The position numbers were made by a program, and so were the translations under genes. From an uncultured Pelagibacteraceae bacterium (GTDB lineage Bacteria; Pseudomonadota; Alphaproteobacteria; Pelagibacterales; Pelagibacteraceae): 64,000 nucleotides of DNA. Positions 1 to 64,000 of this stretch are shown piece by piece. Location of the stretch: the NCBI GenBank assembly GCA_902567045.1, contig CACFLJ010000002.1, positions 105,820-169,819 on the forward strand, read 5' to 3'. How positions within the stretch are numbered: position 1 is the stretch's first letter; each line of letters begins with the position of its first letter. The notes beneath the pieces are model-generated. The model was not told the origin of the DNA and ran no database searches. It worked only from the letters and a program-made list of their open reading frames with translations.

Positions 1-597
1 AATGCACCCCCTGCTATAGCCCCACATGGAGCTATAAAATCCTTATTTGGTACAAACCCAATCTGCTTTGGATCGCCAACTGGTTCTAAAGTTCCATTTA
101 TATTAGATACATCTGTCTCAATGATTAATAGAGGAAAAATAAGAGTTGCATCAAGATCTAATTCAAAAATTCCTGAGGGTGTTGCTTTGGATAAATTTGG
201 TAATCCGACAACTGATGCAAAAAAAGCACTTGAAGGTGTTCAACTTCCTATAGCAGGATTTAGAGGATCAGGACTTGCATGGATGGTCGATATATTAAGT
301 GGCGTTTACACAGGGGGTAATCACGGTGGGAAAGTGAAAGATCCTTTTGATGATTTTTCTGGCCCACAAAATATTGGTCATTTATTTATTGTTATGAAAG
401 CAAACTTGTTTCAATCTAATTATAAAAAAAGAATAAAAGAAAACATAAAAAGAATTAAAAAACTTCCTAAGCTAAAAGGACTAAAAGAGTTATTATATCC
501 TGGAGAAAACAAATTAAGAAGATATAAAAAGAATTATAAATCTGAAATTAAAATTCCGGATAATATAATGGAGGATATTCGTATTCTAATGAAATAG
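1..597 (+). CDS. Malate/L-lactate dehydrogenase family oxidoreductase (Ldh_2), 5' partial
   Basis: This is the C-terminal part of an NAD(P)-dependent 2-hydroxyacid (malate, L-lactate, ureidoglycolate) dehydrogenase of the Ldh_2/YlbC fold. The same frame is open from base 1 with no stop, so the apparent ATG at 121 is internal and the gene begins left of the window. About 198 residues are present. The stretch FGTNPICFGSP followed by ILDTSVS, and later GFRGSGLAWMVDILSGV, are typical of the family's cofactor and substrate region. The tail is lysine-rich, as in many proteins of this AT-rich genome. The substrate cannot be told from this fragment. It converges on the SMR gene with a 9-base gap. Confidence 0.8.
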   Translation, partial: NAPPAIAPHGAIKSLFGTNPICFGSPTGSKVPFILDTSVSMINRGKIRVASRSNSKIPEGVALDKFGNPTTDAKKALEGVQLPIAGFRGSGLAWMVDILSGVYTGGNHGGKVKDPFDDFSGPQNIGHLFIVMKANLFQSNYKKRIKENIKRIKKLPKLKGLKELLYPGENKLRRYKKNYKSEIKIPDNIMEDIRILMK

Positions 598-606
598 ATT
601 AAATGA

Positions 607-942
607 TTAGCCTGCTCGTCCTAGATAATTCACCATTATAACTCCAGTTACAATTAAGCAAATTCCAATTAATCCATAAATATTAGGAACTTGATTATAT
701 TTTAACATCCCAAACAAAACTACACCCGCAACTGTTAATCCGCTGTAAGTTGAGTAACTAAATGCAACAGGTATCACTGACATTGCTTTAGCTAAAGAGA
801 ACATTGTAACACTCATTAAAAGCAAACAAGCAATAGTTGGTGTCAGCTTTGTAAAACCATCTGAAATCTTTGCAAAACTGTTTGCAGCTATGCCTGTAGT
901 AATTCCTAGGGCTAAAATTAAATATCCTGCAAATGGTTTCAT
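607..942 (-). CDS. SMR-family (EmrE-like) small membrane transporter lacking the usual Glu14
   Basis: A 111-residue protein with four hydrophobic segments, the size and layout of small multidrug resistance proteins. ISDGFTKL near residues 26-33 lines up with FSEGFTRL of EmrE, and the C-terminal GVIMVNYLGR matches the EmrE end. Anchored on that alignment, the essential proton/substrate-binding Glu14 of EmrE falls on Gly17. A canonical proton/drug antiport mechanism is therefore doubtful, and the natural substrate is unknown. A paralogue with the same change lies at 22675-23010. It is transcribed leftwards, alone. Confidence 0.75.
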   Translation of the reverse strand: MKPFAGYLILALGITTGIAANSFAKISDGFTKLTPTIACLLLMSVTMFSLAKAMSVIPVAFSYSTYSGLTVAGVVLFGMLKYNQVPNIYGLIGICLIVTGVIMVNYLGRAG

Positions 943-1033
943 ATCGTTATTATTTACTAATTATTATTTATTACAATAACTGATAATTGTTGAGAATGCC
1001 TAAATTTTTAGATTATTTATTTAATTATTAAAG

Positions 1034-1246
1034 CTAAATAGAAAAAAAATATCCAATTACTCCTAATCCAAAAAATAGTGACACGACAATAGCTTTATTT
1101 TTAAAATTATTTTTTTTTTCTTGTTTAATCATTTTGAGTTTAAGAGCATCAATATTTACTTTTTGAGGGGTATCAATATTTACGTCACCTGTTAATTGAG
1201 AAGAAACTTCAATATTAGATGCTCTTTTTAGGCTATTCAAACTCAT
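1034..1246 (-). CDS. Small hypothetical membrane-anchored protein
   Basis: About 70 residues if started at the ATG at 1246. An upstream in-frame ATG at 1342 would add 32 residues that run through the repeat region and look unlike coding sequence, so the shorter form is preferred. The N-terminal half is polar and the C-terminal end (about residues 48-69) is one hydrophobic segment preceded by lysines (KKNNFKNKAIVV), consistent with a single-pass tail anchor. I recognise no family. It is divergent from the regulator gene at 1352, so the repeats between them could control both. Confidence 0.5.
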   Translation of the reverse strand: MSLNSLKRASNIEVSSQLTGDVNIDTPQKVNIDALKLKMIKQEKKNNFKNKAIVVSLFFGLGVIGYFFSI

Positions 1247-1293
1247 ATAAATACTATTAAAACATATATAAGTTTTGATGCTATTTCCCAAGT

Positions 1294-1356
1294 GTCCGAA
1301 ATGGGTTATTAAAATTTTATTTGATGTCCAAAATGGGGTCAAAAGACTAAAATGGG
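1294..1356 (+). repeat. Three direct repeats (GTCCRAAATGGG-like) at the start of a regulator gene
   Basis: Copies are GTCCGAAATGGG (1294-1305), GTCCAAAATGGG (1326-1337) and a weaker GACTAAAATGGG (1345-1356). Start-to-start spacings are 32 and 19 bases. They sit between the divergent genes at 1246 and 1352/1367, and the last copy overlaps the first possible ATG of the regulator. G-rich repeats stand out in this AT-rich DNA. An autoregulatory operator is the simplest reading, but this is inference. Confidence 0.45.
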
Positions 1357-2317
1357 TTTGCGGAAAATGATTAAAAACTCGTCACTATTAAGTGAAAACA
1401 AAATTCAAAAAGTTATTGTAGAAAATTTTGATGAAATAGCTCCTTTTTACTACAAGTTATTGTCTGAATGGACTAATTCATCCTATGAAACATTTCAAGA
1501 CATAGATAAGTATTTAATAATTCTTTATCTTATAAATAAAGATTTCGATTATTATATCCAAAATGGACTTGTAGAAAGTTATGATACTTTTTTCTTATAT
1601 GATAAATCATTAGAACTAGACAGAATAAATATTATTGAAATATCAAAAAATTTAATTATTCCCAAAGAGAGTGCTAGAAGAAAAATTCTTCGCTTAGAAG
1701 AATTTGGTGTACTAAAAAAAATTGCTAAAAAGATTTATATTGATAGATCAGCTTTTAGGCTGGTTCAACCTAAAAATACTCTTCAAAATTTATGTGCATT
1801 ACTTTCAAAGATTGCTGAGTTATGTGAAAAAAATAATTTAATTAATCAATCTAAGCAATTTGATGAAATCTCAAATGAAATTAAAAATAATTTCACATAT
1901 TGTTGGTATTTTTTTTTAGAGTTTATTTTTATTTTTACAAATAGATGGAAAAAACAAGTAGGAGATCTTGAAATATTTTCAGTTGGAATGGTTATAATGT
2001 GGCATTCACTTGTTACAAAATCTTATGAAGCTAATGGATGGAACTTTTCAAAGTGGAAAAAGAACAAAATATTAGTTCCTGAAACTGGTGTGAATACCAT
2101 GTCAATTTCAGAAATAACTCATATTCCAAGACCAACTGTTGTTAGAAAATTAAATTATTTGCTAAAAAATAAATATATAAGTGTTAATAAAAAAAAACTG
2201 TTTAATGTTAACATGCAAGACAAAACATTAACTGATACCATTAAACTGCAGGAGAAAAATGTACTCTCACTTTCTCATTTAATCTTTAAGATATTCGGGC
2301 AAATAAATATTAAGTAG
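1352..2317 (+). CDS. Double winged-helix DNA-binding regulator (putative)
   Basis: A 321-residue soluble protein of no family I recognise. Two stretches look like winged helix-turn-helix units: about residues 90-140 (IIEISKNLIIPKESARRKI, then LEEFGVLKK and a wing) and about residues 245-285 (MSISEITHIPRPTVVRKL, then LLKNKYISV). Both have the pattern 'specific step, then polar recognition helix, then hairpin' seen in MarR/IclR-like domains. A start at the in-frame ATG at 1367 is equally possible and would leave all three upstream repeats outside the gene. Its 3' end overlaps the convergent BASS gene by 8 bases. It is one of very few regulators in the window; the target is unknown. Confidence 0.55.
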   Translation: MGLRKMIKNSSLLSENKIQKVIVENFDEIAPFYYKLLSEWTNSSYETFQDIDKYLIILYLINKDFDYYIQNGLVESYDTFFLYDKSLELDRINIIEISKNLIIPKESARRKILRLEEFGVLKKIAKKIYIDRSAFRLVQPKNTLQNLCALLSKIAELCEKNNLINQSKQFDEISNEIKNNFTYCWYFFLEFIFIFTNRWKKQVGDLEIFSVGMVIMWHSLVTKSYEANGWNFSKWKKNKILVPETGVNTMSISEITHIPRPTVVRKLNYLLKNKYISVNKKKLFNVNMQDKTLTDTIKLQEKNVLSLSHLIFKIFGQINIK

Positions 2318-3158
2318 ATCTTCTAAGTATAAAAATCATTATAAAGCCAGTTAAATACATAATCAGAGCATATGCTGCTGTTGGAATAATATAACTAATG
2401 TCACTAAATATTTGTGTAGCTACAAATATTGCTAATGTGCCATTTTGAAGTCCACATTCAATTGAAATGCATTTTCTTTGCTTTATGCCAGTGGCTAATA
2501 ACTTGGCTATGTAATATGCAAGCACCATCATGACAATATTAAGCACAAGAACAGCAAAACCCGCTTGTTTTATGTAGTTGAATATATTCTCTCTTTCTTC
2601 AATCCATATTGTTGCAAAAACAATTACAAATAAAACAGTTGTGATTTTCTCGATTATAGAAATATTTGAAGAAACAAAATTTTCTGCAAATTTTCTTATA
2701 ATCATTCCTAAAATAACAGGCACTGTAACAACTAGAGCCATTTTTAATGCAATACCAGTCATGGTGATATCAGAAGATATATCTGTAACTCCCAATAAGT
2801 TTGCTGATTTAAAAATAATAAAAGGAACAGAAATAATGCTAATAAGACTTATTATAGCAGTTAAAGAAATTGATAATGCAACATCTCCATTTGCAAATTT
2901 TGTCATTACATTTGATGTTACTCCGCCAGGAGCTGCAGCTATAATCATAACGCCTACAGCAATTTCAATTGGCAAATCTAATATTAATACAATTATAAAT
3001 GCAACTATTGGTAAAAGTATCAGTTGACTGACAAAGCCAATTAAAAAATCTTTAGGATTATTGATTACTCTTAAAAAGTCACGTCCAGTTAATCCTAATC
3101 CAAGACCTAACATTATAAGAGCTAGAGCGATCGGAGCTATTTTGGTAACTACTTCCAC
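2310..3158 (-). CDS. Bile acid:sodium symporter (BASS) family transporter
   Basis: A 282-residue integral membrane protein with about nine hydrophobic helices. Family hallmarks are GLGLTGRDF in the first helix region, AAPGGVTSNVMTKFANGDVA around residues 74-93 and the ECGLQNGTLA motif near residue 234, which form the crossed-helix sodium sites of BASS carriers. These transporters import organic anions with sodium. In marine bacteria they carry small carboxylates or sulfonates rather than bile acids. It is divergent from the phosphotransacetylase-like gene (64-base spacer) and may be co-regulated with it and the HisD-like gene; the substrate is not evident. Confidence 0.85.
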   Translation of the reverse strand: MEVVTKIAPIALALIMLGLGLGLTGRDFLRVINNPKDFLIGFVSQLILLPIVAFIIVLILDLPIEIAVGVMIIAAAPGGVTSNVMTKFANGDVALSISLTAIISLISIISVPFIIFKSANLLGVTDISSDITMTGIALKMALVVTVPVILGMIIRKFAENFVSSNISIIEKITTVLFVIVFATIWIEERENIFNYIKQAGFAVLVLNIVMMVLAYYIAKLLATGIKQRKCISIECGLQNGTLAIFVATQIFSDISYIIPTAAYALIMYLTGFIMIFILRRST

Positions 3159-3222
3159 TTTTTATCCTTATATCAATAATACTATATTAGTTTTTTTATT
3201 AATTTAGTATATATAAATTCAA

Positions 3223-4134
3223 ATGCTTTCAGATAAATCAACAGTCTGTCCATTCAATTTACTTGATATTGCTCACCAAAAAAGAGGAGCCAAAGCAGCA
3301 ATCGTAAATGCAGGCAAAAGACTTCCTATGCTATCTATAATGGATTGCGTAAAAGAAAAATTGATCATCCCTGTTTTTATAGGTGATGAAATAGAAATTA
3401 AAAAAACTGCTGAGGATTTAAAATTCGATATCTCTGAATATGAAATAATAAATGAACCAGTTGAAAATAACACTGCTAAAATTGCAGCAAAGCTTGCTGG
3501 TGATGGAAAAGTCAAAATAATTGTTAAAGGTCATATACACACTGACATTTTAATGAAAGAAGTTCTGTTACGAAAATATAATTTGATTGGTAAAAAAAGA
3601 TTGAGTCATATTTGGCATATGACTTTGGATAAAGAGGACAAACCATTAATAATAACTGATGGTGCTCTAAATGTTAATCCAAATGTTAAAACAAAAATGC
3701 ATATTTTAAGAAATGTAGTTGATTTTTGTCATAGAATAAAAATAGCAAGACCAAAAGTTTCCATTCTTTCTGCAACAGAAGAAGTTTTAGACAGTATGCA
3801 AAGTTCACTTGACGCTAAAGAAATATGTGAATTAGCTGAAAAAGAGAGTCTTAATGCAGATATATTTGGACCTCTAGCATTTGATAATAGTGTGTCAAAA
3901 AAATCTGCAGAGATAAAAGGTATAAACAATATAGTTGCAGGAGATGCAGATGTATTGTTAGTTCCAAATGTTGAAACAGGTAACGCTCTAGTTAAAATGA
4001 TGATTTATTTTATGGGAGCTTGTGCAGCAGGAGTGGTTATAGGAGGAAAAGTTCCAGTAGTAATTACTAGTAGATCAGATGATGCGACAGCAAGGCTAGC
4101 GTCTATTGCGGCAGCTGTGGTAGCTTTGGATTAA
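3223..4134 (+). CDS. Phosphate acetyl/butyryltransferase family protein
   Basis: A 303-residue soluble enzyme of the PTA/PTB family, which moves an acyl group between CoA and phosphate. Family features include IVKGHIHTDILMKEVL (about residues 100-115), the SHIWHM and IITDGALNVNP segments, and the C-terminal ADVLLVPNVETGNALVKMM with GAKVPVV-like GGKVPVVITSR. The length fits the short PTB/PTA form without the extra N-terminal domains. Forty-two bases downstream is a HisD-family gene in the same direction, suggesting an operon. In sulfonate degradation, Xsc yields acetyl phosphate that needs such an enzyme, but no xsc is present here, so this role is speculative. Confidence 0.85.
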   Translation: MLSDKSTVCPFNLLDIAHQKRGAKAAIVNAGKRLPMLSIMDCVKEKLIIPVFIGDEIEIKKTAEDLKFDISEYEIINEPVENNTAKIAAKLAGDGKVKIIVKGHIHTDILMKEVLLRKYNLIGKKRLSHIWHMTLDKEDKPLIITDGALNVNPNVKTKMHILRNVVDFCHRIKIARPKVSILSATEEVLDSMQSSLDAKEICELAEKESLNADIFGPLAFDNSVSKKSAEIKGINNIVAGDADVLLVPNVETGNALVKMMIYFMGACAAGVVIGGKVPVVITSRSDDATARLASIAAAVVALD

Positions 4135-4176
4135 ATGAATATTGAAAAAAAATAATAATTAAATTAGGATTTAAGC

Positions 4177-5463
4177 ATGGCAATAAATTATTTAAAAAAA
4201 TCACCAAAAACATCTTCTACTGATGATACAAAAACAAGAGAGATTGTAGAAAATATTCTAAAAGATATAGAGAAAACAAAAGAAGAGGGATGTATCGAGT
4301 TATCAAAAAAATTCGATAAATATGAAGGAGAAGTAGTAGTTACAAGAGAAAAAATTGAACAAATTAAAAAAAATTTAGATCCTAAAACAAAAGACGACAT
4401 TCAATTCTCTCATGAAAGAGTAAGAAAGTTTGCTGAAGCACAATTAAAAAATTATGGCCAAGATTTTGAGGTAGAGCTTTCTGATGGATTATTTGCTGGA
4501 CAAAAATTAATTCCTGTTAATACAGCGGGTTGCTATGTACCAGCAGGAAGATATGCTCATATTGCTTCCGCAGTAATGAGTGTTACCACAGCTAAAGTTG
4601 CAGGAGTTAAAAATATTATTGTTTGCAGCTCACCAAAACCAGGGGTTGGAGTTCATCCTGCTATTGTTTATACAGCTGACTTATGTGGAGCAGATGTAAT
4701 AATGAATTTAGGTGGAGTTCAGGCTATTGCTGCAATGACTTATGGTCTTTTTGGTAATGCACCTGCAGATATGCTTGTTGGCCCTGGAAATCAATTTGTT
4801 GCAGAGTCAAAAAGAATTTTATTTGGCAAAGTGGGAATAGATTTATTTGCTGGTCCTACAGAAATTGCAGTTATAGCAGATGAAACAGCTGACCCAGAAT
4901 TAGTTGCTTTCGATTTAGTTGGACAAGCTGAGCATGGTTACAATTCTCCTGCATGGTTATTTACTACTAGTAAATCATTAGCTGAATATGTAATGAAAAG
5001 AGTGCCAGAATTGATTGCAGACTTACCAGACTTACCGAGAGAAAACTCTGGTGCAGCTTGGAGAGACTATGGGGAAGTTATTTTATGCGATACAGACGAA
5101 GAAATGGCAAAAATCAGTGATGAATATGCTCCTGAACATTTAGAGATACAGACTAAAAACCTTCAATGGTTTCATGATCGATTAAAAAACTACGGATCAT
5201 TATTTATTGGAGAAGAAACTACAGTTGCTTATGGTGATAAATGCTCTGGGACAAACCATATTTTACCAACAAAAGGTGCGGGAAAATATACAGGCGGTTT
5301 ATTTGTCGGAAAATTCATTAAAACATTGAGTTTCCAAAGAATGACAAAGGAATCAACTAAAGAAGTGGGCGCAGCTTGTGCAAGAATTTCAAGATATGAA
5401 GGTATGGAAGCTCATGCTCGAACTGGAGATGTAAGACTTAGAAAATACGGATTTTCTAATTAG
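4177..5463 (+). CDS. HisD-family NAD-dependent dehydrogenase, possibly sulfopropanediol 3-dehydrogenase (HpsN-like)
   Basis: A 428-residue enzyme of the histidinol dehydrogenase family, which oxidises an alcohol in two steps to a carboxylate. All key residues are recognisable by alignment with E. coli HisD: Gln250 and His253 (GQAEHG), Glu320-His321 (YAPEHLE), Asp354, His361 and the terminal zinc ligand His413. The AEHGYNSPAW segment and the C-terminal FVGKFIKTLSFQ differ from biosynthetic HisD and recall HpsN, which oxidises 2,3-dihydroxypropane-1-sulfonate to sulfolactate. No other his gene is near. The neighbours (acyl-phosphate transferase, anion symporter) fit catabolism better than histidine synthesis. 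HpsN is a suggestion; the family call is firm. Confidence 0.85.
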   Translation: MAINYLKKSPKTSSTDDTKTREIVENILKDIEKTKEEGCIELSKKFDKYEGEVVVTREKIEQIKKNLDPKTKDDIQFSHERVRKFAEAQLKNYGQDFEVELSDGLFAGQKLIPVNTAGCYVPAGRYAHIASAVMSVTTAKVAGVKNIIVCSSPKPGVGVHPAIVYTADLCGADVIMNLGGVQAIAAMTYGLFGNAPADMLVGPGNQFVAESKRILFGKVGIDLFAGPTEIAVIADETADPELVAFDLVGQAEHGYNSPAWLFTTSKSLAEYVMKRVPELIADLPDLPRENSGAAWRDYGEVILCDTDEEMAKISDEYAPEHLEIQTKNLQWFHDRLKNYGSLFIGEETTVAYGDKCSGTNHILPTKGAGKYTGGLFVGKFIKTLSFQRMTKESTKEVGAACARISRYEGMEAHARTGDVRLRKYGFSN

Positions 5464-5465
5464 CT

Positions 5466-6365
5466 TTAAACTCTAGAAAGCAATAAAATTGTGACACCAA
5501 TCACAAATACAACAATACCTAAAATTTCTGTTAACTTTACTTTTTCCTTGAATAAATATTTTGAGGAAAAATAACTAAATAATAATTCAATTTGACCAAC
5601 TGCTCTGACAAAGGATGCTTGAATTAAGGTGAATGCATAAAACCATGAGAGTGATGCAAAAAAACCTCCAATGCCAATTAACACACAGTCGTATTTATCA
5701 TTATATAATTTTTTAAATTCTTTTTTTTCAAAAACTAAAAGGTATATCGTTAAAATAATTGTCGGAATTAATAATCCAAAAAGTAAGGTTGATATTACTT
5801 TTTCAAAATTTGAATCAAAATTTTCTAAAGATAAGGCGGCAGATCTAAAATAAACAATACTCAGCGCTAAGAATAAACCAGATATTAGTCCAATTAATGT
5901 TGTTTTTGAAAATATGTTTTGAAGAAATAATTTTAAATCTTTTATCGATAAAATTATTACACCTAGAGTTGATATTACAATTCCACTAATTCCTAATTTA
6001 CTTAATTTTTCGTTTAATATTAAGTATTCAAACATAGCAACTTGTACAACTTCTGTTTTACTTAGTGAGGTTCCAACAACAAAATTTGAGAACTTAAATA
6101 AGTATAATAATACAAAGGTAAATATTACTTGAAAAATTGATGCTAGAGTTACATTTATTAAAAAACCTGGTTGATTAAGTATTTCATTAATCACAGAAAC
6201 TTCTCTAAAATATATAAAGAACAATACTAATGCTAAAGGTAGAGCAAAGGAAAACCTTACATAAGTTGAAGCTATAGTCGAGACATCTTTATTAATTTTT
6301 TTTTGAAATGAAGACCTTAAATTCTGAAAAAAAGCCGCAATAACTGTAACAACTATCCAATTCAC
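5466..6365 (-). CDS. DMT-superfamily (EamA) permease
   Basis: A 299-residue protein with about ten hydrophobic helices in two repeated halves, typical of EamA drug/metabolite transporters. The C-terminal LGIVVFVIGVTILLLS is the usual last helix. It follows the ABC ATPase gene by 34 bases in the same direction, and its stop is 2 bases from that of the convergent HisD-like gene. Family members export or import amino acids, nucleosides or other metabolites; nothing here indicates which. Confidence 0.8.
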   Translation of the reverse strand: MNWIVVTVIAAFFQNLRSSFQKKINKDVSTIASTYVRFSFALPLALVLFFIYFREVSVINEILNQPGFLINVTLASIFQVIFTFVLLYLFKFSNFVVGTSLSKTEVVQVAMFEYLILNEKLSKLGISGIVISTLGVIILSIKDLKLFLQNIFSKTTLIGLISGLFLALSIVYFRSAALSLENFDSNFEKVISTLLFGLLIPTIILTIYLLVFEKKEFKKLYNDKYDCVLIGIGGFFASLSWFYAFTLIQASFVRAVGQIELLFSYFSSKYLFKEKVKLTEILGIVVFVIGVTILLLSRV

Positions 6366-6399
6366 GTGAAATTATTTATTTAAGAGTTTGTTTAGAAAA

Positions 6400-7449
6400 C
6401 TAAATTCTATTTCCATCTTCATCAAATATAAAAATATCTTTCGAGTCAAAATTTATTTCATTTTGAAAATCTTCTTGGCTGGAAATTTTTGCACTTAGTT
6501 CTAGATTATCATTGCTCATATAAACAATCTTCTCATTTCCTAAATTCTCAACTAAATCAATTTTAGGGTTAATTTTAAATTGCGAACTACTTGATAAATT
6601 AAAATGCTCAGGTCTTATTCCCAAAAAATATTTTTTTTTATCAAATTTAATTTTTTCAAAAATTATTTCATTGCCTAAAAAATTAATTTTATTATCTGAA
6701 ACAATATTTTCATTGTTTAAGGGTAAAATATTCATTTTTGGTGTTCCTATAAATTGAGCAACAAATATATTAGCAGGATTGTTATATATTTCATCTGGTG
6801 TTCCAACTTGTTCAATGTTACCAAGATTTAATATTACAATCCTATCAGCAAGTGTCATTGCCTCTACTTGATCATGTGTGACATAAATCATATTTGTTTT
6901 AATTTGATTATGTAACTTTGAAATCTCAACTCTCATTTCAGATCTTAAGGCAGCATCTAAATTCGATAAAGGTTCATCAAATAAAAAAATTTTAGGATTT
7001 CTTGTAATTGCACGTCCGATTGCAACTCTTTGTCTTTGTCCTCCTGACAATTGTTTGGGTCTTCTTTCCAACAACTCCTCAATTTTTAAAATCTTAGCTG
7101 CTTCAATTACTTTTGTTTGAATTTCTTCTTTGGATCTTTTTTCAATCTTTAGTCCAAAAGACATATTTTCATAAACATTCATATGAGGGTAAAGAGCGTA
7201 TGACTGAAATACCATCGCTGCTTGTCTTTTAGAAGGGTGTAAGTCATTTATTTTTTGATCATTTATAAAAATTTCACCTTCATCAATCTTTTCTAATCCA
7301 GCAATCATTCTCAATAATGTTGATTTACCACATCCAGAGGGACCAACTAAAACTAAGAATTCATCTTCTTTACCTAATAAACTAAAGTCAGTTATTATTT
7401 TATTTGATCCAAATGATTTGTTTACACCATTGAATTTTATATTAGACAT
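6400..7449 (-). CDS. MalK/UgpC-type ABC transporter ATP-binding protein (orphan)
   Basis: A 349-residue cytoplasmic ATPase of carbohydrate/polyol ABC importers. It shows Walker A GPSGCGKST (36-44), Q-loop FQSYALYPHM, signature LSGGQ (134-138), Walker B FLFDEP (155-160) and the H-loop VTHDQ. The last 100 residues form the TOBE/regulatory domain (GIRPEHF). These proteins normally sit beside two permease genes and a binding-protein gene; here none is adjacent. It may serve permeases encoded elsewhere, as one MalK-type ATPase can power several importers. It is similar in build to the ATPase at 44524-45618. Confidence 0.9.
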   Translation of the reverse strand: MSNIKFNGVNKSFGSNKIITDFSLLGKEDEFLVLVGPSGCGKSTLLRMIAGLEKIDEGEIFINDQKINDLHPSKRQAAMVFQSYALYPHMNVYENMSFGLKIEKRSKEEIQTKVIEAAKILKIEELLERRPKQLSGGQRQRVAIGRAITRNPKIFLFDEPLSNLDAALRSEMRVEISKLHNQIKTNMIYVTHDQVEAMTLADRIVILNLGNIEQVGTPDEIYNNPANIFVAQFIGTPKMNILPLNNENIVSDNKINFLGNEIIFEKIKFDKKKYFLGIRPEHFNLSSSSQFKINPKIDLVENLGNEKIVYMSNDNLELSAKISSQEDFQNEINFDSKDIFIFDEDGNRI

Positions 7450-7471
7450 TAACTTCTATACTCCCCCCAAC

Positions 7472-7536
7472 AAAACTATGAGTAGTTTTATTATAAGAAG
7501 TATACCAATTAGAAACTATTTTACGATATTTCGTAA
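7472..7536. other. Two small inverted repeats between pseudoazurin and ABC ATPase genes
   Basis: AAAACTA (7472-7478) and TAGTTTT (7483-7489) form a 7-bp stem with a 4-base loop. TTACGA (7521-7526) and TCGTAA (7531-7536) form a 6-bp stem with a 4-base loop. They lie downstream of pseudoazurin and upstream of the ATPase, both leftward genes. Neither is followed by a clear T-run on the minus strand, so they are weak terminator or operator candidates at best. Confidence 0.25.
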
Positions 7537-7565
7537 TCAGAAAATCTTGATTAAAATATCTAGAT

Positions 7566-8009
7566 TTATAATGAATTTATTAAATCTGGAGCCATTTTCT
7601 TAGATTTAGATGAAAATCTAAGTTTTTTTATTGCTTCTAGGTTTGATTTATCATCACCAACAACTACAAAACCAATCATACCCATATTTTTATGGGGTGT
7701 GCACCAGTATGCGTAAATTCCAGGAACTTCAAATTTGTATTCAACATCCTTATTGAATTTTGACTTAAATTTACCAACGCCTTCTGGAACTCCTTTTTTA
7801 ATAAATTCAACGTTGTGACCTTTGTCTTTAGCTTTCCAAAGAACTGTATCTCCAACGTTTACTCTTACTATCTTTGGCTCAAAAACATTTGACTGTTTAT
7901 CCAGTCTATTTAACATTTCTACTGTTACATCTGCAGCTAAACCGACATTTGCAAAAAGTGTTGATAATAAAAAGGTAGTGATGATTAAAAATTTATTGTG
8001 TGATTTCAT
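7566..8009 (-). CDS. Pseudoazurin (type-1 copper electron carrier)
   Basis: A periplasmic blue-copper protein of 147 residues from the ATG at 8009; the ORF also has an ATG three codons upstream at 8018, but the chosen start gives a cleaner signal peptide (residues 1-25, ending VGLAA). The copper ligands are His65 (GHNVEF), Cys103, His106 and Met111, with the C-x2-H-x4-M spacing of pseudoazurin/plastocyanin. Pseudoazurins shuttle electrons from cytochrome bc1 or c to oxidases or reductases. No denitrification genes are nearby, so a general respiratory carrier is likely. It lies 73 bases after the MFS gene and may be separately expressed. Confidence 0.92.
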   Translation of the reverse strand: MKSHNKFLIITTFLLSTLFANVGLAADVTVEMLNRLDKQSNVFEPKIVRVNVGDTVLWKAKDKGHNVEFIKKGVPEGVGKFKSKFNKDVEYKFEVPGIYAYWCTPHKNMGMIGFVVVGDDKSNLEAIKKLRFSSKSKKMAPDLINSL

Positions 8010-8082
8010 GTGATGCATATATGCTTTTAAAATAATCTTACAATAAGCAATATCTGTTACAAGTTGACACGGCCTATAAAAA

Positions 8083-9249
8083 TTAAACTTTTTTTAATAA
8101 TCTATCTGCTCTTAGTGTTGTAAAAATAATTATAATTAAAAAAGGTATGCAAAGCATATTCATTGTTTTCCAGCTAGTATAACTTAAAACTACACCAGCT
8201 GTTAAACTTGCAGTAGCTTGAATTGAAAAAACTATAAAATCATTAAAACCTTGAGCTCTAAACCTTTCTTCTTCTCTATAATTTAATACAAGTAAGCTTG
8301 TCCCTGATATAAATAAAAAATTCCATCCAAGACCTAAAAATATTAATGAAAATAAATAGTTTGTAACTGTTTGATCAAGATAACTCAGAAATATTGTGAT
8401 TATAAAAAATAATACGCCACAATACATAATTTTGCTGTGTCCGAATTTTTTAATTAGATTTCCAGTAACTAATGCTGGCAGGAACATGCTAATTATATGT
8501 AATTGAATTACAAAACTGGTGCTGTTTAAAGACATATTATCATTAATATGCATACTTATTGGGGTAGCTGTCATTAAAAAAGACATTACTGCATAAGCAA
8601 AAGATGAGGAGACTAAAGCCTGAAAAAACCTTGGTTGAGAAATTAATTCTAAAATTGATCTTCCTCTTGAAATTTTTTTTTTCTCGGTAACTTTCTTTTC
8701 ATTATAAAAAACTAAAAAAATAATTGATGATAAAGTTAATAATGACAAACATAGATAAGAGCCGACATATAAACCCTCTGAAATTAAATTCTTTCCAAGA
8801 TTTGCTAGATTAGGACCTAATAGAGCTGATAAAATTCCTGCAAAGAGTAATAAAGAAATAGCCTTTGGAGCCTGTTTTTTATCTACACTTTCAGCAGCAG
8901 CAAAACGATATTGATGAGCAAATGCCATCCCAAATCCAAGTGAAAAGCATGAAAATGAATAAAGAATAAAATTTTGTTTCATCACTGCATAGGCTGCCAG
9001 TAAAGCAAACAATGAGGTTGTTATGGATGATAATATAAAGCCTTTTTTTCTACCAGTGATACTCATTATTTTGGAAGCAGCTATTATAAAAAGAGCTGTG
9101 CCTACAATTGATAAAGACATTGGTAAAGTCGACAAAGATTTAATTGGGCTTATGCTAGAACCAATTATTCCACTTAAAAACACCGTTACAGGTGCAACTG
9201 AAAATGCACATGCATTGCTAGCGAATAGCAACCATACATTTTTATTCAT
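8083..9249 (-). CDS. Major facilitator superfamily permease
   Basis: A 388-residue membrane protein with about 12 hydrophobic helices. The loop after helix 2 reads SKIMSITGRKKGF, a form of the MFS motif, and the second half repeats it as GNLIKKFGHSKIM. The central cytoplasmic loop is about residues 188-206 (KKVTEKKKISRGRS). It starts 7 bases after proW ends and so is probably cotranscribed with the betaine transporter, which would suit an exporter or a second osmolyte/metabolite carrier. The substrate is not deducible. Confidence 0.8.
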   Translation of the reverse strand: MNKNVWLLFASNACAFSVAPVTVFLSGIIGSSISPIKSLSTLPMSLSIVGTALFIIAASKIMSITGRKKGFILSSITTSLFALLAAYAVMKQNFILYSFSCFSLGFGMAFAHQYRFAAAESVDKKQAPKAISLLLFAGILSALLGPNLANLGKNLISEGLYVGSYLCLSLLTLSSIIFLVFYNEKKVTEKKKISRGRSILELISQPRFFQALVSSSFAYAVMSFLMTATPISMHINDNMSLNSTSFVIQLHIISMFLPALVTGNLIKKFGHSKIMYCGVLFFIITIFLSYLDQTVTNYLFSLIFLGLGWNFLFISGTSLLVLNYREEERFRAQGFNDFIVFSIQATASLTAGVVLSYTSWKTMNMLCIPFLIIIIFTTLRADRLLKKV

Positions 9250-9256
9250 TAAAGTA

Positions 9257-10759
9257 TTAAACTCTTTTCTTACCTTGAACTACTCTGTCCAATATTAAAG
9301 CAACAAATAATATTGCAACACCAGCTAAAATACCTTGGCCTACATTTGCATATTGTAGTGCCTCAAGCACGTCTTGTCCTAGGCCTTTAGCTCCTATTAA
9401 TGATGCTACTACAACCATCGCTAAGCTTAACATCACAGTTTGATTTACTCCAGCAAGTATTGATGGAGTTGCTAAAGGTAAATCAACTTTTCTAAGTAAA
9501 TACCATTTAGATGCTCCATAAGCTATTGCAGCTTCTCTGATAGTTTCAGGTACTCCTCTTAAACCTAAAACTGTAAGTCTTACAACAGGTGTTCCTCCAA
9601 AAATCATTGTAATGATGACAGCTGCAACCTTCCCTGTTCCAAAAAATGCAATAACAGGAATCATAAATACAAATGCAGGCATAGTTTGCATAAAATCCAT
9701 TATCGGTCTTATCATTGAATAAAATCTTTGACGTCTTGCACAATAAATTCCTAAAGGTATTCCTATAGCAATACTTAAAATTGCAGCTGTACCTAGTAAA
9801 GCAAGTGTTGTCATTGCTTTAACCCAAAATCCTAAAAAACCCATGTAAGCTAAAAATCCTGCTGAGTAAATTGCAGTTCTTATCCCAGCTGATAAAGCAG
9901 TTAAAACTACAATGGTGGTTATAATTACTATCCATGGAGTTTTTACAAATAAAAGTTCTAAAAAGTCTAGAACTGATCTGATACCAATAGTTATAGCAGT
10001 AAATACTGCGTCCCCCTTTATCACCGCATAATCAAAAATTGTTTCAACCCATTTTATGGATGTAAGTCTTATCTCTGGATGGGTAGGAAAATCATTCATT
10101 ATAGAAAAAAAACCAGGGAAACTGTAATGAATAACTGAAAAAAACATGATGACTATTGTAAATCCTATGCTTAACAAGTAGTTTTTTGTTTTCATGCCAG
10201 GACTTATTGATTTGTTAGATAGCCATTCTGAATATCTTTTCTCTAAAATTGTATTGGCGAGTACACCTTGAATAAGTTTAATGAAAACTAATAAAGCAAT
10301 TCCTGATATGGTAATCCATATAGCTGAGGCCTCGATTATTTGAACATCTACCACATATTCTTTCATTGCCTTTTCAAGAGATTTTATAGCTCTTTCGTAA
10401 ACTTCGACCTTGTCTGGATTATTTTCGATTGCTGACTGCAGCTGCTTATTTCTAAAATCAATCGTGGACTGAATTTTATCAATTTTTTCTAAAGCATCTT
10501 TAGTGATGTTTCCAAATAATCCTCTTATAATCTGAACAACTGCAAATGTTTCAACTATTAAAAATGTTAAGGCATAATTCCAAACATTTCTTAACCCAAA
10601 CCAAATCGGTCCAAACAATGCAGCAAATAAATTAAAAGAAAAAGAGTATGATGGCTTGCTACCAATTTTTTTAAACTCTTTGATATAATAATCTGGATTT
10701 GTGATTACAAAATTTTTAATAAGTTCGGATCTTGATAGATTTTTAATTTCGTTACTCAT
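9257..10759 (-). CDS. proW: Glycine betaine/proline betaine ABC permease with long N-terminal extension
   Basis: The membrane subunit of a ProU/OpuA-type importer. The C-terminal 200 residues hold the permease core, with the EAA-loop EAAIAYGASKW and the final ALQYANVGQGILAG. Upstream is an unusually long region: a soluble-like start, a hydrophobic block around LFAALFGPIWFGLRNVW, and a charged stretch probably in a loop. At about 500 residues it is well beyond E. coli ProW (about 350). The start at 10759 is chosen because ATGAGTAA overlaps the proV stop by 8 bases, a translational-coupling layout; upstream in-frame ATGs at 10777 and 10765 would overlap more. Confidence 0.93.
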   Translation of the reverse strand: MSNEIKNLSRSELIKNFVITNPDYYIKEFKKIGSKPSYSFSFNLFAALFGPIWFGLRNVWNYALTFLIVETFAVVQIIRGLFGNITKDALEKIDKIQSTIDFRNKQLQSAIENNPDKVEVYERAIKSLEKAMKEYVVDVQIIEASAIWITISGIALLVFIKLIQGVLANTILEKRYSEWLSNKSISPGMKTKNYLLSIGFTIVIMFFSVIHYSFPGFFSIMNDFPTHPEIRLTSIKWVETIFDYAVIKGDAVFTAITIGIRSVLDFLELLFVKTPWIVIITTIVVLTALSAGIRTAIYSAGFLAYMGFLGFWVKAMTTLALLGTAAILSIAIGIPLGIYCARRQRFYSMIRPIMDFMQTMPAFVFMIPVIAFFGTGKVAAVIITMIFGGTPVVRLTVLGLRGVPETIREAAIAYGASKWYLLRKVDLPLATPSILAGVNQTVMLSLAMVVVASLIGAKGLGQDVLEALQYANVGQGILAGVAILFVALILDRVVQGKKRV

Positions 10760-11804
10760 TCTCATTTCCTTCAACAACTGCTTTTAATAGGTCTGATTGA
10801 GTAATAATTCCAACTTCCGTATTATGGTCATTTACAACTACAATTGGTTTATCTTTAGAGACAGAAGTTTCAATAAGTTTGCTTAATATATCGTTTTCAT
10901 TTACTTTTTCATTGTTACTTAAATTTTCCCCGAAGTTTTTTTTATATTGCTCTAAAGATTGCATAATTGTCTTAGCCTGAACAACTTTTAATCTTGAAAT
11001 TCCTTTTACAAAATCTGCAACATATTCATCAGATGGGTTTACTACTATTTCCTCTGGCGTTCCAATTTGTACTACTTCTCCATCTCTCATTATAGCTATT
11101 CTGTGACCTACTCTTACTGCCTCATCTAAATCATGAGTTATAAATACAGTTGTTTTTTTCATTTGCTTTGAAAGTTTTATAAATTCACTTTGAAGTTGTC
11201 GTCTAATTAAAGGGTCTAAAGCACTGAAAGGTTCATCCATCAAAAGAAATTCTGGATCTGCTGCTAATGCTCTAGCTAGACCTACTCTTTGCTGCATTCC
11301 TCCAGATAATTCATGAGCATATTTATTTCCCCATCCTTGTAATTCGACAATGTTTAAAATGTTATTTGCAGCATCTAATCTATCATTTTTGCTAACACCT
11401 CTAATTTCCAAAGGCATAGCTATATTATCTAAAACTGATCTGTGAGGCATTAGTGCAAAATTTTGAAAAACCATACCAATTTTTTTGTTTCTTAATTCTT
11501 GAAGGTTTTCCTTATCAAATTGCATTACATCCTGATTGTTTATAAATATTTTTCCAGATGTTGGCTCTAATAATCTATTAATATGCCTTACAAGTGTTGA
11601 CTTACCGCTTCCAGATAATCCCATAACACAAAAGATTTCACCTTTATTAACATCAAACGAAACATCAGAAACCCCAATTACTGAGTTATACTTTTCTAAA
11701 GCTTCTTGTTTTGAAATTTTTTTATTTTGGATTGCGTCCAATGCGTCATCGGATGTGTTTCCAAATATTTTCCAAACATTTTGGATCTGTATGGCAGCTT
11801 CCAT
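10752..11804 (-). CDS. proV: Glycine betaine/proline betaine ABC ATPase
   Basis: A 350-residue ATPase that energises betaine uptake. Walker A is GLSGSGKST (62-70), the signature is LSGGMQ (166-171) and Walker B is LLMDEP (187-192). The segment between residues 20 and 40 (ALDAIQNKKISKQEALEKY) is the insertion typical of ProV/OpuAA. The last 70 residues resemble CBS-type sequence (IVVVNDHNTEVGIITQSDLL), the part that senses ionic strength in OpuA. It is separated from proX by 82 bases containing a stem-loop, and overlaps proW. Confidence 0.95.
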   Translation of the reverse strand: MEAAIQIQNVWKIFGNTSDDALDAIQNKKISKQEALEKYNSVIGVSDVSFDVNKGEIFCVMGLSGSGKSTLVRHINRLLEPTSGKIFINNQDVMQFDKENLQELRNKKIGMVFQNFALMPHRSVLDNIAMPLEIRGVSKNDRLDAANNILNIVELQGWGNKYAHELSGGMQQRVGLARALAADPEFLLMDEPFSALDPLIRRQLQSEFIKLSKQMKKTTVFITHDLDEAVRVGHRIAIMRDGEVVQIGTPEEIVVNPSDEYVADFVKGISRLKVVQAKTIMQSLEQYKKNFGENLSNNEKVNENDILSKLIETSVSKDKPIVVVNDHNTEVGIITQSDLLKAVVEGNENE

Positions 11805-11837
11805 AAAAGGATTTTAGCTTAAAATTATTGAAAATGA

Positions 11838-11864
11838 TACCTGGCAACTATAAGTCGCCAGGTA
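11838..11864 (-). terminator. Stem-loop between proX and proV
   Basis: TACCTGGC (11838-11845) pairs perfectly with GCCAGGTA (11857-11864). Inside, ACT/AGT pair again with a G-T wobble between, giving about 12 pairs and a 3-base loop. It begins 22 bases after the proX stop on the transcribed strand. The run after it is only weakly T-rich, so partial termination or protection of the proX mRNA end is more likely than a full stop. Confidence 0.65.
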
Positions 11865-11886
11865 AATTAAATTTAAATTGACTAAA

Positions 11887-12849
11887 TTAAAGACCTAACC
11901 AACCATCAACTGTTGATTTGTTTTTAGCCATCCAGTCTCTTGCAACTTCTCCTGGGTCTCTTTTTTGAACTGATACTTCATATGCCATCCAAGAAACGTC
12001 ATCCGCTGTAATCTGAAAATTTTTGAAAAATTCAACAATCGCTGGTGATTTACTTTCTAAAGAAGTTCCCCATCCGATTTGAATTTGTTTCAAAGCATCC
12101 TTTGAAGCTACAAATGATTTTTGATACCAATCTGCATCTGCTTTTGGTTGAATCATTTTGTATTTAGCTGGATCATACTTTGGTTCTTCCAACATAACTA
12201 CATCAGCCATTCCCCAAATAGCATGAGGTTTGTAACAATAAAATGCATAACCTTCACCTTTTTTAATAGAGTCAAGAACTCTAGCATTTTTAACTGCTTC
12301 AGCAGCTCTTATTGGTTCTATACCAGCATCGTAAAGTTTATAGTCTCTAAGTTTTACCTGGTTTACATTTGCAGATGCCCATCCGTCTGCACCAATCCAA
12401 AACTCACCTTTTCCATTTCCATCGCTATCCATTGCTTTAACAACTTCTGGTCTCCCCAAATCCTCAATTGCAGTAATATTCATTTTTTTTGCAAATTGTT
12501 GAGAAACACAATAGCCTTGATTTCCTTCATAAGGATTTTTGCTTAGTTTTAATGTTCCTTTTGGCACTAAATCTTTTGTATAAGCTTCTTGATTTGGTAG
12601 CCAAATATCAGGGTGAACTTCGATTTCACCTTTGCTTCTATCAATCGCTCCATATATTGCAGTATTGTTTCCTGGGACTAACTCTGCTTCACCACCCATT
12701 TTATCAATGACAACAGCAGCAAGTAAATTTGCAATTGCAGTTGCACCTGTCCAACCGGGATCACCTATTTTTACCTTTTCGGCAAAACTTGAAGCTGGCA
12801 CAAATAATGAAATTATTCCAGCCACAAGGATTTTTTTGATTACGTTCAT
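11887..12849 (-). CDS. proX: Glycine betaine/proline betaine-binding periplasmic protein
   Basis: A 320-residue OpuAC/ProX-type binding protein with a signal peptide (residues 1-23, ending PASSFA). Motifs include KIGDPGWTGATAIANLLA at the mature start and the aromatic-rich stretches WLPNQEAY, FWIGADGWAS and YCYKPHAIWGM. These supply the tryptophan box that holds quaternary amines by cation-pi contacts. It captures glycine betaine and relatives such as DMSP or proline betaine, used by marine bacteria as osmolytes and as carbon, nitrogen or sulfur sources. A GAGG ribosome site lies just before the ATG. It is the first gene of the pro operon. Confidence 0.95.
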   Translation of the reverse strand: MNVIKKILVAGIISLFVPASSFAEKVKIGDPGWTGATAIANLLAAVVIDKMGGEAELVPGNNTAIYGAIDRSKGEIEVHPDIWLPNQEAYTKDLVPKGTLKLSKNPYEGNQGYCVSQQFAKKMNITAIEDLGRPEVVKAMDSDGNGKGEFWIGADGWASANVNQVKLRDYKLYDAGIEPIRAAEAVKNARVLDSIKKGEGYAFYCYKPHAIWGMADVVMLEEPKYDPAKYKMIQPKADADWYQKSFVASKDALKQIQIGWGTSLESKSPAIVEFFKNFQITADDVSWMAYEVSVQKRDPGEVARDWMAKNKSTVDGWLGL

Positions 12850-12968
12850 ATTTTCCTCACTTAATTAATTTTATATAAATAAAATCTAACTTTGTTTTAA
12901 ATTTAGAGTCAACTTTTCTAATAAGCTAAAAAGTAAATACTGCTATGCAAAAGCCTAAAATGGACTAT

Positions 12969-13721
12969 TTAATTAAGAAAATACTCAACAACTTGATTAA
13001 ATTTCTCAGGCTGCTCTAGATGTACATTATGGCAGCAGTTTTTAAATATTTTTAAATCACTATAAGGAATATTATTGTTAAGTGTTGAGACTTGTTCAAA
13101 ATTATAAGATTTGTCTTTATCTCCCCAAATTATCAAGGTTTTATTTTTTATTTTTTTTAAATTTTCTAATCCATTCCAATCTCTCATAGCTATCAAGGCG
13201 TTACGTGCTGTTTTTTCAGATATATTTTTAACTGCATTTTCACATAAATAATAATTTTTGGCTTGATCTCCTTCAACAAACCACTTTGGTGGTATTCTTT
13301 TTACTTGTTCCTTAATTCCTTCCTCACCCAGCTTTTTTATCGATGTATTTATAGGTTCAAATCTTCCTGGGATATCACCAATAGGTCCTGTAGCAAAACA
13401 AATCAATTTATTTATTCTATCTCCAGATAGTTTTGCAATTTCTTGAACTATCATTCCACCCATCGAGTGACCCATTAAATTAAACTTATCTATATTTTTT
13501 AAATCAATTTGTTGGATAATAAATTTAGCCATTAAACTAATACTATTTAAAGATTTTGCATTAAAGCTTTCGCCAAAACCAGGTAAAGCTGGTGCAATAA
13601 TTCTAAATTTTTTATGCAGATAATCTTTTTGAAGTTTCCACATTTCCGATGACCCTAGATATCCATGAACTAAAACTAGTGGATATCCTGAACCTATATC
13701 ATCAATATAAATATCTTGCAT
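12969..13721 (-). CDS. Alpha/beta-hydrolase
   Basis: A 250-residue cytoplasmic hydrolase. The nucleophile elbow GHSMGG places Ser86; the acid is Asp201 or Asp203 (WGDKDKS) and the base His231 (CCHNVHLEQPE). The oxyanion motif VHGYLGSS is at residues 18-25. Closest in pattern to the MhpC/3-oxoadipate enol-lactonase-like group, but these families are broad and the substrate (ester, lactone or C-C bond) cannot be assigned. It is transcribed toward proX but 119 bases away, so probably separately. Confidence 0.85.
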   Translation of the reverse strand: MQDIYIDDIGSGYPLVLVHGYLGSSEMWKLQKDYLHKKFRIIAPALPGFGESFNAKSLNSISLMAKFIIQQIDLKNIDKFNLMGHSMGGMIVQEIAKLSGDRINKLICFATGPIGDIPGRFEPINTSIKKLGEEGIKEQVKRIPPKWFVEGDQAKNYYLCENAVKNISEKTARNALIAMRDWNGLENLKKIKNKTLIIWGDKDKSYNFEQVSTLNNNIPYSDLKIFKNCCHNVHLEQPEKFNQVVEYFLN

Positions 13722-13781
13722 AATTGTTTATAAAATATAGTTGTATATTGTAACTTTTAAAACAAAATTCAAAGTAGATTT

Positions 13782-14480
13782 ATGATAGGTATTCTTGGAG
13801 GAATGGGAACACAGGCTGGATTAGATTTTTGCAATAAACTTGCAAAAATAAATGCTGGAAAACTTGATCAACAATATCCAATGTTTGTTTTATATAATAA
13901 GTCTAACATCCCAAAACGACCAGAAAATTTAAAAAAATATTACAACGTTTTAAATTCACTTGTTGAAGGGTGTAAAATGTTGCAAAAAAATAATTGTAAA
14001 TTTATAGTAATGCCATGTAACACAGCTCATTATTGGTACGATGATTTAAGAAAAAAAGTTAAAATACCAATACTTAGTATGCCTAGAGAAGTTTACTTAG
14101 ACACATCAAAAAACTGTAAAAAAAACTCTAAGATTGGTATTTTATCTACTGAGGCTACATTAAGTACTAAAGTTTATAATAAATATTTTGATAAAAATTT
14201 TAATTTAGTAAGTCCTAACAAAAGTTTACAAAAAAATTCAGTAAATAAATCAATAAAGCTAGTTAAAATGGGAAAAATCAAAGAAGCAGAAAAAGCAATT
14301 AGACCAGCAGTAAGTTACTTAATGAAAATTAAATGTAAAAAAATAATTCTAGGCTGTACTGAGCTTCCGATAGCAATATTTGCTTACAAATCTTTTAAGA
14401 AAATAAAACAATCAAAAGTATTTATTGATCCAAACCTTTTGTTGGCAAATATTTCTATGAAAAAATATAAAAGATTTTAA
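13782..14480 (+). CDS. Aspartate/glutamate racemase family protein
   Basis: A 232-residue enzyme of the Asp/Glu/hydantoin racemase fold. It carries the N-terminal GILGGMGTQAG loop, and the two catalytic cysteines are Cys79 (MPCNTAH) and Cys192 (LGCTELP). Both are present, so two-base racemisation of aspartate or a similar amino acid is plausible. Broad-specificity members also exist. It is monocistronic, divergent from the hydrolase gene, and ends at a strong stem-loop. Confidence 0.88.
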   Translation: MIGILGGMGTQAGLDFCNKLAKINAGKLDQQYPMFVLYNKSNIPKRPENLKKYYNVLNSLVEGCKMLQKNNCKFIVMPCNTAHYWYDDLRKKVKIPILSMPREVYLDTSKNCKKNSKIGILSTEATLSTKVYNKYFDKNFNLVSPNKSLQKNSVNKSIKLVKMGKIKEAEKAIRPAVSYLMKIKCKKIILGCTELPIAIFAYKSFKKIKQSKVFIDPNLLLANISMKKYKRF

Positions 14481-14484
14481 TTTA

Positions 14485-14518
14485 ATCTCAGTTCTAATTA
14501 TTAAACTAGAACTGAGAT
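14485..14518. terminator. Bidirectional stem-loop terminator
   Basis: ATCTCAGTTCTA (14485-14496) and TAGAACTGAGAT (14507-14518) form a perfect 12-bp stem with a 10-base loop. It begins 5 bases after the racemase stop and ends 24 bases before the stop of the convergent peroxiredoxin gene. Flanks are A/T-rich without a long T-run. The position between convergent genes fits a shared terminator. Confidence 0.75.
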
Positions 14519-14541
14519 AATGAATTAATCCGAAATCCTTA

Positions 14542-15201
14542 TTACTTTGTTGGATCTGGAACTTTTCTTAAATAAGGCTTAACTGTTTCCCATCCATCTG
14601 GATATATTTTTTTAGCCTCATCGTCTTTTACAGCTGGAAGAATAACTACGTCCTCACCTTTTTTCCAATTAGCTGGAGTAGCAACTCTATGTTTTGCAGT
14701 AAGTTGCATTGAGTCTATGGCTCTCAAAATTTCATGGAAATTTCTACCTGTAGCCATTGGGTAAGTTAAATAAAGACCAATTCTTTTATCTGGTCTTACA
14801 ACAAAAATAGTTCTAACAGTCTCATTATCAACTGCTGTTCTTCCCATTGAAGTTGTTCCTGCATCGGCCTCTAACATATTGAAAAGTTTTGCAACTTTTA
14901 AATCTTCATCAGCGATAATAGGATAATCAGGCATCGTTCCAGATACATCTTTGATATCTTCCAACCATTTTTTGTGATCCTCGACCCCATCTACACTTAG
15001 TCCGATTACTTTTACATTTCTTGCATCAAACTCAGCTTTCATTTGTCCTAATGAACCTAATTCTGTAGTACAAACTGGTGTAAAATCTTTTGGGTGAGAA
15101 AATAATACGCCCCAACTATCTCCAAGCCACTCATGGAAAGAGATATCTCCCTCTGTAGTTTTGCATTGAAAATCAGGACACATACTGTTTATTTTTAACA
15201 T
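14542..15201 (-). CDS. 1-Cys peroxiredoxin (Prx6 family)
   Basis: A 219-residue peroxidase reducing hydrogen peroxide and organic peroxides. The peroxidatic Cys44 lies in PVCTTE, and Thr41 and an Arg further on complete the site. The C-terminal arm typical of Prx6/AhpC2-like enzymes (KGEDVVILPAV, then YLRKVPDP) is complete, and no resolving cysteine is at the usual 2-Cys position. A good ribosome site (AAGGAGAG) precedes the ATG. It is divergent from the sulfide-oxidising operon across 130 bases, so the two units could respond to the same redox or sulfide signal. Confidence 0.93.
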   Translation of the reverse strand: MLKINSMCPDFQCKTTEGDISFHEWLGDSWGVLFSHPKDFTPVCTTELGSLGQMKAEFDARNVKVIGLSVDGVEDHKKWLEDIKDVSGTMPDYPIIADEDLKVAKLFNMLEADAGTTSMGRTAVDNETVRTIFVVRPDKRIGLYLTYPMATGRNFHEILRAIDSMQLTAKHRVATPANWKKGEDVVILPAVKDDEAKKIYPDGWETVKPYLRKVPDPTK

Positions 15202-15331
15202 TCTTCACTCTCCTTTTAATTAATTAGAACCATTATAAATTATTGATTAGGTTTATCAACGATATTTAAGTTTTAAAAACAACTTATAAGACGTGTATCT
15301 TAAGCAAACTATAAATGTTAGGTTTTTTGAT

Positions 15332-16573
15332 ATGAATAACTCTAATCACTCAAATATTTTGATTATCGGTGGCGGATGCGCTGGTATATCAGTTGCCACA
15401 AGACTTAAAAGTTTAAAGTCTGACTTATCAATATCAATTATAGAACCTTCAGAAAAATCTTTATATCAAGCTGCATGGACTTTAGTGGGTGCAGGTGCTT
15501 ATGATGTAAACAGCACTATAAAGCCAATGTCATCTGTAATGCCTAATTATGTTAATTGGATAAAAGAATATGCTGAAAGTTTTTCTCCAGAGTCAAACTC
15601 TGTAAAGACATCAAGTGGTGAATATTCATATGACTACTTAGTAGTTTGTCCTGGTTTAAAAATTAACTTTGATGGAGTGGCCGGGTTAAAAGAAACTTTA
15701 GGAAAAAATAATGTTTGTACCAATTATAGTTCAGATATGGCTGTTTATACTTGGGAATGTCTAAAAAATTTACAGGGAGGAAATTTACTATTCACTGAAC
15801 CTCCAATGCCAATTAAGTGTGCAGGAGCGCCTCAAAAAATAGCATATTTAGCTGCTGATCACTTAAAGAAAAAGGGGGCTCTTAAAGATAGTAATTTAGA
15901 ATTTTTATGTGCGAAGCCAGTTATTTTTGGTGTACCTCACTTTCAAGGTCCACTAAATGAAATATGCGACTCATATGGAATCAAAAGAAGCTTCCAACAT
16001 AATTTAATTTCAGTAAATGGTGAAGCCAAAGAGGCTGTCTTCAAACAATCTGATAAAGATGGAAATTCCAAAGAAGTTACAAAAAAATTTGATTTTATTC
16101 ATGTAACACCGCCTCAAACTTCTCCAGACTTTATTAAGAATAGTCCATTAGCTGATGCTGGTGGATGGGTTGATGTAGATCATAAAGAAGGGACATTAAG
16201 ACATACTAAGTATGAAAATATTTACAGTTTAGGAGATGTAATGAATGCACCTAATGCAAAAACAGGTGCAGCAGTTAGAAAACAAGCACCAATAGTTGCA
16301 CATAACATTATAAAGGATATTAATAAATCATCTGAAGCATATAGACTTTACGATGGATACGGAGCTTGTCCTCTAACAGTTGCATATGGAAAAGTAATGT
16401 TAGCTGAATTTTGTTACGGTGGAAAAGTAACTCCAAGTTTACCTTTTGACCCAACAAAACCTAGTTCTTTATATTGGCAAATGAAATCAAAGCTATTTCC
16501 CTGGTTGCAATGGAATGTGATGTTTAAAGGCAAAGAATGGAGCAAGCCTAATCATAAAGCTATTGAAAATTAG
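15332..16573 (+). CDS. sqr: Sulfide:quinone oxidoreductase, type II (SQOR-like)
   Basis: A membrane-associated flavoprotein of 413 residues that oxidises sulfide, passing electrons to quinone and sulfane sulfur to a thiol acceptor. FAD is bound by GGGCAG (residues 13-18). The two redox cysteines of the SQOR group are recognisable: Cys163 in IKCAGAPQK and Cys346 in YGACPL, matching the human SQOR cysteines. The start at 15332 is preferred over an in-frame ATG at 15293, whose extra 13 residues lie ahead of the flavin fold. It is the first gene of a five-gene rightward operon; the next gene consumes its persulfide product. Confidence 0.92.
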   Translation: MNNSNHSNILIIGGGCAGISVATRLKSLKSDLSISIIEPSEKSLYQAAWTLVGAGAYDVNSTIKPMSSVMPNYVNWIKEYAESFSPESNSVKTSSGEYSYDYLVVCPGLKINFDGVAGLKETLGKNNVCTNYSSDMAVYTWECLKNLQGGNLLFTEPPMPIKCAGAPQKIAYLAADHLKKKGALKDSNLEFLCAKPVIFGVPHFQGPLNEICDSYGIKRSFQHNLISVNGEAKEAVFKQSDKDGNSKEVTKKFDFIHVTPPQTSPDFIKNSPLADAGGWVDVDHKEGTLRHTKYENIYSLGDVMNAPNAKTGAAVRKQAPIVAHNIIKDINKSSEAYRLYDGYGACPLTVAYGKVMLAEFCYGGKVTPSLPFDPTKPSSLYWQMKSKLFPWLQWNVMFKGKEWSKPNHKAIEN

Positions 16574-16608
16574 TCTCAATTTTATAAAATTTTAATTATT
16601 TTATAATT

Positions 16609-17301
16609 ATGATTTTTGAACAACTATTTGACACTAAATCCTCAACTTACACTTATATTATTTCTAGTGGAAAAGGACGTGAGGCATTAATCATAGATCC
16701 TGTAATTGAGCACACTGATGAATACATAAAAATTTTAGAAAATTTAGATCTAAAACTTGTAAAAGTAATTGATACTCATATTCATGCAGATCATGTAACT
16801 GGATTAAATGAACTTAATGAAAGAACTAAATGTGTACGTATAATGGGTGAAAACTCTAAATCTGAAGTTATTGATATAAAATTAAAAGATGATGAGAATA
16901 TAAATATAGAGAATATTGAACTTAAAGCCATTTATACGCCGGGTCATACAGATTGTTCATATAGTTACTTAATGAATGATAGAGTTTTTACAGGAGACAC
17001 GCTTTTAATTAATGGGACAGGAAGAACTGACTTTCAAAATGGTAGCGCCCATGAAGCCTATGACTCATTATTTGGTAAACTTTTAAAGCTTCCAGAAGAA
17101 ACTCTTGTTTATCCTGCTCATGATTATAATGGGAAAAAAAGCTCCACAATTGGTAACGAAAAAAGTAATAATCCTCGATTACAAGTTAGCTCAAAAGAGG
17201 AATATGCTGAAATAATGGATAATCTTAATCTTGCCAATCCAAAAATGATGGATATCGCAGTACCAGCAAATCTAAAGGGATTAACGCTTAAAGAACTCTA
17301 A
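16609..17301 (+). CDS. Persulfide dioxygenase (ETHE1-like)
   Basis: A 230-residue metallo-beta-lactamase-fold enzyme that oxidises glutathione persulfide to sulfite. The HxHxDH motif (THIHADH, His57-His62), His113 and Asp130 are present; His57, His113 and Asp130 match the mononuclear iron ligands of ETHE1. The block GTGRTDFQNG (136-145), with its substrate-binding Arg139, and YPAHDYNG (168-175) closely match ETHE1. It lies 35 bases after SQR, so the pair forms the usual sulfide-to-sulfite module. There is no rhodanese domain. Confidence 0.92.
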   Translation: MIFEQLFDTKSSTYTYIISSGKGREALIIDPVIEHTDEYIKILENLDLKLVKVIDTHIHADHVTGLNELNERTKCVRIMGENSKSEVIDIKLKDDENINIENIELKAIYTPGHTDCSYSYLMNDRVFTGDTLLINGTGRTDFQNGSAHEAYDSLFGKLLKLPEETLVYPAHDYNGKKSSTIGNEKSNNPRLQVSSKEEYAEIMDNLNLANPKMMDIAVPANLKGLTLKEL

Positions 17302-17355
17302 AATCAGGGTTATTATTAGTATTGTTTTTAAAAAATATACAATTATATAACTCTT

Positions 17356-17466
17356 ATGGCATGCAATAATTCACACTGTAAATGTAAAAACTGTTCTTGT
17401 GACAGATGCGTCTGCAAAAATTGTAATTGCAAACCATCATCTGAAAACTGCTGTTGTAACAAGTAG
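17356..17466 (+). CDS. 36-residue cysteine-rich, metallothionein-like peptide
   Basis: A short ORF starting ATGGCATGC and ending TAG. It encodes 36 residues of which 12 are cysteine: positions 3, 8, 10, 13, 15, 18, 20, 23, 25, 32, 33 and 34. Most occur as Cys-x-Cys pairs spaced by basic or polar residues, with one His at 7 and a Cys-Cys-Cys end. That pattern is typical of metallothioneins that wrap zinc, copper or cadmium in thiolate clusters. It sits neatly between persulfide dioxygenase and cysE (54 and 30 bases), in the same direction. Binding metal, or holding sulfane sulfur, are both possible. I do not recognise a named family. Confidence 0.8.
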   Translation: MACNNSHCKCKNCSCDRCVCKNCNCKPSSENCCCNK

Positions 17467-17496
17467 TTAAATTTAAATAACTAATCTTAAACAAAC

Positions 17497-18078
17497 ATGA
17501 ATGATTTTTTAGAGTCGATAATTAAAAGAGATCCTGCTGCAAGATCAAAGTTAAGTTTAATACTAACTTATCCTGGTGTTAAAGCTGTATTTTTTCATAG
17601 AATTGCAAATTTTTTTTCAATTGCAAAATTTCATCTTGTTGCAAGAATAATTTCTCAGTTCTCAAGATTTTTAACAGGTATAGAAATTCATCCAAATGCT
17701 AAAATTGGAAAAAATCTTTTTATAGATCATGGTATGGGAGTGGTTATAGGAGAAACTTCTGATATTGGAGATAACGTAACCATCTATCACATGGCAACAT
17801 TAGGTGGAATTGCTCCGAGTATTAATTCAGATGATCAAAGAAATGTTAAGAGGCACCCAACATTAAAAGAAAATGTTGTTGTTGGATCAGGTGCACAAAT
17901 ACTTGGACCAGTTGTGGTTGGTAAAAATGCAAAAATTGGAGCTAATGCTGTTGTTACTAAAGATGTTCCAGAAAATGCAGTAATGGTTGGAATTCCTGCA
18001 AAAAATGTTGGAACTGCATCCGAAGAATTTAAACCCTATGGTGTTGCACCAGGGGGTGATACAAAGCTTGATGTATGA
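17497..18078 (+). CDS. cysE: Serine O-acetyltransferase
   Basis: A 193-residue left-handed beta-helix acetyltransferase making O-acetylserine for cysteine synthesis. [11 protein letters not shown] leads into the hexapeptide repeats, with catalytic His78 in IDHGMG and [10 protein letters not shown] after it; [20 protein letters not shown] closes the helix. It is the short form, lacking much of the N-terminal helical domain of E. coli CysE. ATGA overlap (4 bases) with cysK implies coupled translation. The C-terminal end is extended past the helix and may interact with CysK. Confidence 0.93.
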
Positions 18079-19076
18079 AAACTTTACAAAATAATTTTGT
18101 CGAAGCAATAGGAAATACACCTTTATTTAAATTAAAAGCTGCATCAGAAATTACTGGTTGTAATATTTATGGAAAAGCAGAGTACCTTAATCCAGGTGGT
18201 TCAGTTAAAGATAGAGCAGCTCTAGCTTTAATAAGAGATGCTGAAGAAAAAAAACTAATTTCAAAAGGTGGAACAATTGTTGAAGGAACTGCTGGTAATA
18301 CTGGAATTGGATTATGTCTATTAGGAAATTCTATTGGTTATAAAACTATTATTGTAATGAACGATAATCAAACACAAGAAAAAAAAGATTTATTAAGAAA
18401 TATTGGAGCTGATTTAAGGTTGGTTCCACCAAAACCATATAAAGATGAAAATAACTTTGTTAAATATGCAGGAAGATTGGCTGATGAATTGAAGAGTAGT
18501 AACAATCACGGTGTAGTTTGGGCTAATCAATTTGACAATACTGCTAATTCTAAAGGTCATTACGAAACAACCGGACCAGAAATATGGGAACAGACTGACG
18601 GCAAAATTGATGGTTTTGTATGTTCATCTGGTACTGGTGGTACAATTGCAGGGGTTAGTAGCTTTTTAAAAGAAAAGAATAAAGATATTAAAATATATTT
18701 ATCGGATCCAACAGGTTCCTCTCTTTATAGTTACATTGAAAATGGTGAATTAAAGAGTGAAGGTGGTTCAATAACTGAAGGTATTGGATCTAGTAGGGTT
18801 ACTGCAAATTTTGCAAAAGCAAAAATTGATGGAGCATTTTCAATAAGTGATCATGAGTCTTTGCCTGTTTTATTTGATTTAATTGAAAAAGAAGGCTTAA
18901 GTTTAGGTACAAGTTGTGGAGTAAACATAGCTGGAGCAATAAGATTGGGTAAACTTTTAGGACCAGGTAAAACGATTGTAACAATACTTTGTGATAAATC
19001 TGATAAATACAACTCTAAGATGTTTAATAAATCTTTTTTAAAAGAAAAAGGTCTTCCCTATCCTCACTGGATATAA
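18075..19076 (+). CDS. cysK: Cysteine synthase A (O-acetylserine sulfhydrylase)
   Basis: A 333-residue PLP enzyme forming cysteine from O-acetylserine and sulfide. The PLP lysine is Lys45 ([10 protein letters not shown]). The substrate loop is GTAGNTG (71-77), and the phosphate-binding loop SGTGGT lies at 185-190. Length and motifs are standard for the CysK group. As the last gene of the sulfide operon, it offers an assimilatory outlet for sulfide alongside oxidation by SQR and persulfide dioxygenase. Confidence 0.94.
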
Positions 19077-19119
19077 TCACGCATAGCAGTGCTGTAATAA
19101 ATTCATTACATTTCTATCT

Positions 19120-19125
19120 TATAAT
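19120..19125 (+). promoter_or_regulatory. TATAAT-like -10 box before the small-gene cluster
   Basis: A perfect TATAAT lies 36 bases before the first ATG of the cluster, in the 85-base gap after cysK. No convincing -35 element is at the standard spacing, and such hexamers are common in AT-rich DNA. Together with the strong ribosome site AAAGGAG just before 19162 it suggests a new transcription unit begins here. Confidence 0.3.
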
Positions 19126-19161
19126 AAATTCTAATATTAAAATAAATTTAAAGGAGAAACT

Positions 19162-19545
19162 ATGGACGTAAAAGAACAAACAAAAAAAGCATATGAACTA
19201 TTTGGTTCAGGAGATATGGAAACATTTTTTAAAGATATGATTGATGATGAAATCGTTTGGACATTTCCAGGCAAAGAAGGTGTACATCCACTTTCTGGAG
19301 TTCACAAAGGAAAACAAGCTATGATGGCTGCAATGTCTAAAATTCCTGCAACATGGCCAAATTTCCATTTGAAAGTTTTAGATATGATAAGTGAAGGAAA
19401 TAAAGTTTTTGCAAGAGTTCATGCAACTGCGGATAACATGGATACAATGTTTGGTCACTATTTTGAAGTAAGTGATGAGGGAAAAACTAAAGTTATGATG
19501 ACATTTGATGACACGCTTAGCATGTTCAACGCTATGAAGAAATAA
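19162..19545 (+). CDS. NTF2/SnoaL-like protein
   Basis: A 127-residue protein with the cone-shaped NTF2/SnoaL pattern: N-terminal helix ending YELFGSGDMETFFK, then IDDEIVWTFPGK, GVHKGKQAMMAAM, and strands holding VFARVHATADN. Members are small isomerases, cyclases, hydrolases or binding proteins with a deep pocket. Polar pocket candidates are Asp and Trp in DDEIVWTF. A near-consensus ribosome site (AAAGGAG) precedes the ATG. It is the first of ten short rightward genes. The function is unknown. Confidence 0.75.
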   Translation: MDVKEQTKKAYELFGSGDMETFFKDMIDDEIVWTFPGKEGVHPLSGVHKGKQAMMAAMSKIPATWPNFHLKVLDMISEGNKVFARVHATADNMDTMFGHYFEVSDEGKTKVMMTFDDTLSMFNAMKK

Positions 19546-19553
19546 GGAACAAT

Positions 19554-19883
19554 ATGTCAATTTTAGAAAAATTAAATAAAGTCATCATGGAAAAAGATGG
19601 TGCAGCAGCAGCTGAGATTATTCATGATGATTATAAGAGATATTCTCATCTTCAGGGAGCCTATACTGAAAGTGGAAAAACAGGTATGATTGAAGCAATT
19701 AACAAAGGTTTCATGAAAGTTGATAAATATAGAATTTTATATGAAAACGATGAAATAGGTTTTGATCATTCTATTGTTACTTATGCCGAAGATGGAAATA
19801 AAGAGGCTTTAATGTGTTATTGGAAATTTAAAGATGGTAAAATCATTGAACTCGAAACAGGCGCAACCAAAATACCAAAATAA
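19554..19883 (+). CDS. NTF2-like small protein (paralogue of 21809-22129)
   Basis: A 109-residue protein beginning MSILEKLNKVIMEKDG and ending IIELETGAT. The layout (leading helix, HDDYKRYSH, mid-sequence YENDEIGFDHS, terminal strand with GKIIELETGA) is that of a compact NTF2-like fold. The gene at 21809 shares the start MSILEK, the YENDE motif and the LETGAT end, so the two are clear paralogues in one cluster. It is 8 bases after the previous gene. There is no recognisable catalytic residue set. Confidence 0.7.
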   Translation: MSILEKLNKVIMEKDGAAAAEIIHDDYKRYSHLQGAYTESGKTGMIEAINKGFMKVDKYRILYENDEIGFDHSIVTYAEDGNKEALMCYWKFKDGKIIELETGATKIPK

Positions 19884-19909
19884 TTATAAACTAACAGAAG
19901 GAGTTTGAT

Positions 19910-20260
19910 ATGAGTAGTATTGAAGTTAAAACCTTTGATAAAGCAGATGAGGTAGTTGATAAGTTTAATAATGCTAAAATAGAAGCAGTTAAAGTAGGCG
20001 GTCAAAGAGTAGTTAGATTACATTTAAAACCAGGATGGAAATGGTCTACAGATGTTAAGCCACATATTGGAACTGACAGTTGTCAGGCAAACCATATTGG
20101 AATTATCACAAAGGGATCTGTTTGTGCAAAACACGATGATGGAACAGAGGTTACATATAAAGCGGGAGACTCTTACTCCGTAACACCAGGGCATGACGCT
20201 TGGGTAGTTGGCAATGAACCTGTTGAAGCATATGAATTTGCTGGGGTTTGGGGGGAATAA
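19910..20260 (+). CDS. Cupin-domain protein
   Basis: A 116-residue single-domain cupin. VVRLHLKPGWKWS leads into the first motif with NHIGIITKGSVCAKHDDG (histidines 62 and 75), and the second motif has YKAGDSYSVTPGHDAWVVGNE (His95). These can form a beta-barrel metal site, though the first motif is not the full HxHx(3-4)E pattern, so metal binding is uncertain. It might be a small dioxygenase, isomerase or sensor. AAGGAG lies 6 bases before the ATG. It is part of the small-gene cluster. Confidence 0.8.
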   Translation: MSSIEVKTFDKADEVVDKFNNAKIEAVKVGGQRVVRLHLKPGWKWSTDVKPHIGTDSCQANHIGIITKGSVCAKHDDGTEVTYKAGDSYSVTPGHDAWVVGNEPVEAYEFAGVWGE

Positions 20261-20261
20261 A

Positions 20262-20531
20262 ATGGTAAAAATGGTTGGTAACTTTGAAGTAAAAGACTGG
20301 GCTCACTGGAAAAAAATGTTTGATGAACACTCTGGCCCAAGAGAAGCAGCAGGTATCAAAACTATTTACGTTGGTAATGAATTAGAAAATCCAAATAAGG
20401 TACATATTGTGATGGAAACACCAGCAGCTGACACTATGCAAAAATTTATGCAGAATCCGGAGAATGCAAAAGTAATTGCGGAATCTGGTCATAAACAAGA
20501 GACTACAGTAATGAGCGTTTGCTCTGACTAA
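20262..20531 (+). CDS. Small dimeric alpha/beta-barrel-like protein
   Basis: An 89-residue protein from the ATG at 20262, one base after the cupin stop. An upstream in-frame ATG at 20208 lies inside the cupin gene and is rejected. The pattern strand-helix-strand-strand-helix-strand (MVGNFEVKDWAHWKKMFDEH, then VHIVMET, then a helix, then ETTVMSV) is that of ferredoxin-like alpha/beta-barrel proteins related to ABM and the DUF3764-type group. These often dimerise around a small hydrophobic pocket. The function is unknown. Confidence 0.65.
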   Translation: MVKMVGNFEVKDWAHWKKMFDEHSGPREAAGIKTIYVGNELENPNKVHIVMETPAADTMQKFMQNPENAKVIAESGHKQETTVMSVCSD

Positions 20532-20552
20532 ACAACAAAAAAAGGAGAAAAA

Positions 20553-20840
20553 ATGAAATACTATATGGTAACTCACACTTTTAAATCAAAAGAAATGAAA
20601 GACAAATTTAACGAGGTTTTAGGTGGCATGTCCAGAGAAGATATGATTAAATCTTCTACTAGCGATAAAGCTAAATGCCAAATGACATATTACACTCCAG
20701 GTGATACTATGACAATGTTTTGTCATTGGATGGCAGAAAGTACTGATGCTATTAATGAACAGCTTTCTCAGATGAATGATTTTTTTGAACCTCACCAATT
20801 TACTGAGGTTAAAGAAGAAGTTTTCGATTTTAACAAATAG
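20553..20840 (+). CDS. Small alpha/beta-barrel-like protein of unknown function
   Basis: A 95-residue protein starting MKYYMVTHTF, with a helix KSKEMKDKFNEVLGG, a strand QMTYYTPGDTMTMFCHWMA and a final helix and strand. The short-strand/long-helix repeat resembles ferredoxin-like barrels such as the DUF3303-type proteins known from marine cyanobacteria; this resemblance is an impression, not a search result. A strong ribosome site (AAAGGAG) precedes it. Nothing indicates catalysis. Confidence 0.6.
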   Translation: MKYYMVTHTFKSKEMKDKFNEVLGGMSREDMIKSSTSDKAKCQMTYYTPGDTMTMFCHWMAESTDAINEQLSQMNDFFEPHQFTEVKEEVFDFNK

Positions 20841-20849
20841 GAGGAAAAA

Positions 20850-21140
20850 ATGGAAAAAGAAGTTTTAGTGATCGTAGATTTGAAAGAAGGAAAACTTGAA
20901 AAATTTATGGGATGGATGCAATCAGATGAGGGTATGAGTGTAAGAAAATCAGCAGCTCATCCAGAAAAAACTATAGGAGCAGTAAAGCCAGATAAAAGTG
21001 GCGTAATGTTTAAGGTATTTGTTCATAATATGGAAAAAATGAAAGAACTAATATCTGGTACACATCCAGTTGGAAAGGAAATTTATGATGAATGTGTTAT
21101 CAAGATGACTGCTTGGGACTTGACTAAGGTTGAAATGTAA
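20850..21140 (+). CDS. Small alpha/beta-barrel-like protein of unknown function
   Basis: A 96-residue protein with strand EVLVIVDL, helix LEKFMGWMQ, strand VMFKVFVHNMEKMKEL and end VIKMTAWDL. It looks like another ferredoxin-like barrel, distinct in sequence from its neighbours. AGGAGG, the best ribosome site seen in this window, is 5 bases before the ATG. It is 9 bases from the preceding gene and one base from the next. The function is unknown. Confidence 0.6.
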   Translation: MEKEVLVIVDLKEGKLEKFMGWMQSDEGMSVRKSAAHPEKTIGAVKPDKSGVMFKVFVHNMEKMKELISGTHPVGKEIYDECVIKMTAWDLTKVEM

Positions 21141-21141
21141 T

Positions 21142-21465
21142 ATGGCAAAATTTTACTTAATAGGCAAGATAAGTGGAGAACTAATGAAAAGAATGCAGAA
21201 CGAACCAACTGCAGACAGATTTGCTTCTACAAAAAAGGTAACAGAAGCAGCTGGTTTAAAGCTTATTTCTTACGAGTGGGTTAGAGGTAGATTTGATGTA
21301 ATCTCTTGCGTTGAAGGGGAATACGAACAAGCCGTTGCATTAAAGATAGCTTTTAAAAATTCTGGACTTATGGATGATTTAATGGTCCATGAGGTAATAG
21401 ATTACAATAAAGCTTTCAGTAATGCTGCCAGTGCTGCAAAAACAGTCGTCAAGCCTGCTGAATAA
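21142..21465 (+). CDS. GYD-like small barrel protein
   Basis: A 107-residue protein from the ATG at 21142, directly after the preceding stop with no ribosome site of its own, so translation is probably coupled. An in-frame ATG at 21130 lies inside the previous gene and is rejected. The start KFYLIGKISGE, the central YEWVRGRFDVISCVEGE (in place of the G-Y-D motif) and the following helix ALKIAFKNSG match the GYD family, a ferredoxin-like fold of unknown function. The C-terminal end is Ala/Lys-rich. Confidence 0.65.
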   Translation: MAKFYLIGKISGELMKRMQNEPTADRFASTKKVTEAAGLKLISYEWVRGRFDVISCVEGEYEQAVALKIAFKNSGLMDDLMVHEVIDYNKAFSNAASAAKTVVKPAE

Positions 21466-21497
21466 TATATAATTTATTTTAAAAAAAGGAGTAAATT

Positions 21498-21785
21498 ATG
21501 AGTGCTTATGTATTATCGAGTATTAAGGTCAACAATCCCGATAACTATAAAGAATATGTCACAAAAGTTAAGTCTATAGTTGAAAAATTTGGTGGAGAGT
21601 ACTTGGTTAGAGGTGGAGAGATGACAGTTATTGAGGGTGAATGGAATAATCCTAGATCTATCGTGATTAAATTTCAATCAAAAGAAAAAGCGATGGAATG
21701 GTATAACTCGGATGAATACAAACCAATTAGACAGATAAGACATGATAATGCTGTGTCAAATTCTATAATTGTTGAAGGAATATAA
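21498..21785 (+). CDS. DUF1330 family protein
   Basis: A 95-residue ferredoxin-like protein. The pattern AYVLSSIKVNNPDNYKEYV, then GGEYLVRGGEMTVIEGEW, then a helix with AMEWYNSDEYKPIRQIR is characteristic of DUF1330, whose members form dimeric alpha/beta barrels. No activity is established for the family. It has a strong ribosome site (AAAGGAG) and is 32 bases after the GYD-like gene. Confidence 0.85.
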   Translation: MSAYVLSSIKVNNPDNYKEYVTKVKSIVEKFGGEYLVRGGEMTVIEGEWNNPRSIVIKFQSKEKAMEWYNSDEYKPIRQIRHDNAVSNSIIVEGI

Positions 21786-21808
21786 AAATATTATAAAAGG
21801 AGATAAGA

Positions 21809-22129
21809 ATGTCAATATTAGAAAAATATAGTGCTGCATTAAAAAATAAAGATGAAGCAGCTATGAATGAACTTTTGCATGATGATTTCAAATTTACTAT
21901 GCATAAATCAGGAAATACTTTAGGCAAAACTGAAGTGATCAAATGGGCGATGAGCGGTGATATTAATCAAAGAGATACACGAGTAGTATATGAAAATGAT
22001 GAAGTGGGTGTACATCATGCATTTGTAACATTTGACGATGGAAATACTGAAGCAGTGATGGCAGTCTATAAATATGATAATGGAAAAATTATTAGTTTAG
22101 AGACTGGTGCAACTCCAATGCCTAAATAG
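21809..22129 (+). CDS. NTF2-like small protein (paralogue of 19554-19883)
   Basis: A 106-residue NTF2-like protein sharing with the gene at 19554 the start MSILEKY, the LHDDFKF step, the YENDEVGVHHA motif and the end IISLETGATPMPK. It is strongly translated, judging by AAAAGGAGAT before its ATG. The stop TAG overlaps the GTG start of the cupredoxin by one base, so the two are probably coupled. The function is unknown. Confidence 0.7.
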   Translation: MSILEKYSAALKNKDEAAMNELLHDDFKFTMHKSGNTLGKTEVIKWAMSGDINQRDTRVVYENDEVGVHHAFVTFDDGNTEAVMAVYKYDNGKIISLETGATPMPK

Positions 22130-22626
22130 TGAAAAAACTTATACTTTTATTTATTTTTATCGCCTTTAATTCTAATGCAGCTTCAATGAAGATGCTTGGA
22201 TCTAAGGGCGATCCAAACGATGTTACTAGAGTAATAGAAGTAAAGATGTATGACAATTATTATAAGCCAAGTTCAATTCAAGTTAAAAAAGGTGAAACAG
22301 TAAAAATAATTGTTAAAAATTTAGGTGAACTTGTTCATGAGTATAATATTGCTACAAAAGAGATGCACATTAAACATACAACTGAGATGGCAAAATTAAT
22401 TGAAAATGATATTCTATTAGGTGATAGTATCGATCATGCTAAAATGAAGGAAATGTCTAAAAAAGATCCTTCACTTGGTCATAAGCATGCTAATAGCGTA
22501 ATGTTAGAGCCTAATAAAACTGGGGAAATTATTTGGAAATTTTCAAATGATATAGCATTAGAAATGGCATGTAATATTCCAGGTCATTATGAAACTGGAA
22601 TGGTTGGACCAATAATAATTAAGTAA
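22129..22626 (+). CDS. Periplasmic cupredoxin with His/Met-rich insert
   Basis: A 165-residue exported blue-copper-type protein starting at GTG, in TAGTG overlap with the preceding gene. The signal peptide covers residues 1-18. VIEVKMYDNYYKPSSIQVKKG is the usual cupredoxin start. The likely copper ligands are His70, Cys148, His153 and Met158. Between the first His and the Cys is an insert (about residues 75-121) with several His and Met (MHIKH, DHAKMKEM, GHKHANSVM), which could hold extra copper. This resembles the periplasmic copper-tolerance/carrier cupredoxins of Proteobacteria. It ends the cluster. Confidence 0.85.
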   Translation: MKKLILLFIFIAFNSNAASMKMLGSKGDPNDVTRVIEVKMYDNYYKPSSIQVKKGETVKIIVKNLGELVHEYNIATKEMHIKHTTEMAKLIENDILLGDSIDHAKMKEMSKKDPSLGHKHANSVMLEPNKTGEIIWKFSNDIALEMACNIPGHYETGMVGPIIIK

Positions 22627-22674
22627 ATTTAAAATTTTGTAGATATTAATTTTAGATAATATTATTCTAAATTG

Positions 22675-23010
22675 ATGAATAATATAACTGCTTATATAAT
22701 CTTAATAATTGCAGTTGCTTTAGGGACTGCTTCAAATAGTTTTGCGAAAACTGCAAATGGTTTTGCAATATTTTTACCAAGTGTTTTTACAGCAATAACA
22801 ATAGTTGCTTGTATGTATACGCTGTCTTTAGTTATGAAAACTATTCCTGTTGGAGTAACTTATGCTTCATTTGCAGGTTTATGTATAATTGCAACATCTA
22901 TCGTTGGAGTTTATAAGTTTAATCAAATACCAGATCTTTTTACAATCATAGGACTTATATTAATTATATCAGGAGTATTGATTGTAAATTTAGTTGGAAA
23001 ATCAAGTTAA
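22675..23010 (+). CDS. SMR-family (EmrE-like) small membrane transporter lacking the usual Glu14
   Basis: A protein of about 111 residues with four hydrophobic segments, starting at the ATG at 22675 (a TTG one codon earlier is in frame). Sequence and size match the gene at 607-942: both have N-S-F-A-K before the NGF/DGF turn and a GVLIVN/GVIMVN end. The position of the essential EmrE Glu14 is again glycine (residue 17 from the chosen start). It follows the cupredoxin by 48 bases and may belong to that transcript. Confidence 0.75.
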   Translation: MNNITAYIILIIAVALGTASNSFAKTANGFAIFLPSVFTAITIVACMYTLSLVMKTIPVGVTYASFAGLCIIATSIVGVYKFNQIPDLFTIIGLILIISGVLIVNLVGKSS

Positions 23011-23014
23011 AATA

Positions 23015-23359
23015 TCAAATTTCACTTGGTATATCGTGCTTGCCATCTTCTTTAAGATCTAAAGAGTATTCTTTAATTACACAATCTATATCAAAATCCG
23101 AGTATAAATGAGGAAACATATCTCCAGAAGATGATTGTTCCCAAACTAATTTTTGAAGTTTTAGTGCATCTACTTTCAAAAGCACTAAGTTAGTTTGGTT
23201 GCCATAAAATTTATTAAGTGTTTGTTTTACTTGATTTTTATCTGAGAAATGGATGAAACCATCTTTTAAATCAAGAAGTGTACCTTTAAAAATTTTATTT
23301 TCTTTAGCATCTCTCCACTCTGATTTTGTGCAAATTTTATAAACAAAATCAAAATTCAT
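23015..23359 (-). CDS. DUF952 family protein
   Basis: A 114-residue protein of the DUF952 family: VYKICTKSEWRDA at the start, GFIHFSDKNQVKQTLNKFY, LVLLKVDALKL and a terminal FPHLYSDFDIDCV. The conserved FIHFS and PHLY segments are present. The fold is related to ADP-ribosyltransferase-like proteins, but no role is established. It lies one base from the AhpD-like gene and converges on the SMR gene. Confidence 0.85.
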   Translation of the reverse strand: MNFDFVYKICTKSEWRDAKENKIFKGTLLDLKDGFIHFSDKNQVKQTLNKFYGNQTNLVLLKVDALKLQKLVWEQSSSGDMFPHLYSDFDIDCVIKEYSLDLKEDGKHDIPSEI

Positions 23360-23360
23360 T

Positions 23361-23747
23361 TTATTTTAGAAAATCATCAACTTCTACTTGATATCCTTCA
23401 ACTAAACGGTTTGTTTCATTTGCCATTCCTACAATTGCAATCATTTCGTTTATCATTGCATCTGTCGCACCTTTTTTTCTGGCTGCTATAGAATGAGATT
23501 TAATACAATATTCACAATTGTTAGTAATTGAAACTGCAACATAAATGAGTTCCTTTACTGCAGGATCTAATTCACCTTTTCCCATTACTTGCTGTAATGA
23601 TCTCCAGGTTCTTTCTAATGTTTCTGGACTATTAGCCATAGTTTTCCAAAAATTTGGAATTTCAGTTATTTGTCGAGCTTCTTTTATTTCATCAAAAATT
23701 TCTTTTACTTTGCTAGTTGCGTCTTTTTCTTCAATTGGTTTGAACAT
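23361..23747 (-). CDS. Carboxymuconolactone decarboxylase/AhpD-like protein
   Basis: A 128-residue helical protein of the CMD/AhpD family. The redox motif CEYCIKSH (about residues 78-85) with a conserved Glu upstream (KELIYVAVS) resembles the AhpD proton relay, suggesting peroxidase-reductant or alkylhydroperoxidase-like activity, or a decarboxylase-like role. AGGAGG-like sequence precedes the start. It is the second gene of the leftward unit amidotransferase-CMD-DUF952. Confidence 0.85.
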   Translation of the reverse strand: MFKPIEEKDATSKVKEIFDEIKEARQITEIPNFWKTMANSPETLERTWRSLQQVMGKGELDPAVKELIYVAVSITNNCEYCIKSHSIAARKKGATDAMINEMIAIVGMANETNRLVEGYQVEVDDFLK

Positions 23748-23758
23748 CTTATTTCCTC

Positions 23759-24490
23759 CTATTTTTTGTTTATGATATCACTCTTAAATTTTGTATACAA
23801 AATTTTTGAATAATTATTCATATCTTGCATATTTTCTTTAGCTTCTTTATCAAATTTTTCTAGCGTACCTCGTCCTAATTGGTTTTCTAAAGATGCTTTA
23901 TACTCAGGTACGCACCCCCAATCATTTACCGTTGTATCCTTAATCTCTATGTGGAACTGGATACCATAAGCAATATTTTTATATCTAAATATCTGATATT
24001 TTGTCTCTTTTGATGAAGCAATTAATGTTACATCTTTATTTTCTTCTAATTCTTTAACTTCATAAGAGTGCCATTGTAATGATGTAATTTTTTCTGGAAA
24101 ATCTGCAAAAAGTGTATCTTTCTTTTTTTCATCCAAAAAATTTATATCCATCATTCCAATTTCTGGATTATTAGTTTTAACTACTTTACCTCCTATTACT
24201 TCTCCTAGCAATTGACATCCTAGACAAAAACCTAAGTATGGCTTATTTAATTCTACAACAAACTCTTTAATTTTTTTTTTTTCTTCAATGAGCCAAGGAT
24301 AATCCTCTTCCATCCAAGTATCCATTGGGCCGCCCATACAAAGCATTCCATCAAAAGAATTTAAATTTTTTGGAATTTTTTCGCCTTCATCTAATTCGAT
24401 TGTTGTAATATTAACTCCATCCTTAATCATTAAATCTTTTATATAACCAGGATCTTCAATTTTAATGTGTTGAAGAACAAGAATTTCCAT
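23759..24490 (-). CDS. Class I glutamine amidotransferase-like protein
   Basis: A 243-residue standalone GATase-1 domain. The triad is Cys89 (GFCLGCQLL), His180 and Glu182 (QFHIEI). CMGGPMD marks the oxyanion region. The family includes GuaA-like and gamma-glutamyl hydrolases such as PuuD, and proteins that only hydrolyse glutamyl bonds. With no synthetase beside it, hydrolysis of a gamma-glutamyl compound is as likely as ammonia donation. It is 11 bases from the CMD gene and 2 from the HisN-like gene. Confidence 0.87.
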   Translation of the reverse strand: MEILVLQHIKIEDPGYIKDLMIKDGVNITTIELDEGEKIPKNLNSFDGMLCMGGPMDTWMEEDYPWLIEEKKKIKEFVVELNKPYLGFCLGCQLLGEVIGGKVVKTNNPEIGMMDINFLDEKKKDTLFADFPEKITSLQWHSYEVKELEENKDVTLIASSKETKYQIFRYKNIAYGIQFHIEIKDTTVNDWGCVPEYKASLENQLGRGTLEKFDKEAKENMQDMNNYSKILYTKFKSDIINKK

Positions 24491-24492
24491 TA

Positions 24493-25296
24493 TTAAACTA
24501 TGGGTTTTAGCAAACCTAATATTTTTTTATGAATTGTTTTATTGGATGATACCACTACATGTCCTGCTTGTTTTGCATTTTGATTGTCCCACGTTGTTAC
24601 AATACCACCAGAAGCATTAATAATTGGTATTAGTGGATGAATGTCCCAAATTTTATTATTACATTGTATGACAACATCAATTCTACCTTCACATATCTGA
24701 GCATACGCCAATGCATCTGAACAAGGAAATTGTATTAATTTAAGAAGTTTTGGAATTTTTTTTTGTTGATTTAATGAAATTGCACCATGAAAACCAGCGG
24801 TCAATTTAATATCTTTAAATTTAACATTCTTGTTAATTGATAGTTTTTTTCTTTTTTTATTTTCAACAACGTATGCAATTTTTGGAGATTGATTATAATA
24901 ATATTTGTTTAACATAGGAAAGTTTGCCAAACCATATATTGGATTACCTTTATAATTTACTGATATTAAATTACTCCAGGTTGGACTTCCTATAACAAAC
25001 GACCTCGTTCCATCAATTGGATCAATTACCCAACTAAAATCACTTTTAGTTTTTTTGTAACCAAATTCTTCTCCAATAATTTCATGTCCAGGAAATTTTT
25101 TGCTTATTTTTGCTCTGATAAATTTTTCAAAAGCTTTATCGCATGTAGTAACAGGATCATATCCTTTGCCGAGTAATTTATTATTAACTTTAAAAGGCTT
25201 ATTAAGTTTTTTAAAATAATACTTTGTTAGGTCTATCGCTAACTGATTTAAAAACTTTGGAAATTCAATATTTATAATAGTTAAATTATCATTCAT
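24493..25296 (-). CDS. Inositol monophosphatase-family phosphatase (HisN-like)
   Basis: A 267-residue lithium-sensitive-type phosphatase. The metal motifs are GEEFG (Glu76), DPIDGTRSF (Asp92, Asp95) and WDIHP (Asp218). The DGTRSF variant and WDIHPLIPI are common in the histidinol-phosphatase (HisN) group rather than the true inositol monophosphatases (WDxAA). It could complete histidine synthesis or act on another sugar phosphate. It is the first gene of a leftward set of four. Confidence 0.83.
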   Translation of the reverse strand: MNDNLTIINIEFPKFLNQLAIDLTKYYFKKLNKPFKVNNKLLGKGYDPVTTCDKAFEKFIRAKISKKFPGHEIIGEEFGYKKTKSDFSWVIDPIDGTRSFVIGSPTWSNLISVNYKGNPIYGLANFPMLNKYYYNQSPKIAYVVENKKRKKLSINKNVKFKDIKLTAGFHGAISLNQQKKIPKLLKLIQFPCSDALAYAQICEGRIDVVIQCNNKIWDIHPLIPIINASGGIVTTWDNQNAKQAGHVVVSSNKTIHKKILGLLKPIV

Positions 25297-25345
25297 AATT
25301 TCACTTACTACTTAATTTCTCTTGATTAAAGTTAAATTTTAATTA

Positions 25346-26464
25346 ATGCTCAATCTTATGAAAATTGAGTTAGATAACAATAAGGTTTTTTTTAGAGATG
25401 AAAATCTTAATGAAGAAATACATCCTTTTTGGCTCAGAGAAAGAGTAGAAAATGTTGAATTATTGGATCAAAAGACACAGCAGAGACTCTTTGATCCAAG
25501 CACAATGGAATCAGACGTCATTATCAAATCTGCAATAATTGAAAAAGACCTATTAAACATAACTTTTTCAGATGGAATAGAAACTAAAATTGATATTAAT
25601 AAAATAATTCGAGAATTTAAAAATTCCAACTCAATTAGTAAAATCAAAGAAAAAGTAAAATGGACTTCATCACTTGATGGTGTAAAAAAATTCAATTTTC
25701 ATGAGAATATTTATGAAAGTGTTGAAATGCATGAATTGCTTGCTTCTTTTTACAAGTATGGATTTGCAATTATAAAGAATGTTCCAACTAATGATAATTA
25801 TTTAATCAAATTTGCAAACTCAATAGGCAGTGTTAGAAGAACTAATTTTGGCGAACACTTTAATGTTTCATCAAAACCTAACCCTAATGATCTTGCATAT
25901 ACACCGTTACCTTTGGCTCCTCACACCGATAATCCATATAGAAATCCAGTCCCTTGTATTCAGATATTGCATTGTATTGAAAATGAAGTAACTGGTGGTT
26001 TATCAACGTTGGTCGATGGTTATACTGTAACTGAAGATTTAAAAAAAGATTTTCCTGAATATTATGAAATATTAACCAAAGTAAAAGTAAAATTTAAATT
26101 TATTGATAAAGATGTGATTTTAGAAGACTGGTCTGAATTGATAGAGCTCGATGAAAACAAGAATTTTAAACAGGTTAGATTTAGTCCTCGGCTTGATTAC
26201 GTTCCGGTTTTAAAAAAAGAGGAACTAGACCTTTATTATAAGGCTAGAAAAAAATTATCCGATTTATATAACTCTGATTTCTATAGAATAGAATTTAGAT
26301 TAATGTCTGGAGATTTAATTATGATGGATAATTACAGATTACTTCATGGTAGAACAGAATTTAATCCAAATGAAGGTAAAAGATTTTTACAAGGGTGCTA
26401 TATTGAATATGATAGTACTGATAGCAAGCTTAGACATTTACAAAGAAAGTTTAATATAAATTAA
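25346..26464 (+). CDS. Gamma-butyrobetaine hydroxylase-like Fe(II)/2-oxoglutarate dioxygenase
   Basis: A 372-residue dioxygenase of the BBOX/TauD group. The first 90 residues form the small zinc-type domain typical of gamma-butyrobetaine hydroxylase (HPFWLRERV). The iron ligands are His193 and Asp195 (PHTDNPYR) and His334 (LLHGRTEF). It probably hydroxylates a trimethylammonium compound, as gamma-butyrobetaine to carnitine, which would link to quaternary amine use and the betaine transporter here. A second ATG four codons in (25358) is a possible start. It converges on ccdA with one base between. Confidence 0.85.
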   Translation: MLNLMKIELDNNKVFFRDENLNEEIHPFWLRERVENVELLDQKTQQRLFDPSTMESDVIIKSAIIEKDLLNITFSDGIETKIDINKIIREFKNSNSISKIKEKVKWTSSLDGVKKFNFHENIYESVEMHELLASFYKYGFAIIKNVPTNDNYLIKFANSIGSVRRTNFGEHFNVSSKPNPNDLAYTPLPLAPHTDNPYRNPVPCIQILHCIENEVTGGLSTLVDGYTVTEDLKKDFPEYYEILTKVKVKFKFIDKDVILEDWSELIELDENKNFKQVRFSPRLDYVPVLKKEELDLYYKARKKLSDLYNSDFYRIEFRLMSGDLIMMDNYRLLHGRTEFNPNEGKRFLQGCYIEYDSTDSKLRHLQRKFNIN

Positions 26465-26465
26465 T

Positions 26466-27173
26466 TTAACCTATGCTCTGTAGAAAAGGCATATACTCAA
26501 GAAGATAATAACCTAAAGCTTGCAACTGGTTAGTGATCATTAGTATTCCCGTAATTAGCAGTAAAGATCCACCAAACATATTTATCATCTTCATCTTTGC
26601 TTTTAGATTTTTAGAAAAAATCATAAATTTTTGTATCAAGTAACCTGATAGAACAAAGGGAATTGCTAGTCCAAGAGAATAAAATGACAAAAGTCCAATT
26701 CCTTTATTAATGCTATCTTCTGTTGATGCAATTGCAAGAATTGATCCTAGAATTGGACCAATACACGGTGTCCAACCAAAGCCAAAAGCCATCCCAATTA
26801 AAATAGAACTTATTATTCCTGTATTATTATTTGTTTGAAATCTTTTCTCATAATTTAAAAACTTTAGATTTATGAGTCCTAATATTTGTAAAGAAAATAT
26901 TATAATGATTATTCCAGCTCCAATTCTGAGTTGATAAGAGTTTTCTAATACTAAAGAACCTAAAAATGTAGCTGTAGCTCCAAAACTTATGAATACTATA
27001 GAAAATCCAACTGCAAATAAAATTATAGGAAAAATATTTACGGTTTTTTTTTCAAGTAATTCATTAAGAGTTGATCCTGATATGTATGAAATATATCCTG
27101 GTATTAGAGGCAGAACACATGGAGATAAAAAGCTAAGCAAACCTGCTCCAAAGGCTAAAATAAATTCGATCAT
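26466..27173 (-). CDS. ccdA: Thiol-disulfide electron carrier CcdA
   Basis: A 235-residue membrane protein with six predicted helices, carrying electrons across the membrane for cytochrome c maturation. The two redox cysteines are Cys19 (LSPCVLPLIPGY) and Cys137 (GWTPCIGPIL), at the matching places in the two half-repeats. It starts on the last base of the ppc stop (TAATG), an unusual partner. Cytochrome c genes are not nearby. Confidence 0.9.
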   Translation of the reverse strand: MIEFILAFGAGLLSFLSPCVLPLIPGYISYISGSTLNELLEKKTVNIFPIILFAVGFSIVFISFGATATFLGSLVLENSYQLRIGAGIIIIIFSLQILGLINLKFLNYEKRFQTNNNTGIISSILIGMAFGFGWTPCIGPILGSILAIASTEDSINKGIGLLSFYSLGLAIPFVLSGYLIQKFMIFSKNLKAKMKMINMFGGSLLLITGILMITNQLQALGYYLLEYMPFLQSIG

Positions 27174-29860
27174 TATCCTGTATTTTTAATAGCTGCTGAA
27201 ATACCTGCTATTGATGCCATCATTGCATCATTCAAGTCTTTTTTATTCTTCTTGTTTAATTTTTTTTGCAAAAGCTTATTCATTACTACTGCTTGTAAAA
27301 CATTAAGGATTTCGGAATATATGTTTCTAATAATTGCTGGACCTCTAAAACTCTTTCTTTGTTTATGAATTTCTTTTGGTGTTATTTGATCATTTAATTT
27401 TTTAACTGCATCAAATTGAAACCTTAATTTTTTTCCAACTCTTATGAGTTTATCATCAGCTAAATTTTTTTCATAAATTTTAGATATCTCAGGGTCTACT
27501 TTTGAAAGTACCATATCAAGTAAGTCCATTGTGGAATTAAAATACGGCCAATTTTTTTCCATATCTATAAGTGTCTTTTTAAATTTTTTAATTGATGAAT
27601 ATCTCAAAGCTTCTGCAGTACCTAACCATGCAGGTAACATTAATCTAATCTGCGTCCAGGCAAATACCCAAGGGATTGCTCTCAAACTATTTATATTATC
27701 AACATTTTTTCTTTTAGAGGGTCTTGAACCTATTGACAATTTACCAAGTGCCATATGTGGAGTTACAGTTTTAAAATATCTTATAAAATCTGAACTTTGA
27801 TTTATATTTTTTCTATAAGAGCTCGTTGATATTTCTGACATACTTTGAATTAATTTTACCCAACTATCTTTTGGCTTTGGAGGTGGGTTTAAAGTAGCTT
27901 CCATAACAGACCCTATATAACTACATAGATTATACTTTGCCAAAGGCTCATAACCATATTTTTGCTGTATTACCTCTCCTTGGTCTGTAATCCTAATTTT
28001 ACCATTCACTGAACCTGCTGGCTGTGATCTCAATGTAGCTTGTATTGGTCCACCCCCTCTTCCAGCAGATCCTCCTCTTCCATGAAAGAATGTTATGTCT
28101 ATTTTATATTTTTTAGCTAGTTTAATTATTTCTTGTTGTAATTTATATTGATGCCAACTCGCAGAAAGCTTTCCTGCATCTTTACTGGAGTCTGAGTATC
28201 CAATCATGATTTCCTGCTTATTATTAATATATTTTCTATACCATTTTAATGAAAAAAGTTTTTCCATTATTGGTTTTGCATTTATTAAATCATCTAAAGT
28301 TTCAAACAAGGGGACTACTCTTAGCCTGTTCTCAATGTTTGCTTCCTTTTGAAAGAACATAACTGATAGAACATCTGAGGCTGAGGATGTCATTGATATT
28401 ACATATGCACCCAAACATTCTTTAGGTTGAGTTGCTAATACTTTAAAAGTGGACCAAACTTCTTTGTTTTCTTTATTTTTAAATTGAAAATTCTTTAACA
28501 CATTTTTGTTCTGCATTTTTGCAGATAAATACTTTATTTTTCTATCCTCATCCCATGATGAATAATCTTGGTTAAGCTTTTTCTTTATATACTCTGCTAA
28601 TAATTGAGAATGCCTTGAAGACTCTTGTCTAATATCAAGTCGAGCAAGATTTATACCAAAACATTTGGCTCTACGCATTAAATCTAATAGATCACCACTT
28701 GCTATATTTTCACTTTGATTTTGTTCTAACGACTCTCTAACTACTCTCAATGGTTTTAGAATTTCTTCTCTCTCGGATAATAAATTTTTTTCATTTAGTG
28801 GTTCGTTATTTACTAAATGACGTTCTATTGCTCGGTGGGTTTTTCTTAGTTTATCTCTTAACGGTCTTAGATAAACTCTATAAGGCTCAAATGTTTTTCC
28901 TGTAATTTTTAAAATTTTATTTGAACATTTTTCCATAGAATAAGATCTAATTAATTTTGTCATTGACTTTTCATAAAGTTTAGCTGCCTCCCACCTTGAT
29001 AACAAAATAACTCTTTTTGTGACTTGTGCAGTAACAAATGGATTTCCATCTCTATCACCGCCCATCCATGATCCAAACTCAATAGGATTAAAATTTTTAG
29101 GCAAACCTTTGCCCATATTTTTTTCAAATATTTGATTTAATCTTCTATACACTTTAGGAATTGTATCCCACAAGCTATCTTCTATAATTGCAAGTCCCCA
29201 CCTCGCTTCTTCTGCTGGAGTTGGTTTAGATCTTTTGATTTCATCAGTATTCCATATAATCGTGATTTCATCAAAAACTTTACGATCTAAAATTTTTAAT
29301 TTTGAGGGATAATTTTTAAGTAGATTTCTTTGCTCTAATATTTCAGTTAAAGAATGATATTTCTGTATTAAAGTTCTTCTTTTAACTTCAGTTGGATGCG
29401 CAGTTAAAACAATTCCAATATTTAAACTCTTAGCAATATTATAGATTTTATTATTTGATATTTTTTTATTTTTAAAAAAATTTTCAAATATTTCCTCTAT
29501 GAAAATATTTTGAAATTTTTTATCTTGTTTGACATTTTCATAGAGATCTAAAGTCCTTGATGCATCAATTGATTCAGCCAAATTATAAAAATTCATAAAG
29601 TGGTTAAATGCTCTAGTTAATTTAAAAAGTGAATTTGGAGATAATTTTTTAACCTCGTTTAAAATTTTTTTAAAAGGCTCTCTATGATTTTTATTAGCTA
29701 TATTTGCTTTAGACAGTAACCTAATCTTCTCAACAAGATCAAAAAACTTCTGTCCTTCTTGATTTTTGATAACTCTACCTAATATATTGCCTAAATATCT
29801 AACATCATCTCTTAAAGATTTTGTTGGTATTCTTTCATAATAGAGGTCTCTTTTTAGCAT
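27173..29860 (-). CDS. ppc: Phosphoenolpyruvate carboxylase
   Basis: An 895-residue cytoplasmic enzyme making oxaloacetate from PEP and bicarbonate. Diagnostic sequences are TAHPTEVKRR (His155), the FHGRGGSAGRGGG loop near residue 585, YSDSSKDAG and the C-terminal KNTG (usually QNTG). The length matches the bacterial family. Its start overlaps the SMP-30 gene by 26 bases, placing it at the end of the sugar-acid block. Co-expression would replenish C4 acids while sugar acids are converted to pyruvate or PEP. Confidence 0.97.
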   Translation of the reverse strand: MLKRDLYYERIPTKSLRDDVRYLGNILGRVIKNQEGQKFFDLVEKIRLLSKANIANKNHREPFKKILNEVKKLSPNSLFKLTRAFNHFMNFYNLAESIDASRTLDLYENVKQDKKFQNIFIEEIFENFFKNKKISNNKIYNIAKSLNIGIVLTAHPTEVKRRTLIQKYHSLTEILEQRNLLKNYPSKLKILDRKVFDEITIIWNTDEIKRSKPTPAEEARWGLAIIEDSLWDTIPKVYRRLNQIFEKNMGKGLPKNFNPIEFGSWMGGDRDGNPFVTAQVTKRVILLSRWEAAKLYEKSMTKLIRSYSMEKCSNKILKITGKTFEPYRVYLRPLRDKLRKTHRAIERHLVNNEPLNEKNLLSEREEILKPLRVVRESLEQNQSENIASGDLLDLMRRAKCFGINLARLDIRQESSRHSQLLAEYIKKKLNQDYSSWDEDRKIKYLSAKMQNKNVLKNFQFKNKENKEVWSTFKVLATQPKECLGAYVISMTSSASDVLSVMFFQKEANIENRLRVVPLFETLDDLINAKPIMEKLFSLKWYRKYINNKQEIMIGYSDSSKDAGKLSASWHQYKLQQEIIKLAKKYKIDITFFHGRGGSAGRGGGPIQATLRSQPAGSVNGKIRITDQGEVIQQKYGYEPLAKYNLCSYIGSVMEATLNPPPKPKDSWVKLIQSMSEISTSSYRKNINQSSDFIRYFKTVTPHMALGKLSIGSRPSKRKNVDNINSLRAIPWVFAWTQIRLMLPAWLGTAEALRYSSIKKFKKTLIDMEKNWPYFNSTMDLLDMVLSKVDPEISKIYEKNLADDKLIRVGKKLRFQFDAVKKLNDQITPKEIHKQRKSFRGPAIIRNIYSEILNVLQAVVMNKLLQKKLNKKNKKDLNDAMMASIAGISAAIKNTG

Positions 29861-30746
29861 TTTTAATTACAAACTTTTTCTGGTTTATACCAATAGCATT
29901 AGTTTGTATTTTAAATAAACTTCCCGAAAATTTAAATTTTTTAATTTCACTGTTTTTCATACCTTTTAATGCAGATGTGACAAATAAATCTGAATTTTTT
30001 GGACCCCCAAAGGCGCAATTAGTAATATTTTTAGCAGGTAAATTGATTTTATGTATCTGTTTTGCAAATTTATTTAAAACACTTACGCAAGCTCCGTGAA
30101 ATTGGCATACCCATAAATTTCCAGCTTTATCTAAGGTCATGCCATCTGGCACTCCTTCCTTATTTGAAAATCTTTTAAATATTTTTTTACTTACTATATC
30201 TTCGTTTTTATCTATCTTAATTTTGTAGATTATCCTTTTTCTACTATCTGTATGGTAAAAGTTGTTTTTATCAATAAATACAGGCCCATTAGTAATCATG
30301 TAATTGTCGTCTACTTTTTTAAGATTAAATTTTTTATCTAGGCAATATAGAGATCCATTTGGGATATTTCTTTCAGGGTTATCCATTGTTCCAAACCAAA
30401 GTTTTCCATTAGGATCTGTTTTGCCATCATTAATCCTGTTCATTTTTAATGGCCTTTCAATAGCTATCGATTTAATTTTTTTTTTACTTTTTAAATTTAC
30501 TATTCTTAATTCACCTTGGAGACCTAATATAAATATTTTATTTTTAATATGAGCTAAAAATCCTATTTCTTTATTTACTTTAATAGTTTCTTTTTTTTTA
30601 TTTTTTAAATTTAAAATATGAATTCTTTTTTTTTTAATGTCTGTAAAATAAATTGAGTTATGCTCTTTGACCCACAAAGTACCTTCACCTAATGTACATT
30701 TTAAATTCCACAAAACTTCCGGTTTTGAAGTTATAATCTTAGCCAT
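29835..30746 (-). CDS. SMP-30/gluconolactonase family lactonase
   Basis: A 303-residue six-bladed beta-propeller that opens sugar lactones. The divalent metal ligands match SMP-30: Glu21 (LGEGTLW), Asn153 (ITNGPVF) and Asp201 (VPDGMTL), with Arg104-Asn106 in the substrate pocket. No signal peptide is seen, so it is cytoplasmic. It overlaps the enolase-superfamily gene by 8 bases. In this block it would hydrolyse an aldonolactone or aldarolactone made by a dehydrogenase. Confidence 0.9.
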   Translation of the reverse strand: MAKIITSKPEVLWNLKCTLGEGTLWVKEHNSIYFTDIKKKRIHILNLKNKKKETIKVNKEIGFLAHIKNKIFILGLQGELRIVNLKSKKKIKSIAIERPLKMNRINDGKTDPNGKLWFGTMDNPERNIPNGSLYCLDKKFNLKKVDDNYMITNGPVFIDKNNFYHTDSRKRIIYKIKIDKNEDIVSKKIFKRFSNKEGVPDGMTLDKAGNLWVCQFHGACVSVLNKFAKQIHKINLPAKNITNCAFGGPKNSDLFVTSALKGMKNSEIKKFKFSGSLFKIQTNAIGINQKKFVIKNAKKRPLL

Positions 30747-31911
30747 TATACTCGTATTCTTTTATAAAATCTTTTTTTGGATTAATTCCAATTCCTATAT
30801 TTTCTAGTGGGGATGCAAATCCATCTTTGTCTTTTACTTGATCTAAAATTGAAAATTTTTCTTCAGCTAGATCTGTAATAAAAATATTTTTTTCAGTGGT
30901 GTCGAATTCTAACATTGATTTTGTTGGAAATAGTCCACCTGGCATATCTGGCAAAGAAGTAAGTAAATGCAGATTTACTGCTACACTTAAAGCTGAACCC
31001 CATACATGATTAACAATTGGGATGAAATTCGACTGAGCTAACGCTGATACTTTTAAATATTCTGTAATTCCACCTAAACCACAAACTTCTGGTTGGGCTA
31101 TATCAATGCAATTATTTTTAATTAATTGATTCCAGCCATATTTTGTGAACTCTGCTTCACCACCGGCAATGTTTGTTTTTAATCTTTCTTTAAGTTCTTT
31201 GTATCCATCGTAATCCTCTGGTGCCACAGGTTCCTCAAACCAATAAATTTCCATTTCATCTAATCCTCTACCCACATATAAAGCATCATTTTTATTATAT
31301 GCATGATTGGCATCGACCATTAGTTTAAAATCGTCTCCAATTGCTTCTCTTACTGCGCTTACTAACTTTAAATCTTCTTTTGGACCTAAACCAACTTTCA
31401 TCTTCATCGCCTTGAAGTTTTTTTCTTTTATTTGATTGGCTTCTTTTTTGAATAATTCACATAATTCTTCGACTGATTTTTTTTGCAGCATCATTCCATA
31501 ACCATAAACTGGAATTTTGCTGTTAGTTTTGCCACCTAATAATTGATAAAGAGGCAATTTTGCTTTTTTTGCCAGTATATCCCACAATGCTATATCAATT
31601 CCTGATAATGCCTGAATAGGCATTCCTTTCTGGCCACTATCTCTAAGTAAATTATAAACTTTATGCCAGATATATTCTTTATTAATTGGATCTTCTCCTA
31701 TTATTAAAGGCTGTATTACTTTTTCTACAATATATTTGTTAGCAAGAGCTATATTTCCAGGGCCAAAACATTCTCCCCAACCCCTAATACCTTCATCCGT
31801 CTCTATCTCTACTAAGTGAGCGGTTCTGTGTTTGTAATATTGCTGAGAATATCCTAATTCTTTATCCAACTCATATCTAAGTACATGACTTTTGATTGAG
31901 CTAATCTTCAC
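30739..31911 (-). CDS. Mandelate racemase/enolase-superfamily sugar-acid enzyme (galactarolactone cycloisomerase-like)
   Basis: A 390-residue member of the mandelate racemase group. The KxK motif is at Lys170/Lys172, metal ligands are Asp200 (VDANH), Glu226 (FEEPV) and Glu252 (GGEAEF), and the general base is His302 (NHVWGS). Several stretches (GWGECFGP, LRDSGQKGM, ALSGIDIALWDI) strongly resemble D-galactarolactone cycloisomerase. It may be that enzyme or a sugar-acid dehydratase; the subgroup cannot be settled by eye. It lies 5 bases after the FAH gene. Confidence 0.85.
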   Translation of the reverse strand: MKISSIKSHVLRYELDKELGYSQQYYKHRTAHLVEIETDEGIRGWGECFGPGNIALANKYIVEKVIQPLIIGEDPINKEYIWHKVYNLLRDSGQKGMPIQALSGIDIALWDILAKKAKLPLYQLLGGKTNSKIPVYGYGMMLQKKSVEELCELFKKEANQIKEKNFKAMKMKVGLGPKEDLKLVSAVREAIGDDFKLMVDANHAYNKNDALYVGRGLDEMEIYWFEEPVAPEDYDGYKELKERLKTNIAGGEAEFTKYGWNQLIKNNCIDIAQPEVCGLGGITEYLKVSALAQSNFIPIVNHVWGSALSVAVNLHLLTSLPDMPGGLFPTKSMLEFDTTEKNIFITDLAEEKFSILDQVKDKDGFASPLENIGIGINPKKDFIKEYEYNG

Positions 31912-31916
31912 AATTA

Positions 31917-32759
31917 TTAAACAGCAACTACTTTAGAGTTCTGTTCTCCTAAATTTTCTATTGATAATTTCATTTCATCACCAGCTTTTAAAAATACTTG
32001 AGGCTTTCTTCCCATGCCTACTCCTGGGGGAGTTCCTGTAGTTATAATATCTCCAGGTTGTAATGACATGAATTTACTCACATAAGATACAATGATATCT
32101 ACATTAAAAATCATAGTACTTGTATTTCCTGTTTGCATTCTTTCTCCATTTACATCCAACATCATCTTTAAATTATTAATATCTTTAATTTCATCCTTAG
32201 TTACTAAGTAAGGCCCAGTAGGTCCGTAAGTGTCATGAGACTTTCCTTTAACCCATTGTCCCATTTTTTCAATTTGCCATTCTCGTTCACTAACATCGTT
32301 TACTAAACAATATCCTAAAATATGATCTTGTGATTGACTTTCTGAAATATGTTTTGCTTCTTTTCCAATTACAATTCCAAGTTCAACTTCCCAATCTAGT
32401 TTTTTTGATCCAGAAACTATTTCTACATCATCATTAGGACCACACATTGAGCTAGTAGCCTTCATAAACATTATTGGTTCTTTAGGGATATCGGCACCGA
32501 CTTCAGCTGCATGATCTGAATAATTAAGTCCTATTGCAACAAATTTTCCAGGACTTGTAATACATGAACCTACTCTCTCATTAGTTGAAAGTTCAGGCAA
32601 ATTTGATATGTCTGCGCCTTGAATTTTTGAAATCGTCTCAAAATTTAAATTATCTGGGTTTAAATCATTTATATGAGAACTGATGTCTCTTATTTTTCCA
32701 TCAGCGTCTAAAATTGCTGGTTTTTCTTTTCCTTTTTCTCCTACTCTTAATAGTTTCAT
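31917..32759 (-). CDS. Fumarylacetoacetate hydrolase-family protein
   Basis: A 280-residue FAH-fold hydrolase/lyase. The metal ligands lie in DWEVELGIV (Glu124, Glu126) and VNDVSERE (Asp155). The C-terminal GDIITTGTPPGVGMG is diagnostic. Family members cleave 2,4-diketo acids. Beside an SDR of the 2-keto-3-deoxyfuconate dehydrogenase kind, it would suit hydrolysis of a 2,4-diketo-3-deoxy-sugar acid to pyruvate plus a hydroxyacid, as in non-phosphorylative L-fucose or L-rhamnose breakdown. Confidence 0.87.
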   Translation of the reverse strand: MKLLRVGEKGKEKPAILDADGKIRDISSHINDLNPDNLNFETISKIQGADISNLPELSTNERVGSCITSPGKFVAIGLNYSDHAAEVGADIPKEPIMFMKATSSMCGPNDDVEIVSGSKKLDWEVELGIVIGKEAKHISESQSQDHILGYCLVNDVSEREWQIEKMGQWVKGKSHDTYGPTGPYLVTKDEIKDINNLKMMLDVNGERMQTGNTSTMIFNVDIIVSYVSKFMSLQPGDIITTGTPPGVGMGRKPQVFLKAGDEMKLSIENLGEQNSKVVAV

Positions 32760-32775
32760 TGTTTCTCCTTTATAT

Positions 32776-33519
32776 TTAAATTGTCATTCCACCATCAACA
32801 GAAAATGTATTTCCTGTTGTAAATGTTGATTCATCGCCAGCTAAATAAATAGCCATAGAAGCAATTTCTTCAGCTGTTCCTAGTCTTCCCATAGGTTGTC
32901 TTGCTATAAAATCTTTCTTAGCTTGAACAGGATCAGGGCTTTGGTTTACCCTATCTTGCCAAGAAGGAGAGAAAACTGTTCCTGGTGCTATTGAATTACA
33001 TCTAATATTTTGTTTTACAAAGTCTGAAGCTATAGACTTAGTTAACCCAATAATTGCAGCTTTTGATGCACCATAAACAAATCTATTTGGTAAACCTTTT
33101 AAACTGGAGGCAATAGACGAAACATTGATTATACTTCCACCATTTTGCTTCACCATTAACGGTAAAATTGCTCTGCACATGAAATACATAGATTTAATGT
33201 TTACATCAAAAGAAAAATCCCAATCTTTTTCTTCACAATCTAAAATTGTTCCATGATGAACAAATCCTACTGCATTAAACAAAACATTAACCTCATCAAG
33301 TGTTTTAACAAATTCTAAAATTGCGTTGTTGTCAGTAGAGTCTAAAGTTTTAACTTTTATATTAGGATATTCTTTATTTAAATCAGCTAAAGTTTTTTCA
33401 TTCAAATCTGTTGCTATTACATGAGCCCCTTCGTTATGAAAAGCGATTGCTGTTGCTTTTCCGATACCTTGGCCTGCTGCTGTAACTACAATTTTTTTAC
33501 CTTCTAGTCTTCCGCTCAT
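32776..33519 (-). CDS. SDR-family oxidoreductase (2-keto-3-deoxy sugar-acid dehydrogenase-like)
   Basis: A 247-residue short-chain dehydrogenase. The nucleotide loop is TAAGQGIG (13-20), the catalytic set is Ser135/136, Tyr149 and Lys153 (YGASK), and VDGG is near the end. The AGQGIG form, ATDLN after the second strand (NAD preference) and SIAPGTVFSPSW resemble DHRS6/2-keto-3-deoxy-L-fuconate dehydrogenase. It overlaps the GarR-like gene by 4 bases and precedes the FAH gene, consistent with sequential steps. Confidence 0.87.
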   Translation of the reverse strand: MSGRLEGKKIVVTAAGQGIGKATAIAFHNEGAHVIATDLNEKTLADLNKEYPNIKVKTLDSTDNNAILEFVKTLDEVNVLFNAVGFVHHGTILDCEEKDWDFSFDVNIKSMYFMCRAILPLMVKQNGGSIINVSSIASSLKGLPNRFVYGASKAAIIGLTKSIASDFVKQNIRCNSIAPGTVFSPSWQDRVNQSPDPVQAKKDFIARQPMGRLGTAEEIASMAIYLAGDESTFTTGNTFSVDGGMTI

Positions 33520-34388
33520 TTATTATTTATCCTTTCAATTTCTTTATAAAGTGAACTATGGTCTGTTTCACCATGTCCATTTTCAACAAGAGATTTATAC
33601 ATTTCTTTAACCAAATTTGAAATAGGTAAATGAGTATTATAATTATTGGCACATTCTAAGATATTATTCATATCTTTTAAATGAACTGATGTTCTACCTT
33701 TTGGAGTAAAATCTTTATTGATCATTCTTTTTCCATGTGTCTGTAGAACTTTACTGTCTGCCCAACCACCTGACAAAGCTTTGATCATTTTATTTGGATC
33801 TGCTCCAGCTTTTTCACAAAGAGTAACAGCCTCTGCCACAGCACCAATTGTTAAACCAACTATGATTTGATTTGCTAATTTTGAAACTTGTCCACTTCCA
33901 ATTGGACCGACTAATGTTGGGTTACCCATTTTTTTTAAAATATCAAATGCATCGTCAAAAATATTTTGCTCTCCCCCAACCATTATGGCTAACGAGGCTT
34001 CCTCTGCGCCAATAGTTCCTCCAGATACAGGTGCATCCAAATAATTTACATTTTTTAATTTTAAATTATTACCATGTTTTGTAGCAGTAGTTGGCTTAAC
34101 TGAACTCATATCAATAACTATTGAACCAGATTTTAAATTTTCTAAAAAATCAGAATCATTCATCACTGCATCCACAGCAGTATCATCTGTTAACATTGTG
34201 ATAATAATATCGCTTCCATCCACAGCATCTTTTAACGTATTTGAAATTTTTGCTCCAAATTCTTTTAGTGGTTCTGCTTTATTCTTTGATCTATTGAATA
34301 CTGTTAAATTATATCCTGCTTTTGCTATATTTTTAGACATTTGCAGACCCATCAGGCCTATGCCTATAAAACCTATTTTTTTTGTCAT
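33516..34388 (-). CDS. Beta-hydroxyacid dehydrogenase (GarR/2-hydroxy-3-oxopropionate reductase-like)
   Basis: A 290-residue NAD(P)-dependent enzyme. GFIGIGLMG (6-14) binds the cofactor, the substrate motif is DAPVSGG (118-124), and catalytic Lys170 lies in GSGQVSKLANQ. This signature is shared by tartronate semialdehyde reductase and 3-hydroxyisobutyrate dehydrogenase. In a sugar-acid operon the former is more likely, because aldarate cleavage yields tartronate semialdehyde. It directly follows dctM with no gap. Confidence 0.88.
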   Translation of the reverse strand: MTKKIGFIGIGLMGLQMSKNIAKAGYNLTVFNRSKNKAEPLKEFGAKISNTLKDAVDGSDIIITMLTDDTAVDAVMNDSDFLENLKSGSIVIDMSSVKPTTATKHGNNLKLKNVNYLDAPVSGGTIGAEEASLAIMVGGEQNIFDDAFDILKKMGNPTLVGPIGSGQVSKLANQIIVGLTIGAVAEAVTLCEKAGADPNKMIKALSGGWADSKVLQTHGKRMINKDFTPKGRTSVHLKDMNNILECANNYNTHLPISNLVKEMYKSLVENGHGETDHSSLYKEIERINNK

Positions 34389-35711
34389 TTATTTTTTAGG
34401 TACGAATTCGTGGAAATTTTGTGTCATTGCTTCTGGAAAGTACATTACACATGCTAAAACAATTAATTGAATTACTACGAATGGAGCAAATCCTCTGAAA
34501 ATATCTGTTAATGAAATATGTGGAGGTGCAACTGATTTTAAATAAAAAGCTGCTGGACCAAAAGGTGGGCTCAAAAATGAAACTTGCATATTAACACAAA
34601 ACAATATTCCAAACCAAATTGGATCAAAACCAAGTGCAAGAACTATTGGTAAAAATACAGGCATAGCCAGTAGAACAATTCCAACCCAATCCATAAAAGC
34701 ACCCATTACCAAAAACATTATTTGCATCATAAAAATTAAATACATTGGTTTTAAATCATAGGCTAAAATCGTTTCAGCAACATATGTTGGTCCACCTGCA
34801 AGAGAATAAGCTCCAGCCAAAACTGTGGCTCCAAAAGTAATTGTTAAAATAGTACCTGAAGCTTTAAAAGTTCTAACAAGTGCATCTTTAAATAAAAACC
34901 ATGTAAGCTCTTTTCTTGCACCTATTATAATTAATGTTGCAACTACACCCATTCCAGCTGCTTCAGTGATGCCTGTTATTCCAGAATAAATTGAACCTAA
35001 AACAATTATTACAATACCAATTGGTGGCAAAAGGCCTGGAAGGTAAGACATTTTTTCTTTTAAAGTTAAAGCTGGTTCATCACTTAACGGCGCAAGATGT
35101 GGTTGTAATCTTGTTCGTATTAGAATGTAAGTAATTATTAAACCTGAAATCATTAAACCTGGAACAATAGCTTCTTGGAATAACATTGTAATTGATGTTT
35201 CTGTTGTTAATCCATATATAATTAAAACAATAGATGGGGGTATCATTGTGCCTAGAGAACCTGATGCACAAATAATACCAATCGACATATCTTGATCATA
35301 TTTCAATCTCAACATCTGAGGTAGCGCAATTAGCCCTAATAAAACTATTTCTCCTCCAATAATTCCACTCATCGCAGCCATAATTGTTGCCATGATTGCA
35401 GTTACAACACCTACCCCTCCTCTAGTTTTTCTTAACCAAGCATTTAATGCATCATATAAATCTCTCGCGATGTTGGAGCGTTCAAGTAAGGAGGCCATAA
35501 ATATAAATAGGGGTACTGATAAGAAAGAATACGTTACAACAAGAGAATAATATCTTGAAAGTAAAATTCCTAATGCATGCTCACCTATATACAAAAATAC
35601 GAGTACAGCACCCATAAAACCTGAGGCAAAACCCATTGGAACACCAATAGCTATAAGAGCTAGCAATCCAACTATAAGTATTATCGAGAGTGTTCCTATT
35701 TCAAATTCCAT
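34389..35711 (-). CDS. dctM: TRAP transporter large permease (DctM)
   Basis: A 440-residue membrane protein with about 12 hydrophobic helices. Family sequences are GVPMGFASGFMGAVL, LERSNIARDLYDAL, the GTMIPPSIVLIIYG loop (sodium/substrate hairpin) and LSPPFGPAAFYLKSVAPP near the C terminus. It forms the sodium-driven channel with DctQ. It starts one base after dctQ, and the enzymes after it suggest a sugar-acid cargo. Confidence 0.95.
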   Translation of the reverse strand: MEFEIGTLSIILIVGLLALIAIGVPMGFASGFMGAVLVFLYIGEHALGILLSRYYSLVVTYSFLSVPLFIFMASLLERSNIARDLYDALNAWLRKTRGGVGVVTAIMATIMAAMSGIIGGEIVLLGLIALPQMLRLKYDQDMSIGIICASGSLGTMIPPSIVLIIYGLTTETSITMLFQEAIVPGLMISGLIITYILIRTRLQPHLAPLSDEPALTLKEKMSYLPGLLPPIGIVIIVLGSIYSGITGITEAAGMGVVATLIIIGARKELTWFLFKDALVRTFKASGTILTITFGATVLAGAYSLAGGPTYVAETILAYDLKPMYLIFMMQIMFLVMGAFMDWVGIVLLAMPVFLPIVLALGFDPIWFGILFCVNMQVSFLSPPFGPAAFYLKSVAPPHISLTDIFRGFAPFVVIQLIVLACVMYFPEAMTQNFHEFVPKK

Positions 35712-35712
35712 G

Positions 35713-36303
35713 TTATTCTAAATCTTTTGCGGGATCGTATTGTCTTTCTTTAGGGTTTCTCCAATCAATTATTAAATTGTTAATAGACTGAAGTGCAATA
35801 AGAAATACACATATTAGTGTAAGTGGTTTCATAGTAGCTGGTATCGGTGGGTCCCAATAAGTTGCAAATCTCTCCCAGTTTACAAATGATCTGTAAGCAT
35901 CCTCCATACCACCATAAATTACAGCCCCTGCAAAAAGAACAATAACTACAGTGCTAATTAGATCAAAAATTCGCTGTGTTGGCCTATTAACATAATCATA
36001 TAATAATACTATTCTAATATGGCTTCTTAATCTTGTTGCATATATGCCTCCGACCAAATAACAAACACCAGCCAACCATAGGCATAATTCATTGGCCCAT
36101 AGGGTAGGTTTAAACAAAACATATCTCATAAAAATTTCGTACATCATTACAAGTACTATTACCGGAATTAAATATTTAATTGTGTGGCTTAAAAATAGAG
36201 AAATTCTATCTATCCAAAATATTGGAAAATCATCTTTACTTGCAACTTTTTCACTTTGCTCTTTTAATTGTTTATCTTGAAGCTCTTTATCGTTCATTGG
36301 CAA
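35713..36303 (-). CDS. dctQ: TRAP transporter small permease (DctQ)
   Basis: A 196-residue protein with four hydrophobic helices after a hydrophilic, charged N-terminus of about 30 residues. VMMYEIFMRYVLFKPTLWANELCLWLAG is broken here in description to RYVLFKPTLWANE, the typical DctQ core. It pairs with DctM. No clear ribosome site precedes the ATG; a second ATG two codons in is also possible. It is separated from dctP by a stem-loop. Confidence 0.92.
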   Translation of the reverse strand: MPMNDKELQDKQLKEQSEKVASKDDFPIFWIDRISLFLSHTIKYLIPVIVLVMMYEIFMRYVLFKPTLWANELCLWLAGVCYLVGGIYATRLRSHIRIVLLYDYVNRPTQRIFDLISTVVIVLFAGAVIYGGMEDAYRSFVNWERFATYWDPPIPATMKPLTLICVFLIALQSINNLIIDWRNPKERQYDPAKDLE

Positions 36304-36319
36304 ATAAATTGTTTAACAA

Positions 36320-36341
36320 GAAGGGCCCTTTCAGGCCCTTC
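36320..36341 (-). terminator. Stem-loop between dctP and dctQ
   Basis: GAAGGGCC (36320-36327) pairs with GGCCCTTC (36334-36341): an 8-bp GC-rich stem with a 6-base loop, outstanding in this AT-rich DNA. It starts 24 bases after the dctP stop. On the transcribed strand the run afterwards is only mildly T-rich, so partial termination or mRNA end protection is likely. Confidence 0.65.
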
Positions 36342-36365
36342 AATATTTTTTTATGTTGCTGATAA

Positions 36366-37382
36366 TTATAGGATACCGTTAGCTTTCATGTAAGCTTTGT
36401 GTATCTCAATAAGAGCGGCAGCTTCAGGAGATTTTTTCTTCCATTCTTCCCAAGCTCCGAGTGCAGCATTTCTGAACTTAAGTCTATCTTCTCTAGACCA
36501 GTCATGAAGAGTAACACCCATAGCAGTTAAAGCTTTAACTGCCTCAGCATTTTTTCTCTCAACTAAACTAGTGATTGTTCTACCGCAGATTTCGATTGCT
36601 GCTAGCATTGCACCTTTTTCATGAGGCTTTAACTTGTTCCAAACTTTTGTATTACAAGCTAAATGATCAGCTGGCATAGAGTGGAAACCTGGATATGTAG
36701 CATATTTATTTTGCTCATAGTGTCCACCTGCATAGTTTGTAGCTAAAGATGAATAGTCGGCACCATCAATTAGACCAGTTTGTAAAGCAGTTGGAACTTC
36801 GCCAAAATCCATCACTATCGGCTTAGCACCTAATGCTGTAAAGATCATACTTTCCATTCCTGGAGGCGATCTAAATTTAAAGTCTTTGATAGACGCAACA
36901 TCTGGAATTGGTTTGCTAGATATTAAAGACTCATGTCCTGGTATCCACCAACCGATTAAAGTCATTCCATATTTGTTGTATAGTGCATCAACTGCTTCTT
37001 GAGCTCCTGGGAACTTTAAGAAGTCATATTGTTGATAAGGGTTATCATATCCACCCATTACATCACCTGCGAATTGAAAAGCTGCATTTTTACCAGTTTG
37101 GTATCCAGCACCTGTCATATCACAATCAATAATTCCAGTTTGTGCAGAGTTAAATACCTCAGCAGACTTTCCTGTAACTGATGATGAGTAGAACATTTGT
37201 ACTTTTAAGCTTCCGCCAGAAAACTTTTCTACGTTTTTAGCGAATTGAGCTGCAACTTCACCATTTGGTGAACTAGCTGTAAAGTGAGTTTCTATTTTTA
37301 AAGTTTTTGCATTAGCAGAACCAAATAAAGCAATAGAAACTACAGCAATAGCAGCAGTTATTTTTGTTATTAATTTTAACAT
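36366..37382 (-). CDS. dctP: TRAP transporter substrate-binding protein (DctP)
   Basis: A 338-residue periplasmic protein with a signal peptide (1-25, ending SANA). The conserved ligand arginine is Arg171 (FKFRSPPGM), which grips a carboxylate. PTALQTGLIDGAD and the surrounding helix are typical of DctP. The ligand is probably a carboxylate sugar acid given the operon, but could be another acid. GAGAGGG lies 6 bases before the ATG and is inside a predicted hairpin (37385-37431). Confidence 0.93.
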   Translation of the reverse strand: MLKLITKITAAIAVVSIALFGSANAKTLKIETHFTASSPNGEVAAQFAKNVEKFSGGSLKVQMFYSSSVTGKSAEVFNSAQTGIIDCDMTGAGYQTGKNAAFQFAGDVMGGYDNPYQQYDFLKFPGAQEAVDALYNKYGMTLIGWWIPGHESLISSKPIPDVASIKDFKFRSPPGMESMIFTALGAKPIVMDFGEVPTALQTGLIDGADYSSLATNYAGGHYEQNKYATYPGFHSMPADHLACNTKVWNKLKPHEKGAMLAAIEICGRTITSLVERKNAEAVKALTAMGVTLHDWSREDRLKFRNAALGAWEEWKKKSPEAAALIEIHKAYMKANGIL

Positions 37383-37384
37383 TA

Positions 37385-37431
37385 TTTTCCCTCTCAGTTA
37401 TGTTTTTATAAATTTAAACATAAAGGGAAAA
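37385..37431 (-). promoter_or_regulatory. Leader hairpin covering the dctP ribosome binding site
   Basis: On the transcribed strand TTTTCCC (from 37431-37425) can pair with GGGAAAA (37391-37385), and inside this TTATGTTT (37423-37416) pairs with AAACATAA (37405-37398). An uneven internal loop (1 versus 6 bases) separates the two stems. The GGG of the ribosome site GAGAGGG is in the outer stem, so folding would hide it. This could allow translational control of dctP; AT-rich pairing makes it tentative. Confidence 0.4.
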
Positions 37432-37506
37432 AAAATTCAAATAAAAGAGGTAAATAAATTTATAAAAATAATTAATTTTTGTAATTACAACCAAAAGTTG
37501 TTGTTT

Positions 37507-38475
37507 TTAAACAACTTCAGATAAAAGAGGTTTTTGAGAAAAAAAACATTTTATATTATCAACAGCTAACATACTCATAGCTAATCTAGTTTCATGTGTC
37601 GCACTACCAACATGAGGAAGAACAAAACAATTTTCTAACTCTAAATATCTCTTATCAAGATTAGGCTCATTATTGAAAACATCTAATCCTGCTCCATAGA
37701 TTTTTTTATTTTGTAAAACTTCAATGAGAGCATCATCATCTACTGTTGATCCTCTTGAAGTATTTATGAAAACCGAATGTTTTGGAAATAATTTTAAACT
37801 TTCTGAATTAATTATATTTTTAGTTTCTGTGGTAGCAGGAGTATGCAAACTTACATAATCACAATTTGGTAGCATTGATTTTAAATCAGGGTAAAAAGTT
37901 GCATCTTTTTCCAAATCACTAGTTAACTTATTTCTGTTGTAATAAACTATCTTCATTTTAAACGCTCTAGCCCTATCTGCAACTATTTGTCCGATCCTTC
38001 CCATACCTATTATACCTAAAGTTTTTCCTGTAATTTCATTACCAACCATTAATTTAGTAATATCTGGTCTATGATCTTTCCAAGTATTTGTCTTAACTAA
38101 ATTATAAGCCTCACCAATTCTTCTTGACGATGCTAAAATTAAAAGAATTGTTATTTCTGCTACAGCATCATTTAATACATTTGGTGTATTTGAAACCTTG
38201 ATATTTTTTTCTTTAGCTGATTGTGTATGAATATTGTCATAGCCAACCCCAACATGACCAATAATTTTTAATTTTCCATTTAAACTATCAAAAAAATTTT
38301 TATCTAATTTATCAAAACTTGTAGATATTAAACCATCATATTCATTAGAAAGTTTTATTAATTCCTTATATGTGTAAGGTTTGTCTTCTAAATTAAGAGT
38401 TACATCAAATTCTTTTTTTAATATTTCTTCAGCACCATCAGAAATTTTTCGAGAAACTAAAATTTTTGGTTTCAT
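37507..38475 (-). CDS. D-isomer-specific 2-hydroxyacid dehydrogenase (glyoxylate/hydroxypyruvate reductase-like)
   Basis: A 322-residue NAD(P)-dependent dehydrogenase. The Rossmann loop is GMGRIG (157-162); the catalytic Arg241, Glu270 and His288 (LPHVGSAT) are all present. HVGVGYDNI and NTPNVLNDAVAE are typical of the GhrB/GRHPR group. It would reduce hydroxypyruvate or a similar 2-keto acid, or oxidise a D-2-hydroxyacid in catabolism. It starts one base after the dehydratase. Confidence 0.9.
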   Translation of the reverse strand: MKPKILVSRKISDGAEEILKKEFDVTLNLEDKPYTYKELIKLSNEYDGLISTSFDKLDKNFFDSLNGKLKIIGHVGVGYDNIHTQSAKEKNIKVSNTPNVLNDAVAEITILLILASSRRIGEAYNLVKTNTWKDHRPDITKLMVGNEITGKTLGIIGMGRIGQIVADRARAFKMKIVYYNRNKLTSDLEKDATFYPDLKSMLPNCDYVSLHTPATTETKNIINSESLKLFPKHSVFINTSRGSTVDDDALIEVLQNKKIYGAGLDVFNNEPNLDKRYLELENCFVLPHVGSATHETRLAMSMLAVDNIKCFFSQKPLLSEVV

Positions 38476-40251
38476 CTAATGAGAGTTTCTTAGAACACCT
38501 TTTGTTTTAGTAATGTCTAAATACTGATCTCTTGACATAATGCATGCGCCGTCTTCAAGTTGACCAACATTTGATCTAGATATTTCTTGCCACGGAGTTT
38601 GATTTGTAAGTTTTTTTATCCTTTTCTTTTTTCTTCTTTTAATAAATTCTAACTTTGTTATTTGAAGATCGACTCTTCTTTTATTAAGATCTATTGTCAT
38701 TTTATCTCCTGTCTTAACAATAGCTAAATCACCGCCAACAGCAGACTCTGGTGATACATGAAGTATTGATGGGCTTTCGGAGGTACCACTCTGTCTACCA
38801 TCTCCAAGCGTTGGAAGTGCATTAATGCCTTTTTTTAGTAGTCTATCTGGCGGTTGCATATTAACCACCTCAGCAGAACCAGGGTATCCAACAGGCCCAC
38901 AACCTCTTATTATTAAAATAGAATTTTCATCTATTTTTAGTTTCTTACTATTGATCCTGTCATGATAATCCTCTGGACCTTCAAAAACTACTGCTTTTCC
39001 CTTAAAAACGTTTGGATGTTTAGGGTTTGATAAATATCTATCTCTAAATTCTTTACTAATTACTGAAGTTTTCATAATTGCTGATGAAAAAAAATTTCCT
39101 TTCATAACTAGAAACCCTGCCTTGTCAGTCAAATTGTCTTCAAATGTTTTAATAACATCTCTATCTACATCGATTTTTTTTCTTAAATTTTGCGCAACTG
39201 TTTTGCCAGTTACAGTAATTAAGTTTTGGTGAATTTTATTATTCTTCATTAATTCTTTCATGATTGCTGGTATACCTCCAGCTCTATAAAAACCTTCCAT
39301 TAAATGTTCACCTGCAGGTTGGCAGTTTGCTAATAAAGGAATTTTGTGCCCAAGTTTTTGCCAATTAGATAAATCAAATTTAACACCCATATGTTTTGCA
39401 ATAGCAATTAAATGTGTAGTACAATTACTAGATGCTCCTATAGCACTTGCAACTATAACTGCATTTTCAAAAGCTTTCTTTGTCATAATTTTTGAAGGAG
39501 TTAAATCTTCATGAACCATTTTTACAATTCTAGATCCAGTCTCAAAAGAAATTTGTTCTCTTTCTCTGTAGGGAGCTGGTATTACTGCACATCCTGGTAA
39601 AGACATTCCCAATGCCTCAGCAACAGAATTCATTGATGAAGCAGTTCCCATTGTATTGCAATGGCCAGGGCTTGGTGAAGATGCTGCTGCCATATCCATA
39701 AATTCTTCGTAATTAATTTCTCCCTTAGCATGTAATCTTCTTGCCTCCCAAATAATGGTTCCTGCACCAGCTTTCTTACCTTTATAATTTCCGTCAAGCA
39801 TTGGACCACCAGATAAAACAATTGCAGGAATATTGACTGTTGCAGCTGCCATTAACGCTGCTGGGGTAGTTTTATCACATCCAGTTGTAAGTATAACTCC
39901 ATCAAGTGGGTATCCGTAAAGTATCTCAACCAAAGACAAATATGATAAGTTTCTATCCAACATTGCAGTAGGCTTTTTTCCAGTTTCTTGAATTGGGTGA
40001 GTAGGAAATTCCATTGGAATACCGCCTGCTCTTCTAATTCCATCTTTAATTCTTTTACTTAAATCCAAAAAATGTCTGTTACATGGAGATAAATCACTCC
40101 CAGATTGGGCTATTCCAATTATTGGATTTCCTGATTGAAGTTCTTTTCTTGTAAGACCATAATTTAGATATCTTTCTAAATACATGGCTGTCATACCTGG
40201 ATCTTTTGGGTCGTCAAACCATTGTTTACTTCTTAAATTCTTCTTTTTCAT
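38476..40251 (-). CDS. IlvD/Edd-family sugar-acid dehydratase (arabinonate/xylonate-type)
   Basis: A 591-residue iron-sulfur dehydratase. The cluster cysteines are Cys57 (LSPCNRH), Cys125 (TTGCDKTTP) and Cys198 (GHCNTMG), matching the [2Fe-2S] L-arabinonate and D-xylonate dehydratases rather than branched-chain IlvD. The end reads VLRNSH, like the KDSH terminus of the arabinonate enzyme. It would make a 2-keto-3-deoxy acid from an aldonate. It heads the leftward sugar-acid unit. Confidence 0.9.
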   Translation of the reverse strand: MKKKNLRSKQWFDDPKDPGMTAMYLERYLNYGLTRKELQSGNPIIGIAQSGSDLSPCNRHFLDLSKRIKDGIRRAGGIPMEFPTHPIQETGKKPTAMLDRNLSYLSLVEILYGYPLDGVILTTGCDKTTPAALMAAATVNIPAIVLSGGPMLDGNYKGKKAGAGTIIWEARRLHAKGEINYEEFMDMAAASSPSPGHCNTMGTASSMNSVAEALGMSLPGCAVIPAPYREREQISFETGSRIVKMVHEDLTPSKIMTKKAFENAVIVASAIGASSNCTTHLIAIAKHMGVKFDLSNWQKLGHKIPLLANCQPAGEHLMEGFYRAGGIPAIMKELMKNNKIHQNLITVTGKTVAQNLRKKIDVDRDVIKTFEDNLTDKAGFLVMKGNFFSSAIMKTSVISKEFRDRYLSNPKHPNVFKGKAVVFEGPEDYHDRINSKKLKIDENSILIIRGCGPVGYPGSAEVVNMQPPDRLLKKGINALPTLGDGRQSGTSESPSILHVSPESAVGGDLAIVKTGDKMTIDLNKRRVDLQITKLEFIKRRKKKRIKKLTNQTPWQEISRSNVGQLEDGACIMSRDQYLDITKTKGVLRNSH

Positions 40252-40298
40252 AAAATAATAAAATATATTATAGTGATATATAAAACCTTAATTAAAAA

Positions 40299-41804
40299 AT
40301 GAATAGTCTAATTGTACTCAATAAAAATGATAATGTAGGCGTAAGTCAATTTATTATACCAGAAAAAACGAAAATTAATGGTCAAGAGATAAGTACTATT
40401 GATCCTATACCGTTTGGACACAAAGTTTGTTTAAAACCCATAAACAAAGGTGATCCTATAATAAAGTATGATCAGATAATTGGATTTGCATCAAAAAATA
40501 TTACCGCTGGTGAACATGTTCATTCTCATAATTTAGAATTCAGAGAATTTGATAGAGAATTTAAAGTAAAAAGCAAAAAAACAATTGTTGATGAAAAAGT
40601 TGATACCTATTTCAATGGAATATTAAGAGATAACGGTCAAGTAGCTACCAGAAATTATATAGGTATCGTTAGTACAGTTAATTGTTCAGCAACTGTTACT
40701 AAAATGATTGTTGAAAAAATAAAATATTCTAACATTTTAAATGATTACCCTAATATTGATGGCATAGTTCCGATTACTCACTCAACTGGATGTGGCATGA
40801 ATACTGTAAGCGAAGGAATGCAAATGTTTCAAAGAACAATTGATGGTTTTAAGAACCATCCAAATTTTTCACATGTATTTGTTATTGGTTTAGGTTGTGA
40901 ATGTGCTCAAGTAAGTTTGTTTGATGATTCTGTAAAAAAACACAACAGAATTCATTTTTTAACAATTCAAGATGAAGGCGGAACTAAAAAAATTGTCGAA
41001 AAAGTTCTATCACAAATAAAAAATTTATTACCTGAAGCTAATAAATTAAAGAGAACCCCTCAGTCTGTTAGCCATTTAACTTTAGCTCTTCAATGTGGAG
41101 GATCAGATGGATACTCTGGTATTACTGCAAATCCAGCTCTAGGTGTTGCGGCTGATTTGTTAGTTAAAAAAGGTGGAAGTTCCATATTATCTGAAACTCC
41201 TGAAATTTATGGAGCTGAGCATCTTCTAATTAATAGAGCAAACAGTCAAGCAACAGCAGATAAATTAATAGAAAGATTAAAATGGTGGAAAAACTATACT
41301 TCTATTAATAACAGCACAATGGATAATAACCCTGCTCCTGGAAATAAAAGAGGTGGTTTAACTACTATACTTGAAAAGTCACTGGGTGCAGTTGCAAAAG
41401 GTGGTAAATCAATTCTAGAAGATGTGCTTGAATACGCAGAACCATTAAAAAATAAAGGTTTTAACTTTATGGACTCTCCAGGGTATGACCCTGTGTCTGT
41501 AACAGGTCAAGTTGCTTCAGGTGCAAATGTAATTTGTTTTACAACAGGTAGAGGTTCATGTTTTGGATGCAAACCTGTTCCAAGTTTAAAATTATCTACA
41601 AATACTGCGATGTATGAAAAAATGGAAGAAGATATGGATATAAATTGTGGGACTATTGCAGAAGGTAAGGAAGACATTGAAAAAGTTGGAAATAGAATAT
41701 TTGATCTAGTTGTAAACACTGCATCAGGAAATAAATCGAAAAGTGAAATTAATGGCTACGGTGACGAGGAGTTTAATCCTTGGCAAGTAGGCGTAGTAAT
41801 GTAA
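40299..41804 (+). CDS. Altronate/galactarate dehydratase family protein (UxaA-like)
   Basis: A 501-residue dehydratase of the UxaA/GarD family. Residues 1-80 are the SAF domain (GHKVCLKPINKGDPIIKYDQ, AGEHVHSHN). The main domain carries GILRDNGQVATRNYIG, THSTGCGM, GLGCECAQ and LALQCGGSDGYSG, and the C-terminal part has TTGRGSCFG, which holds conserved cysteines. Substrates in the family are altronate, galactarate or related acids. It is divergent from the IlvD-type gene across 47 bases, suggesting shared control. Confidence 0.9.
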   Translation: MNSLIVLNKNDNVGVSQFIIPEKTKINGQEISTIDPIPFGHKVCLKPINKGDPIIKYDQIIGFASKNITAGEHVHSHNLEFREFDREFKVKSKKTIVDEKVDTYFNGILRDNGQVATRNYIGIVSTVNCSATVTKMIVEKIKYSNILNDYPNIDGIVPITHSTGCGMNTVSEGMQMFQRTIDGFKNHPNFSHVFVIGLGCECAQVSLFDDSVKKHNRIHFLTIQDEGGTKKIVEKVLSQIKNLLPEANKLKRTPQSVSHLTLALQCGGSDGYSGITANPALGVAADLLVKKGGSSILSETPEIYGAEHLLINRANSQATADKLIERLKWWKNYTSINNSTMDNNPAPGNKRGGLTTILEKSLGAVAKGGKSILEDVLEYAEPLKNKGFNFMDSPGYDPVSVTGQVASGANVICFTTGRGSCFGCKPVPSLKLSTNTAMYEKMEEDMDINCGTIAEGKEDIEKVGNRIFDLVVNTASGNKSKSEINGYGDEEFNPWQVGVVM

Positions 41805-41832
41805 CTTTTTGATAAATTTTTCATAAATTATC

Positions 41833-42717
41833 ATGTCAAAAAATCAAAAAGCCTCTTTAATTAAGGTTATTTTTCTATCAGCTTCAGGGTTTTTTTTATT
41901 TGTTTGTATGGACTCAACTGCAAAATATTTAGGAAATGTTATGCCAGTTACACAAGCTGTATGGGGAAGGTTTTTTTTTCACTTTGTTGCTCTTTGTGTC
42001 TATTTCGTAATCTTTAAGCCGAAGCTAAATTTAACTAGAAATTTTAAAATTCAAATTATTAGATCATTATTAATGGTTACAGCAACTTTCTTTATGTTCA
42101 ACTCTTTACAAAGATTTGATTTGGTTGACATATATGTAGTTTTTTTTAGTGCTCCATTAATTGTTTCACTTTTATCTGCATATTTTTTAAAAGATATATT
42201 GTCTCCTAAAGGTACAATTTTGATGTTGCTAAGTTTTGGATCAATTATCTATGCTCTAGGACCTAGTATGAAAGTATTATCGCCAGAATTAATCTTTCCT
42301 ATTGTGCCACCACTATGTTGGGCGCTTTATCAATTTTTTACAAAACTTATTTCAGGAAACAATGAACCTTTCTCAGCAGTTTTTTATACGGCAGTTACTG
42401 GAGCTTTGATATTTACAATTTATATTTCATTCAATTGGGTACCGATTGAAAATAATATTTATTGGATTGGTTTAGTTGCTATGGGAATTTTTGGTTTTAT
42501 AAGTCACTTTATAATTATTTATGCAATTCAATTATCTAATTTGTCATTTGTGACTAATTTTCAGTATTCTCAGTTACTTTGGTCAACAATAATCAATTTT
42601 TTAATTTTTGGGGTTCCAGCGGATATAAGTAAAATAATTGGTCTTATTGGAATTATAATTTTTGGAGTTTTGTTTATTAGAGTTGAGGGAACAAAAAAGG
42701 TTAAAAAAATTAATTAA
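41833..42717 (+). CDS. DMT-superfamily (EamA) permease
   Basis: A 294-residue protein with ten hydrophobic helices in two repeats. The start FLFVCMDSTAKYLGNVMPV and the repeat ALYQFFTKLISG are typical of EamA permeases. It lies 28 bases after the UxaA-like gene and may carry its substrate or product. The 3' end overlaps the convergent oxidoreductase by 8 bases. Confidence 0.83.
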   Translation: MSKNQKASLIKVIFLSASGFFLFVCMDSTAKYLGNVMPVTQAVWGRFFFHFVALCVYFVIFKPKLNLTRNFKIQIIRSLLMVTATFFMFNSLQRFDLVDIYVVFFSAPLIVSLLSAYFLKDILSPKGTILMLLSFGSIIYALGPSMKVLSPELIFPIVPPLCWALYQFFTKLISGNNEPFSAVFYTAVTGALIFTIYISFNWVPIENNIYWIGLVAMGIFGFISHFIIIYAIQLSNLSFVTNFQYSQLLWSTIINFLIFGVPADISKIIGLIGIIIFGVLFIRVEGTKKVKKIN

Positions 42718-43750
42718 TTTTTATTTTTTTACCTGATTGAGAGCTTTTGTTTATTGCATCAAAAATTATTAAAGAATTTAATCCATCCTTACCAGTCACT
42801 TTTGGTTTTTCTTTTTTCAAAACTACTCTAGAAAAATGATCGATCTGATTAATCAAAGTTTCATCACTTTTTTGAACTTTAATTTTATTATTTAAAATAT
42901 TATTCCACCAACTTCTTTCTTTTTTATAGTACCATAACTTTAAATTAGGAAATTGAACAGAACCTCTAGTTCCTCCAATAAAATATGAAGATTGATCAGT
43001 TATTGGATAAGCAGGATTTTCACCAGCAGTTAATTCATAGCTCCATGGTGAGGTTATAGTATCGGATACATTTAAAGTACATAAAGTTCCAGATTTAAAA
43101 AACAAATTTACTGAAGCTGTATCCTCAACCTTATATTTTCTAATATTATTTGATTTAAACGCCTGAACATATTTAACAGGGCCAAGTAAATAACAAATTA
43201 TATCAATATCATGAACTAAATTAATACCTAATGGTCCACCGCCCTCACTTACTCTCCATTTTTCATTAAAATATTTTTTATGTTTATATAGCCAGCATAA
43301 AATATTTGCAGATACAATTTTACCAAGTTTTTTACTTTGTATAATTCTTTTTACTTTATTAATAATTGAATTATGACGTCTGTGATATCCTATCACTAAT
43401 GAAGTTTTATTTGAGCGTGCACTATTAATGATTTTTTTTGCAGATTTAATATTATCTGAAATTGGCTTCTCTAATAAAACAGGAATTTTAGCTTTCAAAA
43501 ATTGAACTGTATCATTTTCATGTAAGACATTGGGTGTTGCAATTATCACTGCATCAGGTTTATTTTTTGCTAATAAAATTTTGACATTTTTATAAAGTGG
43601 AACGTTGAATTTTTTAGATAACTTTATTCCATTTTTTTTTATTTCAACAATTGAGTGAAGAGTCGCAAATTTTGATTTTTGAATAGCTATAATATGTTGT
43701 AGTCCCATTAAACCTATTCCAACAACAGATATTTTAATTTTCTTAGGCAC
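42710..43750 (-). CDS. Gfo/Idh/MocA-family oxidoreductase
   Basis: A 346-residue NAD(P)-dependent enzyme acting on sugars or inositols. The nucleotide loop is GIGLMG (11-16), and the catalytic lysine motif is LLEKPIS (Glu94-Lys95-Pro96). GYHRRHNSI and the histidine pair in LVHDIDIICYLLG match the family. It closes the glucose-type ABC operon, 11 bases after the SDR, so it probably oxidises the imported sugar. Confidence 0.88.
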   Translation of the reverse strand: MPKKIKISVVGIGLMGLQHIIAIQKSKFATLHSIVEIKKNGIKLSKKFNVPLYKNVKILLAKNKPDAVIIATPNVLHENDTVQFLKAKIPVLLEKPISDNIKSAKKIINSARSNKTSLVIGYHRRHNSIINKVKRIIQSKKLGKIVSANILCWLYKHKKYFNEKWRVSEGGGPLGINLVHDIDIICYLLGPVKYVQAFKSNNIRKYKVEDTASVNLFFKSGTLCTLNVSDTITSPWSYELTAGENPAYPITDQSSYFIGGTRGSVQFPNLKLWYYKKERSWWNNILNNKIKVQKSDETLINQIDHFSRVVLKKEKPKVTGKDGLNSLIIFDAINKSSQSGKKIKIN

Positions 43751-43761
43751 TTATATAATTT

Positions 43762-44523
43762 TTAAGTGATACCAGCGTCTATAATAAAGTTTTGTTTCGT
43801 ACATCCTGACGATACATCAGATGAGAGATGAACAACTAAACTGGCTACATCATCTGGCTTAAGTTGTCTTTTCAAACATTGTTTATCAAGAATAAATTTT
43901 TTATACTTTGGAGTTAGCCAATGCTTTATTTGTCTCTCAGTAGCAATTGATCCAGGGGTAACTGAATTGCATCTAATATTATATTTGCCAAACTCTCTTG
44001 CAAAAGATCTAGTCAATCCAATAACAGCCGACTTTGCTGTCTCGTAAGCGACTTTATCACCCTCACCCAACATCCATGAAACTGAACTTAAATTTACAAT
44101 AGCGCCACCCTTATTTTTAATCATTCCTTTTAAAACTGCTTTAATTGTAAAGAAAAAATGTTTTAAATTCACATCCATTCTATTATTCCAATATTTTTCA
44201 TCTACTTGATCTGTGGAGTGTCTATCATCATTAGCTGCATTATTGATTAAAATATCGATAGGACCTTTTGATTTAATTATTTTTTGAATGATGGTTTGTA
44301 ATTTTTTGATTTTAATAAGATTACATTCAATAAAATGAGGTGCTTTAAGACCCTTTTTTTTAAGATTTTTAATCAATTTATTCGACTCTTTTTTATTTAT
44401 ATCAACGAAATACACATCACATTCCTGTTCACAAAAATGTTCAACTATTGATGCACCTATTCCTGAACCACCACCTGTGATAAAAACATTTTTGTTTTTT
44501 AAATCAAAATATTTAACTTTCAT
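43762..44523 (-). CDS. SDR-family oxidoreductase
   Basis: A 253-residue short-chain dehydrogenase. The nucleotide loop is TGGGSGIG (16-23), and Ser146/147, Tyr160 and Lys164 (YETAK) form the catalytic set. VDIN after the second strand suggests NAD. The proteins of this group include sugar 1-dehydrogenases. It starts directly after the ATPase gene, so it may be the first oxidation step of the imported sugar. Confidence 0.87.
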   Translation of the reverse strand: MKVKYFDLKNKNVFITGGGSGIGASIVEHFCEQECDVYFVDINKKESNKLIKNLKKKGLKAPHFIECNLIKIKKLQTIIQKIIKSKGPIDILINNAANDDRHSTDQVDEKYWNNRMDVNLKHFFFTIKAVLKGMIKNKGGAIVNLSSVSWMLGEGDKVAYETAKSAVIGLTRSFAREFGKYNIRCNSVTPGSIATERQIKHWLTPKYKKFILDKQCLKRQLKPDDVASLVVHLSSDVSSGCTKQNFIIDAGIT

Positions 44524-45618
44524 TTATATCCTCTCTTCTGTTTTAGCATCAAATAAGGAAATTTGCGTTAAATCAAAAAATAAATTTGTATTTTTTGAGA
44601 GCTCAATTTTTATTGTTGAGGGAAATTTAGCTAATACTTCTTGATTTTCATAGTCAAATGTCATTATCTGCTCATGACCTATATACTCACTTAAATCAGC
44701 TTTTAAAGGGATCTCAAAATCACTTTCATTAGATTTTTTAAAGAATATATGTTCTGGTCTAATTCCAAAAAAAACTTCTTTATTATTCAAATTAGATTTT
44801 TCGTTGAAGTTATATCCATTTATTGGAATTTCGATATTAGATCCATTTGCAATAAATGAAATTTTGTTAGAACTTTCTTTAAGATTGCCTTTAATCAAGT
44901 TCATTGAAGGAGATCCAATAAAATCTGCAACAAAGGTATTACTAGGTTTATTGTAAATATTTTCTGGAGTATCATTTTGTTGAATTACACCATGATTCAT
45001 AATTGCAATATTTGTACCTAAACTCATTGCCTCTGTTTGATCGTGCGTTACATAAACTACTGTTGTTTTAAGTTGTTGATGAAGTTTTTTTATTTCTCGT
45101 CTCATCTCAACTCTTAATTTTGCATCTAAATTAGATAAAGGTTCATCAAATAAAAATATTCTTGGTTCTCTCACAAGCGCTCTACCGATTGCAACACGTT
45201 GTCTTTGCCCGCCTGATAACTGTGAAGGTTTTCTCTCTAATAATGCGTCTACTTGTAAAAATTTTGATACTTTTTCTAGCTGCTCTTTTATTTTTTCTTT
45301 TGAAACTTTTGCTTGTTTAAGACCAAAGATCATATTTTCACGTACGTTCATTGATGGGTACAAAGCATAGGATTGAAATACCATTGCAATATTTCGGTCT
45401 TTTGGTTCTACTTTACTTACATTGTAATCATCAATATGAACATTGCCTTCATTAATGGTTTCTAAGCCTGCAATAATGTTTAGCAAGGTTGATTTACCAC
45501 AGCCTGAAGGGCCTAAAAGAACTAAGAAATTCCCTTCGTTTATCTCTAGATTAATTTTTCTTAAAACTTCAGTAGATCCAAAGTTTTTTGATAATTCCTC
45601 AATTCTTAATGTTTTCAT
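44524..45618 (-). CDS. MalK/UgpC-type ABC ATP-binding protein
   Basis: A 364-residue ATPase powering the adjacent sugar permeases. Walker A is GPSGCGKST (36-44), signature LSGGQ (134-138), Walker B FLFDEP (155-160), with VTHDQTEAM and the C-terminal TOBE region (GIRPEHIFF). It lies 3 bases from the permease gene. Glucose/mannose-type systems (GtsD) have this form. Confidence 0.94.
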   Translation of the reverse strand: MKTLRIEELSKNFGSTEVLRKINLEINEGNFLVLLGPSGCGKSTLLNIIAGLETINEGNVHIDDYNVSKVEPKDRNIAMVFQSYALYPSMNVRENMIFGLKQAKVSKEKIKEQLEKVSKFLQVDALLERKPSQLSGGQRQRVAIGRALVREPRIFLFDEPLSNLDAKLRVEMRREIKKLHQQLKTTVVYVTHDQTEAMSLGTNIAIMNHGVIQQNDTPENIYNKPSNTFVADFIGSPSMNLIKGNLKESSNKISFIANGSNIEIPINGYNFNEKSNLNNKEVFFGIRPEHIFFKKSNESDFEIPLKADLSEYIGHEQIMTFDYENQEVLAKFPSTIKIELSKNTNLFFDLTQISLFDAKTEERI

Positions 45619-45620
45619 TA

Positions 45621-46523
45621 TTATCCTTTCACTGCTCCTGAAGTTAATCCTCTAATAAAATATTTACCAGCTAAAACATAAACAATAAGTGTTGGAATAC
45701 CCGCAATTATAGCAGATGCCATATCTACGTTATATTCTTTTACACTTGTGCTTGACAAAACCATGTTATTTAAAGCAACTTGAATTGGTGCTGCTTTTCC
45801 AAATGAAAAAGTTGATCCAAACAAAAAGTCATTCCAGATTTGCGTAAATTGCCAAATAACAGTCACAACAATAATGGGTGCTGAAATTGGAAGTAAAATT
45901 TTAAAAAATATTTTAAAGAAACCTGCTCCATCAATTCGTGCAGCTTTTACTAATTCTGTAGGAACAGAAATATAGTAATTTCTAAAAAACAAAGTTGTGA
46001 ATGGAATTCCATAAACTGTATGGACTAATACTAGTCCTATTATAGAATTTGATATTCCTAAAACTCCAAGAGTTCTTGCCATTGGTAACAGAATTGCCTG
46101 AAATGGAATAAAACATCCAAATAGTAAAAAAAGAAAAACCCATTGATCTCCTTTAAATCTCCATTTTGTTAAAACATATCCAGTCATAGCTCCTATAAAT
46201 GTGGAAAAAAATACAGCTGGAACAACCATCTTGAATGAATTCCAAAAATATGGTCTTAAAAAGGTATCACCTGCTCCATAGCCTCTACCTCCCCATGCAA
46301 CTGCCCAGGATTCAAAATTTAATCCACTTGGCCATGTTAAAAGTGTTCCTTGACGGATTTCCTCCATAGTTTTTAATGAAGTTACTACCATTACGTATAG
46401 AGGAAAAATAAAATACAATGCAAAAAGTATTAAAGCAAAATACAAAAACCATCTCAAAAACATATTTGTATATTTAGACTTCATTTCAAGTTGTTTGTAT
46501 GAAGTCTGTAACTTATCTTGCAT
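45621..46523 (-). CDS. Sugar ABC permease (MalG/GtsC type)
   Basis: A 300-residue membrane protein with six helices. The EAA loop reads VKAARIDGAGFFKIF. LYVMVVTSLKT near the start and the C-terminal YFIRGLTSGAVKG are typical of MalG-type permeases. It overlaps the preceding permease gene by 11 bases. Coordinates use the first ATG; an internal one at residue 14 is possible. Confidence 0.93.
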   Translation of the reverse strand: MQDKLQTSYKQLEMKSKYTNMFLRWFLYFALILFALYFIFPLYVMVVTSLKTMEEIRQGTLLTWPSGLNFESWAVAWGGRGYGAGDTFLRPYFWNSFKMVVPAVFFSTFIGAMTGYVLTKWRFKGDQWVFLFLLFGCFIPFQAILLPMARTLGVLGISNSIIGLVLVHTVYGIPFTTLFFRNYYISVPTELVKAARIDGAGFFKIFFKILLPISAPIIVVTVIWQFTQIWNDFLFGSTFSFGKAAPIQVALNNMVLSSTSVKEYNVDMASAIIAGIPTLIVYVLAGKYFIRGLTSGAVKG

Positions 46524-47388
46524 TTTCTCTCCTTAGCTCAGAATATAAATACGGGATAATTACTGCCGCTACAGCCATAAACATCATGATTGCACTTGCG
46601 GCTGATAAACCAACTTGACTTTTATGGAATGCGGTTTGGGTCATATATAAGGCAGGCATAGTTGTGGATATACCTGGTCCACCCTGGGTTAGCGCAACTA
46701 TAAGATCATAACTTTTTATAGAAATGTGAACTAAAATCACAAAACTTGTAAAAAAGACTGGCCTCATCATAGGAAGTAAAATTTTCCAATAAACTGTAAA
46801 TAAATTTGCACCATCTATTTTAGCTGCTTTCACAATTTCATCTTCAACTGATCTCAATCCAGCTAGAAATAATGCCATTACAAATCCAGCAGATTGCCAA
46901 ACGCCTGCGATCACAATTGTGTAGATTGCCATTTCCCTATTTACTAACCAATCAAATGTGAAGTTTTCAAAACCCCAGTCAATAAACATTTTTTGGATAC
47001 CGAGTGTTGGATTTAAAATCCATTTCCAAGCTGTTCCAGTAACTATGAAAGATAAAGCCATTGGATACAGGTAAATAGTTCTTAAAACACCTTCAGCCCT
47101 AATTTTTTGATCTAAAAATATTGCAAGAATAATTCCGATCACAATACAAAAAATTAAGAACAACGCTGTGAAAATAAGTAAGTTATCTACTGCAATAAGC
47201 CATTTTCTAGAACCCCAAAGTTTAACATATTGTCCTACTCCCCAAAGCTCGTATTTGGGTAAGATTTTAGAATTTGTAAAAGATATATATAAAGTCCAAA
47301 GTACAAAACCATAGACAAACCAACCAATTAATCCAACAGCTGGCGCCATTACAATTTTAGGTAGGTTTTTTTCTAACCACTTGAACAT
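46513..47388 (-). CDS. Sugar ABC permease (MalF/GtsB type)
   Basis: A 291-residue membrane protein with six hydrophobic helices. The EAA loop is VKAAKIDGANLFTVYW. It pairs with the MalG-type permease. The binding-protein gene upstream is cut off by a strong terminator, so this gene receives only readthrough transcripts unless it has its own promoter. The substrate is inferred from the binding protein. Confidence 0.93.
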   Translation of the reverse strand: MFKWLEKNLPKIVMAPAVGLIGWFVYGFVLWTLYISFTNSKILPKYELWGVGQYVKLWGSRKWLIAVDNLLIFTALFLIFCIVIGIILAIFLDQKIRAEGVLRTIYLYPMALSFIVTGTAWKWILNPTLGIQKMFIDWGFENFTFDWLVNREMAIYTIVIAGVWQSAGFVMALFLAGLRSVEDEIVKAAKIDGANLFTVYWKILLPMMRPVFFTSFVILVHISIKSYDLIVALTQGGPGISTTMPALYMTQTAFHKSQVGLSAASAIMMFMAVAAVIIPYLYSELRRENAR

Positions 47389-47412
47389 TATAAATATTTT
47401 CTAATTTTGATT

Positions 47413-47446
47413 AAAAAAAAAGGCCACCTAAATTTTAGGTGGCCTT
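47413..47446 (-). terminator. Intrinsic terminator after the glucose-type binding protein
   Basis: AAGGCCACCTAA (47420-47431) pairs with TTAGGTGGCCTT (47435-47446): 12 pairs with a 3-base loop. On the minus strand it is followed by an unbroken run of T (the As at 47413-47421), the classic intrinsic terminator shape. It starts 13 bases after the binding-protein stop and precedes the permease genes. Confidence 0.88.
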
Positions 47447-47459
47447 AATTTTTATATTT

Positions 47460-48716
47460 TTACATGTTGTCTAAAACTGAATCAGCCAAAGCATTTGCTG
47501 CATCAATAGAAGACATGTCAGAATTAAAGTGTTCTGTGATCACATCTTGTAAAGCAGCTTTCATAGTATTACCTTGAGCCATTCCATGAGCAAAACTTGG
47601 CACTAATCCACCGCTTGCTCCCGCAGTTTTGATGTCAGAATTTGATGTTTTTGCACATTTATCAAATTCATCCATTGGTACATCCAAACGTGCTGGAATT
47701 GATCCTTTGTATAGATTAAAAACTTTTTGGAAGTTCTTACCCATCATTAATTTAGCTAATAATTTTTGACCTTCTTGTTTGTCTGGGTCACTTGTTTTGT
47801 AGAATATAAAGCTATCTACATTGTACAAGTATCCATTATTAGATGGAGTTGCAGCACAATAGTAATCTACGCCTGGTACTTTTCCAGCAGCAGTAAATTC
47901 ACCTTTTGCCCAGTCACCCATAATTTGGAAACCGGCTTTTCCTTCAATAACCATTCCAGTAGCAACGTTCCAATCTCTTCCTGGGCTACCTTCATCAGTA
48001 AAACCTTGAAGTTTTCTCATTTGATCAAAAACTTTAACTGTTGTCTCACTTCTTAAACAAGTTTCTTTAAGATCTACATAACAGTTTTTATAATAGTTAT
48101 TTCCACCAATACCCATAGCTACTGCTTCGAAGACTGTTGCGTCTTGCCAAGCTTGACCACCGTGAGCAAAAGGAATAATTCCTGCAGCTTGAAGTTTTTC
48201 TGCTGCTGCATTTAATTCATCCCAAGATGAAGGAACTGAAATTCCATTAGCATCAAATACTGCTTTGTTAGCCCACATCCAATCAATTCTATGAATGTTT
48301 ACTGGAGCCGCACAGTATGGACCACTATTATCTTGACATTTGTGAACTGCAGCAATCATTGGATCTAATAAACTGTCCCAACCTTCTGATTGAGCAATTG
48401 GATCAATATTATAAGGAGCAACAACACCCTCTTGATCATATTCTTGAATTGTTGGACCTTTAATTTGAGAAGCTGATGGAGGATCTCCCGCAACTATTCT
48501 TGCTTTTAATGCAACGTTGGCTGCGTCTCCACCACCACCAGTTACAGGCATATCTAACCATTCACCACCATTTGCAGCGAAATCGTCTTTTAATACTTTT
48601 AGTGCAGCTGCTTCACCACCTGATGTCCACCAGTGCAAAACCTCAATTTTTGGTCCGGCAAAAGAAGATGTAGAAGTGAATGCAAACGCAATTAAAGCAA
48701 TTAACATTTTTTTCAT
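47460..48716 (-). CDS. Glucose/mannose-type ABC substrate-binding protein
   Basis: A 418-residue periplasmic protein with a signal peptide (1-20, ending SSFA). EVLHWWTSGGEAAALKVL at the mature start and the VALKARIVAGDPPSA segment closely resemble GtsA/glucose-mannose binding proteins. NIHRIDWMWANKAVFD, FAHGGQAWQDATVFE and QIMGDWAKGEF are further family stretches. It binds a neutral sugar, most likely a hexose. Six or more cysteines are present, which suggests disulfides. GAGGGAAATAT precedes the ATG. A perfect 14-bp palindrome is 24 bases upstream. Confidence 0.92.
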   Translation of the reverse strand: MKKMLIALIAFAFTSTSSFAGPKIEVLHWWTSGGEAAALKVLKDDFAANGGEWLDMPVTGGGGDAANVALKARIVAGDPPSASQIKGPTIQEYDQEGVVAPYNIDPIAQSEGWDSLLDPMIAAVHKCQDNSGPYCAAPVNIHRIDWMWANKAVFDANGISVPSSWDELNAAAEKLQAAGIIPFAHGGQAWQDATVFEAVAMGIGGNNYYKNCYVDLKETCLRSETTVKVFDQMRKLQGFTDEGSPGRDWNVATGMVIEGKAGFQIMGDWAKGEFTAAGKVPGVDYYCAATPSNNGYLYNVDSFIFYKTSDPDKQEGQKLLAKLMMGKNFQKVFNLYKGSIPARLDVPMDEFDKCAKTSNSDIKTAGASGGLVPSFAHGMAQGNTMKAALQDVITEHFNSDMSSIDAANALADSVLDNM

Positions 48717-48739
48717 ATATTTCCCTCTTATCTATTAAA

Positions 48740-48753
48740 TTAAGTTAACTTAA
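48740..48753. promoter_or_regulatory. 14-bp perfect palindrome upstream of the sugar-binding protein gene
   Basis: TTAAGTTAACTTAA is its own reverse complement and lies 24 bases before the ATG at 48716. It might be an operator for the sugar operon or a 5' hairpin in its mRNA. An AT-rich genome yields some such palindromes by chance, so confidence is low. Confidence 0.3.
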
Positions 48754-48791
48754 AAAAAACAATTATAGATTGATTTATTCAAAGACTACAA

Positions 48792-48833
48792 GAAAAAAAA
48801 ACACAACTATTAATTGATTTGTAATATTAATAG
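48792..48833 (-). terminator. Terminator overlapping the end of the ROK kinase gene
   Basis: CTATTAAT (48807-48814) and ATTAATAG (48826-48833) form an 8-bp stem with an 11-base loop. On the minus strand it is followed by TTGTG and then nine Ts (As at 48792-48800). The stem includes the ROK stop codon. It separates the polyol block from the glucose-type ABC operon. Confidence 0.65.
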
Positions 48834-49729
48834 ATTGATTTTCTACCTAATCTTGCTGCACCTCTTACACCACTGGCATCTCCATATTTAGGTTTTAGAA
48901 ATACACCTTCATATTCTCCTCCGGTTACAAATTTTCTTACTATAGTTTCAATTTCACTTAAAAAATCAATTTCATTTGAAACACCTCCTCCAAATACAAA
49001 ACAATCAGGATCGAGAATATTTATTATATTTGCCAATGACATGGCTAAATTTAATTTAAAGTTGTCAATTAAATCTTCAGCATCTAAATCATGCTTTCTA
49101 TATAATTCAAAAATTTGATTTGTCGTTAAATTCTTTTTAAACTTTTTATTAAATTTTTTTGCTAAACTTAAACCTGACATAAAACTTTCAATCTCACCTT
49201 CTCTTAAATTGGTAGATTCAAATTTTTCTTTTTTTGCAATTAAATGGGTAACTTGATTATGTCCCCACTCTCCCGCTACTCCATTAGGTCCACTAACAAT
49301 TTTTTTATCTATTACCAAACCTCCTCCAACACCAGAACCAACTATAATTCCATAAACAATTTTATAGTGTTTTCCTGAACCATCTAAAGCCTCTGATAAA
49401 GCAAAGCAATTTGCGTCGTTTTCACAAAATACTTCTTTACCCAATTCTTTCCTTAAATCATTTTGAAATGGTTTTTTTTCTAACCAATAACAATTTGGCG
49501 CATTCTTAACTAATCCAGTTTGAGGAGAATGTACGCCAGGATGACAAACACCTATTGGCAGCTCTTTATTAAATTTTTTCTCTAACTTCTTATCAATTTC
49601 TTTAATAGTTTTTACAATTTGAGAATAGTCTTTTGGGCAATCTGTTCTTTCACGATTACTTTCATTACCTTTCTCGTCAAGAACTACACTTTCAATTTTT
49701 GTAGCTCCAACATCAATACCTATCTGCAT
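48827..49729 (-). CDS. ROK-family sugar kinase lacking the zinc-site cysteines
   Basis: A 300-residue kinase of the ROK family (glucokinase, fructokinase, N-acetylglucosamine kinase). ATP is bound by DVGATK (6-11), the catalytic base is Asp105 (ENDAN), and Glu154 and His157 (GEWGHN) bind sugar. The usual CxCGxxGCxE zinc motif aligns at residues 172-181, where its cysteines are Ser172, Asn174 and Glu179; only Gly178 and Glu181 remain. Zinc binding there is therefore unlikely, though His157 is kept. It overlaps nothing, but lies 3 bases after the SDR. Confidence 0.88.
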   Translation of the reverse strand: MQIGIDVGATKIESVVLDEKGNESNRERTDCPKDYSQIVKTIKEIDKKLEKKFNKELPIGVCHPGVHSPQTGLVKNAPNCYWLEKKPFQNDLRKELGKEVFCENDANCFALSEALDGSGKHYKIVYGIIVGSGVGGGLVIDKKIVSGPNGVAGEWGHNQVTHLIAKKEKFESTNLREGEIESFMSGLSLAKKFNKKFKKNLTTNQIFELYRKHDLDAEDLIDNFKLNLAMSLANIINILDPDCFVFGGGVSNEIDFLSEIETIVRKFVTGGEYEGVFLKPKYGDASGVRGAARLGRKSIY

Positions 49730-49732
49730 AAA

Positions 49733-50482
49733 CTAATAAGTTGCTCTTCCACCACTTAAATCAAATACTGCTGCTGTAGAAAAAGAATTTTCTTCACTCG
49801 ATAACCATGTAACAAGAGATGCTAATTCATCTACTTTGGCAAATTTATTTCTTGGGATTTTAGATAACATATAATTAATATGTTCCTCAGTCATTTGATC
49901 AAAAATTCTTGTTTTTGCAGCAGCTGGGGTTACGCAATTAACAGCTATATTTTTTAATGCTAATTCTTTTCCAAGTGATTTAGTTAAACCTATAACTCCA
50001 GCTTTAGATGTGCTATATGCACTGGCATTAGGATTGCCCTCTTTTCCAGCAATAGAGGCAATATTTACAATTCTTCCATAATTATTTTTAAGCATGTAAG
50101 GCGTTACGGCTTTACAACAAAAAAATACTGCATTTAGATTTAGGTCTATAACTTTTTTCCACTCATCAAGTGGATAATCAACTACTGTAGTATTTTTTCC
50201 TGCAACACCTGCATTATTGATGAAAATATCAATTTTTTTGTGAGTTTTTTCAATATCAGCTAAATTTTTTTCTATATTCTCATAATTTCCAACATCAACA
50301 ATTTGATATGAAACCTTATCTGAATTAATTTTCTTTGTTGCAGTTTTGATTGCTTCCTCGTCTATATCCCAAATTACAACGCTTGCTCCAGAAGCAATAA
50401 ATCTCTCCGTAATAGCTAGTCCAAAACCTTGGGCGCCTCCTGTCACTACTGCAACTCTGTCTTTTAAATCAAAATTTATCAT
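49733..50482 (-). CDS. SDR-family oxidoreductase
   Basis: A 249-residue short-chain dehydrogenase. The nucleotide loop is TGGAQGFG (14-21), with Asn90, Ser143, Tyr156 and Lys160 (YSTSK) as the active set. WDID after the second strand suggests NAD. It is like 3-oxoacyl-ACP reductases and sugar/polyol dehydrogenases; the operon (ribokinase, FucU, ROK kinase) favours a polyol or sugar substrate. It lies 32 bases after ribokinase. Confidence 0.87.
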   Translation of the reverse strand: MINFDLKDRVAVVTGGAQGFGLAITERFIASGASVVIWDIDEEAIKTATKKINSDKVSYQIVDVGNYENIEKNLADIEKTHKKIDIFINNAGVAGKNTTVVDYPLDEWKKVIDLNLNAVFFCCKAVTPYMLKNNYGRIVNIASIAGKEGNPNASAYSTSKAGVIGLTKSLGKELALKNIAVNCVTPAAAKTRIFDQMTEEHINYMLSKIPRNKFAKVDELASLVTWLSSEENSFSTAAVFDLSGGRATY

Positions 50483-50514
50483 ATCGCTTTTTTTTCATGT
50501 TGATAAAGGAAAAG

Positions 50515-51429
50515 TTAATAAGTTTCAACCTCGTCAAGTTTAGGCATTGCATTGGCTGCTCCAGCTCTTGTTGTTGAAATACCGGCGACCTTATTTGCAA
50601 ATTCTATAGCATCTTTGTTACTTTGATTTTTAGATAAAGCATATGCAAAAGCTCCATTAAATGCGTCCCCTGCTCCAGTTGTATCTATAACTTTATTTTT
50701 TAAATTAAAAGCATCTACAAAATAACTTTCGGAGGAGTTTGCAAAATAAACTCCTTTTGAACCTAGAGTTATAACAATATTTTTAACTCCTTTATTTAGA
50801 AAATTTTTTGCGGCTTCTGCAATTTCTGTTTTACTTTCAACATTTTTTTTTAGATAAAAACTTGCTTCTGTCTCATTAGGTGTAAAATAATCCATAGATT
50901 TAAAATCACTCTCATTAATATTTGATGCAGGCGCAGGATTAAAAATAGTTATTGAACCTGAATGTTTTGCTTTACTAAGTGCATAACTAGTCGCTTCGTA
51001 GGGAGTCTCCAATTGAGTTAAAAATATTTTTGAATTTTCAATAAATTTTAAATTTTTATCAATATCTTTATTAGTTAAAGACCCAGCTGCGCCTGGTATA
51101 ATGTTTATAGAGTTGTCTCCGGTTTTTTCATTTATCATTATCCCTGCAACACCAGTTAATTGATTTTCATCCTGGATTATTGAATCTGTATTAATGCCTA
51201 CTTCTTTATAAAGGTTTAAGGCCATGGTGGCATTTTGGTCTTTTCCTATCTTTGTTATAAGATTTACTTTTCCTCCAAGCCTTGCTGCAGCTATTGCTTG
51301 GTTTGACCCTTTTCCACCCGGACCAACTATATGATTTTTACCTAAAACTGTTTCGCCTTTGATAGGAATTTTGTCAGCAAAAAAACAAAGATCAGCTACA
51401 AATACTCCAAAGACACATATTGAGCTCAT
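50515..51429 (-). CDS. rbsK: Ribokinase-like PfkB-family sugar kinase
   Basis: A 304-residue PfkB-family kinase. The sugar-binding N-terminal part has GPGGKGSNQAIA (36-47), and the anion hole and catalytic base are DTTGAGD (249-255, base Asp255). The overall length and the LGGKVNLITKIG segment fit ribokinase best. It shares one base with the stop of the FucU gene. Which pentose or deoxy-sugar is phosphorylated is unproven. Confidence 0.88.
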   Translation of the reverse strand: MSSICVFGVFVADLCFFADKIPIKGETVLGKNHIVGPGGKGSNQAIAAARLGGKVNLITKIGKDQNATMALNLYKEVGINTDSIIQDENQLTGVAGIMINEKTGDNSINIIPGAAGSLTNKDIDKNLKFIENSKIFLTQLETPYEATSYALSKAKHSGSITIFNPAPASNINESDFKSMDYFTPNETEASFYLKKNVESKTEIAEAAKNFLNKGVKNIVITLGSKGVYFANSSESYFVDAFNLKNKVIDTTGAGDAFNGAFAYALSKNQSNKDAIEFANKVAGISTTRAGAANAMPKLDEVETY

Positions 51430-51893
51430 TATTTATCAAGAACCCAAACACTACCATCTGGTTTAATTACTCCCTTTGTTAATATAAAACACCCATATGG
51501 TCTCATTTCAGAGGTAGATACTATTAATTGAGACTTTTTTGCCTCTTTATAAAATTCTTGTCTTTCAATTGAGCCAACCTTCCAATTTTCTCCAGAGGTT
51601 TCTTTTACAGCTTTAATAAAATCTTTGTGACAATCAGTTAATTCATCAGGTTTGTTATCAACCTGCATTCTGTTTGCAGCTGAGTCAATGAAACTATCTA
51701 ATGGAAAAACAGAGAGAATAGCTTTTGTTGCTTCATAAATATCTACTCCATCTAATCTGATTACTTTATTGTTTAAAGAATGAGAATATGCTGGAAAATT
51801 AGCATCTGTTAAAACCAGTTTATCGCCATGACCCATTGCTCTTAACTGATATAGGAGTTCAGGGCTTAAAATTGGATTAATTTTAATAAGCAT
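51429..51893 (-). CDS. RbsD/FucU-family sugar mutarotase (FucU-like)
   Basis: A 154-residue protein interconverting sugar anomers. The motif GHGDKLVLTDANFPA (His22, Asp30) and the end RPYGCFILTKGV (Arg131, Tyr133) are those of FucU, the L-fucose mutarotase, more than RbsD. It is the first gene after the terminator that follows the rbsB-like gene. It would speed conversion of an imported sugar for the kinase beside it. Confidence 0.9.
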   Translation of the reverse strand: MLIKINPILSPELLYQLRAMGHGDKLVLTDANFPAYSHSLNNKVIRLDGVDIYEATKAILSVFPLDSFIDSAANRMQVDNKPDELTDCHKDFIKAVKETSGENWKVGSIERQEFYKEAKKSQLIVSTSEMRPYGCFILTKGVIKPDGSVWVLDK

Positions 51894-51911
51894 TTAGCCA
51901 CTATATTATAT

Positions 51912-51945
51912 AAAAAAAAAGGGTGAAATAAAATTCCACCCTTTT
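51912..51945 (-). terminator. Intrinsic terminator after the ribose-type binding protein
   Basis: AAAAGGGTG (51917-51925) pairs with CACCCTTTT (51937-51945), a 9-bp stem. On the minus strand it runs into an unbroken T-run (As at 51912-51920). It starts 20 bases after the rbsB-like stop and separates it from the FucU gene. Confidence 0.87.
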
Positions 51946-51965
51946 AATTTTGATTTTTCTAAAGA

Positions 51966-52898
51966 TTATTTAAAATCGTTAGCGTTTTCTGTTGTTACTA
52001 ATTGTGTTCCAGTATCAATATTAGGATCAATACTTCCACCGTTAGCTAGCTCAAGAGCATATTTAACTCCATATGCACCCATGTTGTATGAGAACTGAGC
52101 AATCGTTGCAGTCATTTCACCTTTTAAGATACTCGTAGCTGCATCAGGAGTTGCATCAAAACCAACAACAATTACATCGTTCATGTCAGCATCTTTTAAA
52201 GCTTGCATAGCACCTAATCCCATATTGTCATTAGAAGCAAAAATTGCTTTGATATTAGGATTTTTCAAAATGATTGACTCAGTAACTGATCTACCTTTTG
52301 CAGTATCCCACTCGGCTGTTTGAGTAGCAACAAGATTTAAACCACAATTTTTAAATCCTTTAATTGCACCATCTCTTCTTAATAATGCAGTTGATTGAGA
52401 CTCAATTCCTGTAAGAATTGCAACATCTGAACCTTTTGGAGTTTTATCACATATGAATTTAGCAGCTAATTCTGCACCATTCATATTATTTGTTCCAATA
52501 AAAGTTACACCTTCATTAATTCCTTTTGTATCAACAAAAACAACTGGAACTCCACTTTTGATCGCATCATCAACGATTGGAGCAAAAGCATTTGGATCTC
52601 CTGGCGCTAGAGCTAAAGCATCAACACCTTTTGCAAGTTGATCTTCTACTTGGTTAATTTGTGCCTGAACATCACCTTCTTGTGGAGGTGCAATTAATAT
52701 TAATTTAACACCTAGTTTTTTTGCCTCTTCTTCAGCACCTTTAGTTACAGAAGCCCAAAATGGGTTTCCTGAACCAGGACCTTTGATGCTAAATAGGATT
52801 TTTTTACCGTGACCATCAGCAAAAGATACTGACGCCATAGTTGTTAATAAAAAAATTGTTGAAAAAAATACAACAACTTTTCTCATTAGTTCTCTCAT
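51966..52898 (-). CDS. Ribose/inositol-type periplasmic binding protein
   Basis: A 310-residue exported protein of the RbsB group with a signal peptide (1-27). FSIKGPGSGNPFWASVTKGAEEEAKKLGV at the mature start is shown here in part as PFWASVTKGAEEEAKK; GVDALALAPGDPNAF, FIGTNNMNGAELAAK and the C-terminal TGTQLVTTENA are family-typical. Ligands in this group include ribose, fructose, inositol and other polyols; IolD in the same strand favours inositol. The start at 52898 is backed by an AAAGGGG site. Confidence 0.92.
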   Translation of the reverse strand: MRELMRKVVVFFSTIFLLTTMASVSFADGHGKKILFSIKGPGSGNPFWASVTKGAEEEAKKLGVKLILIAPPQEGDVQAQINQVEDQLAKGVDALALAPGDPNAFAPIVDDAIKSGVPVVFVDTKGINEGVTFIGTNNMNGAELAAKFICDKTPKGSDVAILTGIESQSTALLRRDGAIKGFKNCGLNLVATQTAEWDTAKGRSVTESIILKNPNIKAIFASNDNMGLGAMQALKDADMNDVIVVGFDATPDAATSILKGEMTATIAQFSYNMGAYGVKYALELANGGSIDPNIDTGTQLVTTENANDFK

Positions 52899-52917
52899 AA
52901 AATTTCCCCTTTAATAA

Positions 52918-52951
52918 TTATTAAAAATTAATTTAATTAAATTTTTAATAA
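52918..52951 (-). other. 12-bp inverted repeat upstream of the rbsB-like gene
   Basis: TTATTAAAAATT (52918-52929) and AATTTTTAATAA (52940-52951) form a perfect 12-bp stem with a 10-base loop. It lies in the 105 bases between the permease stop and the binding-protein ATG, 20 bases before the latter. There is no T-run after it on the minus strand, so it may be a processing or mRNA-stabilising structure. It is all A/T, so chance is a factor. Confidence 0.45.
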
Positions 52952-53003
52952 GAATTCAACTATTTATAAAAGACACAATTTTCTAGCTCAACTAATACGT
53001 GTA

Positions 53004-54017
53004 TTATTTTCTTGTTCCAAGATCTCTTCTTAGCACGTCGATATATACTGCTAATACTATTATAGAACCAATTAAGACTTGTTGCCAAAACGAGCTCACA
53101 TCCATAAGGTTTAGGCCATTTCTTAAAATACCCATAATCATTACGCCAGCAAACACTCCAAGCACTGTACCCCTTCCACCGAAAAAACTTGCTCCACCAA
53201 TTATACAGGCTGCAATAGCATCTAATTCTGATTGTAATCCAGCGTTAGGATATCCAGAATCTGTTCTTCCTGCTAAAATTAATGCTCCAATACCTGATAA
53301 AAATCCGCATAAAGAGTAAACAATTACTAAAATTTTATTTACATTTACACCTGATGCCCTCGCTGCACTGGGGTTACCTCCAATAGCATAAATCCATTTA
53401 CCAGTTCTTGTATGATTCATGAAAACCCAGAAAATTATATATACAATTGCAATAAGAACTAAACTCACTGGAAGGTACTGAGATTTTTCGAGACCTAACC
53501 AAGTTAAATCTATTCTTCCATGGCCAAGATACCTTACTTCGTCAGTAAAGCCACTTATTGGTGTTCCACCTGAAATTAAATTTCCAGTTCCTCTAAATAT
53601 ATATAGTGTACCTAGTGTCATTATGAAAGGATGAGGCATCCGCAAAATAGTAATTCCAAGACCATTTATTAGTCCACATATTAATCCTGCTATAAGTGGT
53701 GTCATAGCAACAACAAACCAAGGCGCACCTGCTTTTGCTACAATTGCTAATATCATCAATGACAACATCATTATAGAACCAACTGAAAGGTCAATACCTG
53801 CAGTTACAATTACCATGAAAACTCCTAGAGCGAGCATAGATTGCCAAGATATTTGTTTAAATACGTTGGTTACATTTCTCCATGACAAAAAAACATCTGG
53901 CTGCAAGAAATGCATTACCACTATCATAATGAATAATAATAATAAAATTCCATATCTATCAAAGTAAGGAATTAATTTTAAATATAGTGAATCTTTTTTT
54001 TGATCTTTATTATCCAT
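53004..54017 (-). CDS. Ribose/inositol-type ABC permease (RbsC-like)
   Basis: A 337-residue membrane protein with about ten hydrophobic helices. GIDLSVGSIMMLSLMI and RASGVNVNKILVIVYSLCGF are hallmarks of RbsC/FrcC permeases. The start at 54017 is chosen because it lies 2 bases beyond the ATPase stop; an in-frame ATG at 54041 would overlap that gene by 22 bases. It acts with the adjacent ATPase and binding protein. Confidence 0.93.
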   Translation of the reverse strand: MDNKDQKKDSLYLKLIPYFDRYGILLLLFIMIVVMHFLQPDVFLSWRNVTNVFKQISWQSMLALGVFMVIVTAGIDLSVGSIMMLSLMILAIVAKAGAPWFVVAMTPLIAGLICGLINGLGITILRMPHPFIMTLGTLYIFRGTGNLISGGTPISGFTDEVRYLGHGRIDLTWLGLEKSQYLPVSLVLIAIVYIIFWVFMNHTRTGKWIYAIGGNPSAARASGVNVNKILVIVYSLCGFLSGIGALILAGRTDSGYPNAGLQSELDAIAACIIGGASFFGGRGTVLGVFAGVMIMGILRNGLNLMDVSSFWQQVLIGSIIVLAVYIDVLRRDLGTRK

Positions 54018-54019
54018 AA

Positions 54020-54769
54020 TTATTTTTTTCCCATAATCCAACCAATTACTTCGTCTCTAGAAGTTTTTGATAATTCAGACTCTGCAAAATTAGTTCCTTG
54101 AAATAAAGCCATCACACGATCACAAACAGCAAATATGTCATCCATTCTATGGCTGATTACAATTACACCTACTCCAGTTTTTTTTAAGCTATTGATTAAA
54201 TCTAATACTTTTCCAACTTCCTTGATAGCAAGAGCAGCCGTAGGTTCATCCATAATAACTACCTTGGCATTGAAAGCTGTAGATCTTGCTATGGCTACCG
54301 CTTGTCTTTGACCTCCTGAGAGTTCCTCGACTTTTTGATCTGCACTTTTTACATTAATTTTTAACTTACCTAAATGAGCATCAGTAAGCTCTTTTATTTT
54401 TTTAAAATCTAGCAGCTTAATAAAACCAAGATTTTTAGTAGGCTCACGTCCCAAAAAAATATTTTCACCAATAGGAAGATTTCCCGCTAAAGCCAAATCT
54501 TGGTAAACCATTTCTAGGCCTAACTCTTGTGAGTCTTTTGGACTTTCTAATATCTCTTTTTTACCATCAAAATATAGTGAACCAGAACTTGGTTTATAAA
54601 GTCCAGATAAAACCTTCATTAATGTCGTTTTTCCTGCTCCATTGTCACCCACAACACCAAGACATTCTCCTGCATGTATCTTTAAATTTACATTCTCAAG
54701 AGCCGTTATGGTTCCAAAGTACTTTGTTACACTTTTTGCTTCTAGAAGTAGTTGATTAATTGATGACAT
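54020..54769 (-). CDS. Single-domain ABC ATPase (FrcA-type, ribose/inositol-family importer)
   Basis: A 249-residue ATPase, half the size of the two-domain RbsA. Walker A is GDNGAGKTT (41-49), signature LSGGQ (150-154) and Walker B VIMDEP (171-176). Single-domain forms occur in FrcBCA-type systems. The start at 54769 (MSSINQ) is chosen because the upstream 12-residue extension to 54805 overlaps the end of the preceding gene. Confidence 0.9.
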   Translation of the reverse strand: MSSINQLLLEAKSVTKYFGTITALENVNLKIHAGECLGVVGDNGAGKTTLMKVLSGLYKPSSGSLYFDGKKEILESPKDSQELGLEMVYQDLALAGNLPIGENIFLGREPTKNLGFIKLLDFKKIKELTDAHLGKLKINVKSADQKVEELSGGQRQAVAIARSTAFNAKVVIMDEPTAALAIKEVGKVLDLINSLKKTGVGVIVISHRMDDIFAVCDRVMALFQGTNFAESELSKTSRDEVIGWIMGKK

Positions 54770-54791
54770 AAGTGAAGAAAATATAAAAAAA

Positions 54792-55814
54792 TCAGTTAAT
54801 TGCAACAGGTTTTGAGGCTAACAAATTTACTGTTTTGCTTTGAGCCGTTTTGCAGAATTTTGGTGCCTTTTTTTTTAAAATTAAGCTCATATCTTTTAGA
54901 ACAATTTCACCCATTTCAAAAAAAGCCTGTTCTAAAGCTCCCGCCCTATGAGCTGAAAACAAGACATTTTTAAGTTTTCTTATTGGATCATTTTTTTTAA
55001 CCGGCTCTTCAGGAAATACATCTGTAGCAACATAGATATCTCCTTTTTTAATTCTTTTTTTAAGATCTTCAAAGTTAACAATTGCTGCTCTACTCATTAA
55101 AACAAAAACTGATTTTGGCTTCATTTTATTCAATAATTTTTTGTTTATTAAATTTTTGTTTTTAGTTGTTATAGTGGCTAGAACATAAATAATCTCACAA
55201 TCGCTGAACATTTTATTTAAATTTATAGATTTAAAGCCAGCTTTTTTAATAATTTTGTTAGGTACCCAGGGATCATATACGTTTATATTTTTTGTAAAGG
55301 GTAGCAGAAAAGGACAAAGCGCCTTTGCCAAATCTCCAAAGCCTAGTAAACCGATTTTTTTATTTGTTAATAGTGAAGAGCTTAAATTACTTTCCAAACC
55401 GTATTTTTCTTTTCCTTTTATAAAATTGAAATGAGCATTATGGATATCTCTTAATATGGATAAAGTCATACCTAAAGCTATTTCAGCAACAGGCTTTGCA
55501 AACACAGGTGATGTAGCTATGACATCAATTTTTTTTTTAAAACAAAATTCATAGTCAATATTATCCATAAAATTACTTTCAACATTTATGATACATTTCA
55601 ATTTTGAAGCTTTCGATAAAAGATTTTTGTCTAGATCTGGTTGGCCCATTATAAAACTGGCTTTATGAATATTTTTTTCATAAAAATCTTTTTTATTTAA
55701 CTTCGGAGCAGTTATTAATTTATATTTTGATTTTAATTCCTTAAGTTTTTTTTTTGAAAAAATTAAATCTAATGTTCTTGGAAATGGATCTGAAATTACG
55801 ATATGTTTTTTCAT
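54792..55814 (-). CDS. D-2-hydroxyacid dehydrogenase-like protein
   Basis: A 340-residue protein of the 2-hydroxyacid dehydrogenase family. The Rossmann loop reads GFGDLA (158-163), departing from the usual GxGxxG at the last position. Arg242, a glutamate in PEEPV (269-270) and His289 (SAHRAG) could form the active set. It is more diverged than the copy at 37507-38475. It lies between the inositol-dehydrogenase-like gene and the ABC ATPase; its substrate is unknown. Confidence 0.8.
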   Translation of the reverse strand: MKKHIVISDPFPRTLDLIFSKKKLKELKSKYKLITAPKLNKKDFYEKNIHKASFIMGQPDLDKNLLSKASKLKCIINVESNFMDNIDYEFCFKKKIDVIATSPVFAKPVAEIALGMTLSILRDIHNAHFNFIKGKEKYGLESNLSSSLLTNKKIGLLGFGDLAKALCPFLLPFTKNINVYDPWVPNKIIKKAGFKSINLNKMFSDCEIIYVLATITTKNKNLINKKLLNKMKPKSVFVLMSRAAIVNFEDLKKRIKKGDIYVATDVFPEEPVKKNDPIRKLKNVLFSAHRAGALEQAFFEMGEIVLKDMSLILKKKAPKFCKTAQSKTVNLLASKPVAIN

Positions 55815-55821
55815 TTCATAT

Positions 55822-56979
55822 TTATTTTAGTAATTTCTTAATATCTAATTTTGAAAACTTTTTTGGTTTTGCGCAAAAGCTTTTAATATATTGAATTTTG
55901 CTAGACCTAGCCGCTTTCATTATAGAAGTTATAATGTCTAATACATGAAGAGAAATTTCACCATTACATAAATGTTTTCTTTTATTTTCAATCGAATATG
56001 CCATCTCTGACAACCCCACACCTCGATAGTTTGCATTAGTTGGTGCTTCATTTGCTCTTGAACTTTGTGTTCTTATATTAATCCTCCCCAACGGCATTTT
56101 TGTTGTCTTAAACTCTTTCCAGTTATCACCTAATTTATTGCAAGTTAATACTGATCCACCGAACATATTTGGATCTGGAACTATCATTGACCCTTTTTCT
56201 CCATATAATTCTATGTGGTTTCTTTGATGAGCTATAACATCAAATGATAATGTTAATCTTATAATGGAGTCATTTTTAAAAGTTATTGTTGATAAATAAG
56301 TAGTTGGACATTCTACTTTAAATTTTTTGCCTTTTTTTGGTCCTATCCCAATAGTTCTATATTTTTGACCTTGAATGATGGTGCCAGTAACTTTTTTTGC
56401 TGGTCCTAAAAGATTTACTAAAGCAGTAATATAATATGGTCCCATATCGATAACAGGACCTCCCTCTTTTTTTGTGAACCAAGGTTCAGGATTAGGATGG
56501 TAGGATTGAATACCAGGAAATGCAAAAACTGCATTTCCTAATTTTACATTCCCTATAATATTTTTCTCAACTAATTCTTTAGATTTTTGAATTCCACCTC
56601 CTAAAAAAGTATCAGGAGCGTTACCTAAATATAATTTTTTTTTTTTTGAAATTTTTAACAATTTTTTCCCATCATTTAAATTTATTGCTAATGGTTTTTC
56701 TGAATAAACATGTTTTCCGTTTATTAAAGCTTTTTTAGATATTTGATAATGTGCTTTTGGAATTGTAAGGTTTAAAATAATTTCTATTTCCTTGTCTTTA
56801 AAAAGCTCATTAACAGTTACAGATTTTATTCCAAAATTTAAAGCGCAACGCTTAGAAGCTTTCTCATTTATATCAGCACATTTAATAATTTTTATATTAT
56901 TAAAATATTTTTCAGCTCTAAAATATGTTTCAGCAATATGTCCACAACCTATTAAGCCAATTTTAAAAACTTTATTCAT
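55822..56979 (-). CDS. Gfo/Idh/MocA-family oxidoreductase (inositol dehydrogenase-like)
   Basis: A 385-residue NAD-dependent enzyme. The nucleotide loop is GCGHIA (11-16) and the catalytic lysine is Lys95 in YSEKPLAI. GGPVIDMGPYYITALVNLLG carries the family's metal/substrate aspartate, cited here as VIDMGPYYITAL. Immediately beside IolD (9 bases), it may oxidise an inositol or related polyol (IolG/IolX/IolW group). Assigning it to myo-inositol is inference. Confidence 0.87.
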   Translation of the reverse strand: MNKVFKIGLIGCGHIAETYFRAEKYFNNIKIIKCADINEKASKRCALNFGIKSVTVNELFKDKEIEIILNLTIPKAHYQISKKALINGKHVYSEKPLAINLNDGKKLLKISKKKKLYLGNAPDTFLGGGIQKSKELVEKNIIGNVKLGNAVFAFPGIQSYHPNPEPWFTKKEGGPVIDMGPYYITALVNLLGPAKKVTGTIIQGQKYRTIGIGPKKGKKFKVECPTTYLSTITFKNDSIIRLTLSFDVIAHQRNHIELYGEKGSMIVPDPNMFGGSVLTCNKLGDNWKEFKTTKMPLGRINIRTQSSRANEAPTNANYRGVGLSEMAYSIENKRKHLCNGEISLHVLDIITSIMKAARSSKIQYIKSFCAKPKKFSKLDIKKLLK

Positions 56980-56988
56980 ATAAAGTTT

Positions 56989-58833
56989 TTAAACACCTTG
57001 TCTCTGTTTTGATTTTCCTTCTTTGTGGAGTTTTAATGCCTCTTCATTTTCTTTTGATGTTGGTATTTCAAGCGTAGGGCTTTCCCAGTAAGCAGATCCT
57101 TCAAGCCATTCGTAACTATGTGTTTTAATTGATATAACATAAGTTACATCTGATTGTTTGGCTCTTTTAAATGCATCTTCTAATTCTGAAATACTAGAAA
57201 CATGTTCTGATTGTGCTCCCATACTTGCTGCATGTTGAGCGAAATTTACTTCTTTAGAATTTTTGATATTTGAAGAATTAAACAAACAATTAAATTCTTT
57301 TCCACCTTTGAACAATTGAAGTCTATTTATGACAGCGTGACCTCCATTATCACATACTATGATTATTAATTTATTATTAGTAATTACTGAGGAATATATA
57401 TCTGAATTGTTAAGTAGGTATGACCCATCGCCCACAAAAGCAATTACATCTTTATCAGGGTTGGCCATTTTTATACCAAGAGCACCAGAAATTTCATAAC
57501 TCATACAACTAAACCCCCACTCTGTTTCATGGGTATTTAATTCTTTTGGCCGCCAAACTTGAACAACTTCTCCGACCAAACCTCCGGCTGCTGTAACTGC
57601 GATATCAGTTGGATCTGAATTCCTATAAATTGCTCCAACAGCATGAGCATAACTTGGTAATTCTTGATTTGTTGGACCACTCTCTTTATCAACGTATTCA
57701 TTCCAAGATTTTAACTCATCTTGTGATTTTTTATGCCAGTTATCAGATGATTTCCAATTTCCAATAGCGTTAGATAATTCTGTTAAGGTAACTTTTGCAT
57801 CACCTATAACTGCTTCTGCTAAATGTTTGTTGGCATCATGTCTTGCTATATTAATTGAAACTAATTTAAATTCAGGGTTTTCAAAATTAGCCCACGAGCC
57901 AGTTGTAAAATCTGCTAGCTTAGTTCCTATGCAGATTGCTAAATCAGTTTCCTTTGCTAAGTTATTTGCTGCCTTACCACCAAGACCACCTATTGGTCCT
58001 ACAAAATGAGAATGATCTTTTTTCATTGTTGAATATCCCATAACTGTTTGTGTTACTGGTATATTATGTTTAACTGCAAAATTGCCTAACTCTTCCATGG
58101 CGTCAGAGTAAAATACTCCACCTCCAGAAATTATAATAGGTTTTTTTGAATTTTTAATTTTTTCAACTGCTTGTTTGATTTGAAAATCGTCAGGTCTAGG
58201 TCTTCTAATATTATGAATTCTTTCTTTAAAAAATTCTTCAGGATAATCAAAAGTTTCACCTTGTACATCTTGGCATAAAGATAAACATGCGGGTCCACAC
58301 TCTGCTGGATCTAACATGGTTTGAATTGCCTGAGGAAGTGACTGTAATATTTGTTCTGGTCTTGTAATTCTATCAAAATATTTTGTAACTGGTTTAAATG
58401 AGTCGTTAGCTGTCATTCCTGGATTTGAAAAATGTTCAACCTGTTGTAAAACTGGATCTGGCATTCTATTTGCATAAGTGTCTCCAGGTAAAAATAAAAT
58501 TGGTAATCTATTACTCATTGCTACAGCTGATGCTGTAACTAGATTTGTAGATCCTGGTCCAACCGAACTTGTTGCAATAAAAATTTGCTTTCTTCTTTTA
58601 GCTCTTGCATAAGCAACACCTGTTAAAGCCATATTTTGTTCGTGATGACCTCTGTAAGTTGGAAGTTGATCTTTATTTTCCTCTAATGCTTGTCCTAGAC
58701 ATGCGACATTTCCATGTCCAAAAATACCGAATACACCAGGAAACAAAGGCTTAACTTGACCATCAATATAAACTTTCTGAGCTATTAAATGTTTAACCAG
58801 TGCATGTGCGCAAGTAAGCTTTATTTTTCTCAT
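56989..58833 (-). CDS. iolD: 3D-(3,5/4)-trihydroxycyclohexane-1,2-dione acylhydrolase (IolD)
   Basis: A 614-residue thiamine-diphosphate enzyme that opens the ring diketone in myo-inositol breakdown. The catalytic glutamate is Glu65 (RGHHEQNMAL), and the TPP-magnesium motif starts at GDG (468-470) and runs to NN about 476. FPGVFGIFGHGNVACLGQAL, the length and GFSCMSYEISGALG are IolD-specific rather than acetolactate-synthase-like. The other iol genes (iolB, iolC, iolE) are not in the window. It heads the leftward polyol block. Confidence 0.93.
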   Translation of the reverse strand: MRKIKLTCAHALVKHLIAQKVYIDGQVKPLFPGVFGIFGHGNVACLGQALEENKDQLPTYRGHHEQNMALTGVAYARAKRRKQIFIATSSVGPGSTNLVTASAVAMSNRLPILFLPGDTYANRMPDPVLQQVEHFSNPGMTANDSFKPVTKYFDRITRPEQILQSLPQAIQTMLDPAECGPACLSLCQDVQGETFDYPEEFFKERIHNIRRPRPDDFQIKQAVEKIKNSKKPIIISGGGVFYSDAMEELGNFAVKHNIPVTQTVMGYSTMKKDHSHFVGPIGGLGGKAANNLAKETDLAICIGTKLADFTTGSWANFENPEFKLVSINIARHDANKHLAEAVIGDAKVTLTELSNAIGNWKSSDNWHKKSQDELKSWNEYVDKESGPTNQELPSYAHAVGAIYRNSDPTDIAVTAAGGLVGEVVQVWRPKELNTHETEWGFSCMSYEISGALGIKMANPDKDVIAFVGDGSYLLNNSDIYSSVITNNKLIIIVCDNGGHAVINRLQLFKGGKEFNCLFNSSNIKNSKEVNFAQHAASMGAQSEHVSSISELEDAFKRAKQSDVTYVISIKTHSYEWLEGSAYWESPTLEIPTSKENEEALKLHKEGKSKQRQGV

Positions 58834-58888
58834 TTTTCTAGTTATATTCTACTCAAATATTCAACTAATAAACCACAAAATAAAAATT

Positions 58889-60331
58889 ATGTATAGCAAA
58901 TTTGGACAATTCATTGACGGTAGATGGCAGGCATCACAAAACAATGAAACTTATGATGTTTTAAATCCTGCAACTGAAGAAGTTTTAGGTAAGGCATCTA
59001 AAGCAGGTGAAGAAGATGTAAACAAAGCACTTAAGTCTGCAGAAAAAGGTTTAGAAGTTTGGAGAAATACTCCACCTTGGCAAAGATCAAAAATTATAAG
59101 AAAAATTGCCGACCTTATGAGAGAGAGAACTGATGTATTAGCTAAGTGGTTGACATTAGAAGTTGGAAAACCACTATCAGAAGCAAAAGGAGAAGTTGGA
59201 GGAGCCGCAGATATTTTTGAATGGAACTCTGAAGAGACAAAAAGAATTTATGGTCAAATAGTTGAAAGTAGATTTGAACATACAAGAATGTATGTAAAAT
59301 ATGAGCCAGTTGGAGTAGTCGCTGGATTAATACCATGGAATTTTCCAATAGTTTTATCTTCAAGAAAAATTTCTACTGCTTTAGCTGCAGGATGTTCAGT
59401 AATTTGTAAGCCTGATGTAATTACTCCAGGTAGTGTAATGGAACTCATGAATATTATAAATGATGCAGGTGTACCGCCAGGAGTAGTAAATTTACTATCT
59501 GGTGATCCAGCTAAAATTTCATCTCAATTAATATCATCTGACATAGTGAAAAAAGTTTCCATAACTGGTTCAACGAGAGTTGGAAAACTAATTTTAAAAC
59601 AAGCTGCTGAAAAAGTTCAAAGAGTTACTATGGAGTTAAGTGGTCATTCACCTTTTATTGTTTTTGACGACGTAGATATTAACAAAGTAACTGATATGGC
59701 AATCACTGCTAAATTTAGAAATAATGGTCAAGTTTGTATATCACCTGCAAGATTTTATATTCATGAAAGTAAAAAAGATGAATTTGCTAAAACATTAGTT
59801 GAAAAGGTTACTAAGCTTAAAGTTGGTAACGGAATGGATGAAGATACAATTTTAGGACCTTTAACAACAGAAAAAAGATTAAATGAAATAGAGGCATTAG
59901 TAGAAAAAACTAAGAGTGAAGGAGCAACAGTTTTATGTGGTGGAAAGAGACCAGCTGGTTTTAATAAAGGGTATTTCTATGAACCAACTATTTTTGATAA
60001 TGTTAAAGATAATTTTACAATTGCTAAAGAAGAGCCATTTGGACCTTTAGTGCCATTGCTTACTTTTAAAGACACAGATGAAGTTGTTAAGCGAGCTAAT
60101 GATAATGACCTTGGTTTAGCAAGTTATATTTACACTAATTCTTTAGAAAAAGCGCACAAAGTCTCAGAAAAAATGGAAACTGGAACATGTGCTGTAAACC
60201 ATCCAACAATTGCTTTTGCTGAAGTGCCTTTTGGAGGAATAAAACAAACAGGCTATGGAAGAGAAGGTGGTTCTATGGCTATCAAAGATTATTTGAACGT
60301 TAAGTACACTCACTTCGGTCTCAATTATTAA
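58889..60331 (+). CDS. NAD(P)-dependent aldehyde dehydrogenase
   Basis: A 480-residue enzyme of the aldehyde dehydrogenase superfamily. Asn151 (PWNFP), Glu249 (MELSGHSP) and Cys283 (GQVCISPARF) are the catalytic residues, all present. The GabD/lactaldehyde-like layout fits oxidation of a semialdehyde. It overlaps the aldolase start by one base (TAATG), so it may oxidise that enzyme's aldehyde product. It is divergent from iolD across 55 bases. Confidence 0.92.
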   Translation: MYSKFGQFIDGRWQASQNNETYDVLNPATEEVLGKASKAGEEDVNKALKSAEKGLEVWRNTPPWQRSKIIRKIADLMRERTDVLAKWLTLEVGKPLSEAKGEVGGAADIFEWNSEETKRIYGQIVESRFEHTRMYVKYEPVGVVAGLIPWNFPIVLSSRKISTALAAGCSVICKPDVITPGSVMELMNIINDAGVPPGVVNLLSGDPAKISSQLISSDIVKKVSITGSTRVGKLILKQAAEKVQRVTMELSGHSPFIVFDDVDINKVTDMAITAKFRNNGQVCISPARFYIHESKKDEFAKTLVEKVTKLKVGNGMDEDTILGPLTTEKRLNEIEALVEKTKSEGATVLCGGKRPAGFNKGYFYEPTIFDNVKDNFTIAKEEPFGPLVPLLTFKDTDEVVKRANDNDLGLASYIYTNSLEKAHKVSEKMETGTCAVNHPTIAFAEVPFGGIKQTGYGREGGSMAIKDYLNVKYTHFGLNY

Positions 60332-61122
60332 TGAGAAAAAATAAAGTCAAACAAATGATGGCTGAAGGTAAGCCTGTTGTAAATGGTTGGTTACAAATAC
60401 CAAGCACTGTATCAGCTGAAGTTATGGCGCATCAAGGTTGGGATTCTCTAACTGTAGATATGCAGCATGGACTTGTTGACTACACAAACGCACTTCCAAT
60501 GCTTCAAACTATTTCATCAACTGATGTAACTCCTCTTGCAAGAGTAAATTGGAATGAACCAGGCCAAATCATGAAAATTTTAGACGCTGGTTGTTATGGA
60601 ATTATATGTCCTATGGTAAGCAATAAAGAAGAAGCAGAGAGATTTGTACAAGCCTGCATGTACCCTCCAAGAGGATATAGAAGTTTTGGTCCCGTTAGAG
60701 GATTGATTTATGGTGGAGCTGATTATGCCGACCATGCAAATGATGAAATTTTAAAATTAGCTATGATTGAAACAAAAGAATCATTAGATAAATTAGATGA
60801 AATTATGTCTACAGATGGTGTAGATGGAATATATATTGGCCCAGCGGACTTAAGTTTAGCAATTGGAGAAAAGCCTGGATTTGATAGACCAGAAGATACA
60901 AAGGCATATTCTGAAATTCTTAGAATTTTAGAGCATGCCAACAAACATAATATCTTTGCAGGAATACATAATGGAACAACTGAATATGCCCAAAAAATGA
61001 TTGATAAAGGTTTTAATTTTGTAACAATTGGAGCTGATCAAAGAGCAATGAGTGCTGGAGCTAAAGCAATTGTTGAAAAAATGAAAGGCTCAATAAGCAA
61101 AAAAGAGTCTGAAACATATTAA
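60331..61122 (+). CDS. HpcH/HpaI-family class II aldolase
   Basis: A 263-residue metal-dependent pyruvate aldolase. By alignment with E. coli HpaI, His46, Arg71, Glu147 and Asp173 match its catalytic and metal residues (His45, Arg70, Glu149, Asp175). It splits 4-hydroxy-2-oxo acids to pyruvate plus an aldehyde. Coupled with the aldehyde dehydrogenase it would yield pyruvate and a carboxylate, a fitting end to 2-keto-3-deoxy sugar acids. Its stop overlaps the convergent PanB-like gene. Confidence 0.92.
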   Translation: MRKNKVKQMMAEGKPVVNGWLQIPSTVSAEVMAHQGWDSLTVDMQHGLVDYTNALPMLQTISSTDVTPLARVNWNEPGQIMKILDAGCYGIICPMVSNKEEAERFVQACMYPPRGYRSFGPVRGLIYGGADYADHANDEILKLAMIETKESLDKLDEIMSTDGVDGIYIGPADLSLAIGEKPGFDRPEDTKAYSEILRILEHANKHNIFAGIHNGTTEYAQKMIDKGFNFVTIGADQRAMSAGAKAIVEKMKGSISKKESETY

Positions 61123-61934
61123 TCAAGTTTATCAAGAAAAGATTCGAACTCCTTTTTATTTAAATTTGAAGACTGTTTTTTTCCTGGAAATTTTCCTGCG
61201 ATAGAATCTTTTTTGAATGCCTTAAGAGCTCGAACTCTCTCAATTTTTATTTCATTTTTTAATTTTAATAAGTTTCCATAAGCTTTTGAATGTCTTGGAG
61301 GATTTAAAGTATCTCCACATATATCTTCCATGAACAAATACATTACATCCGCCTTTTTTCCTGAACCTAAAGAAACTGTAACTATATTTGTTCTTTTAGA
61401 GATTTCTCCCATAACATTTTCTGGAATAACTTCACATTCAGCAGAAAAAGCTCCCGCATCTTCCAATCTTTTAAATTTTAAAAAAAGTTTGTGTGCCTCA
61501 TCACTATCTTTTCCAACTGCTCTTAATCCACCAATCCATGTGGATTTTCTTGGAACTAAACCAAGATGCCCCATAACTGGAACATCTTCATTAGCCAACA
61601 TCTCTACTATTTTCATACTTCTAGGTGTCATTACAGCATCAGCTCCATTTTCTAAGGCTTCAAACGCTCCTCTCATTATATCTTCTGAAGTGACAAACTT
61701 ATTTAATACTAGCGCAGCAGTTAAAAATAGATTCTTTGATCCCTCTCTCACCTGTTTTACATTAAAAGCATTGCAGATTATCATGTCAAATCCAGCCTTC
61801 TCTGCGGCCTCAGCTTCATCTATTGTATTAGCTGTGACTTGAGTAAATTTTTTTTTTCCTTTTGCTTTTTTAAGATCATCAACGGTAAGAGTTCTGTTTG
61901 CAGGTTGAGCGGCCCAAGTATAAATCTTTTTCAT
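61119..61934 (-). CDS. PanB-like (ketopantoate hydroxymethyltransferase family) protein with altered metal site
   Basis: A 271-residue TIM-barrel protein related to PanB: VPVMGHLGLVP (118-128), GGLRAVG (135-141) and AGAFSAECEVIP (160-171) match the family. The catalytic glutamate (E. coli Glu181) aligns with Glu168. The metal ligand Asp45 of GDS aligns with Asn55, the region of Asp84 is missing or rearranged, and Glu114 aligns with Pro104. It is therefore unlikely to be an ordinary PanB. It overlaps the DUF1907 gene by 4 bases (coupled translation). Confidence 0.78.
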   Translation of the reverse strand: MKKIYTWAAQPANRTLTVDDLKKAKGKKKFTQVTANTIDEAEAAEKAGFDMIICNAFNVKQVREGSKNLFLTAALVLNKFVTSEDIMRGAFEALENGADAVMTPRSMKIVEMLANEDVPVMGHLGLVPRKSTWIGGLRAVGKDSDEAHKLFLKFKRLEDAGAFSAECEVIPENVMGEISKRTNIVTVSLGSGKKADVMYLFMEDICGDTLNPPRHSKAYGNLLKLKNEIKIERVRALKAFKKDSIAGKFPGKKQSSNLNKKEFESFLDKLD

Positions 61935-62899
61935 TTTATATTTTTTAATTCTTTATAGATATTATTCACTCTATGTACTTCTTGTGCAATATTAAAATAT
62001 CCTTCATATTCAATATCATCTGGAGATACATCAAAATGATAATGTCCAGCATCATTCTTATGCTCATATGAGTGAAAGTGAGTATGCTCACCGGACTCTC
62101 TTAAATTTAATTCTCCCCCCGTAGGATCGCCAGTCCATAAAATAGTATAGCATTGTAATTTTGGTCCAACAGGCTCGTAAAATTGTAGAAAATCTTTTGT
62201 GCATTTCATCAATTGCGGATCATAATATTCATGTTTTATATCCTTATAATCTGGTTGTACGTGTGATCTTATTTTTCCATTCAAAACTCTAAATACACCA
62301 GCAAGAGCAATATGATCTTTATTCCCAATTTTAAGATTTTCTGAAAGTGCTGTTCTTATTGATTGAGGTAATGAACCTTGTTTTCCAATTCTTTTTTTAA
62401 TTTTTAAATATATAACTTCTCCTTTAACTCCATCGGAATAATAAACATTACCTAACCCACCATGTTTGCTTGCGGTATAGTCCTCTACTATACATTCTTT
62501 ATCTTTTCCTACTCTAGCAATTAAAGATCTATTTTCTTTTGTTATAAAGTTTTCATTTATAACCAATTCTCCACAGTGTCCATCAAGGCAAGACATTGCT
62601 CCAGATCCTGCACCAAGTGCGTATGATTTTTCTGATCCTATCATCTTTGAGATTTCTGAATAATCAAATTCAGTTCCAAGATATTTTGGATCATGCATGT
62701 AAGGCTCTCCTCCAACATCGATTATCCTTTGGTTGCCACTCATACCTTCAGATGGACAATCCCAATTTCTTAAATTTGGACAATCAATTACCTCTGTATT
62801 TACACTATCATAATTCTTTGACAGACCTTTATCTAATGCGTTTGATATTTCTTCTAAACTAAATTTTTTGAAAATTCCTTTTTCTATTTTTAATTCCAT
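61931..62899 (-). CDS. DUF1907 (C11orf54/PTD012-type) zinc protein, putative ester hydrolase
   Basis: A 322-residue protein homologous along its length to the vertebrate protein C11orf54: DCPNL near residue 40, RIIDVGGEPY, LGAGSGAMS, and GGxF-RVLNGKIRSHV. The zinc site is clear: His272, His274 and His286 in EHTHF through GHYHFD, followed by a D-x2-EYEGYF end. C11orf54 shows esterase activity in vitro; a natural substrate is not well established. It heads a two-gene leftward unit with the PanB-like gene. Confidence 0.85.
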   Translation of the reverse strand: MELKIEKGIFKKFSLEEISNALDKGLSKNYDSVNTEVIDCPNLRNWDCPSEGMSGNQRIIDVGGEPYMHDPKYLGTEFDYSEISKMIGSEKSYALGAGSGAMSCLDGHCGELVINENFITKENRSLIARVGKDKECIVEDYTASKHGGLGNVYYSDGVKGEVIYLKIKKRIGKQGSLPQSIRTALSENLKIGNKDHIALAGVFRVLNGKIRSHVQPDYKDIKHEYYDPQLMKCTKDFLQFYEPVGPKLQCYTILWTGDPTGGELNLRESGEHTHFHSYEHKNDAGHYHFDVSPDDIEYEGYFNIAQEVHRVNNIYKELKNIK

Positions 62900-62963
62900 A
62901 TATAAATTAGGTACATAATATATTGCATAATTTTTTTACATAAATATATTTCGTTTCTTAAAA

Positions 62964-63908
62964 ATGAATAATAAAGATTTAAAAGTTGCAGTTCTTGGCG
63001 CGGGAGCAATGGGTTGTCTATTTGGAGGCCTGCTTGCTGAAAAAGGTCTTAATGTAATGCTCATTGATGTTTGGAAAGAGCACATTGATGAAATTAATAA
63101 AAATGGTCTTAAAATGGATGGTCATGGTGGTGATAGATTTATAAAGGTACCAGCAACATCAAATCCATCTACAATGGGAAAAGTTGATGCTGTGATAGTC
63201 ATGTGTAAAGCAACAGCTCTGGAACCTGCTTTAAAAAGTATAAAAAACATTATTAACGATAAAACAGTTTTCATGTCTTTTCAAAATGGAATTGGACATG
63301 AAACAATAATTAAAAGTATAGTTGGCGATGAAAAGGTAATCGGGGGAACAACAACTCAAGCATCAAATATCTTAGGCCCTGGTCATATTATGAATCATGC
63401 TGCTCTACCCTCTTGGATTGGAGAATATGATGGTGGGATAACAGATAGAATAACTGAAATTGCTGACACATTTACTGCTCATAATTTAGAAATGATTGCA
63501 GCTGAAGATGTAAAAAAAAGAAAATGGATGAAACTTTTTGCTTTAACCGCAATAGGTCCACTTTCGGCTATTTTTGATCTGCATCACACCGATCTTTACA
63601 TAAATAATAATGCCAACGACATTTCTAGAAGTTTAGGTAAAGAGATAATTTTAGAAACAAGAGATGTTGCTTTAGCAGATGGTGTTGATGTTTCTGAAGA
63701 TGAGTGTTTATTTATGTTCAACAAAATTGTTGATTCAAAACAAACAAATAAGTCTTCAATGGCTTTTGATGTACTTTATAAAAGAAAAACTGAAATTGAT
63801 TTCATAAGTGGCGCTGTATCTAAAATAGGAAAAAAACATGGAATAGCCACACCATTAAATGACCTTATGTACAAAATGATTAAAGTAAAAGAGGGTATGT
63901 ACAGCTAA
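62964..63908 (+). CDS. Ketopantoate reductase (ApbA/PanE) family protein with altered active site
   Basis: A 314-residue NADPH-type reductase of the PanE fold. The nucleotide loop is GAGAMG (12-17), Asn108 lies in FQNGIGHE, the catalytic lysine is Lys190 (KWMKLF), and a TEID segment is near the end. In E. coli PanE, Asn180 and Asn184 follow the catalytic lysine; here those positions are Leu194 and Gly198. A substrate other than ketopantoate is likely. It is divergent from the DUF1907/PanB-like pair across 64 bases. Confidence 0.85.
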   Translation: MNNKDLKVAVLGAGAMGCLFGGLLAEKGLNVMLIDVWKEHIDEINKNGLKMDGHGGDRFIKVPATSNPSTMGKVDAVIVMCKATALEPALKSIKNIINDKTVFMSFQNGIGHETIIKSIVGDEKVIGGTTTQASNILGPGHIMNHAALPSWIGEYDGGITDRITEIADTFTAHNLEMIAAEDVKKRKWMKLFALTAIGPLSAIFDLHHTDLYINNNANDISRSLGKEIILETRDVALADGVDVSEDECLFMFNKIVDSKQTNKSSMAFDVLYKRKTEIDFISGAVSKIGKKHGIATPLNDLMYKMIKVKEGMYS

Positions 63909-64000
63909 ATGCTGAAAATTAGCAAACTAAAGAAAATTAAATCAAACTTCCCAGTCATTGTTGGAGAACAAATAATCAGTAAAAAGGTCTGCAATTCTTT
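63909..64000 (+). CDS. Start of an unidentified gene, 3' partial
   Basis: An open frame begins at an ATG directly after the PanE-like stop and stays open for 30 codons to the window end. It reads MLKISKLKKIKSNF, then PVIVGEQIISKK. The adjacency suggests a cotranscribed gene. The start weakly recalls the N-terminus of aldehyde dehydrogenases, but too little is visible to assign a family. Confidence 0.4.
   Translation, partial: MLKISKLKKIKSNFPVIVGEQIISKKVCNS

Follow-up and report, generated by a model that had tools for sequence, protein, structure and literature searches.

Small-gene arrays between cysK and an SMR gene in Pelagibacter vary in content and draw on a shared pool of families

In integron cassette arrays, variable genes stand behind a fixed promoter and are separated by attC sites, which are longer than about 55 nt. 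Chromosomal regions of variable content have also been described in SAR11 bacteria, where PMC2217521 distinguishes the hypervariable regions HVR1 to HVR4 and gives their gene content for HTCC1062; the parts of that article considered here name transport and secretion, LPS, and unknowns with ordL-osmC-bhmT. Flexible genomic islands of the replacement type, described in aquatic bacteria, are the subject of PMC4033161, whose title names homologous recombination and whose portion considered here concerns similar functions encoded by different genes at the same position.

We analysed a window of 64,000 nt from an uncultured Pelagibacteraceae bacterium, in which a row of small genes fills the slot between cysK and a gene for an SMR efflux transporter. 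Like HVR1–HVR4, this is a variable-gene chromosomal slot in the same bacteria; the lists for HVR1, HVR3 and HVR4 and part of that for HVR2, in which many entries are 'unknown', name none of the array families or flanks (PMC2217521). Unlike those regions, the slot is short, draws on a recurring pool and carries a conserved element. It also resembles the replacement islands, as far as these are characterised in the portion of PMC4033161 considered, but turnover here affects individual small genes whose order stays nearly fixed. A literature search of titles and abstract openings returned no earlier description of a small-gene array between cysK and SMR.

Ten small genes in the window and their neighbours

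Positions 19162–22626 contain, tightly packed on the plus strand, nine successive genes of 89–127 codons and then a gene for a secreted-looking cupredoxin, an arrangement already recognised in the sequence-only reading and confirmed by the open frames. The first gene, g1 (19162..19545, 127 aa), encodes an NTF2-like protein of the SnoaL_2 family (Pfam E 1.2e-11), and g2 (19554..19883, 109 aa) an NTF2-like paralogue of g9, with 48% identity to it and a sub-cut-off match to DUF4440 (E 0.0044). The product of g3 (19910..20260, 116 aa) is cupin-like (Cupin_2, E 4.6e-4, sub-cut-off), that of g4 (20262..20531, 89 aa counted from ATG) belongs to DUF3764 (Pfam E 1.2e-10), and that of g5 (20553..20840, 95 aa) resembles SCO4226 (Pfam E 6.2e-4, sub-cut-off). 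For g6 (20850..21140, 96 aa) there is no Pfam family, the best match being no better than E 0.22. These are followed by the GYD-like g7 (21142..21465, 107 aa counted from ATG; Pfam E 1.6e-5, sub-cut-off), the DUF1330 member g8 (21498..21785, 95 aa; Pfam E 3.4e-31), g9 (21809..22129, 106 aa; SnoaL_2/DUF4440, NTF2 fold) and the CopI-like cupredoxin gene g10 (22129..22626, 165 aa; Cupredoxin_1, 33.2 bits), whose start resembles a signal peptide when judged by eye. Pfam cut-offs were thus exceeded for g1, g4, g8, g9 and g10, and matches stayed below them for g2, g3, g5 and g7; among the family names proposed earlier, DUF1330 and cupredoxin stood, NTF2-like stood for g1 and g9 through SnoaL_2, and cupin and GYD were recovered at sub-threshold level only. 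As a CopI copper-resistance cuproprotein (NF051440), g10 scored 146.6 bits, under the NCBIfam equivalog cut-off of 280.

Spacings from g1 to g10 are 8, 26, 1, 21, 9, 1, 32, 23 and −1 nt. The run of small genes is not due to chance, because nine consecutive genes of at most 130 aa were obtained in 0 of 100,000 permutations of the 72 script-called genes of at least 80 aa in the window, and median dN/dS across relatives was 0.036–0.294 for g1–g10. Strong SD sites precede seven of nine array genes and 12 of 56 others; even so, high expression of the array is not indicated, because its codon usage is not raised (mean CAI 0.667 versus 0.692 in 56 other genes, p 0.14, with the start of g7 placed 42 nt late by the script).

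Outside the array lie genes for a 1-Cys type AhpC/TSA peroxiredoxin (14542..15201, minus strand; Pfam and NCBIfam), a flavoprotein resembling type III sulfide:quinone reductase (15332..16573, plus strand; NF049943, 208.7 bits, short of the cut-off of 525) and a metallo-beta-lactamase-fold protein (16609..17301, plus strand), which is over the Pfam cut-off and whose glyoxalase II/sulfur dioxygenase-like NCBIfam names are sub-cut-off. The upstream flank, recognised by synteny, consists of two plus-strand genes that we take from their sequence, without a family call, to encode a serine acetyltransferase (SAT, 17497..18078) and a cysteine synthase-like protein (cysK, 18075..19076). A link to sulfur starvation through cysK was dropped, since PMC5069961, in the part considered, reports no upregulation of cysK and cysE in that context. 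The working name cysQ likewise proved poor, because the gene so labelled scores best with a HisN model, below its cut-off. Directly after the cluster, about 46 nt past g10, starts an EmrE/Qac-type SMR gene (22672–23010, plus strand; PF00893, E 1.9e-13) that had been missed in the sequence-only reading and may have its own promoter, separate from the array. Beyond it, convergent genes for DUF952 (23015..23359) and an AhpD/carboxymuconolactone decarboxylase-family protein (23361..23747) lie on the minus strand, where they had been reported.

A shared pool in near-fixed order

The slot holds 3–12 genes (median 8) in Pelagibacter relatives, mostly from a pool of about two dozen families. From 106 loci that contained both cysK and an end marker, mostly fetched via g6 or g9, we obtained 99 distinct arrays with 59 ordered gene lists; a tblastn recount gave 57 family sets, the gene caller having missed 4 of 712 family occurrences. 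The SMR gene came first among the end markers in 97 of the 99 arrays, 745 of 752 plus-strand array genes encoded at most 200 aa, and six ORFs belonged to none of the numbered families. The pool is still open: the family count stood at 29.9 with 60 arrays and reached 34 with all 99, mostly because of families met once or twice.

Members keep a near-fixed order. For family pairs that recur, 2551 of 2617 co-occurrences follow the majority order (97%; 2569 of 2632 by tblastn), and g6 comes before g9 in 93 of 93 arrays (tblastn). The family of g9 and g2 occurs in 98 of 99 arrays, many found via g9; because most loci were fetched through g6 or g9, both families are over-represented in these counts. 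The commonest other counted in-window family, g8, is still absent from 32 of the 99 arrays, and g1, g3, g4, g5, g7, g8 and g10 are each absent from at least 32 (g2 was counted together with g9).

These absences bear on a fixed multi-step pathway acting on one labile metabolite, an enzyme chain that had been among the options first proposed. Operon-like spacing and near-fixed order would suit it, but 57 family sets, a minimum of three genes and the frequent loss of families besides g9 and g6 do not; such a pathway is already strained, because it would require a constant core beyond these two families, and we regard it as the least probable of the explanations weighed here. The ten genes are one strain's draw from a shared pool, not a fixed ten-gene pathway.

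Several array families also cluster together, at a different site, in a second alphaproteobacterial order, where g9 is present in 41 of 52 genomes of one family (f32). Among the 30 best-listed loci of that order, g6 adjoins g9 or is separated from it by g3 alone in 29, with g3 present in 10, and F9 joins the cluster in four further loci. At least two pool members stand behind cysK in 41 of 44 readable regions from 48 sampled Pelagibacter genomes with cysK. The genes are therefore not scattered but belong together, because pool members recur behind cysK and g6 clusters with g9 in the second order. The arrangement g6-g3-F9-g9 is not shared with Pelagibacter, since g3 lies on either side of g6 there (before it in 13 arrays, after it in nine); in L265, the single region of that genus in which F9 and g3 were noticed together, F9 precedes g3. 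In a phylum sample, g3 was found in 8 of 349 genomes, its own included, and was an isolated gene in the five outside loci examined of seven.

The conserved element and the turnover of genes

A 30-bp element, GCATANCNG-N3-TGTAAY-N6-RTTACA, lies behind cysK at 19081..19110 (plus strand); it contains an inverted repeat (19093–19110) and is a predicted promoter/operator. A candidate −10 hexamer, TATAAT, was located by eye at 19120..19125 (plus strand). Allowing up to three mismatches, we found the element in 63 of 99 arrays, and in 61 of these it begins no more than 10 nt from the cysK stop; 36 arrays lack it at this threshold. The first gene after it is g1 in 43 arrays, F5 in 10, g6 in five, g5 and F21 in two each, and another in one. 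Shuffled arrays contained no copy (0/99), the reversed pattern was absent from all 101 genomes, and the genome of the window has one copy of the element. In another clade, 27 of 30 arrays have GCATANCNG ahead of their first gene; no clear copy was seen by eye before g6 in two second-order loci. A riboswitch was rejected, because no Rfam family reached its gathering score anywhere in the 64-kb window and because the element, standing ahead of the candidate −10, is probably not transcribed. The term 'cysK' is absent from the main text, in the part considered, of a structured-RNA survey (PMC2704228).

The predicted promoter might correspond to the fixed promoter of integrons; the array differs from cassette arrays in its near-fixed order and in gaining genes inside the row and not at the start alone. 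With lengths of −1 to 32 nt, the window's spacers are too short for attC sites; those of relatives have a median of 14 nt, with 119 of 653 exceeding 57 nt, as judged by length. No integron integrase (TIGR02249) exceeded the cut-off in 61 genomes of the genus, the sub-threshold matches (18–29 bits) in 45 of these being equally present in 14 of 14 control genomes. It is possible, if doubtful, that the slot is an integrase-free cassette platform of SAR11 and a second streamlined marine order, in which a shared deck of tiny ligand-pocket proteins would be recombined in place at a fixed site, behind one promoter in SAR11, to give strain-specific small-molecule immunity.

Of 539 pairs of close relatives, defined by a cysK identity of 93% or more, 474 differed in content and 65 had identical content, so that, as in flexible islands, close relatives carry different genes at the same site. 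Alleles diverge as well: the flanking genes cysK and SAT have median nucleotide identities of 0.950 and 0.957, compared with 0.71 in g1 and 0.835 in g8, and members besides g1, g2, g7 and g8 mostly diverge no more than the flanks (by median). All 15 array families tested are under purifying selection (median dN/dS 0.036–0.415). Where arrays differ by a gene-sized stretch, the difference often, though not always, sets in close to the stop codon of the gene before. We claim no recombination mechanism, because the footprint at the junctions is short and inconsistent, with overlaps of at most 14 nt and most medians below 0.

An ordinary flexible island, in which small genes gather without a common role, would agree with the slowly rising number of families, the published SAR11 hypervariable regions (PMC2217521, in the parts considered) and the replacement islands of aquatic bacteria (PMC4033161, likewise). 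It seems improbable to us, however: the pool is small and recurring, the order is near-fixed, the families tested are under purifying selection, 61 of 99 arrays share one conserved element whatever gene comes first, and several families recur in a second order. An arms race would be expected to produce turnover and allelic divergence as strong as those seen here, which would fit an island for phage defence or for inter-strain antagonism and immunity. Such an island we consider very improbable: PADLOC profiles gave one g7 match (E 0.003 over 32 residues), which is not credible, and none for the other nine genes, viral contigs contained no relatives of g9 or g6, the two families searched, and toxin-, nuclease- or adhesin-like members were not noticed.

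Possible roles of the array

We tentatively favour, at somewhat less than even chances, a reading in which the 3–12 pool genes behind the predicted promoter encode a variable complement of proteins for binding or converting harmful small molecules. Each single-domain protein would handle one class of reactive or toxic compound, its pocket isomerising, oxidising or sequestering the molecule; the SMR pump would export whatever remained, and as local chemistry shifts, members would be swapped by homologous recombination, both within the flanks and between genes. The detoxification and small-molecule-binding options of the sequence-only reading may still apply. A detoxification flavour is suggested by the sequences of the SMR end marker, of a VOC/glyoxalase (F35), a DsbA-fold protein (F4) and a secreted-looking cupin (F21) in the pool, and of the peroxiredoxin, AhpD-like and metallo-beta-lactamase-fold neighbours. 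SMR family members transport harmless metabolites too.

SAR11 bacteria are noted for consuming dissolved organic matter, and each small enzyme might instead open one rare dissolved organic compound as food, swaps fitting the set to the local menu. The isomerase- and oxygenase-like folds predicted for small members would be compatible with such scavenging, as would an ABC transporter-like block, presumably formed by F12, F16, F17 and F19 to judge from their sequences, beyond AhpD in some loci. SAR11 islands carry nutrient genes, according to the part of PMC7318151 considered. Importers and large catabolic enzymes are nevertheless not regular members of arrays composed almost wholly of genes of at most 200 aa, and the usual next gene encodes an exporter, which makes scavenging rather unlikely.

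SAR11 cells rank with the most abundant on Earth, and the group is noted for having shed nearly all spare genes; that so streamlined a genome keeps exchanging very small genes drawn from one limited common pool points to strong, variable selection, so far nameless. If the products neutralise small molecules, the array would be a chemical counterpart to phage-defence islands, and its content a readout of the compounds pressing on plankton. Many 'hypothetical' marine proteins would become members of one testable system, g6 alone having 2,156 matches at 90% identity clustering.

The earlier proposal of small-pocket folds held for the two modelled proteins. The model of g6 is a dimeric alpha+beta barrel of the ABM/NIPSNAP type, placing it by predicted fold with the ABM, NIPSNAP and LsrG barrels, and that of g9 has the NTF2/SnoaL fold of KSI, LEH and SnoaL, a superfamily assignment with which its Pfam profile agrees. 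Identities are 3–26% among the structural matches listed and function is not transferable, a fold by itself being no evidence of function. When solved structures were searched by sequence, g6 and g3 had no match at E 1 or better, g5 matched only an antibody chain (E 0.69), and g9 matched 2r4i (E 0.08) and a ribosome-associated protein (E 0.67). The cupin 3-His/1-Glu metal site has ligands in the pattern HxH...E...H; in five g3 sequences the HxH is missing and the first motif has no Glu, and C58, H62 and H95 are invariant.

Ten small genes between cysK and an efflux gene

Between 19162 and 22626 the plus strand of the window carries ten consecutive open frames (g1 to g10). The first nine code for 89-127 aa each and g10 for a cupredoxin of 165 aa whose start resembles a signal peptide, in agreement with the row of nine short genes and a secreted cupredoxin described in the sequence-only reading. 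Spacers among them measure -1 to 32 nt, strong Shine-Dalgarno sites accompany 7/9 short genes versus 12/56 other genes of at least 150 aa, and a run of nine genes of ≤130 aa appeared in none of 100,000 permutations; codon usage of this array gave no pointer to high expression. Five products passed the Pfam cut-off (g1 and g9, SnoaL_2; g4, DUF3764; g8, DUF1330; and g10), g2 (a paralogue of g9), g3 (cupin-like), g5 (SCO4226-like) and g7 (GYD-like) gave sub-threshold matches, and the Pfam search returned no family for g6, a predicted dimeric alpha+beta barrel. The window's genome (1.18 Mb in 27 contigs, 86% complete) encodes two SnoaL_2 proteins above cut-off, both within the array.

An SMR efflux gene lies directly downstream of g10, followed by the DUF952 and AhpD-like genes, convergent as had been proposed. 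Upstream are genes for a peroxiredoxin, an SQR-like flavoprotein and an MBL-fold protein, and two that, from their sequence, we take to be serine acetyltransferase (SAT) and cysK. Three genes past the convergent AhpD-like gene, at 25346-26464, is a Fe/2OG dioxygenase closely resembling TmpA (2-trimethylaminoethylphosphonate dioxygenase; 339.6 bits against a cut-off of 400); it possibly ties the neighbourhood to phosphonates or betaines.

A variable array behind cysK

Relatives of g6 occurred in 51/150 genomes (its own included), all from the window's genus, where g9 was present in 262/399 genomes and in 46/57 of those at least 90% complete. For 40 of the 50 relatives with g6 we examined some 8-16 kb surrounding it, and we kept 80 loci from at least 500 confirmed g9 matches in named genomes, all from Pelagibacteraceae, a lineage we take to be SAR11, or 'Candidatus Pelagibacter ubique' SCGC strains. 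With the window and two loci bearing the conserved element described below, 106 loci had cysK plus a downstream marker, leaving 99 arrays once identical ones were removed, which also deals with genomes seemingly sampled twice.

Array genes were called by a simple script, which overlooked 4/712 family occurrences found by tblastn and invented none. The 99 arrays comprise 59 ordered gene lists of 3-12 genes (median 8); 745/752 plus-strand genes are ≤200 aa, only six ORFs fall outside our numbered families, and the SMR gene is the first end marker in 97. Rare large intruders are F58 (428 aa; L058, L171), presumably enolase-superfamily-like, and F57 (about 290 aa; L051, L054), which from its sequence resembles an epimerase. 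Both tblastn and the called genes gave 57 family sets, to which a fixed pathway acting on one metabolite, as had been suggested for the window, is a poor fit.

Among 61 genus genomes, cysK was matched in 48. The array followed it in 26/26 genomes whose region had already been read; from the remaining 22, 20 were hand-picked for fetching (all except G051 and G054), two regions were too short, and 15 of the 18 readable ones had at least two members of the array families after cysK, such members not being found there in L259, L260 and L262. As these cysK-chosen regions also carry the array (41/44 overall), its position at cysK is not merely an effect of fetching loci via g6 or g9. In two of the three misses (G055, G024) the array is not at cysK but close to the genes that normally follow it downstream (L052, L068). 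Two other loci, L053 and L057, hold g6 without array or nearby cysK, once close to a g1-like gene, and are possible remnants or landing sites.

Content changes rapidly: only 65/539 close pairs (cysK at least 93% identical) shared the same content, with a mean of 2.31 families differing. Median nucleotide identity among close pairs was 0.71 for g1 and 0.835 for g8 versus 0.950 for cysK and 0.957 for SAT, and a minority of pairs fell below 85% identity for g2 (36%) and g7 (27%). Some members thus come in allele classes that are far apart although the flanks are alike; most others resemble the flanks in identity, and some variation is also seen downstream in DUF952, AhpD and SMR. Where the arrays of a pair differ, the difference often starts close to the preceding gene's stop codon. 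Recurring family pairs kept one order in 2551/2617 co-occurrences, both orders being seen for 19/138 pairs (2569/2632 and 17/136 in a tblastn recount). Median dN/dS ranged from 0.036 to 0.415 in the 15 families tested, a set leaving out F4 (DsbA-fold), F6, F18, F21 (a secreted-looking cupin) and other rarer families; single pairs reached 1.05 (g7), and F5 evolved fastest (median 0.415). F5 (e.g. L044:7501-7869) is small and secreted-looking, without Pfam family, and is the first gene in 10 element-bearing arrays.

The array falls under the definition of a flexible genomic island. In logic it is akin to integron cassette arrays, yet none of 61 genomes had an integron integrase above the cut-off, and the window array has no room for attC sites. 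The products listed for SAR11 HVR1-HVR4 in the accessible part of PMC2217521, many of them unknowns, do not match it. No earlier description was found in the literature searched, which mostly excluded subscription papers and preprints.

A conserved element and a proposed working

Behind cysK we found the pattern GCATANCNG-N3-TGTAAY-N6-RTTACA, with an A/T-rich candidate -10, identified by eye, about 9 nt past it. Allowing ≤3 mismatches, it was present in 63/99 arrays, 61 of these ≤10 nt from the cysK stop, and in none of the 99 shuffled arrays; at least five different first genes follow it. With ≤2 mismatches it occurred in 31/101 genomes, five matches in another family looking unrelated, and the reversed pattern had no matches in the 101. 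In the window the inverted repeat alone (one mismatch) turned up twice where 1.33 copies were expected, which does not exceed chance, and support for the candidate element comes from the full pattern and its position. The arms may change together (TGTAAT/ATTACA, TGTAAC/GTTACA), although covariation is only suggestive because at the position concerned 9 of 21 distinct 18-mers have combinations (four of them T-G) other than T-A (7) or C-G (5).

In another clade, F6 lies reversed between cysK and array, and GCATANCNG, found in 27/30, mostly precedes a conserved stretch of another kind. About 30 nt long, roughly TCGCGCG.TATAAACAC.AGAGACTC and often with AATGTAACA next, it lies upstream of the first array gene (L065, L066, L145-L178), is kept in most loci before varying first genes, and may be a second operator or RNA element.

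We propose that a putative regulator would recognise the element and turn on whichever genes a strain holds, that each of the small proteins would deal with one class of harmful small molecule by binding or converting it, that the SMR pump would export what is left, and that recombination would exchange array members. Detoxification is favoured over feeding, though only moderately, by the neighbouring exporter, the presence of VOC, DsbA-fold, AhpD-like and peroxiredoxin genes, the scarcity of large genes and the rapid turnover.

Relatives outside the genus

In a class sample, g9 occurred in 10/289 genomes and g6 in 3/289, counting the window's genome. Outside the genus we read ten loci with g9; the matches in G147 and G677, like some weak second ones, were not read separately. 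Seven (L183, L184, L186, L187, L189, L190, L192) contain a relative of another array family, some at just 28-42% identity, and the regions of L185, L188 and L191 contain none near g9. Both outside genomes with g6 hold g6, g3 and g9 in one cluster and belong to f32, a family of a second alphaproteobacterial order with genomes of about 1.4 Mb (G481: 1,410,127 bases).

Within f32, g9 was present in 41/52 genomes and 9/10 near-complete ones. Among the best 30 listed loci, g6 is directly beside g9, or separated only by g3, in 29, g3 is present in 10, and a same-sized 123-aa gene adjoins in 29. Family F9 is also present in L187, L243, L244 and L245, giving the order g6-g3-F9-g9; in Pelagibacter g6 precedes g9 as well, in 93/93, but g3 and F9 have no constant position.

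A second, looser f32 cluster (L184, L247, L248, L249) contains F59 and F14-, g4- and g1-like small barrel/NTF2 genes, accompanied by genes that, from sequence, are presumably thioredoxin-like. A serine-acetyltransferase-like gene (43% to SAT) lies nearby in three of these four loci.
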